Part shown: positions 1 through 22,877 of the stretch, one piece after another | Numbering within the stretch: position 1 is the first letter of the stretch | Layout: every line of letters starts with the position of its first letter | From: a virus | Length of the DNA stretch: 22,877 nucleotides | Virus record (IMG/VR): IMGVR_UViG_3300008261_002975 | Location: 1-22,877 of that record | Direction: 5' to 3' (one strand) | Program-made: the position numbers and the translations under genes | The notes under the pieces: generated by a model | Seen by the model: only the letters and a program-made list of their open reading frames with translations | The model's database searches: none | Told to the model about the DNA's origin: nothing

Positions 1-344
1 TCTCCCAATATACGGCCACCAAACTTATCCCATCCATAGATAATAACTTGGTGCTTTGGGTGGGATTGTAGGGCTTGAGTTGTAAATTTACTCGCCAATT
101 GCGCTCGCTGGTCTTCTTGAGGACATTGAGCTCTGTGTCCTTTTTCTGGCGTGTCGACTCCGTAGATTCTAACAGCCAACTCTGGTTTGAGCGGTAGTGG
201 GAGAAAGGGTGCGGCGATAACAACTGTATCGCCATCACTCACTCTGATAATTTGTGCATCGTATGTTGCCGACTTTGCGGGCATCTTGCCTTGTGCAAAT
301 GCTAACGCAGGAACTGCTAACAGCAGTAATAGAAATCGTTTCAT
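1..344 (-). CDS. Secreted thermonuclease-like (SNase) nuclease, 3' end cut by window edge
   Basis: My reading of the minus strand from ATG at 342-344 stays open to the left edge (114 residues seen). It starts with a signal peptide: M-K-R, a leucine-rich core, then a likely cleavage after ALAFA (about residue 17). The mature part matches the staphylococcal nuclease fold: RVSDGDTVVI (34-43), VRIYGVDTPEKG (58-69), and YGWDKFGGRILG (103-114). R59, E67 and R111 line up with the three catalytic residues (R35, E43, R87) of S. aureus nuclease. The family cuts DNA and RNA with calcium. A GGAG Shine-Dalgarno sits about 6 nt before the ATG, and an ATAAATA box lies 22 nt upstream. The signal peptide implies action in the periplasm or outside the cell. 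The family call is firm; the role in infection is unknown. Confidence 0.85.
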   Translation of the reverse strand, partial: MKRFLLLLLAVPALAFAQGKMPAKSATYDAQIIRVSDGDTVVIAAPFLPLPLKPELAVRIYGVDTPEKGHRAQCPQEDQRAQLASKFTTQALQSHPKHQVIIYGWDKFGGRILG

Positions 345-365
345 TTATACTCCAATAAGTGCTAT

Positions 366-372
366 TATTTAT
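366..372 (-). promoter_or_regulatory. Candidate T4-late-like promoter box (ATAAATA) for the thermonuclease gene
   Basis: The minus strand reads ATAAATA here, close to the T4 late -10 consensus TATAAATA. Transcription would start near 359, giving a leader of about 15 nt that contains the GGAG ribosome binding site of the gene starting at 344. The box overlaps the stop codon of the upstream gene. Seven-base matches are common by chance, so this is tentative. Confidence 0.35.
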
Positions 373-1004
373 GCCCAAGCAACCATTTTGAATCTCTCCT
401 CTGGGATACCAAAGTATTCGCACTTCCAACGACTCTGTGCAAAGAAATCTAAAGGATACCACTCGTCTTTGTGTGCTAGGATCTGTTCAGCGGCATCTAC
501 CCAGTCAATGGCTAACAAGATGGGCTCTACAATTTCTTTGATGCATTGTGTTTCTTCGTAGACAAAGCTGTCCCATTCCCAATGTAGTACTTCAAATGCC
601 CGGCCATCACGATCAGCATAGTCCATTGAGAAGTCTAGTCCCCACTTAGGACGTAGGGCAATGACTTTGTTGACTAGTGGCAATGTCTTAGCCCAGAACT
701 CTAGTTCTTCTAGGGCAGCACCTGTGTAGCCTTTGCGTTCAAATAGCAGACTGTGATTGAGATGTGAGCCTTCTATCCTAGGCATTTGTGTAAACCATTC
801 TTGTTTAAGAGCTTGCAGATGTTCTCTGTGCTTCTTGGGTTTGATTCTGTTGCCGTAGGCAAAGTGCTGTTCTAACTGTGTAAGATCATAACCGTTTTGA
901 TCAAAGAGATCTAGATCTTCTACTGTGGGTTGATAGAGCAATTTCTCTACGGGCTGATCCCAATAACCATTTGAATCAAACTGATTATCAGTCAGCGTAA
1001 TCAT
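369..1004 (-). CDS. Hypothetical phage protein, 211 aa
   Basis: I do not recognise this protein. It is a soluble, acidic and aromatic-rich 211-residue protein with no signal peptide or membrane segment. Tryptophans cluster around the middle and C-terminal half (for example FEVLHWEWDSFVYEETQ near residue 140). The start is the only Met near the 5' end. It begins one base from the stop of the upstream gene at 1006, so the two are probably co-transcribed on the minus strand with the small Cys-rich genes and the structural genes. No catalytic motif is evident, so no function is proposed. Confidence 0.8.
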   Translation of the reverse strand: MITLTDNQFDSNGYWDQPVEKLLYQPTVEDLDLFDQNGYDLTQLEQHFAYGNRIKPKKHREHLQALKQEWFTQMPRIEGSHLNHSLLFERKGYTGAALEELEFWAKTLPLVNKVIALRPKWGLDFSMDYADRDGRAFEVLHWEWDSFVYEETQCIKEIVEPILLAIDWVDAAEQILAHKDEWYPLDFFAQSRWKCEYFGIPEERFKMVAWA

Positions 1005-1005
1005 T

Positions 1006-1407
1006 TTATTTTACAATAGGTCCGCCGGTGATCCATAATTCACAACTGCGGGTGCCAGCACATTTGAAATGCAATAGATTACAGTAGCCTAGGTCAGCTG
1101 CTTCACGAGTCTTTTCTGCTTGATAGGCTTCTTGACCCATGCCATCGTGAATACAGGTATACATTGCATCAGAGATGTTAAAGGCCGCACAGTTACCACA
1201 CTGCATGGTCTTGGCAGTCTTTTCATCAATGTTCCACTGCTTGGCTGCGTCTTTCCAATATGAGCCAGGTTTGTCTGGATTAGCAGGACCATAGTGATGT
1301 TTGTCTATAGCGGTCTGTCTGTTCTTGACATTCACTTCTAGATCGTGTGTTGCAATGGGACAGCCTTTGTTGGCTGCTTCTACGATGTTGATATACTTTC
1401 TATACAT
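1006..1407 (-). CDS. Cys-rich phage protein, possibly metal or Fe-S binding, 133 aa
   Basis: Besides Cys16, five cysteines lie in the C-terminal half: C70-x2-C73 (CGNCAAFN), C85, C109 and C116 (GYCNLLHFKC), and C122 (SCELW). The ending CELWITGGP and the CxxC ... GYC ... C-x5-C spacing look like a small metal or iron-sulphur site and loosely recall high-potential iron-sulphur proteins. I cannot confirm that family. The N-terminal half is charged and lacks a signal peptide. The gene sits between a 211-aa unknown and a second, shorter Cys-rich gene on the same strand. The coding call is strong; the metal-binding function is inferred only from the cysteine pattern. Confidence 0.8.
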   Translation of the reverse strand: MYRKYINIVEAANKGCPIATHDLEVNVKNRQTAIDKHHYGPANPDKPGSYWKDAAKQWNIDEKTAKTMQCGNCAAFNISDAMYTCIHDGMGQEAYQAEKTREAADLGYCNLLHFKCAGTRSCELWITGGPIVK

Positions 1408-1431
1408 AACTTTTACTTATCAGTTATATCC

Positions 1432-1581
1432 TCATTGTATATCTTTGTCCTGACACTCAAAACACTCACAGTCAGTGCAGTCGCAGCCATCTGTCATACA
1501 GCTTGACCCACAATGCTTGCCGCACCAGCAGGGGCATCCTTGATTTTCCAATCGTTTATATGTTTCTGTTTCTTCGGTCAT
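1432..1581 (-). CDS. 49-aa metallothionein-like Cys-rich small protein
   Basis: The chosen start is the ATG at 1579-1581, one base after the stop codon of the PA14-domain gene (TAA at 1583-1585). A longer reading starting inside that gene is unlikely. From about residue 16 to 44 there are ten cysteines in CxC, CxxxC and CxxC spacings (CPCWC, GKHC, SSC, GCDC, TDCEC, FEC), with Asp, Gly and Ser between them. This density is typical of metallothioneins and other metal-cluster peptides that bind zinc, cadmium or copper. No exact family is recognised. The close spacing suggests translational coupling to the upstream gene. Confidence 0.7.
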   Translation of the reverse strand: MTEETETYKRLENQGCPCWCGKHCGSSCMTDGCDCTDCECFECQDKDIQ

Positions 1582-1582
1582 A

Positions 1583-2791
1583 TTAGAAGCCGTTAGTTGA
1601 TGTTCTGTAGAAGATCTTACCGGTAAAGTCCGATGTCTTGGCCTGTCCTGGATACTCATAACTGACAGTTAGCACTCCTGGACCGTCTGGACCATTACCA
1701 AACATCACACGCAAGGGAATGTATGTGCCTGCTGTTAGAGCGACTGTAGTTGACACTTCACTCTCGCCGTGTAGACCACCGTTTGCTATAGATACATTAG
1801 TCAGTGTATTACCGCTTCGCCAGTTGGTGATGGCGTTGTCTCCGAACCATAGATAGGCGCCGTCATCACAACTCAAGTATATTGTGTGATTACCAGTGTA
1901 GGTAGTTCTAAAATAACCCTTCAACATCATGCTGGTTGAGTTTGGTAGTGCTGGCTCATTAATGTCGTTATCTGCTCCGTTAAAGTTATTAGGAGCAGCT
2001 TTTAAGGCAGCAGTGTCAAAGAAGTTTGGAGCTTCGTAATGATAACCTTCATAGTTAGTACGCCATATACCTGGGCTTACTTCAATAACTTCACCGTTGT
2101 ATGTTGCTTCGGTGTTTGGATCGTACCAAGGACGACCTTGTAATAATCCGCTGGTGTTTGCGTTGTCAACAATATCGGTACCATCATATTGTGTTGGCAA
2201 AAATGCAAGATCGTAAGTATTTTTAGCACGATAGTACGGTTTGGTAGAATCCACTGCGCCACTGATAGTTCCATCAGTTGCTACAGTTTTACCTTGACGT
2301 TTGGCTGCAGCAATATCAAGTTTAGCAATCTGTCTTGCCTCTTTGTCTGCTCCGCCACCGCCACCTAACTCAGTTGCGTATATGACAAATGATGTGCCGT
2401 TGGGAATTAACGATGTATTAAGTTCACCAGCACCACTGCCTGCAAGGGCTAGTGAATTTGCTGTGGTGATAGTCCAAATGTCAACACCAGACTCACTAGG
2501 ATCATTGGATTCACCTGTGCCATCAGGTTGGTTCATTGATCTTGTAAAACTGGGTTGGCCGTTGGCTGGCACAAAAGTCCAGTTCCTAGCACCAGCACCC
2601 AGGGCAATTACCTGTGCCATGTAAGTGTCTAAGGTGCCACTGTCTTTTCTAGTGGCTAGGGTTCCTACTCCGTATGCGCCATAGTTGAACGTGCCCACTG
2701 CCACTAGATAACTGCTGGCGCCGCCCCCGTTAAAACTGGTTGCTGTTAAGCCAGTTGGTATTGTCAGTGTTGATATTCCGTTAGCTGCCAT
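1583..2791 (-). CDS. Phage structural or adhesin-like protein with C-terminal PA14/GLEYA-like domain
   Basis: This 402-residue protein is rich in Gly, Ser, Thr and Asn, as many tail fibre or decoration proteins are. From about residue 289 to the end it resembles the PA14/GLEYA carbohydrate-binding beta-sandwich: MLKGYF near the start, HTIYLSCDDGAYLWFGD with the paired aspartates D309-D310 that bind calcium and sugar in that fold, and later a VALTAGTYIPLRVMF strand. A charged stretch around residues 148-165 (DKEARQIAKLDIAAAKRQGK) may link two parts. It lies downstream of a small tail-type protein on the same strand, 26 bp apart. Host-surface glycan binding is an inference from domain and context. 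Confidence 0.8.
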   Translation of the reverse strand: MAANGISTLTIPTGLTATSFNGGGASSYLVAVGTFNYGAYGVGTLATRKDSGTLDTYMAQVIALGAGARNWTFVPANGQPSFTRSMNQPDGTGESNDPSESGVDIWTITTANSLALAGSGAGELNTSLIPNGTSFVIYATELGGGGGADKEARQIAKLDIAAAKRQGKTVATDGTISGAVDSTKPYYRAKNTYDLAFLPTQYDGTDIVDNANTSGLLQGRPWYDPNTEATYNGEVIEVSPGIWRTNYEGYHYEAPNFFDTAALKAAPNNFNGADNDINEPALPNSTSMMLKGYFRTTYTGNHTIYLSCDDGAYLWFGDNAITNWRSGNTLTNVSIANGGLHGESEVSTTVALTAGTYIPLRVMFGNGPDGPGVLTVSYEYPGQAKTSDFTGKIFYRTSTNGF

Positions 2792-2817
2792 TGTGTGTTC
2801 TCTTTAGGATATTTAAC

Positions 2818-3162
2818 TTAAATTACAGTGACTAACTGTCCGGTAGTAGGATCAAAATAAACTTGTTTTAAACCAGTTGTGCTTGTTACTTTTTTAATAT
2901 TGCTTGCAACAATGTCCCCGCCCACTGTCAAGTTGCTAGTTATGGTAGTTGCTTGATCAATCACAATAGCTGAACTATCAGTAGTAGTCATTATACTGCC
3001 GTTGAATTCAAACGCACCGAGATTTAAATTAACGTCTGCATTTATTCCCAATGCAGTGTACAGTTCTGTGAAGTTTCTATTAATTTTATCAAATGCAAGT
3101 CGTAAACTATCACCCGATTGATCGTTGGCCGTATTACCGATGTTAATTGATTGTTTCGTCAT
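2818..3162 (-). CDS. Small tail fibre/baseplate-type structural protein, 114 aa
   Basis: The N-terminal half carries a pattern I associate with many phage tail fibre and baseplate proteins: INIGNTANDQSGDSLRLAFDKINRNF, roughly residues 6-31. It is followed by FTELYTALG. The C-terminal half is a beta-rich Thr/Ser/Val repeat region (TTDSSAIVIDQATTITSNLTVGG) ending in YFDPTTGQLVTVI, typical of short fibre repeats. It is first in its minus-strand group and is divergent from the 5-aminolevulinate synthase gene. An ATAAATA box lies 42 nt upstream. A virion role is likely by family resemblance; the exact position in the tail is unknown. Confidence 0.8.
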   Translation of the reverse strand: MTKQSINIGNTANDQSGDSLRLAFDKINRNFTELYTALGINADVNLNLGAFEFNGSIMTTTDSSAIVIDQATTITSNLTVGGDIVASNIKKVTSTTGLKQVYFDPTTGQLVTVI

Positions 3163-3203
3163 TGTTGTTCATTCCACTAAGTTTGATTATATCCATAACT
3201 CTA

Positions 3204-3210
3204 TATTTAT
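3204..3210 (-). promoter_or_regulatory. Candidate T4-late-like promoter box (ATAAATA) for structural genes
   Basis: The 66-bp gap between the divergent tail-type and 5-aminolevulinate synthase genes holds ATAAATA (ATAAATATA extended) on the minus strand, which would start transcription near 3197. A weaker TTAAATA at 3214-3220 faces the synthase gene. I see no good sigma70 pair in either direction. These are short A/T matches and need start-site mapping. Confidence 0.35.
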
Positions 3211-3228
3211 CGGTTAAATACGTTTACT

Positions 3229-4431
3229 ATGATAGACAAGAAACCCTTTAACACCCTACTTAAAACACTCAAAGACAACGGAAAATACCGCGTGTTCAAC
3301 GATATACTACGTGAACGCGGCAAGTTTCCAGAAGCTATTTGGTACGGGCCTTACAATATTAAAAACATTGTAAACTGGTGTAGCAACGACTACTTGGGCA
3401 TGGGACAGCATAAAGTAGTATTGGATGCCATGCACACGGCATTAGACATGACCGGAGCAGGTTCAGGCGGAACACGCAACATTGGCGGCACTAGTCACTA
3501 TCACGTGGCACTTGAACACGAACTTGCAATGCTACATAACAAAGCCAAAGCTCTACTGTTTAGCTCAGCATATGTGGCTAATGAGTGGACTTTGATTGCT
3601 TTGTCAAAGATCATTCCCAACATACACTTTGTTAGTGATAGCGAAAATCACAACAGTCTTGTTGTGGGCATGATCCACAGCCGGGCTCCCAAAACAGTTT
3701 TCGAACACAACAATCTACAACAACTCGAAGATGCACTGGCCGCGGTAACACTAACTGGTAATGTGCCTTGTGTTGTATTTGAATCAGTTTACTCGATGGA
3801 TGGCGATGTAGGACACATTAAAGAAATCTGCGATCTAGCAGACAAATATAATGCCATGACATATATTGATGAAGTTCATGCGGTAGGACTCTATGGACCC
3901 CACGGTGGTGGGAAAGTTGAAGAGCTTGGGCTACAATCCCGTATTGACATAGTCAATGGTACATTAGGGAAAGCCTATGGAGTCCAAGGTGGCTATATTG
4001 CTGCCGATGCTGAGGTTATCGACGCCATCCGTTCTGTAGCTGCTGGGTTTATCTTTACCACAAGCATGAGCCCTGTGAGCTGTTCTGGTGCATTGGCTGC
4101 TGTCAAGTACTTGAAGGATCATCCTGAGCTGCGTGACAAGCATCAAGAACGTGCTAGAAAGTTAAAGCATAGATTAACTGTAGCAGGCTTACCGGCTATG
4201 GAATGCTCAACTACACACATTGTGCCAATCCTTGTAGGCGATGCCAAGAAATGCAAAGCAATCAGCGATGAGCTGTTAAACGAACACAATATCTATATTC
4301 AGGCTATCAATAGTCCCACTGTTGCAGTAGGAACAGAACGGCTGCGTATTGCACCAACTCCGTTTCACGATGACGGTCTAATTGAAGATCTAATCACTGC
4401 GTTGAAAGCATCGTTCAATAAGTTTGATTAG
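3229..4431 (+). CDS. hemA: 5-aminolevulinate synthase (C4 pathway), PLP-dependent
   Basis: This is a full-length (400 aa) member of the alpha-oxoamine synthase family, class II fold, best matching 5-aminolevulinate synthase, which condenses glycine with succinyl-CoA as the first step of heme synthesis. Visible motifs are [12 protein letters not shown] near residue 50, [43 protein letters not shown] (D214 and H217 contact the cofactor), GTLGKAYG with the PLP lysine at K248, FIFTTSMSP, and a C-terminal [15 protein letters not shown] and SMDGD fit the synthase better than biotin or KBL-type relatives. The only plus-strand gene between minus-strand blocks, it overlaps the 3' end of hldD by 17 bp. 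No clear Shine-Dalgarno is visible. Confidence 0.93.
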
Positions 4432-5284
4432 TCTTGAGATATTTGATATATTCTTGAATACCTTGCCAGGCTTCGAAGAACTGAATAACATCTAATCCAG
4501 CATCGATCAACGCAGATGTATCGGCTTTAGTATCCAATTGATATTGTTCTTTTAAATCAGCAGGCATTGGTACGTATTCTTTCTCACCTGACCCGAACTC
4601 GTTAATTACGATGTTGGCTATGCTTTCAAAGTTTATGCTTTCTCCGGTACCAACATCGTATACACCTGGTTGATAATTATTGATAAAATGATACACAGTA
4701 CGAGCAACATCTTCTACGTATATAAAATCTCTGTAGTAACTAGAACTGTTTTCAAATATCTTAATTGTTCCAGTTTGTTGTAGTTGTTGATACCAATGAT
4801 AAACAGTACTAGCCATTCGATCTTTATGATATTCGTTTGGTCCGTAAACATTAAACAATCGTAGTATCACTCCGTCAGTAATTTCTTGTTCGCTTACTTG
4901 TTTACTAAATGCGTAGTGATTAAGTGGACCTTTTCCATTACCGTAAACTGCTGCACTACTGGTAAAGATAAATTTCTTTCCTTGCTCTCTACATAGGTCA
5001 TGCCATCGTCGAGTACTTGACACATTGGTGTTATAGATACTGGCCCAATCTCTTTCTAATGTGCTTGAGTTAGCACCGATATGTATTACACAATCAAAGT
5101 CACTGAGGTCACTGACAATTTCTTTAGTAGAATGCAGTCCTAGATATTGTTTGCCTATTAGATTCTTGTACTGATTTTCTGTAGGCAGGTCATCAAAGAG
5201 GTATACATCAGTAATACCTTGCTTGTTTAGGTACCCCAATACTACACTACCGATAAAGCCGCCGGCGCCTGTTAGGGCTATCAT
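4415..5284 (-). CDS. hldD: ADP-L-glycero-D-manno-heptose 6-epimerase-like NAD-dependent SDR
   Basis: This 289-residue extended SDR has the Rossmann motif GAGGFIG (residues 6-12) and a D31-D32 adenosine-binding acid. TSSAAVYG at 108-115 supplies the catalytic Ser, and YAFSK gives Y124 and K128. The second half follows E. coli HldD closely in outline: [66 protein letters not shown] and [12 protein letters not shown]. HldD converts ADP-D-glycero- to ADP-L-glycero-beta-D-manno-heptose. It is the last gene of the heptose operon and overlaps the kinase gene by 4 bp (ATGA). The preceding heptose genes make HldD more likely than a general GalE. Confidence 0.9.
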
Positions 5285-6039
5285 TTTATTTCCTCTAGTG
5301 TAGGAGCATAGTTTCCTAAATGCTGTACTGTCACAGCACTTGCTTTGATGGCAAATGTAATTGCAACATGCATATCTTTAGATTTTAGATATTGAAACGC
5401 CAGGGCTGCTAAGAATGTGTCGCCTGCACCACAAACATCTGCTACCTCAACAGTGCGAGCACCAAATGCAAAGTCTCCGTATACAACTCCTTGGTCACCA
5501 TAGGTAACAATTAGTCCCGACGGAACACCTGTTGGGAAACTTGTAGCACGGCTATGTTCAAGTTCGTTTATCTTAATAAAACAACCTTCTAGTCTTGCTA
5601 GATCTGTTTTCTTTGTGTCAACAAAAATAGGTCCGCTAAATTCTTTGCGTAGTTCTTCAATCAACTCGTAGCTTACTGTACCCTTGTTGTAGTCGCTAAC
5701 AACAATGGCATCGTACACGGTAGGTAGCTCTGAGTCAATGGTTATAGGATCTGATATAACATCTCTGTCGATGCGTACTATCTGTTGTTTACTACGTGTA
5801 TCTATTAGTCTAGTCTTGGTAGAGCTTTCGCCGTGCAAGAATGTTACTTCACATCCCAATGCTTCTAGATTCTTACGCACATTGCCGGCCATGCCATCTT
5901 TAACTATGTCGTACTTGGGTACGAACACTGGCACAGGTGCTTCTGGACTGATACGATCTACACTGCCATATTTGTAGACGTCGGTGCAATCATCCCCTAG
6001 TAATAATATGTTGAATTGTGTTTGTTGTTGAGTATCCAT
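5281..6039 (-). CDS. hldE1: D-glycero-beta-D-manno-heptose-7-phosphate kinase (HldE N-terminal domain type)
   Basis: This PfkB/ribokinase-family sugar kinase of 252 aa carries the heptokinase signature ISPEAPVPV (residues 30-38), NVRKNLEALGCEV, VVSDYNKGTVS, FVDTKKTDL, VTYGDQG and the anion-hole/catalytic motif ADVCGAGDTF, with D207 as probable base. It would phosphorylate heptose 7-phosphate at C1. In E. coli the kinase is fused to the adenylyltransferase as one HldE protein; here they are separate genes whose ends overlap by 50 bp. It is about 60 residues shorter than the E. coli kinase domain, with the loss mainly in the middle. The ATG at 6037-6039 is the only plausible start. Confidence 0.9.
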   Translation of the reverse strand: MDTQQQTQFNILLLGDDCTDVYKYGSVDRISPEAPVPVFVPKYDIVKDGMAGNVRKNLEALGCEVTFLHGESSTKTRLIDTRSKQQIVRIDRDVISDPITIDSELPTVYDAIVVSDYNKGTVSYELIEELRKEFSGPIFVDTKKTDLARLEGCFIKINELEHSRATSFPTGVPSGLIVTYGDQGVVYGDFAFGARTVEVADVCGAGDTFLAALAFQYLKSKDMHVAITFAIKASAVTVQHLGNYAPTLEEIK

Positions 6040-6391
6040 TTATTCTCTCAAAGTATTCTATACGTTTTGCGTATTCACTACCAATTACCGGCTTGCCACG
6101 CCAGTCGCTACCTACCATCATGACCGCAGGACGAAACTGCTTTACCAGCATAGCCAGTTCTTCATCGCTGTCAAATATCTGTACTTCGTTTACAGCTTTT
6201 AGATTAGACAGCATTGCTCTTCGATCGCCTGCATTATTGATAGGGCGAGTTGGCCCTTTTAATTTTGCCACTCGATCGTCGCTGTCAATTGCTACGATGA
6301 GATAATCACCGAAGCTCCGTGCTGTGTTTAACAACAGCACATGTCCAGGATGCAATATGTCAAAGGTACCGTTTACAAACACAGTTGTCAT
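5990..6391 (-). CDS. hldE2: D-glycero-beta-D-manno-heptose 1-phosphate adenylyltransferase (HldE C-terminal domain type)
   Basis: This small cytidylyltransferase-like nucleotidyltransferase (133 aa) has a nucleotide-binding motif GTFDILHPGH at residues 8-17, followed by VAIDSDDRVAKLKG, DRRAMLSNL, VMMVGSDWRGKPVIGSEYA (about 91-108) and a closing STTNTI (121-126), which corresponds to the ISTS/T region of the family. It transfers AMP from ATP to heptose 1-phosphate to give ADP-heptose. Glycerol-3-phosphate cytidylyltransferase is related, but the position between gmhB and the heptokinase decides the assignment. It overlaps gmhB by ATGA (4 bp) and the kinase gene by 50 bp. Confidence 0.9.
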   Translation of the reverse strand: MTTVFVNGTFDILHPGHVLLLNTARSFGDYLIVAIDSDDRVAKLKGPTRPINNAGDRRAMLSNLKAVNEVQIFDSDEELAMLVKQFRPAVMMVGSDWRGKPVIGSEYAKRIEYFERINGYSTTNTIQHIITRG

Positions 6392-7002
6392 GGCAGTGTT
6401 GCTACAAATGCAGCCAAGTTATCAAACACCAAAGTCTTTCGTTTTAGATCTTTGTGAGCGTAACGATTAAGTTCTTTTTCTGTTTCTAATCCATACCCAG
6501 TTCGAACCAAGACAGGTTTAGCACCCATATTGGCAGCAGCTTTTAAGTCTTTTATCTTGTCACCAACATAATAGCCTTCTTTGAATTTGATATCTTTGAT
6601 TTCTTTTTCGCAACGTTTGAACATGCCGGTATTGGGTTTGGCAAACGGATCTTCTTTTCGACTGCTGGCACTATAATAGATACCGTCAATACTAAAACAC
6701 CCTGCCTTGCCTAATAGATCTAGCATATGCTCATGTAGGGTATCAACATCTTGCTGAGTATACAGGCCTTTTTCGATACCACCTTGGTCCGTAATGATAA
6801 CAATTTTATGTCCTTTACGTCTAAGATCTGCAATAGCTTCTAAGCTACCTTCAATAGGATCAAAGTCGTCTATGCGGTGACAATAGGTTCCTAAGTCGCG
6901 ATTGATTACCCCGTCGCGATCTAAACCTACTACACATTTTGTGCGGAACTCTCCACCGCCCCAAACAATCTTAGGTTGGGCTTGATTCTGTTGTGGTTGC
7001 AC
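6388..7002 (-). CDS. gmhB: D-glycero-beta-D-manno-heptose-1,7-bisphosphate 7-phosphatase (GmhB-like HAD)
   Basis: This HAD-family phosphatase of 204 aa has motif I GLDRDGVINRD with D28 and D30, motif II around VIITDQGGI (about 68-76), a substrate lysine in AKPNTGMF (K122), and motif IV GYYVGDKIKDLKAA (D148, D152) followed by MGAKPVLVRTGYG. GmhB removes the 7-phosphate of heptose 1,7-bisphosphate between the kinase and adenylyltransferase steps. Unlike E. coli GmhB, the loop before KPxxGM has no cysteines (ASSRKEDPFAKP), so the usual zinc site appears absent. Its first 32 bp overlap the end of the cupin gene. The N-terminal 20 residues are Gln-rich and look like an extension. Confidence 0.9.
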   Translation of the reverse strand: MQPQQNQAQPKIVWGGGEFRTKCVVGLDRDGVINRDLGTYCHRIDDFDPIEGSLEAIADLRRKGHKIVIITDQGGIEKGLYTQQDVDTLHEHMLDLLGKAGCFSIDGIYYSASSRKEDPFAKPNTGMFKRCEKEIKDIKFKEGYYVGDKIKDLKAAANMGAKPVLVRTGYGLETEKELNRYAHKDLKRKTLVFDNLAAFVATLP

Positions 7003-7366
7003 TTTGGCTGTCTCCTGGGATGATTCTGTAATTGTCTTCTACTGAGTCTGCTGTGCTAACTTCAAATATCATTGAGTTTGGTTTCAGGGCAATTAACTGA
7101 TGAGGTTGCAACGGAGGGTTGTGCCAAGTGGCTCCTTCATCTAGGATCTTTTCGTGATATTTTGCAGTTTTGGTATCACACCACACAACTTTAAATTGGC
7201 CGGCATTGACAAACCAAGTTTCTTCTTTTTCTTTATGGAAGTGCATACTAAACTTTGCACCTAGTTTTTCAAATACCATAATCTTACCACAGTACTTGTC
7301 GTTTGTGGCCCAAATGATTTCGTAGCCCCAGCCTTTATCTACTTTACCTTCTAGTCTTTGTGTCAT
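6971..7366 (-). CDS. Cupin-fold protein, probably sugar-related
   Basis: This is a single-domain cupin of 131 aa. The first motif is FSMHFHKEKEETWFV with HxH and the downstream glutamates, followed by NAGQFKVVW. The second is PPLQPHQLIAL, which supplies another metal-binding His. It resembles the cupin domains of type II mannose-6-phosphate isomerases and other sugar-phosphate enzymes. It starts in a TAATG overlap with the clpP stop codon and overlaps gmhB by 32 bp, so it is translated with the heptose genes. It is not a GmhA-type SIS isomerase, so the first heptose step is not accounted for by fold. The C-terminal tail is Ser/Thr-rich and looks disordered. Confidence 0.8.
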   Translation of the reverse strand: MTQRLEGKVDKGWGYEIIWATNDKYCGKIMVFEKLGAKFSMHFHKEKEETWFVNAGQFKVVWCDTKTAKYHEKILDEGATWHNPPLQPHQLIALKPNSMIFEVSTADSVEDNYRIIPGDSQSATTTESSPT

Positions 7367-7950
7367 TATCGTTTCTCAATAATTTTATCAATAAGCCCGT
7401 AGTCAAGGGCTTCCTGGGCAGACATGAACTTGTCGCGTTCCATATCTGTTGTTAGTTGTGCAAAGGTTTTTCCTTTGCTATTGTGCTTTTGGTAAATGCC
7501 AGTAAGCTCTTTCTTCATCTTGAGAATTTCTTCTACTTGAATTTGCATGTCAGTTGCCTGGCCTCGTGCTCCACCACTAGGTTGATGAATCATGTGTCGA
7601 GCATAGGGCAACATAAATCTCTTACCTTGCGCTCCTGCTGTGGCCAACAGGCTTCCCATACTACAGGCTTGTCCCATAACATACGTTGCAATATCTGGTT
7701 TGATAAACTGCATAGTATCATATATGCTCAATCCAGCAGTGACAACTCCGCCTGGACTATTAATAAACAAACTGATATCTTTGTCTGGATTCTCACTTTC
7801 TAAGAACAACAGTTGGGCAACAATAATGTTAGCCATTCCGTCTTCAACTGGACCGTTTAGCATAATAATTCGTTCTTTAAGCAAGCGGCTATAGATGTCA
7901 TAGGCCCGCTCGCCTTTGTTTGTAGATTCAACTACCATTGGTACTAACAT
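7366..7950 (-). CDS. clpP: ClpP-family serine protease subunit
   Basis: A full-length ClpP of 194 aa. The triad is intact: S97 in GQACSMGS, H122 in MIHQPSGG, and D173 in [31 protein letters not shown] provides the oxyanion glycines, and the handle region [12 protein letters not shown] is present. The ending [11 protein letters not shown] is typical of the family. ClpP forms a 14-mer that degrades proteins fed by an AAA+ unfoldase; no Clp ATPase is in this window, so it would depend on a host or distant phage partner. The gene is first in the heptose operon, downstream of a sigma70-like promoter, with AAGGAAC as ribosome binding site. Confidence 0.95.
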
Positions 7951-7982
7951 GTATTGTTCCTTAAGTTATCTAATGTTTTATT

Positions 7983-8011
7983 ATTGTACGGGATAGAGAA
8001 GATTAAGTCAA
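7983..8011 (-). promoter_or_regulatory. Sigma70-type promoter for the clpP-heptose operon
   Basis: On the minus strand TTGACT (8006-8011) and TACAAT (7983-7988) are separated by exactly 17 bp. Transcription would start near 7976 and run into clpP (ATG at 7948-7950). It is the only strong minus-strand sigma70 pair I found in the window, so the six-gene operon may be expressed early rather than with the minus-strand structural genes. Confidence 0.65.
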
Positions 8012-8040
8012 CTCCTATATGTATTTTATTCATTTAGCAC

Positions 8041-8069
8041 TTGTTTTGTTGCTAAAGTGAGTGTATACT
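8041..8069 (+). promoter_or_regulatory. Probable sigma70 promoter for the HNH nuclease gene
   Basis: TTGTTT (8041-8046) and TATACT (8064-8069) have a 17-bp spacer. The start would be near 8076, about 28 nt before the ATG at 8104. The -35 is a weaker match than at the other promoters here. It lies back to back with the clpP promoter in a 153-bp divergent gap. Confidence 0.5.
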
Positions 8070-8103
8070 GAATCATAGAGTAAATACTTTTTTAAGAATC
8101 CTC

Positions 8104-8613
8104 ATGACAACATTAGTATTAAATGCCGATGCACAACCTGTTAGCATCTTGCCCTTAAGCATTGTAGATTGGCAAGAATCCATTCGCTATCTCGTATTGG
8201 ACAAAGTTTCTGTCATGGCTTGGTATGAAGATTGGGTCGTTCGTTCAGCACGTTGGGAAACTAGAGTGCCGGCTGTAATTATGCTCAAAGAATATCAAAA
8301 ACCCAAGCAACACGTTAAGTTAAGTAAGAGAAACATATTTTTACGTGACAGATACGAATGTCAGTATTGTGGCGCACACACAACAGACAGCGATGCCACA
8401 TTAGATCATGTGCTACCAATTAGTTTAGGTGGGAAGAGCGCCTGGACCAACTTGTCTACCGCTTGTAAACCTTGTAACTATCGCAAAGCAAACCAAACCA
8501 GAATGAAGCCAAAGCGTATGCCTTACAAGCCTGACTTTTGGGAATTGGTTGATAGCCGTAGACATCGAGGGTTTCATATAGCTCACCCTAGTTGGGAAGA
8601 CTATCTAGGATAG
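8104..8613 (+). CDS. HNH endonuclease
   Basis: This 169-residue protein has a C-terminal HNH domain: RNIFLRDRYECQYCG (zinc-ligand pair C86/C89), LDHVLPISLGG (catalytic D101-H102), WTNL (N116), and CKPC (C121/C124), then NYRKANQ. The N-terminal 70 residues (VLNADAQPVSILPLSIVDWQESIRYL...) are typical of HNH proteins common in phages and cyanobacteria, which nick or cut double-stranded DNA. It stands alone between divergent promoters and the palindromic promoter of the next operon. It could be a free-standing homing-type nuclease or act in packaging; the window does not decide this. Confidence 0.88.
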   Translation: MTTLVLNADAQPVSILPLSIVDWQESIRYLVLDKVSVMAWYEDWVVRSARWETRVPAVIMLKEYQKPKQHVKLSKRNIFLRDRYECQYCGAHTTDSDATLDHVLPISLGGKSAWTNLSTACKPCNYRKANQTRMKPKRMPYKPDFWELVDSRRHRGFHIAHPSWEDYLG

Positions 8614-8630
8614 CCTATCCAAAATATCAC

Positions 8631-8659
8631 TTGACAGGACCCGCGGGTCCTGTTATAAT
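8631..8659 (+). promoter_or_regulatory. Consensus sigma70 promoter of the ParB-like/HNH/PD-(D/E)XK operon
   Basis: TTGACA (8631-8636) and TATAAT (8654-8659) are perfect consensus hexamers with a 17-bp spacer, plus TG one base before the -10 (extended -10, 8652-8653 reading TGT-TATAAT). The start would be near 8666, giving a leader of about 45 nt before the ATG at 8712 with AAAGGA as ribosome binding site. The spacer is filled by a perfect palindrome, described separately. Confidence 0.88.
8634..8653. repeat. Perfect 20-bp palindrome in promoter spacer (operator candidate)
   Basis: ACAGGACCCGCGGGTCCTGT is its own reverse complement with no central gap. It begins inside the -35 hexamer and ends at the first base before TATAAT. 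Its GC-rich core stands out from the AT-rich surroundings. A dimeric repressor bound here would block RNA polymerase. No T-run follows, which argues against a terminator. The same 20-mer was not seen elsewhere in the window. Confidence 0.8.
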
Positions 8660-8711
8660 TTATGCATAGGGTAAGATAACGCCTTATACATTTCTAAGTT
8701 AAAGGAAAAAA

Positions 8712-9716
8712 ATGTCAAAATCAGATGAGTTAAAAATGCAGCCTTTTGACCCCAGTCAAGGTCGCAAAGATAAAAAAGTATCGTTGGTTCAAGTTTCTCG
8801 AATGGTGCAGAAACGAATTGGATCTACAAAATCAAACCCAAATTTTAAGTACCAAGATGTATTGCATTTTGCATGGGTACCTGCTGAGAAAGTTTATTTC
8901 AATTATGAACGACAGCGTTGGCCAGAACCCAAACATCAAAAGAAACTGCGCAATAAATGGAACATCAATTGTGTAACTCCATTGCAATGCCGTTATAGTG
9001 AAAAAGAAGATAGATATTATGGTGCAGATGGTCAGCAGCATAGTACCGAATGGATCAACCAATATAGCGAGGCCAGTATGGTGCCGGTCTTCTTTGTGAA
9101 AAGCGAAGATGAGAATGTTGAAAGCCAGATGTTGTTGGCCCTTAACAACGACAACGAGCCAATGGCAAAATTCTTTATTCATCAACAAGAAGTTATCATG
9201 GGTGTTGCGGAAGCAGTTGCCCTTGAAAAATGCATAGTAGATGCTGGTTGCGAAACAGCATACAAGAAACGATCAGCTGGTACAATTACTCACATTAGTG
9301 ATTTGTTTTTGGCTCGCGACAACTACGGACTAGAAGGCATAAGTGCTGTTCTTCCAAAGATGAGAACTTACTGGCCTACTGAACGCATCTACACAGCCAC
9401 AATGTTAGGATTCCTCAAAGTCCGAGAGTTAATGATCGATTCAAAGAATTACTCTGATGAGCTATTCGAAGATGTAATTTTCCAATGTTCGAACTTCTTT
9501 GAAAGCTCTGAACGGTTGCATTTAGACATCAAGGACGAGTTTGAAGCAGTCTATCCAACAAACTATAAAGGTATGGGAGTTCGTGAAAAAATTGCATCAG
9601 GAATCATTGATGCATACGAACAGTTAAGTGGCAAGGCCCTTGTTCCTAAACCCTTTGCAATCAACATGCCTCGTCTAACTGACTCAGTTGAAGATGAGGA
9701 ATTTGCAAATGGCTAA
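8712..9716 (+). CDS. ParB/sulfiredoxin-like nuclease-domain protein, 334 aa
   Basis: Residues of roughly 50-120 fit the ParB N-terminal/Srx-like fold: HFAWVPAEKVYFNYERQRWP, a probable basic helix PKHQKKLRNKW, then TPLQCRYSEKEDRYYGADGQQHS, where the GADGQQH strand-turn corresponds to the GxxR/D..GxHR nucleotide-binding region. MLLALNNDNEPMAKFF follows, also typical of ParB-like phage proteins. The remaining two thirds are helical and unassigned. ParB-fold proteins bind CTP or act as nucleases or DNA-binding regulators; which applies here is unknown. It is first in a three-gene operon with two nucleases; its stop overlaps the next start by 8 bp. Confidence 0.7.
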   Translation: MSKSDELKMQPFDPSQGRKDKKVSLVQVSRMVQKRIGSTKSNPNFKYQDVLHFAWVPAEKVYFNYERQRWPEPKHQKKLRNKWNINCVTPLQCRYSEKEDRYYGADGQQHSTEWINQYSEASMVPVFFVKSEDENVESQMLLALNNDNEPMAKFFIHQQEVIMGVAEAVALEKCIVDAGCETAYKKRSAGTITHISDLFLARDNYGLEGISAVLPKMRTYWPTERIYTATMLGFLKVRELMIDSKNYSDELFEDVIFQCSNFFESSERLHLDIKDEFEAVYPTNYKGMGVREKIASGIIDAYEQLSGKALVPKPFAINMPRLTDSVEDEEFANG

Positions 9717-10122
9717 ACTATATCCCAAATACGATCCAGGTACATATTATAGTCGAGAACTCTTTCGTACTGTGTGTGAGACCAATGACTTGAGACCAGT
9801 GTGGGCGTGGAAGAATGCACAGAAATGGAGTGTGGAGTACGAACCTTTTCTAGCCAAATGCGGAGAAACTTGTGAGTGTTGTGGAAGTCCTTTAAACTAT
9901 GGACTAGGCAAAAACAACGTAGACAAGTCAGACATTCATACACCTAGTACTGATCATATTGTTCCTAGAAGCCTAGACGGAACCAATGACATTGATAACT
10001 TGTGGATTATTTGTAACCGATGTAATTTGTTAAAAAACAATTCGACTCCCGAGGATATTCATAGATATCGTAAAATTTTAGAAACACTAGAAAGGATTGG
10101 ATCATATGATCAAAACAATTAA
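9709..10122 (+). CDS. HNH endonuclease, second gene of the ParB-like operon
   Basis: Starting at ATG 9709, which overlaps the ParB-like stop by 8 bp, this is a 137-aa protein. An upstream in-frame start at 9688 is possible but would overlap more. The HNH core is CGETCECCG (C51, C55, C57, C58), TDHIVPRSLDGTND (D82-H83), DNLWIICNRCN (N97, C102, C105) and a helical tail. It should be a zinc-stabilised metal-dependent DNA nuclease. The N-terminal 45 residues are Trp- and Tyr-rich and could bind DNA or a partner. Its close coupling to a ParB-like gene and a PD-(D/E)XK gene suggests a shared task. Confidence 0.87.
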   Translation: MAKLYPKYDPGTYYSRELFRTVCETNDLRPVWAWKNAQKWSVEYEPFLAKCGETCECCGSPLNYGLGKNNVDKSDIHTPSTDHIVPRSLDGTNDIDNLWIICNRCNLLKNNSTPEDIHRYRKILETLERIGSYDQNN

Positions 10123-10687
10123 AAACGGAATCGTAGTTGGAACTGAAATTCCAATTAAACAACTAAATGGAAACGTGGGTCGGTGGGCTGAAAAAGAATT
10201 AGCTAAAAACGGACACAATATCAGTAACGAACGAGGCGTCGACATGCCATTAGAAGGCATTGAAGTCAAGACTAGAAAGAATGATTCTACCAGTCCGCAC
10301 AGTGTAGGCTCGTCAAGAGTTGAGGACATCATAGACAATCCTTATGAACTATCGCACGTTCGAGAAAAACTACAGACACAGTATAGAATTCGTTATGATG
10401 ATAATGGTCAGGTTGTAACCAAAGAAGGACTATACGATTTCAGCGACCCATATTTGCAAGATCGATTCAAAGAAGCCTACGAAAACGGACGAAAACAAAT
10501 TGCAGCCGATGCGGTAAATGGGTTTCACCCTCCGTATGTTAAAGGTAACGAATGGGGTTATTGGGAACAAACAGGTCCGTATGGGTCGTACACATTCCGT
10601 ATTCCAAATAGTGCCATGAGGAAGATAGAAAAGATTGCAGAAAACAAACCATTATTTGATAAGTTTTTTGAAGTCCAAATCAATTGA
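10106..10687 (+). CDS. PD-(D/E)XK nuclease with MutH/Sau3AI-like active-site spacing
   Basis: ATG 10106 has AAAGGA nine bases upstream; the alternative TTG at 10097 is less likely. The 193-aa protein has GRWAEKELAK (E29, E31) followed by GVDMPLEGIEVKTR, giving D46, E53 and K55. That is D-x6-E-x-K, the spacing of the MutH/Sau3AI active site (D70, E77, K79 in MutH). This points to metal-dependent DNA cleavage, but overall similarity to either enzyme was not seen by eye. It overlaps the HNH gene by 17 bp and is the last gene of the ParB-like operon. No methyltransferase partner lies in this operon. The stop codon lies inside the next promoter's -35 box. Confidence 0.72.
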   Translation: MIKTIKNGIVVGTEIPIKQLNGNVGRWAEKELAKNGHNISNERGVDMPLEGIEVKTRKNDSTSPHSVGSSRVEDIIDNPYELSHVREKLQTQYRIRYDDNGQVVTKEGLYDFSDPYLQDRFKEAYENGRKQIAADAVNGFHPPYVKGNEWGYWEQTGPYGSYTFRIPNSAMRKIEKIAENKPLFDKFFEVQIN

Positions 10688-10712
10688 CAGTATCTCTATC
10701 TAACTGTATAAT
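10684..10712 (+). promoter_or_regulatory. Consensus sigma70 promoter for the GIY-YIG gene
   Basis: TTGACA (10684-10689) and TATAAT (10707-10712) with a 17-bp spacer. The TGA inside TTGACA is the stop codon of the upstream nuclease gene (10685-10687). A short ACAGT/ACTGT inverted repeat flanks the spacer. Confidence 0.85.
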
Positions 10713-10741
10713 ATACATATCATTAACACAAAGGCATTGAA

Positions 10742-11287
10742 ATGGCAAAGGTAAATCGCACTAAGTTTTATAAATTTGTAGGCGATGTGTTCGAGCACTA
10801 TGAACAGGATCGTGGTTCAAAAGAACGTACACATTCTGACAACGGATGGCGCCTGCGTAATAAAAAATATGGTGCGACTGCTACCTTTGCCAAACTACCC
10901 TTAACAGAAAGCCTAGAGCAACGTCCTTGTCCACTTGCAGAAGGACGGCCCGGTATCTATATTTTGCGTGATTCAGTATTCCCACATGGATTTTATATTG
11001 GCAAGGGCAAGGACATCTACGATCGCATTTGGAAACACGGTGTTAAACTAGATGGCACTGACAAATGGAACAAAGGGGTAGGTACCACAGAATACTTTGC
11101 CAAGTATCGTGAATTGCGTTTGGAAAAGGGATTGACCAACTTTGACGACGTTGAAGTTGCATTTTGGTTTACCGATAAATTTGATGCTCTTGAAGATCAG
11201 CTTATGGGTGCATACGAAGCCAAGTACGGAATGATTCCGTTTTGTAATAACACCGAAGAAAGCCTATTTCAAGTCTGGGATATTTAG
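10742..11287 (+). CDS. GIY-YIG endonuclease
   Basis: A 181-residue protein whose core is GIYIL (G71-I-Y73), FYIGKGKDIYDRIWKHG with Y85-I-G87 and the catalytic-type R95 and nearby H99, and a later acidic helix DALEDQLMGAYEAKYGMIPFCNN supplying the metal-binding Glu and the terminal Asn of the family. These enzymes cut DNA and often act as homing or repair nucleases. About 70 residues of unknown, basic sequence precede the domain and may target DNA. It has its own promoter upstream and a likely terminator just after its stop codon, so it is probably a monocistronic gene. Confidence 0.88.
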   Translation: MAKVNRTKFYKFVGDVFEHYEQDRGSKERTHSDNGWRLRNKKYGATATFAKLPLTESLEQRPCPLAEGRPGIYILRDSVFPHGFYIGKGKDIYDRIWKHGVKLDGTDKWNKGVGTTEYFAKYRELRLEKGLTNFDDVEVAFWFTDKFDALEDQLMGAYEAKYGMIPFCNNTEESLFQVWDI

Positions 11288-11308
11288 GCCAGTTTTACTA
11301 GGCTTTTT
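11288..11308 (+). terminator. Probable rho-independent terminator after the GIY-YIG gene
   Basis: GCCAG (11288-11292), loop TTTTA, then CTAGGC (11298-11303) with one bulged A, followed by five T (11304-11308). It starts right after the stop codon. The stem is short, so efficiency is uncertain. Confidence 0.55.
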
Positions 11309-11345
11309 GACCGGAGACCATAAGTACTAGCACAAGGAGAATTCT

Positions 11346-12248
11346 ATGACCGTACAGGCTCAAACACAAAAAATACTAATCACAAATAAAATAGGCAGAC
11401 AGATGTGGGTGTGGGATAGCGACAGCTTCTATACTCAACGACTCAAGGCAGGTCCTTATCAAAAGCAAAACCTATTGCACCTACGTGAGCTTTGCCCGAA
11501 TCCTCGCAAGATATTGGACATTGGCATGAACATTGGCATGAACACTTGGGAGTATGCTACATTTGCACAAGAGGTTCATGGCTTTGAACCTGTGCCTGCT
11601 ACATATCAAGTTGCGTTAGACAACATTGCCCTTAATCAACATCATCAAGACCCATCAACGGGTTGGTGGAAAGAAGCCAACGACACTTGGGCTAGTCTAG
11701 CTGTTGCCGGTAAGATTAATACATACAATGTAGCATTAGGTCCTACTTCAGGTACTGTAGAAATGCACATTAAAAAGAACGACGGACACAATCGCGTAAG
11801 CAACGACGGATACCAAACTGTTACCGGCAAGGCAGTTAAAGTAAACACAGGCTATCAGCGTGTGAGTGTTCCACAACTTACCTTAGACAGCTACAACTTT
11901 ACAGATGTAGATATTATCAAGATTGATGTAGAAGGGTATGAACTCAACGTGTTGGAAGGTGCTAGCAATACTATTGCCACCAATCGTCCTATTGTGCAAA
12001 TTGAGTGTGTTGAGACACAGCCGCGAGCATTTGGTAAAACAATTCAAGACCTAATGGATTTCTTTAATACTCGTAACTATGTTATTACAACTGCCGACGG
12101 CATAGTTCGCGGCAAAGATTGGTGTTATGTTAAGAAGATGATGGACCGTTTTATGATTCCAGCAGAGCGTACAGATCTATACGATCCAAGTAATGTAGAA
12201 GCTGTTGCTTCTTGTACTACATTTTCTGAGTTGTTTAGTGAGGAATAA
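11346..12248 (+). CDS. FkbM-family SAM-dependent methyltransferase
   Basis: This 300-aa protein has a class I methyltransferase fold of FkbM type: ILDIGMNIGMNTWEYA (SAM-binding glycine loop, near residue 57), VHGFEPVPATY (acidic ribose-binding residue), and DVDIIKIDVEGYELNVLEGA, the most typical FkbM block. FkbM proteins generally methylate hydroxyls on sugars or small molecules; the substrate here is unknown. AAGGAG lies 6 nt before the ATG. The next gene, a 2OG-Fe(II) oxygenase, follows after 8 bp, so the two could modify the same molecule. No clear promoter was seen between the terminator at 11308 and the start. Confidence 0.88.
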   Translation: MTVQAQTQKILITNKIGRQMWVWDSDSFYTQRLKAGPYQKQNLLHLRELCPNPRKILDIGMNIGMNTWEYATFAQEVHGFEPVPATYQVALDNIALNQHHQDPSTGWWKEANDTWASLAVAGKINTYNVALGPTSGTVEMHIKKNDGHNRVSNDGYQTVTGKAVKVNTGYQRVSVPQLTLDSYNFTDVDIIKIDVEGYELNVLEGASNTIATNRPIVQIECVETQPRAFGKTIQDLMDFFNTRNYVITTADGIVRGKDWCYVKKMMDRFMIPAERTDLYDPSNVEAVASCTTFSELFSEE

Positions 12249-12256
12249 TATTCATA

Positions 12257-12820
12257 ATGCAACCGGTACAGATATTTGAACATCTTATTTGGAGTAGTCA
12301 TTACGAAGGCCCCTTAGACTCAGTTAAAGATAAGGTTATAGATTTATTATCTACTAGTTCTAATTTAAATTCAGGGCTCGAACGGAACGGCGGATTAAGT
12401 TCTTCTAGTGATCCCAATGCTCCGCATTATTGGAAAGAGTTACAACCTTTCTTAAAATGGTTATTTCCCAATGTAAACAAAGCGTGGCGGCATTGGGGAT
12501 ATCCAAATGATCAACGTAGAATTGGTGCTAGTTGGGCAAACATTCATCCAACAGGTGCTTGGACTGACGAACATCAACATCGATCGACTCCCTTAGTGGC
12601 TGTACTGTATGTACATCAACCTGCTAACGGAGGCAATTTGGAAATAGCCGATCCTCTATTCTATCATTGGAACGGTAGCAAGAAGCCCACTGACGATACT
12701 TGGAGAGAAATTCCTGTCCAAACCGGCGATGTTGTTATATTCCCCGGATGGGTTAATCATCGTACCCAAAAGAATCAAAGCTCTGAAGATCGATATGTAA
12801 TCAGTTTCAATATAGCTTGA
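12257..12820 (+). CDS. 2OG-Fe(II) oxygenase family protein
   Basis: The 187-aa protein fits the putative phage 2OG-Fe(II) oxygenase family with an HxH rather than HxD motif: SWANIHPTGAWTDEHQHR, with H106 and H108, VLYVHQP, a short GGNLEIADP turn, then GDVVIFPGWVNHRTQ with H168, and DRYVISFN with R179 for 2-oxoglutarate. These enzymes hydroxylate proteins, nucleobases or small molecules; the substrate is not deducible. It follows the FkbM methyltransferase by 8 bp. Three relatives lie at 17.9-19.7 kb. Its TGA stop lies inside the -35 hexamer of the ligase promoter. Confidence 0.83.
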   Translation: MQPVQIFEHLIWSSHYEGPLDSVKDKVIDLLSTSSNLNSGLERNGGLSSSSDPNAPHYWKELQPFLKWLFPNVNKAWRHWGYPNDQRRIGASWANIHPTGAWTDEHQHRSTPLVAVLYVHQPANGGNLEIADPLFYHWNGSKKPTDDTWREIPVQTGDVVIFPGWVNHRTQKNQSSEDRYVISFNIA

Positions 12821-12845
12821 CTTTTATCCTGTTCGATGTTATAAT
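12817..12845 (+). promoter_or_regulatory. Sigma70 promoter for the DNA ligase operon
   Basis: TTGACT (12817-12822) and TATAAT (12840-12845), 17-bp spacer, with TG one base upstream of the -10. The TGA in the -35 is the upstream stop codon (12818-12820). The start would be near 12852, 23 nt before the GTG at 12875. Confidence 0.82.
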
Positions 12846-12874
12846 AGTAATACAGTAAAAGATTAGGAGCTCTT

Positions 12875-14194
12875 GTGCGTACACAACCAGAAGTTATTAT
12901 TCAACAATTAGAAGCAGACAATAGCCGATTGGCTAAAGAAGCTATTTTGGAAACTGCCATGAAAGAAGATCTCACAGAGTTCTTTGAAGGCGTTGGCATG
13001 TGTTTAGACAAGCTCTATACATTTGGTGTCAAGCAAGTACCAACTAAAGAAGAAGATAATGGACAGGGTCTGACCTGGGATAACTTTAAGTTGTTGGCTC
13101 AGTCGTTGTATCGTAGAGAGCTCACGGGTCATGCCGCTCGTGATGCTATTCAATTGGCAATGGGTGTGGCTTCTAAACAACAGTGGAACGATTTCTATCG
13201 TCGTATTCTTATTAAAGATTTACGCTGTGGCGTTAGCGAAAAGACTGTAAACACAGTTGCTAAGAAAACAGGCAAGGATGTCTATAAGGTTCCTGTGTTT
13301 GAATGCATGTTGGCACACGATTCTGCCAATCACGAAAAGAAAGTTAAAGGCAAAAAGCTCTTAGAACATAAACTAGATGGTGTTCGTTGCCTAACTGTTA
13401 TCGATTACGAAAGCCGCACAGTTGTGCAGTATACTCGTAATGGTAAAGTACTGGAAAACTTTGGACACATTACTAAGGCTTTAGAAGACAATCTAGATAA
13501 CTTTGGACGTAGCTATATTTTGGACGGTGAGATCATGTCGGGTTCATTCCAGGACTTGATGAAACAGGTACATCGCAAGAGCAACGTAGCTGCCACAGAT
13601 GCGGTATTACATTTGTTTGATATCTTGCCTTTGAGCGAGTTTAAGTCAGGCGAGAGTGTAATGGGACAGCGTCGTCGTAGTAATATGCTAAAGACATTTG
13701 CAAACATATTTGCTGATACAGGCTGTATCGAATTGGTTCCTCAAGTCGAAGTGGATTTAGATACCTTGGTAGGTGAAATTGAATTTAAAGAGTTTAACAA
13801 GAAGGCCATTGCGTCAGGATTTGAAGGCGTAATGTTAAAGAGCATTGATGCTAGCTATGTATGTAAACGTGATACTGCATGGTTAAAGCTCAAACCATTT
13901 ATCGAAGTATCATTGGAGATTAAAGATGTTGAAGAAGGTACTGGTCGCAACGAAGGACGTCTTGGTGCTGTTATCTGTGAAGGTATTGATGATGGTAAGA
14001 CAATTAGAGTTAACGTGGGTTCAGGTTTTACTGATGACGACCGTGATAGTTATTGGCGGGAACGTGCTGACATCATTGGTCATGTGGTCGAAGTGCGAGC
14101 CGATGCTGTCACTCAAAACCAAGACGGAACGTACAGCTTGCGATTTCCCAGGTTTCTCAAATTTAGAGGATTTGCTAGGGGAGAAAAGGTCTAA
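12875..14194 (+). CDS. ATP-dependent DNA ligase, T4 gp30-like
   Basis: The 439-aa protein has all the expected nucleotidyltransferase motifs: motif I EHKLDGVR with the AMP-accepting lysine K166 (T4 ligase K159), YILDGEIM (motif III), SGFEGVMLK (motif IV) and AWLKLKP (motif V). An OB-fold follows, containing GRLGAVICEG and IRVNVGSGFTDDDR. The N-terminal 150 residues are the helical DNA-binding domain (LRCGVSEKTVNTV). It seals nicks using ATP during phage replication. The start is a GTG at 12875 with AGGAG five bases upstream. TAATG joins it to the next gene. Confidence 0.95.
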   Translation: MRTQPEVIIQQLEADNSRLAKEAILETAMKEDLTEFFEGVGMCLDKLYTFGVKQVPTKEEDNGQGLTWDNFKLLAQSLYRRELTGHAARDAIQLAMGVASKQQWNDFYRRILIKDLRCGVSEKTVNTVAKKTGKDVYKVPVFECMLAHDSANHEKKVKGKKLLEHKLDGVRCLTVIDYESRTVVQYTRNGKVLENFGHITKALEDNLDNFGRSYILDGEIMSGSFQDLMKQVHRKSNVAATDAVLHLFDILPLSEFKSGESVMGQRRRSNMLKTFANIFADTGCIELVPQVEVDLDTLVGEIEFKEFNKKAIASGFEGVMLKSIDASYVCKRDTAWLKLKPFIEVSLEIKDVEEGTGRNEGRLGAVICEGIDDGKTIRVNVGSGFTDDDRDSYWRERADIIGHVVEVRADAVTQNQDGTYSLRFPRFLKFRGFARGEKV

Positions 14195-14871
14195 TGGATA
14201 TTAGTTTCACATCGACTGATCCTGCAGTAATAGAACATTTTCCTCCTAGGCCTGCAAACAAACTGGTACCAGACTGGTATCGTGATTTGGACATGTGGAA
14301 AAAGAATCAGTATCCTGGAGAAGGCTGGCCCACAATAAAACATTGTGTGCCTGTGCAGGACATGATCACCAGCGGATATATTTTAACCAATCCCTATGAC
14401 ACTATCATACAGCCGTTCGAAGCAGAAGGTGTTACAGATTACACCACTAAATCAGTTGTAAGAGATTATGTAAAGTCGCATGATTACCAACAATGTCCTA
14501 TCAAGATTAATGGGACTGCTAAACATTATTTTAAAATCAATCAGCCGTGGATTGTTCGTACTCCGCCGGGGTATAGTTGTTTGTTCATTCAGCCGTTTTA
14601 TCATTTTGAAGAACGATATACTTTGATGCCATCCATTGTTGATACAGACGATCACGACTTGGAAGTATCGTTGCCCGGATATGCGTTAACTGATACAGAA
14701 TTTAAATTAGAACTTGGACAGCCTTTAATACAGATTATTCCGTTTAAACGTGATGAATGGGCAATGACTGTAGAGCATGCTCCGGGAGTGCGCAGTAGAC
14801 TTGAGTTTATGAGATTTGCTGGATTAGCTGGATATCGGACACTATTTCACAAAAAGAAATTGTTTAAATGA
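14194..14871 (+). CDS. Hypothetical phage protein, 225 aa
   Basis: Its start codon shares bases with the ligase stop (TAATG), so it is translationally coupled to the ligase. The protein is soluble and rich in Pro, Tyr, Trp and His (for example PPRPANKLVPDWYRDLDMW, WIVRTPPGYSCLFIQPFYHFEERY, IIPFKRDEWAMTVEHAPG). It resembles uncharacterised conserved proteins of large aquatic phages and looks beta-rich, cupin- or jelly-roll-like, but I see no diagnostic motif. AAAAGG close to the start serves as ribosome binding site. No function is proposed. Confidence 0.8.
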   Translation: MDISFTSTDPAVIEHFPPRPANKLVPDWYRDLDMWKKNQYPGEGWPTIKHCVPVQDMITSGYILTNPYDTIIQPFEAEGVTDYTTKSVVRDYVKSHDYQQCPIKINGTAKHYFKINQPWIVRTPPGYSCLFIQPFYHFEERYTLMPSIVDTDDHDLEVSLPGYALTDTEFKLELGQPLIQIIPFKRDEWAMTVEHAPGVRSRLEFMRFAGLAGYRTLFHKKKLFK

Positions 14872-15176
14872 ACGATCCTAATAAACTTTGGACATTGCTC
14901 AAAGGCGCAGAGCACTACTGCCATAAACTAGCCCAAGAAATGCAGGCTGTGCATGGTAGACAAAAGAAGTTTCACCGTAAGGTAGACCAATCAATTTATT
15001 TTATCATGGAGAATTTCACAGATCAAGAAGTCGTCAACTGTGTGCATACATGGTTAAAGATATATGGCTTACCTGTAGATCCAAATCAATTGAATTCATT
15101 TGATGAATTTCATGCCAAATACGGTATAGGACTAATACCAAATGCTGAGTTGATAAAAAACATAAAACCTTATTGA
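14868..15176 (+). CDS. Hypothetical phage protein, 102 aa
   Basis: An ATGA overlap links it to the 225-aa gene. The sequence is helical and basic in its first half (LLKGAEHYCHKLAQEM...GRQKKFHRKVDQSIYF), then NFTDQEVVNCVHTWLKIYGLPVDP and a FDEFHAKYGIG segment. No known domain is recognised. Its TGA stop lies within the -35 box of the following promoter. As the last gene of the ligase operon it may have a replication-related role, but that is only positional. Confidence 0.72.
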   Translation: MNDPNKLWTLLKGAEHYCHKLAQEMQAVHGRQKKFHRKVDQSIYFIMENFTDQEVVNCVHTWLKIYGLPVDPNQLNSFDEFHAKYGIGLIPNAELIKNIKPY

Positions 15177-15201
15177 CTTTTTTCTAATTAGACTGTATAA
15201 T
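15173..15201 (+). promoter_or_regulatory. Sigma70 promoter before the 111-aa gene
   Basis: TTGACT (15173-15178) and TATAAT (15196-15201), spacer 17 bp. The upstream stop codon (15174-15176) lies inside the -35. The start would be near 15208, with AAAGG as the ribosome binding site before ATG 15230. Confidence 0.82.
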
Positions 15202-15229
15202 ACACAAATAGCAACAAAGAAAGGCTAAT

Positions 15230-15565
15230 ATGAGCGGTTGGAATACAATTCAAAGACTTCGCGACATCGAAAAGCAAATTGATACACTGGGCTTTAAGTT
15301 CAGCAAGAGCAAACACGGTGATTGGACCGATAATCACGGGGCTCTAAGCCTAGTGCCAAAGGATCACAAAGCACTACCAATATATTCACGTGATGCTGAA
15401 CTGTTTGTAGGCAGTCTTGAAAGATTAGAAGATTGGTTGGCAGGTGTAAAGTGGGCTCGAGACTACGACATGCTGTTGCGATTGAGCAACGATACCAAAA
15501 GGGCTCGCAAAGAGCAAGACGAGAGAAATAAAAAATTGTTAACTTCTATAAAGGAATCAAAATGA
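15230..15565 (+). CDS. Hypothetical phage protein, 111 aa
   Basis: This is a small charged protein of unknown function. It has an N-terminal helix (WNTIQRLRDIEKQIDTLGFKF), a middle part with SLVPKDHKALPIYSRDAELFVGSLERLEDWLAGVKWARDYD, and a C-terminal basic helix (TKRARKEQDERNKKLLTSIKES) that may form a coiled coil. It is first after a strong promoter and overlaps the next gene by ATGA (15562-15565). Similar short proteins occur in large phages, but I cannot name a family. Confidence 0.78.
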   Translation: MSGWNTIQRLRDIEKQIDTLGFKFSKSKHGDWTDNHGALSLVPKDHKALPIYSRDAELFVGSLERLEDWLAGVKWARDYDMLLRLSNDTKRARKEQDERNKKLLTSIKESK

Positions 15566-16122
15566 TCACGCTTAAAGAATGGATGGAACTGGTCAATTAT
15601 CGTATCACAGAGGGCAGTGACTACTGTTGGCAATGCTATGGCAATGATGCTTACATGTTAGATTCATGGAACGGTGAGCAAGATGGACACAGTTTTACCA
15701 TCATCTTTGATACCAAGACACAAGCTGTCTATGAAGCACAAGCACACGACTACGTTCACAATCGTGCCTATCGATTGGTTAATCCTGAGTTTAAAGCAGA
15801 TCACGATCGAGAAGCCAATCAACGTGATGTTAATCTCAACGAAGCTTGGGACGATATTAACTATATTGAGCTAGAGGTGGTTGATGACTTTATCCAAAAA
15901 GGTCTGGCCATTCGTGAAGGCGAAGATTACGACACTCGTGTACAAATGCAAGTAGAATTCTCAGACGATGATCTATTACTCTACATGAAGATTGCACACG
16001 ATCGTGATATCACATTTAATGAGTTAATTGAAATTGCGCTACAAGAAGCAATTGATCAACATCGCATGTTGAACGATATTCCGTTTCCTGTAGAAAAGAA
16101 AAAGAAGAAAAAGAAAAAATGA
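15562..16122 (+). CDS. Hypothetical acidic phage protein with eight-lysine tail, 186 aa
   Basis: The body is strongly acidic (SDYCWQCYGNDAYMLDSWNGEQDGH, AWDDINYIELEVVDDFI, EFSDDDLLLYMKIAHDRDITFNELIEIALQEAIDQH) and then switches to eight consecutive lysines before the stop. ITFNELIEIALQEAI is reminiscent of a ribbon-helix-helix second helix, but that is weak. The lysine codons form an A/G-only tract ending in six A before TGA, and the next gene starts within the ATGA overlap at 16119. A -1 slip on the A-run would join the two reading frames. Function is unknown. Confidence 0.78.
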   Translation: MITLKEWMELVNYRITEGSDYCWQCYGNDAYMLDSWNGEQDGHSFTIIFDTKTQAVYEAQAHDYVHNRAYRLVNPEFKADHDREANQRDVNLNEAWDDINYIELEVVDDFIQKGLAIREGEDYDTRVQMQVEFSDDDLLLYMKIAHDRDITFNELIEIALQEAIDQHRMLNDIPFPVEKKKKKKKK

Positions 16123-16445
16123 CTGACCCACAAAAGTTGTTAGACACGTTAAAAACCGGAGTCCGTTATGTGGTAATCAATGATTGCTATGGCGGATTCG
16201 GTCTCAGCGACGAAGCAAAGAAACGCTACATAGAACTGGCAGGCATTACTGATCCTAGCTGGTATGAACGTGACGTTGCTCGTGACGACCCTTACCTAGT
16301 TAAAATTGTTAAAGAAATGGGTTCAACAGCCAGCAGTGGGTTGGCTAATCTTAAGATTGTTGAAATTCCCGGGGATGTGTTATGGCACATCGGTGAGTAC
16401 GACGGTGTTGAATGGGTAGCCGAAGACCACCGTACTTGGACTTAG
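16119..16445 (+). CDS. Hypothetical conserved phage protein, 108 aa
   Basis: The sequence VINDCYGGFGLSDEAKKRYIELAG (from about residue 20) and the C-terminal LKIVEIPGDVLWHIGEYDGVEWVAEDHRTW recall a small protein found widely in tailed phages and in some bacteria. No function is known to me. It starts in an ATGA overlap with the lysine-tailed protein and its end overlaps the convergent algH gene by 4 bp. It is the last gene of this plus-strand block, and there is no room for an ordinary terminator between it and the convergent block. Confidence 0.82.
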   Translation: MTDPQKLLDTLKTGVRYVVINDCYGGFGLSDEAKKRYIELAGITDPSWYERDVARDDPYLVKIVKEMGSTASSGLANLKIVEIPGDVLWHIGEYDGVEWVAEDHRTWT

Positions 16446-16999
16446 GCTAGCCAGTGGCTGACTGCTTGTGTTCCTGCGAGCTCACAGCAGTTTTGCCACA
16501 AGTCTCTATTGGGTTGTGAAAACAATTCTTTTGCACTAGGTGCGTCAGCCACTAACCAACTGCTTTCAATTGAAAACGGCCCGGTGCCATTTAGTTCTTG
16601 TTCTAGTTGTCCTGGCCGCCATGAACACAATCCCATGAATACTCGATAGTCTGCTGGGCTGTCTCCATCAGCAACATTTTCAAACATATTCATACTTGAA
16701 GTCATGGCCCAATTGTTGTTGACTTTCATGGTGTTCTCACAGAGCCAACCAGTTTCATGCAGCATCCAAACAGTATTGACTCCTACTGGCCCACCCCAAT
16801 ACATTTTGGGATTGTCCGGAAGCTCAAGTCCCATACGACCAATTACTTCATTCAGTCCGTGACCCATTGTTTTGTTGATACACAGGGCCTGTGTACCTTC
16901 GATACCGTGTTGGGTGATTAGCAAAACTGATTTGCTAAACCTAGGGTCTAGCATAGCGGGTGGCGCAATAAGTAAATTGCCAGGTTTGATTGGGGACAT
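16442..16999 (-). CDS. AlgH/YqgE (UPF0301, DUF179) family protein
   Basis: The 185-aa length equals that of bacterial YqgE. The N-terminal KPGNLLIAPPAMLDPRFSKSVLLITQHG is the family hallmark, followed by GTQALCINKTMGHGLNEV, YWGGPVGVNTVWMLHETGW and YRVFMGLCSWRPGQLEQEL. The bacterial protein is broadly conserved in proteobacteria; its biochemical role is not established beyond a reported link to alginate regulation in Pseudomonas. The ribosome binding site AAAGGA lies seven bases before the ATG. It follows a small basic protein with 11 bp between, so it is at the end of the minus-strand block. Confidence 0.9.
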   Translation of the reverse strand: MSPIKPGNLLIAPPAMLDPRFSKSVLLITQHGIEGTQALCINKTMGHGLNEVIGRMGLELPDNPKMYWGGPVGVNTVWMLHETGWLCENTMKVNNNWAMTSSMNMFENVADGDSPADYRVFMGLCSWRPGQLEQELNGTGPFSIESSWLVADAPSAKELFSQPNRDLWQNCCELAGTQAVSHWLA

Positions 17000-17010
17000 A
17001 CCGAATCCTT

Positions 17011-17253
17011 TTATGACCAGTCAGGGAGCGGACCCCCGTATTTTTTACCTTTAATTTTTTTACCACGCACCTTTTGACGTTCACCACCAATCTTGTGACT
17101 CTTGCCGCCATCACGACTGCGATAGCCCTGCGATTTACAGCTTGACAATTGGCTAGCGCCTAGAGCCGAATCGGGTTTGCCTGATGTGCAAAGAGATCTT
17201 GAAGCAGGCTCTTCATCCACAACTGAATTGGCGAATAGTTCGAATATTCTCAT
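17011..17253 (-). CDS. Small very basic protein, 80 aa
   Basis: The last two thirds are packed with Lys, Arg, Gly and Ser (GYRSRDGGKSHKIGGERQK and RGKKIKGKKYGGPLPDW), probably nucleic-acid binding or a structural tail. The preceding segment SALGASQLSSCKSQGYRSR contains two Cys. I recall similar basic C-termini in other large-phage proteins, but cannot name a family. It is 2 bp from the upstream 76-aa gene, suggesting coupled expression. Confidence 0.72.
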   Translation of the reverse strand: MRIFELFANSVVDEEPASRSLCTSGKPDSALGASQLSSCKSQGYRSRDGGKSHKIGGERQKVRGKKIKGKKYGGPLPDWS

Positions 17254-17255
17254 GA

Positions 17256-17486
17256 TTATACTACCAAACTGATACCACGGACCACATTGACCAACATGGT
17301 TTTCATGGCCATATCATCTGCTTCAGCTTCCAATTGATCTGTACGAACTAGATCCTCTAGCAACTCACGAGCTTCATCACTGGTGATTTGTCCTGTTTGT
17401 CTTTGGTTCACAATTTGCAATGCTGTTTCGGCACGTACACGAATCCAGTCTTGGTCCGAGTGTAATAATTGATCTAGTTCTGTCAT
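17256..17486 (-). CDS. Small helical acidic protein, 76 aa
   Basis: A compact alpha-helical protein, acidic in its second half: MTELDQLLHSDQDWIRVRAETALQIVNQRQTGQ in pieces, then SDEARELLEDLVRTDQLEAEADDMAMK. It has no recognised domain. It starts one base from the lipoprotein gene's stop, with an AGGAAG ribosome binding site inside that gene. The neighbouring 80-aa protein is very basic, so the two could interact; this is speculation from charge and spacing. Confidence 0.75.
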   Translation of the reverse strand: MTELDQLLHSDQDWIRVRAETALQIVNQRQTGQITSDEARELLEDLVRTDQLEAEADDMAMKTMLVNVVRGISLVV

Positions 17487-17487
17487 T

Positions 17488-17880
17488 TTAGAATCTTCCT
17501 AGGATAACTTCAGCAGCAGCATTGGCCTGTGAGGCCATCAGCTTCTTTTTGATTTCACAATAGCCCTTGGAACCCTGAGCATCCTGTAGACTACGCTTGT
17601 AAAAGTCATCAACTGTGGACTGCATGGGCTTGATTAACATCAGCACATCTTGATTGCGAAACCCTGCGTTTTGTGAGTAAAGCTCAAACCAACGCAGATT
17701 ATCTTTGATCTGACGAACCTGCGCCAGGTGCGGCTTGTCGCAATCCAGTTGATCAATGCTCATGCGCACATCAATGATCTTGGCCGATTGATTTGTGTCA
17801 CTGAAGCTGGGCACCCAAGACTTCATTTGAGCGCAACCTGTTAGAGCTACTAGGGCAAATATTGTAATCAATTTGTTCAT
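17488..17880 (-). CDS. Predicted lipoprotein, 130 aa
   Basis: The start chosen is the ATG at 17878-17880, because it places a type II signal peptide exactly at the N-terminus: MNKLITIFALVALTGCAQ, with lipobox L-T-G-C and Cys16 as the lipidated residue. A longer frame starting at 17949 would bury this signal and overlap the oxygenase gene. The mature part is soluble and helical (SAKIIDVRMSIDQLDCDKPHLAQ, DDFYKRSLQDAQGSKGYCEIKKKL) with two further Cys that could pair. A phage lipoprotein could act in lysis, superinfection exclusion or envelope remodelling; none of these is indicated by motif. Confidence 0.82.
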   Translation of the reverse strand: MNKLITIFALVALTGCAQMKSWVPSFSDTNQSAKIIDVRMSIDQLDCDKPHLAQVRQIKDNLRWFELYSQNAGFRNQDVLMLIKPMQSTVDDFYKRSLQDAQGSKGYCEIKKKLMASQANAAAEVILGRF

Positions 17881-17900
17881 ACTGATATTTAGCCCATTGC

Positions 17901-18521
17901 TTAAAACTGTGTGTTTGATGGACCTGACATGGGTATTGGAGGCGGACACAGGTTAAAGCTGACAGATATCTTTTGCTCTGTGCCAGTAACAGGCATAACA
18001 GAGTGTGTGAGCCAGCTGGGGAATAGGAGCAAGCGTCCTACCTTGGGAGTTACCTTGTACTGCTGAAAGTCAGGGTCTCCACACTGTGGCCAAACACGAT
18101 GATGCATTAGCGGGTTGGGGCTACGGAAGTAAATATCTCCACCTGCGTTTTCAGGCATGGCGTAGTAGTAAACACCACTGATCACTCCGCTGGGATGCTC
18201 GTGATCGTACATGAAGTCTCCTTCATTGTAGTAGTTGACCCAGCTTTCACCTATTTCCAAGTTGATGGGTGTCAACACCAGCTCATGAAAGTATTCCTTC
18301 ATGGCTGCCCATATGCCCCAAGCTAGAGGCTCCATGTTTGAGCGACGGATATCGTTGACTCCGTCAAAGTCAAAGGTAGTGGTCAAATGGTGACGTTGCT
18401 GGTCACGGGTGGGCTCTAGACGCTCTAGGGCTCCAGCCACACACTGTTGTATTTCGTCCAGCTCAGGGCCTTCAAAATCTCTAATGTGTATGGGTGATGA
18501 AAATAACTTGTGTGTTGGCAT
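17901..18521 (-). CDS. 2OG-Fe(II) oxygenase family protein (HxH type)
   Basis: A 206-aa protein with the phage-type family signature: ESWVNYYNEGDFMYDHEHPSGVISGVYYY, providing H107 and H109, YFRSPNPLMH, then GRLLLFPSWLTHSV with H173, and EQKISVSFN with K184 as the 2-oxoglutarate anchor. The N-terminal part (PIHIRDFEGPELDEI) parallels PIFVHDLEGQELTLV in the adjacent gene, so the two are tandem paralogues. A Pro-rich tail (CPPPIPMSGPSNTQF) follows the domain. AAGGAT upstream is the ribosome binding site. The substrate is unknown. Confidence 0.85.
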   Translation of the reverse strand: MPTHKLFSSPIHIRDFEGPELDEIQQCVAGALERLEPTRDQQRHHLTTTFDFDGVNDIRRSNMEPLAWGIWAAMKEYFHELVLTPINLEIGESWVNYYNEGDFMYDHEHPSGVISGVYYYAMPENAGGDIYFRSPNPLMHHRVWPQCGDPDFQQYKVTPKVGRLLLFPSWLTHSVMPVTGTEQKISVSFNLCPPPIPMSGPSNTQF

Positions 18522-18533
18522 GTTCTATCCTTG

Positions 18534-19109
18534 TTATGCTATATTGAATGCTATACTTATCCTAGTTTGCTTGGTGGTATTGATACTGACCCTGTGAGCC
18601 AGCCAGCTGGGAAACAGCACCAAGCGCCCAATGCGGGGCTCAACCCTATAGTCCTGATCACGTAGGAGATCTGCGGGCCACTGCTTCATCTGCATGAGAG
18701 GGTTGGGGTTCTTGAATTTGAGCTCACCGTCCGTGCCCGTGGTTGAGTAATAGTAGCAGCCCGATATGCGACGCTCTGGGTGTACATGTTCAAACATAAA
18801 GTCACCCTCACTGTACCAATTGAACCACGAGTCACACAAGTTCCAGGGGGTACCCAAGGGATAGCCTATGTCCTTCAACAGCATGCCCACACTGCCAAAC
18901 ACAGCACGGGTAAGGTGGTCCAATTTGTAGGTCTGCAGATCATTACAGCCTTCGGTTTGATAGCTGGTCATGCCACGTTCAGCCCAGGGTGTGGCCACTT
19001 GAGGTATGGTGTCAACCACATCAGCTATTTCGTTCTGTACCAGAGTCAGCTCTTGGCCCTCTAGATCATGCACGAATATGGGTGTTCCAAAACAGTTATT
19101 TGTAGTCAT
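18534..19109 (-). CDS. 2OG-Fe(II) oxygenase family protein (HxH type), tandem paralogue
   Basis: The 191-aa protein is a clear sister of the next gene downstream: CDSWFNWYSEGDFMFEHVHPERRISGCYYY with H108 and H110, KFKNPNPLMQ, GRLVLFPSWLAHRV with H172, and TRISIAFN with R183. All expected iron and 2-oxoglutarate ligands are present. The first 14 bp overlap the end of the 201-aa oxygenase gene, so the three oxygenases are one transcription unit. Divergent middle regions between the two paralogues suggest different substrates or partners. Confidence 0.85.
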   Translation of the reverse strand: MTTNNCFGTPIFVHDLEGQELTLVQNEIADVVDTIPQVATPWAERGMTSYQTEGCNDLQTYKLDHLTRAVFGSVGMLLKDIGYPLGTPWNLCDSWFNWYSEGDFMFEHVHPERRISGCYYYSTTGTDGELKFKNPNPLMQMKQWPADLLRDQDYRVEPRIGRLVLFPSWLAHRVSINTTKQTRISIAFNIA

Positions 19110-19701
19110 CGGCGGGTATAAAATGTAAGTAGGTACTCATGATATATTTGGTGCGAGTCATGGGCATTAGACCTCTATGAGGGAACTGCCAAGATGGACT
19201 AAAGATCACTATGCGGCCCTCGCGAGCTTGAACCAAATAGTTTTCCAAGGGAAACTCAGTCCCCGCTTCGTTGTCGTTTAGATATATCAGTACAGCTATG
19301 AATCGACTGGCACTTTCTCGTGTGCCCTGATCCACGTGAACCTTGAACTCATGTTCACCGGGACGATAGCACTTGATACGTATGCCCTCTGCTGAGTAGG
19401 CATTGGGTAGGCAGTTGAGTTTGTCCCAGTGAGCTCGATATTGATCCAGTTCAGGCTTCAAACGATCCATGATCTTGTCAGTATCCTCTGTCCAATCATA
19501 TCCCCGCCATATGTCCCTGTTACCAGGTATCCACGCTTTGGGATTGTGTCTAGCATTGTAGCAGTCCAGTTCAATCAGCTTGCCTGGTGTTTCTTTATGA
19601 TACTTGGAGCCCAGTTCAAACTGATCAATCAGGTGTGTGCAAAACTCAGAATCAAACACACCATCTATCACTCGTATATAATTATTGTCATAGGCAATCA
19701 T
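19096..19701 (-). CDS. 2OG-Fe(II) oxygenase, prolyl-4-hydroxylase-like
   Basis: Here the motif is the classical HxD: YRPGEHEFKVHVDQG gives H122 and D124, followed by RFIAVLIYLNDNEAGTEFPL, GRIVIFSPSWQFPHRG with H175, and TRTKYIMSTYL with K185. This fits the P4Hc-like branch, unlike the HxH pair next to it. The 201-aa protein would hydroxylate a peptide or other substrate with Fe(II) and 2-oxoglutarate. It is first in the minus-strand oxygenase group; upstream is a 50-bp divergent gap without a clear sigma70 promoter. Confidence 0.85.
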   Translation of the reverse strand: MIAYDNNYIRVIDGVFDSEFCTHLIDQFELGSKYHKETPGKLIELDCYNARHNPKAWIPGNRDIWRGYDWTEDTDKIMDRLKPELDQYRAHWDKLNCLPNAYSAEGIRIKCYRPGEHEFKVHVDQGTRESASRFIAVLIYLNDNEAGTEFPLENYLVQAREGRIVIFSPSWQFPHRGLMPMTRTKYIMSTYLHFIPADDYK

Positions 19702-19751
19702 GACAATATTTACTAGAGTGCAAGCGGACTCAAGCTAAACGTGAACAGCGA

Positions 19752-20033
19752 TTGGGGGCAGGCCAATTCCAGAAGCTGCTCGAAGAGCAGCGCGAAGCGC
19801 AAAAATTTTCAAGGTTTATAAATAGTAATATGCGCATAGATCCCATTGTGACCACTGCTATATCAACTAGCCAAAACATACAGAACAATCGTGTGGAAAC
19901 TGTGCGTAGACAGTATGTGGATGTGGGCGGTAGAATGGAAATCCGTGAAACTTACTACTATTACTATATCTATGATCGCAAGGGTCAAGTGGAACAAACT
20001 CGTCCCCGAGCACAAGTGGACATCCAAGCGTGA
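19752..20033 (+). CDS. Hypothetical protein, 93 aa; start uncertain (TTG 19752 or ATG 19830)
   Basis: From ATG 19830 the product is 67 aa (MRIDPIVTTAI..., with a Tyr-rich YYYYYIYDRKGQVEQT near the end). The frame is open further upstream to 19704 and reads as a plausible charged helix (RTQAKREQRLGAGQFQKL then LEEQREAQKFS), so a TTG start at 19752 is also possible, although no Shine-Dalgarno precedes it. A TATAAATA box lies just before ATG 19830, which would make that start nearly leaderless. No family is recognised. The stop TGA directly precedes a TTGACA hexamer. Confidence 0.55.
   Translation: MGAGQFQKLLEEQREAQKFSRFINSNMRIDPIVTTAISTSQNIQNNRVETVRRQYVDVGGRMEIRETYYYYYIYDRKGQVEQTRPRAQVDIQA
19817..19824 (+). 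promoter_or_regulatory. Exact T4-late consensus box TATAAATA
   Basis: TATAAATA on the plus strand, six bases before the ATG at 19830. If used like a T4 late promoter, transcription would begin at about the A of that ATG. It lies inside the open frame of the 93-aa gene. The match is exact over eight bases, but no other support is available. Confidence 0.35.
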
Positions 20034-20064
20034 TTGACATGGACAGGATCAAGACTGTTATATT
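20034..20064 (+). promoter_or_regulatory. Possible sigma70 promoter with imperfect -10
   Basis: TTGACA (20034-20039) follows the upstream stop directly. Downstream is CTGTTATATT; TATATT (20059-20064) would need a 19-bp spacer, TTATAT an 18-bp one. It is weaker than the other promoters but placed in the same way relative to the preceding gene. It overlaps a possible 37-aa membrane peptide and would otherwise serve the 79-aa gene at 20154. Confidence 0.35.
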
Positions 20065-20152
20065 GGATGATGTGCTTTATGTGCTAACTCTAGTGTATGT
20101 GTGTGCCATGTCGTTTGCAGTGGGTTTAATAATGGGGATGATACTGAGTTAG
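20039..20152 (+). CDS. Possible 37-aa single-span membrane peptide
   Basis: ATG 20039 opens a frame to TAG 20150-20152. After a short polar start (MDRIKTVILDD) nearly all residues to the end are hydrophobic (VLYVLTLVYVCAMSFAVG then LIMGMILS), enough for one membrane span. It begins 5 bp after the stop of the preceding gene and ends one base before the next ATG, which suits a coupled small gene. No Shine-Dalgarno is visible. Small phage membrane peptides can be holins or inhibitors, but nothing here decides this. Confidence 0.45.
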   Translation: MDRIKTVILDDVLYVLTLVYVCAMSFAVGLIMGMILS

Positions 20153-20153
20153 C

Positions 20154-20393
20154 ATGATACACACTGTATACTATCTGGTACACAAGCACACACTGGAGCG
20201 CCATCGTTACTACAAGACTCGTGCAGGCGCACGAATCGCCCAACGTGCTCGTAACTCGCACTTGGGCTTTACGCTTCGCGTAGAGAGAATAGAGTTGGAC
20301 AATTTGGAACTGGAACGCTGTGGCATGACGGATGGCACCATAGTAACGGCCACATGGTGCATTGAAGAGAACACTATAGAGATAGCAGACTAG
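20154..20393 (+). CDS. Hypothetical protein, 79 aa
   Basis: A small protein with a basic N-terminal half (YYLVHKHTLERHRYYKTRAGARIAQRARNSHLGF) and an acidic, Thr- and Glu-rich end (DGTIVTATWCIEENTIEIAD). The N-terminal YYLVHKHTLERHRYYKTRAGARIAQRA segment looks like a beta-strand plus helix and recalls small phage proteins of unknown role. The ATG lies one base after the stop of the candidate membrane peptide. No domain is recognised. Confidence 0.65.
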   Translation: MIHTVYYLVHKHTLERHRYYKTRAGARIAQRARNSHLGFTLRVERIELDNLELERCGMTDGTIVTATWCIEENTIEIAD

Positions 20394-20482
20394 ATTCTAC
20401 TGTACGAAAAAGTGTTAATAATGATGGTTTTGTATGGAAAAGTGTGATTTACTGTCAGTAGATTACGAGAGACCCTGCGTAT

Positions 20483-20494
20483 AGGCCCCGCTGC
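20483..20494 (+). repeat. GC-rich 12-mer AGGCCCCGCTGC, copy 1 of 3
   Basis: Identical 12-mers occur at 20483, 20758 and 20986, all on the plus strand. Copies 1 and 2 share ATAGGCCCCGCTGC (14 bp); copies 2 and 3 share AGGCCCCGCTGCTA (14 bp). The surrounding sequence does not match, so this is not a recent segment duplication. Confidence 0.75.
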
Positions 20495-20520
20495 GCATGG
20501 TTAGTACATGTAGTGTATAC

Positions 20521-20560
20521 GAAAAGTGCAATAAAGTGTGAGAAAGTGTGGAATTGTGTG
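20521..20560 (+). repeat. Four tandem decamers, consensus GAAAAGTGTG
   Basis: The 40 bases split into GAAAAGTGCA, ATAAAGTGTG, AGAAAGTGTG and GAATTGTGTG. The AAAGTG core recurs at 20523, 20533 and 20543, and a degenerate ATTGTG at 20553, all exactly ten bases apart. Isolated AAAGTGT copies lie at 20409, 20439 and 20804. Ten-base phasing puts every copy on the same face of the helix, as for cooperative protein binding. Confidence 0.65.
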
Positions 20561-20698
20561 ACCATTTGACTTAAGCCTCATTAACCACCATGGAGAGATT
20601 CTAGTATACGTGTGAGTTATGGTATGTACTCTGCTCAAATGACTCAGATCAAGGTGTTTCTACCATGAAAAAACGGCTCCGCCAGTATTTATCACCAT

Positions 20699-20715
20699 AC
20701 GATCACGGTGATCGT
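20699..20715. repeat. Operator-like 17-bp inverted repeat
   Basis: ACGATCAC, one central G, then GTGATCGT: 8-bp perfect arms. Allowing one T-G mismatch it extends to 20696-20718. With a one-base centre it suits a dimeric DNA-binding protein better than an RNA hairpin. No T-run follows. Confidence 0.6.
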
Positions 20716-20757
20716 GTGCAGCGACCTAGTCGACACTGGAGTACCGTACACCACGAT

Positions 20758-20769
20758 AGGCCCCGCTGC
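20758..20769 (+). repeat. GC-rich 12-mer AGGCCCCGCTGC, copy 2 of 3
   Basis: Second identical copy, 275 bases after the first. It lies between the 17-bp inverted repeat and the GTATACG/TGTGTACACA cluster. Confidence 0.75.
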
Positions 20770-20846
20770 TAAGGTATACGTATATTGTGTACACATGTGA
20801 GTGAAAGTGTACTTGTATAACAGACATATCACTGTGTAAATACACG

Positions 20847-21023
20847 ATGCAAGCAATCCCAGAAGCTGTTGTACTACTATACACCAACAACACTAGAGCA
20901 TATGAGTCTAGAGTGTACTCTACTACTAGTAGGGAGTGGGCACCCGATCCATTGCTGCAACCTGAGCCGCGGGAGTTCTTGCCAAAGGCCCCGCTGCTAG
21001 TGGTTGACTTTATAGCGGATTGA
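20847..21023 (+). CDS. Possible small protein, 58 aa
   Basis: An ATG at 20847 opens a 58-codon frame. The translation looks protein-like: MQAIPEAVVLLYTNNTRAYE at the start and REWAPDPLLQPEPREFLP then KAPLLVVDFIAD at the end. The third 12-mer is read as part of KAPLL. No good Shine-Dalgarno or consensus promoter precedes it (only TATAAC at 20816). A minus-strand frame covers the same DNA but looks less like a protein. The promoter of the next gene lies within its last codons. Coding status is uncertain. Confidence 0.42.
   Translation: MQAIPEAVVLLYTNNTRAYESRVYSTTSREWAPDPLLQPEPREFLPKAPLLVVDFIAD
20986..20997 (+). repeat. GC-rich 12-mer AGGCCCCGCTGC, copy 3 of 3
   Basis: Third identical copy, 228 bases after the second. 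It lies seven bases upstream of the -35 box of the promoter at 21004 and within the possible 58-aa frame. Confidence 0.75.
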
Positions 21024-21032
21024 CTGTATAAT
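21004..21032 (+). promoter_or_regulatory. Sigma70 promoter upstream of the BPSL0761-like gene
   Basis: TTGACT (21004-21009) and TATAAT (21027-21032) with a 17-bp spacer. The expected start, near 21039, coincides with an in-frame ATG at 21039, so a start there would be leaderless. AAGGAG at 21062-21067 lies downstream, within the transcript. Confidence 0.8.
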
Positions 21033-21101
21033 AAGTACATGTTTAAGAAAAGAGCTTTATCAAGGAGCCGAGATCCCTTGCAACTATCGAACGCAACTAT
21101 T

Positions 21102-21362
21102 ATGACACTACCAGACGAACGTTACCGCAGCATACTACAGGCCAAACGGCTGCTGCAAGAACTATGCGATCCCAAGTTGACTCCCAGAGTAGCTGCAGGT
21201 ATTCGTGATCGTGCTCGAGGGGCTCTGCGACATTACCCTGGTGAATATGACATGAAGCGAGCTGCGCAGACCAGTCCTGACATATTCCAGGAACAGATGG
21301 AACCCCTACACCGAATGATATTACAATACAACAAGGATGACGCCAATGACAACACCAAGTAA
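21102..21362 (+). CDS. BPSL0761-like small conserved protein, 86 aa
   Basis: MTLPDERYRSILQAKRLLQE at the start and ALRHYPGEYDM in the middle match a pattern I know from the BPSL0761 family of small bacterial and phage proteins of unknown function (MTxPDER...LLRHYP). That pattern favours ATG 21102 as the start. Two other in-frame starts are possible: a leaderless ATG at 21039, and a TTG at 21078 that has AAGGAG ten bases upstream. The ATG at 21102 itself lacks a close Shine-Dalgarno. The end overlaps the next gene by 17 bp. Confidence 0.75.
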   Translation: MTLPDERYRSILQAKRLLQELCDPKLTPRVAAGIRDRARGALRHYPGEYDMKRAAQTSPDIFQEQMEPLHRMILQYNKDDANDNTK

Positions 21363-21570
21363 AGATCCAGCAGCAGTAGAGGGAATACCCGAACGGCCCA
21401 ATGACTTGAAACTGGATGGGCAGGGTGATGACCGAGAGTGGGTCAAGCCGGCAATCCCAGCAGCCAACGTGGCTCGAGCCATGGAGCAGCAGCATATTGT
21501 GTTTGGTGACGTGGGCTTCAATCCGCGCAACAGCAGCAACGTTAACGGGCCCCTAGCTCATGTTGGTTAG
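21346..21570 (+). CDS. Hypothetical protein, 74 aa, 3' end overlaps the tRNA gene
   Basis: ATG 21346 has AAGG nine bases upstream; ATG 21337 in the same frame is an alternative. The product is polar and low in hydrophobics (SKDPAAVEGIPERPNDLK, DREWVKPAIPAANVARAMEQ, HIVFGDVGFNPRNSSN). Its last eight codons, counting the stop, lie in the 5' half of the tRNA (acceptor strand and D arm), the stop TAG being part of the D loop. Such an overlap is unusual, so either the frame is not translated to its end or the RNA and protein share DNA. No family is recognised. Confidence 0.55.
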   Translation: MTTPSKDPAAVEGIPERPNDLKLDGQGDDREWVKPAIPAANVARAMEQQHIVFGDVGFNPRNSSNVNGPLAHVG

Positions 21571-21624
21571 AGCAGTGGACTCATAATCCATTGGTGCCGT
21601 GTTCGACTCACGGGGGGCCCACCA
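21547..21624 (+). tRNA. tRNA with CAU anticodon, probably tRNA-Ile2 (AUA-decoding)
   Basis: The cloverleaf is complete: acceptor GGGCCCC/GGGGCCC (7 bp), D stem GCTC/GAGC, anticodon stem GTGGA/TCCAT with loop CTCATAA (anticodon CAT at 21582-21584), variable TGGTG, T stem CCGTG/CACGG with loop TTCGACT, discriminator A and an encoded CCA (21622-21624). The first acceptor pair is G-C, so this is not an initiator tRNA. The C4-G69 and C5-G68 pairs and the general likeness to E. coli ileX suggest tRNA-Ile2, whose C34 is changed to lysidine by host TilS so it reads AUA. Elongator tRNA-Met cannot be excluded. Confidence 0.88.
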
Positions 21625-21689
21625 CTACAGTAGCAGAGAGCGATGAGATCTGAGAAACCCAGGGCCCTCTAGGGTCTAGTCCCTTTTGG

Positions 21690-21718
21690 TTGACATTTTG
21701 GCGAAAAGCTGCTATAAT
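21690..21718 (+). promoter_or_regulatory. Consensus sigma70 promoter for the 112-aa gene
   Basis: TTGACA (21690-21695) and TATAAT (21713-21718), 17-bp spacer, TGC before the -10. The spacer contains TTTT-GGCG-AAAA. It is a close relative of the promoter at 22447 (24 of 29 positions identical). A weak stem (AGGG...CCCT, then four T) at about 21660-21687 may terminate upstream transcription. Confidence 0.88.
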
Positions 21719-21741
21719 ACATTTTTAAACAGGAGCAATGC

Positions 21742-22080
21742 ATGATCAAAGTTAACGCAACACTGCACACAAGTGGTGGGGGCTATTGGAGCAACACTAA
21801 AGCTGCTGTAGACATCACTGGTCTGCAACTAAGCTACACAAACGATGAGCTGGACTTCGGCGAGCTACGTGTACGTTTTACAGCAGCAAGCTGGGACACA
21901 GCTAAACACGGTCTCATATACACAGACAAGCTGTTTATGACAGAGCTTAAAGCATTGTTCACTAGCATGGGCTTTGATAGCAGCGATGTCAGCTACAGCG
22001 AGCAGGGCATGCAGGGAGACACCTACGTAAGCTGCGACGTGGGGGAGCTGTTTATTAATACGTACATGCAGAACGCATGA
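21742..22080 (+). CDS. Hypothetical protein, 112 aa
   Basis: A small acidic protein with a clear AGGAG six bases before the ATG, its own promoter and a terminator just after its stop codon. The sequence (HTSGGGYWSNTKAAVDITG, LDFGELRVRFTAASWDTAKHG, SYSEQGMQGDTYVSCDVGEL, FINTYMQNA) suggests an alpha/beta fold, but no catalytic pattern is seen. Genes of this type in the early region of phages are often host-takeover factors; that is a positional guess. Confidence 0.82.
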   Translation: MIKVNATLHTSGGGYWSNTKAAVDITGLQLSYTNDELDFGELRVRFTAASWDTAKHGLIYTDKLFMTELKALFTSMGFDSSDVSYSEQGMQGDTYVSCDVGELFINTYMQNA

Positions 22081-22086
22081 CCCTAG

Positions 22087-22104
22087 AGCCCGTAAGGGCT
22101 TTTT
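22087..22104 (+). terminator. Rho-independent terminator after the 112-aa gene
   Basis: AGCCC (22087-22091), loop GTAA, GGGCT (22096-22100), followed by T-run (22100-22104). It starts seven bases after the stop codon. Confidence 0.8.
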
Positions 22105-22139
22105 ATAGCACACTTGCATTTTGGACAGAAGTGTGCTAT
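22105..22139. repeat. Perfect 11-bp inverted repeat spanning a promoter
   Basis: ATAGCACACTT (22105-22115) and AAGTGTGCTAT (22129-22139) are exact reverse complements with 13 bases between. The left arm covers the first two bases of the -35 and the right arm the first three of the -10, so a bound dimer or DNA hairpin would compete with RNA polymerase. Confidence 0.75.
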
Positions 22140-22142
22140 AAT
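22114..22142 (+). promoter_or_regulatory. Sigma70 promoter for the 84-aa gene
   Basis: TTGCAT (22114-22119) and TATAAT (22137-22142), 17-bp spacer, TGC before the -10 (extended -10). The -35 is weaker than at the neighbours; the extended -10 may compensate. The start would be near 22149, 21 nt before ATG 22170. Confidence 0.75.
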
Positions 22143-22169
22143 ACGTTTTTAACACACAGAAAGCAAACA

Positions 22170-22424
22170 ATGCAAGCAACACAATTTAATGTTAGCGACA
22201 AACTGACACTAGCAAGCACAGACACTAGCGAAGACAGTGTTAGTACAACATACGATTGCAACGTAGAGGTGCAACTTGCAGGCGACAGCATATGGGACTG
22301 CGAGCTAGAAGCAGTTACAGTTACAAGCATACACATACACGAGAACTTTGACGAGGACGGAGACAGTAGCATACACATTACACGCGAGCATGGAGTTGTA
22401 ATTACGCAACAAAGGCCCTACTAA
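22170..22424 (+). CDS. Hypothetical acidic protein, 84 aa
   Basis: The start at ATG 22170 is chosen because the frame's earlier ATG (22077) lies upstream of the promoter. The product is acidic and Thr/Ser-rich (DKLTLASTDTSEDSVSTTYD, DSIWDCELEAVTVTSIHIHE, DEDGDSSIHITREHGVVITQ), probably beta-rich. The stretch SIWDCELEAVTVTSIHIHENFDEDGD is unusually acidic. No family is recognised. A weak purine-rich segment (AGAAAG) precedes the ATG. It has its own promoter and terminator; the end overlaps the terminator stem. Confidence 0.75.
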   Translation: MQATQFNVSDKLTLASTDTSEDSVSTTYDCNVEVQLAGDSIWDCELEAVTVTSIHIHENFDEDGDSSIHITREHGVVITQQRPY

Positions 22425-22439
22425 CACTAGGGTCTTTTT
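22414..22439 (+). terminator. Rho-independent terminator after the 84-aa gene
   Basis: GGCCCTA (22414-22420), loop CTAACAC, TAGGGTC (22428-22434, one G-U pair), then five T (22435-22439). The left arm lies within the last codons of the gene. Confidence 0.82.
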
Positions 22440-22446
22440 GTTTTGG

Positions 22447-22475
22447 TTGACACTTTGGGCGAAAGGTGCTATAAT
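22447..22475 (+). promoter_or_regulatory. Consensus sigma70 promoter, leaderless with respect to the next ATG
   Basis: TTGACA (22447-22452) and TATAAT (22470-22475), 17-bp spacer, TGC before the -10. The ATG at 22482 is seven bases after the end of the -10, exactly where transcription is expected to begin. The spacer holds CTTT-GGGCG-AAAG. Confidence 0.87.
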
Positions 22476-22481
22476 TATAAC

Positions 22482-22820
22482 ATGAACTTAGAAAAGCCCA
22501 CCCGTAAAAAGCGAGTAGACCGTACGCATATTATATATGAGCTACGTGTCAACGGTGCCAACTACATAGGAGTCACTGCCAAAACAGAGACTACTATTAA
22601 TAAGAGTGTTCTTGCTCGTGCGGCCAAGCACTTCTATCGTGCCAAGAAAGAAAACAAGGACTGGTTGCTTTGCCAGGCCCTGCGCACTCTGAACAACAAG
22701 AGCGAGATAGAAGTACTAGTTCATGAAACACTGCGAGGCAAGGCCGCGGCCCACAAGCGTGAGGTAGAACTACGCCGCGCAATTAACCCTACGCTGAACA
22801 CGGACGTTCGTGGGGACTGA
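22482..22820 (+). CDS. GIY-YIG-like nuclease domain protein, 112 aa
   Basis: The core reads HIIYELRVNGANYIGVTAK with I18-Y19 and Y28-I29-G30, then KSVLARAAKHFYRAKK with R46, and KREVELRRAINPTLNTD with E94 or E96 and the Asn at the end, in the usual order of the GIY-YIG fold. It is shorter than the gene at 10742 and its first motif is IIY rather than GIY. A basic N-terminal tail (EKPTRKKRVDR) probably contacts DNA. No Shine-Dalgarno precedes the ATG, in line with a leaderless transcript. Nuclease activity is likely but not certain. Confidence 0.75.
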   Translation: MNLEKPTRKKRVDRTHIIYELRVNGANYIGVTAKTETTINKSVLARAAKHFYRAKKENKDWLLCQALRTLNNKSEIEVLVHETLRGKAAAHKREVELRRAINPTLNTDVRGD

Positions 22821-22849
22821 TTGACAGATTGGTAAAAGGCTGTTATAAT
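22821..22849 (+). promoter_or_regulatory. Consensus sigma70 promoter for a gene beginning at the window edge
   Basis: TTGACA (22821-22826) and TATAAT (22844-22849), 17-bp spacer, TGT before the -10. It follows the previous stop codon immediately. AAAGGAG at 22864-22870 precedes the ATG at 22875. Confidence 0.87.
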
Positions 22850-22874
22850 TGACACTTACACACAAAGGAGCGAT

Positions 22875-22877
22875 ATG
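22875..22877 (+). CDS. Start codon of a gene cut by the right window edge
   Basis: Only the ATG is in the window. The consensus promoter at 22821 and AAAGGAG four bases upstream make it a very likely gene start. Nothing can be said about the product. Confidence 0.6.

What the first reader, a model, noticed from the sequence alone, without database searches (positions are those of the whole stretch)
8631..10687. ParB-like / HNH / MutH-spaced nuclease operon behind a palindrome-filled promoter
Seen: a consensus promoter leading to a ParB-fold protein, an HNH nuclease and a D-x6-E-x-K nuclease, each overlapping the next. Inference: two different nucleases with a ParB-like DNA or nucleotide binder could form one DNA-targeting complex, for example to degrade host or rival phage DNA with the ParB-like protein marking sites. 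No methyltransferase partner exists, so self-protection would need DNA modification or sequence avoidance. I do not know this gene trio as a described system.
Basis: partly seen in the sequence, partly recalled or inferred. Interest (0 to 1): 0.72.

Follow-up and report, generated by a model that had tools for sequence, protein, structure and literature searches.

The report
Swappable phage ParB–nuclease cassette with MutH
This phage carries a mobile three-gene unit, made of a ParB-type nucleotide-binding protein, a small HNH DNA-cutting enzyme and a relative of the repair nuclease MutH, that sits where related phages keep restriction-modification genes and is therefore probably a DNA weapon against other DNA in the infected cell, but this has not been tested in the laboratory.

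Summary
A perfect sigma-70 promoter (8631-8659) drives three overlapping genes: ParB/sulfiredoxin-fold protein (8712-9716), HNH nuclease (9709-10122) and MutH/Sau3AI-fold nuclease (10106-10687). All 43 ParB clusters (95% identity) found in uncultured phages have a small nuclease coupled to them: HNH in 35 (one fused), GIY-YIG-like in 8 (weaker assignment). The MutH-like gene is optional (7 of 43), but every copy found sits in a ParB-nuclease operon, in four ParB lineages; twice it stayed while ParB and its nuclease were replaced together. Window and a relative share the cassette at 93-96% protein identity although flanking genes are 70-77%; the exchanged block ends at its two promoters. The slot (clpP-HNH gene / DNA ligase) is empty or holds restriction-modification-like pairs in relatives, and four ParB clusters have an adjacent DNA methyltransferase. 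The promoter palindrome is a terminator-like hairpin of PeSL type. A second, covarying RNA hairpin (8666-8687) marks these operon leaders only. Best reading: a mobile restriction-like module, GmrSD-like in logic but not a member of that family. Targets, nucleotide use and self-protection are untested. No relative was found in cultured phages or bacterial genomes.

The parts
8631..8659 (+). Consensus sigma-70 promoter TTGACA-17-TATAAT of the operon; left edge of the exchanged block
   Evidence: 12/12 match; window/L002 identity rises from about 0.5-0.6 to above 0.9 exactly here
8634..8653 (.). 20-bp perfect palindrome / terminator-like hairpin inside the promoter spacer (PeSL-type composite element)
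   Evidence: same ACAGGAYC-N4-GRTCCTGT element before ParB in L002, L024, L027, L061, L062, L066 and before a restriction-modification gene in L083
8666..8687 (+). Leader RNA hairpin with covarying stem and conserved 8-nt purine-rich loop (AAGATAAC here)
   Evidence: 6 of 7 pairs with compensatory changes in 9 sequences; strong model hits only in ParB leaders in about 1.06 Mb searched; no Rfam match
8712..9716 (+). ParB/sulfiredoxin-fold protein, 334 aa, motifs RQR (67-69), DGQQH (106-110), N145; C-terminal helical domain
   Evidence: no Pfam, PHROG or PADLOC hit
9709..10122 (+). HNH endonuclease, 137 aa, conserved D82-H83 and N97, cysteines C55/C58/C102/C105; coupled to ParB
   Evidence: PF01844 E 2.3e-8; alignment A3
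10106..10687 (+). MutH/Sau3AI-like nuclease, 193 aa, D46-x6-E53-x-K55 and K88 (MutH D70, E77, K79, K116)
10684..10712 (+). Next consensus promoter; right edge of the exchanged block (TTGACA overlaps the MutH-like stop codon)
8104..8613 (+). Upstream HNH protein (HNH169): stable flank of the slot, not part of the cassette
   Evidence: PF14279 E 7e-15, phrog_16726; flanks empty, restriction-modification and ParB slots alike
10742..11287 (+). GIY-YIG-like protein under its own promoter; probably a neighbouring module
   Evidence: PF01541 E 0.003, below cut-off
11346..12248 (+). FkbM-family methyltransferase; homologues recur near ParB cassettes in L062, L013, L093, L095; possible accessory
12875..14194 (+). 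ATP-dependent DNA ligase: right flank of the slot in this phage group
   Evidence: phrog_114 E 1e-91

Best explanation
The operon is one variant of a mobile, restriction-like DNA-targeting module of T4-type phages. A ParB/Srx-fold protein with the QR / DGQxH / N motif set binds a nucleotide and probably DNA and controls a small HNH nuclease (GIY-YIG-like in other lineages) encoded by the next, overlapping gene; a MutH/Sau3AI-type nuclease is an optional second cutter. I think it most likely cuts competing DNA (co-infecting phage or other non-self DNA) during infection, in the functional niche that restriction-modification systems fill in sister phages. Shown: operon, predicted folds, coupling of ParB and nuclease, modular exchange, alternative occupancy of the slot by methyltransferase-containing pairs. 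Inferred: nucleotide gating, complex formation, choice of target, how the phage's own DNA is spared.
For: All 43 ParB clusters have a small nuclease coupled to them, one as a ParB-HNH fusion. ParB and the MutH-like protein have the predicted folds. The three motif positions described for GmrS and DGQHR proteins (PMC4619093) line up in nearly all clusters. Contigs found with the MutH-like query alone (L018, L019, L061, L062) proved to carry ParB and a nuclease. MutH is retained at 78% and 87% identity while ParB is 24-25%. Cassette exchange is bounded by promoters. The same slot is empty in L102/L103 or holds N6/N4 methyltransferase pairs, and phages with those occupants show no ParB of this family in their contigs. 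DNA methyltransferase genes adjoin ParB in L047, L098, L105, L108.
Against: No biochemical data. Most cassette-bearing long contigs (up to 329 kb) lack a D12 or above-cut-off N6/N4 DNA methyltransferase, so self-protection is unexplained. GATC, the MutH/Sau3AI site, is not avoided in the window (104 seen, 97 expected). HNH and GIY-YIG nucleases are also typical of homing elements.
Confidence: 0.5

Rival explanations
1. Homing-type selfish cassette: the HNH or GIY-YIG nuclease cuts cassette-free rivals so that repair copies the cassette in; ParB helps target or limits cutting, and self DNA is safe because the site is occupied.
For: HNH and GIY-YIG are the usual phage homing nucleases (general knowledge); extra HNH genes have entered this operon in L006 and L008 but not in closely related L015 and L007; cassette-free slots exist (L102, L103); the cassette moves horizontally.
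Against: ParB-HNH relatives sit in different genomic settings (near groES/groEL, rubrerythrin, ligase), so there is no single cognate site; a 330-aa ParB partner, an optional MutH and adjacent DNA methyltransferases are not features of free-standing homing genes; block ends coincide with shared promoters, which ordinary recombination explains.
Confidence: 0.2
2. Host-chromosome degradation: the nucleases break down host DNA for nucleotides, with ParB restricting them to host DNA.
For: T4-type phages are known to degrade host DNA (general knowledge); T4-type gp23 is present in two related records; the promoter is of host sigma-70 type, which suits early expression.
Against: A core takeover function should not be empty or replaced by restriction-modification pairs in sister phages; rapid swapping with 24-25% ParB identity fits a conflict gene better.
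Confidence: 0.15
3. Regulatory or replication module: ParB is a nucleotide switch acting in phage DNA replication, packaging or transcription, with the HNH protein as a structural or packaging nuclease.
For: ParB-CTPase-fold proteins have very varied roles and nucleotide preferences (PMC12704722); HNH proteins also serve in packaging (general knowledge).
Against: Absent from many close relatives and replaced by methyltransferase-containing pairs; MutH-like and DNA methyltransferase neighbours point to DNA conflict.
Confidence: 0.12

Closest known systems
GmrSD / BrxU / SspE type IV restriction (DUF262 ParB/Srx-fold NTPase + DUF1524 HNH)
   Same: ParB/Srx-fold protein with a DGQQ motif working beside an HNH nuclease, as two genes or one fusion; set among restriction genes
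   Different: No DUF262 or DUF1524 match; HNH is PF01844-type; DGQQH instead of DGQQR in this lineage; the nuclease class changes to GIY-YIG-like in other lineages; MutH add-on; phage-borne; structural match to SspE and BrxU is negligible (ranks 39 and 47)
DndB / DGQHR proteins
   Same: ParB fold, motif DGQHR (DAQHR in L018-type, EGQQR in L095); a DndB-like protein binds ATP/GTP (PMC12704722)
   Different: No dnd or ssp genes noticed in the cassettes; always coupled to a nuclease
DUF6551 (PF20188) phage ParB-fold proteins
   Same: L062 relative hits PF20188 exactly at its cut-off; phage DUF6551 proteins bind CTP or ATP (PMC12704722)
   Different: The window protein itself has no hit; nuclease coupling is not described in the passages read
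MutH / Sau3AI nucleases
   Same: Fold, D-x6-E-x-K spacing, K116 equivalent, P185 equivalent
   Different: 193 aa, no Pfam hit; MutH R184 is not matched at the same alignment column; no MutL seen; GATC not avoided
PeSL promoter-terminator elements of T4-type phages
   Same: Promoter fused with a stem-loop, at module borders where genes are shuffled
   Different: Here it precedes a ParB-nuclease operon in uncultured phages; identity rests on form and position

Membership tests
ParB/sulfiredoxin fold superfamily | ParB-like N-terminal fold | tested here: met
   Model pLDDT 90; best PDB hits ParB/Noc (prob 0.97-0.99) and sulfiredoxin (0.96), best E 5.5e-3; BFVD 'ParB/Sulfiredoxin' phage protein E 3.7e-11
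ParABS partition system | ParA partner and parS sites | not tested
   No ParA-like neighbour noticed in the cassettes, but no ParA profile or parS search was run
GmrSD type IV restriction | GmrS: DUF262 (PF03235) domain | tested here: not met
   No Pfam hit at E<=1
GmrSD type IV restriction | DGQQR motif with QR pair and FxxxN | tested here: inconclusive
   RQR, DGQQH and LALN(N/T)D in the window family; R of DGQQR replaced by H; EGQQR/DAQHR in other lineages
GmrSD type IV restriction | GmrD: DUF1524 HNH domain | tested here: not met
   HNH is PF01844/PF14279
GmrSD type IV restriction | NTP-stimulated cleavage of modified DNA | not testable with these tools
   Needs purified proteins
MutH/Sau3AI nucleases | MutH fold | tested here: met
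   Best 8 PDB hits are MutH or Sau3AI, best E 6.7e-4, prob 1.00; the next hit has prob 0.14; model of moderate confidence (pLDDT 74)
MutH/Sau3AI nucleases | Catalytic D70, E77, K79, K116 | tested here: met
   All four invariant in the alignment with E. coli MutH; E56 matched in all but L023
MutH/Sau3AI nucleases | Match to the family sequence profile | tested here: not met
   No Pfam hit at E<=1; hhalign with E. coli MutH alone E 0.018, probability 2.5%
MutH/Sau3AI nucleases | GATC specificity | not testable with these tools
   GATC not depleted in the window, which neither proves nor excludes it
Type II restriction-modification system | Cognate DNA methyltransferase | tested here: not met
   No N6_N4 methyltransferase in the window record and none noticed among its ORFs; D12 profile not run on the window itself; adjacent methyltransferase in 4 of 43 relatives
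PeSL promoter-terminator elements | Promoter overlapping a stem-loop at the border of an exchanged module | tested here: met
   definition known only through citing text (PMC4503421), original papers not held
PeSL promoter-terminator elements | T4-type phage genome | tested here: inconclusive
   Gp23 profile hits in two related records, 329 kb and 199 kb; not testable in the window fragment

The most novel reading that the evidence does not exclude
A new class of phage-borne, mostly methyltransferase-free restriction/exclusion system: a ParB-fold nucleotide switch that accepts interchangeable HNH or GIY-YIG nucleases plus an optional MutH-type cutter, with expression controlled through a dedicated leader RNA hairpin, exchanged between T4-type phages as promoter-bounded cassettes in a restriction hotspot.
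Probability: 0.3. Interest if true: 0.78.

Novelty: new variant of a known kind. Interest (0 to 1): 0.6.

Why it matters
If true, lytic T4-type phages carry exchangeable DNA-cutting systems much as bacteria carry defence islands, and the ParB nucleotide switch has been reused to control unrelated nucleases. That makes a concrete question testable: how can a nuclease module without a methyltransferase tell self from foreign DNA? It also gives a likely function to a set of ParB-fold and MutH-like phage proteins that no family library recognises.

Tried and rejected
Palindrome as a repressor operator: not favoured, because the same kind of hairpin precedes a restriction-modification gene (L083) and another gene (L086), and its loop varies. 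GATC avoidance as proof of MutH-type cutting: not found. Obligate three-gene system: rejected, MutH-like in 7 of 43 clusters. Relatives in cultured phages: none by tblastn with six ParB queries or MutH-like; bacterial genomes: none (a pattern-based scan that can miss distant relatives); plasmids: none for MutH-like. Defence library PADLOC: only weak generic HNH hits. PDB sequence search with ParB and MutH profiles: nothing credible. Papers describing such a system: none found. Structure prediction of the ParB-HNH complex could not be run.

Full report
OBSERVATION. The promoter TTGACA-17-TATAAT (8631-8659) is a 12/12 match and a second 12/12 promoter follows the operon at 10684-10712. The spacer holds a 20-bp perfect palindrome, the only such site in the window, which as RNA forms a hairpin of -16.6 kcal/mol, z -3.3, and scores as a terminator. 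ParB-like 8712-9716, HNH 9709-10122 and MutH-like 10106-10687 overlap by 8 and 17 nt. The HNH gene is clear by sequence (PF01844, E 2.3e-8); the other two have no Pfam, PHROG or PADLOC match.

FOLDS. With 28 relatives the ParB-like protein gives a model of pLDDT 90. Its best PDB matches are ParB and Noc (E 5.5e-3, prob 0.99), then sulfiredoxin and PadC; among viral models the best is a phage 'ParB/Sulfiredoxin' protein (E 3.7e-11), followed by mostly unnamed proteins including several from marine cyanophages. The MutH-like model is of moderate quality (pLDDT 74, 7 sequences), yet its best eight PDB matches are all MutH or Sau3AI and the ninth falls to prob 0.14. Aligned with E. coli MutH, residues D70, E77, K79 and K116 are invariant; profile comparison with MutH alone is weak (E 0.018).

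ASSOCIATION. ParB searches in IMG/VR gave 17 and then 42 loci; a ligase search of the same genomic slot plus an iterative profile extended this to 98 ORFs in 43 clusters at 95% identity. Every cluster has a small nuclease as the next gene, or one gene further on when another gene is inserted, usually overlapping. In 35 it is HNH, and in L031 ParB and HNH are one 462-aa protein. In 8 it is a GIY-YIG/T5orf172-like protein; this assignment is weaker, resting on sub-threshold hits (PF10544 E 0.001-0.04, PF13455 E 0.004), a shared G-I...R...Y...E...E-W pattern and profile comparisons. The MutH-like gene is in 7 clusters; all eight loci that a MutH search returns are ParB-nuclease operons, four of them found by the MutH query alone. 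The ParB tree puts MutH in four separate ParB lineages.

MODULARITY. Window and L018 share MutH at 78% but ParB at 24% and HNH at 31%; L061 and L062 share MutH at 87% but ParB at 25% and nuclease at 23%. So ParB and its nuclease are exchanged as one unit while MutH can stay. Window and L002 share ParB, HNH and MutH at 94, 93 and 96% (dS 1.0, 0.8, 0.25), whereas flanking HNH169 and ligase are 70% and 77% (dS saturated and 2.4), with dN/dS about 0.03-0.09 in the cassette. The identity step lies at the promoter on the left and at the end of MutH/next promoter on the right.

SLOT. Between clpP-HNH169 and DNA ligase, relatives have nothing (L102, L103), ParB cassettes, or gene pairs containing an N6/N4 DNA methyltransferase (L082, L083, L087, L097, L099, L100; Pfam E 1e-38 to 1e-40 for the three tested). 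The partner genes of these methyltransferases that were tested have no Pfam match, so 'restriction-modification pair' is an inference from the arrangement. Contigs with other occupants show no ParB of the window type. Four ParB clusters have a DNA methyltransferase next to them: L105 (D12, E 4e-21), L047, L098 and L108 (one family, weaker scores). Most long ParB-bearing contigs lack one.

REGULATION. The promoter-hairpin form ACAGGAYC-N4-GRTCCTGT recurs before several ParB operons and before a restriction-modification gene in L083. This is the layout of PeSL elements, promoter-terminator motifs reported to mediate shuffling in T4-like phages (as cited in PMC4503421). T4-type gp23 is found in two related records. 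A second hairpin at the 5' end of the transcript (8666-8687) has 6 of 7 pairs with compensatory changes and a conserved 8-nt loop in nine relatives. I picked and trimmed these sequences by eye for pairing, so the counts lean towards the structure; but the model finds strong hits only in ParB leaders in 1.06 Mb. Changing arms with kept pairing and a kept loop argue for an RNA element rather than a DNA operator. Another subgroup has a different leader hairpin.

MECHANISM. GmrS and DGQHR proteins are described as sharing a QR pair, DGQQR/DGQHR and FxxxN (PMC4619093). The same three positions are kept in nearly all 43 clusters. ParB-fold proteins bind CTP, ATP or GTP, and phage DUF6551 proteins, to which L062 belongs marginally, bind CTP or ATP (PMC12704722). 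I therefore propose a nucleotide-gated, ParB-controlled nuclease acting on non-self DNA. Nothing here shows activity, specificity or self-protection. GATC is not avoided, so a Sau3AI-like specificity would need protection or control.

NOVELTY. It works like a split GmrSD but fails that family's domain tests; I file it as a new variant of a known kind (ParB/Srx-fold plus nuclease restriction), phage-borne, with interchangeable nucleases. It has no detectable relatives in 50,697 phage records of INPHARED by tblastn.

Noticed in passing
window 4415-7002: Apparent ADP-heptose pathway in a phage: HldD-type epimerase (TIGR02197 E 2e-70), split HldE kinase and adenylyltransferase, GmhB phosphatase; all below NCBIfam equivalog cut-offs.
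   Followed up: partly
window 3229-4431: 5-aminolevulinate synthase gene, above the NCBIfam cut-off (TIGR01821 E 4e-168), unusual in a phage.
   Followed up: no
window 11346-12248; L062, L013, L093, L095: FkbM-family methyltransferase recurs within about 1.6 kb of ParB cassettes and in no ParB-free locus fetched; possible unrecognised modification partner.
   Followed up: partly
L029: TGCA is nearly absent (3 seen, 50 expected, z -10) in a locus whose cassette is followed by a 384-aa protein of unknown family; possible specificity clue.
   Followed up: no
L031: AGCT strongly depleted (4 seen, 35 expected).
   Followed up: no
L006 9002-9487; L008 3817-4443: Extra HNH-like genes inserted between ParB and its HNH, absent from closely related L015 and L007: look like recent homing-gene insertions.
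   Followed up: partly
L079 6201-6947; L090 5793-6704; L092 5394-6911; L087 4190-5638; L013 9354-10271; L066 5089-5802: Unnamed slot or cassette proteins, several with D-x(n)-E-x-K-like or SVKxxxG motifs, no Pfam match: candidate unrecognised restriction enzymes.
   Followed up: no
L006, L007, L009, L011, L012 leaders: A second type of leader hairpin with a nested inner stem (for example ATGTTAG-GGC-GAAT-GCC-AAAA-CTAACAT) in another ParB subgroup.
   Followed up: partly
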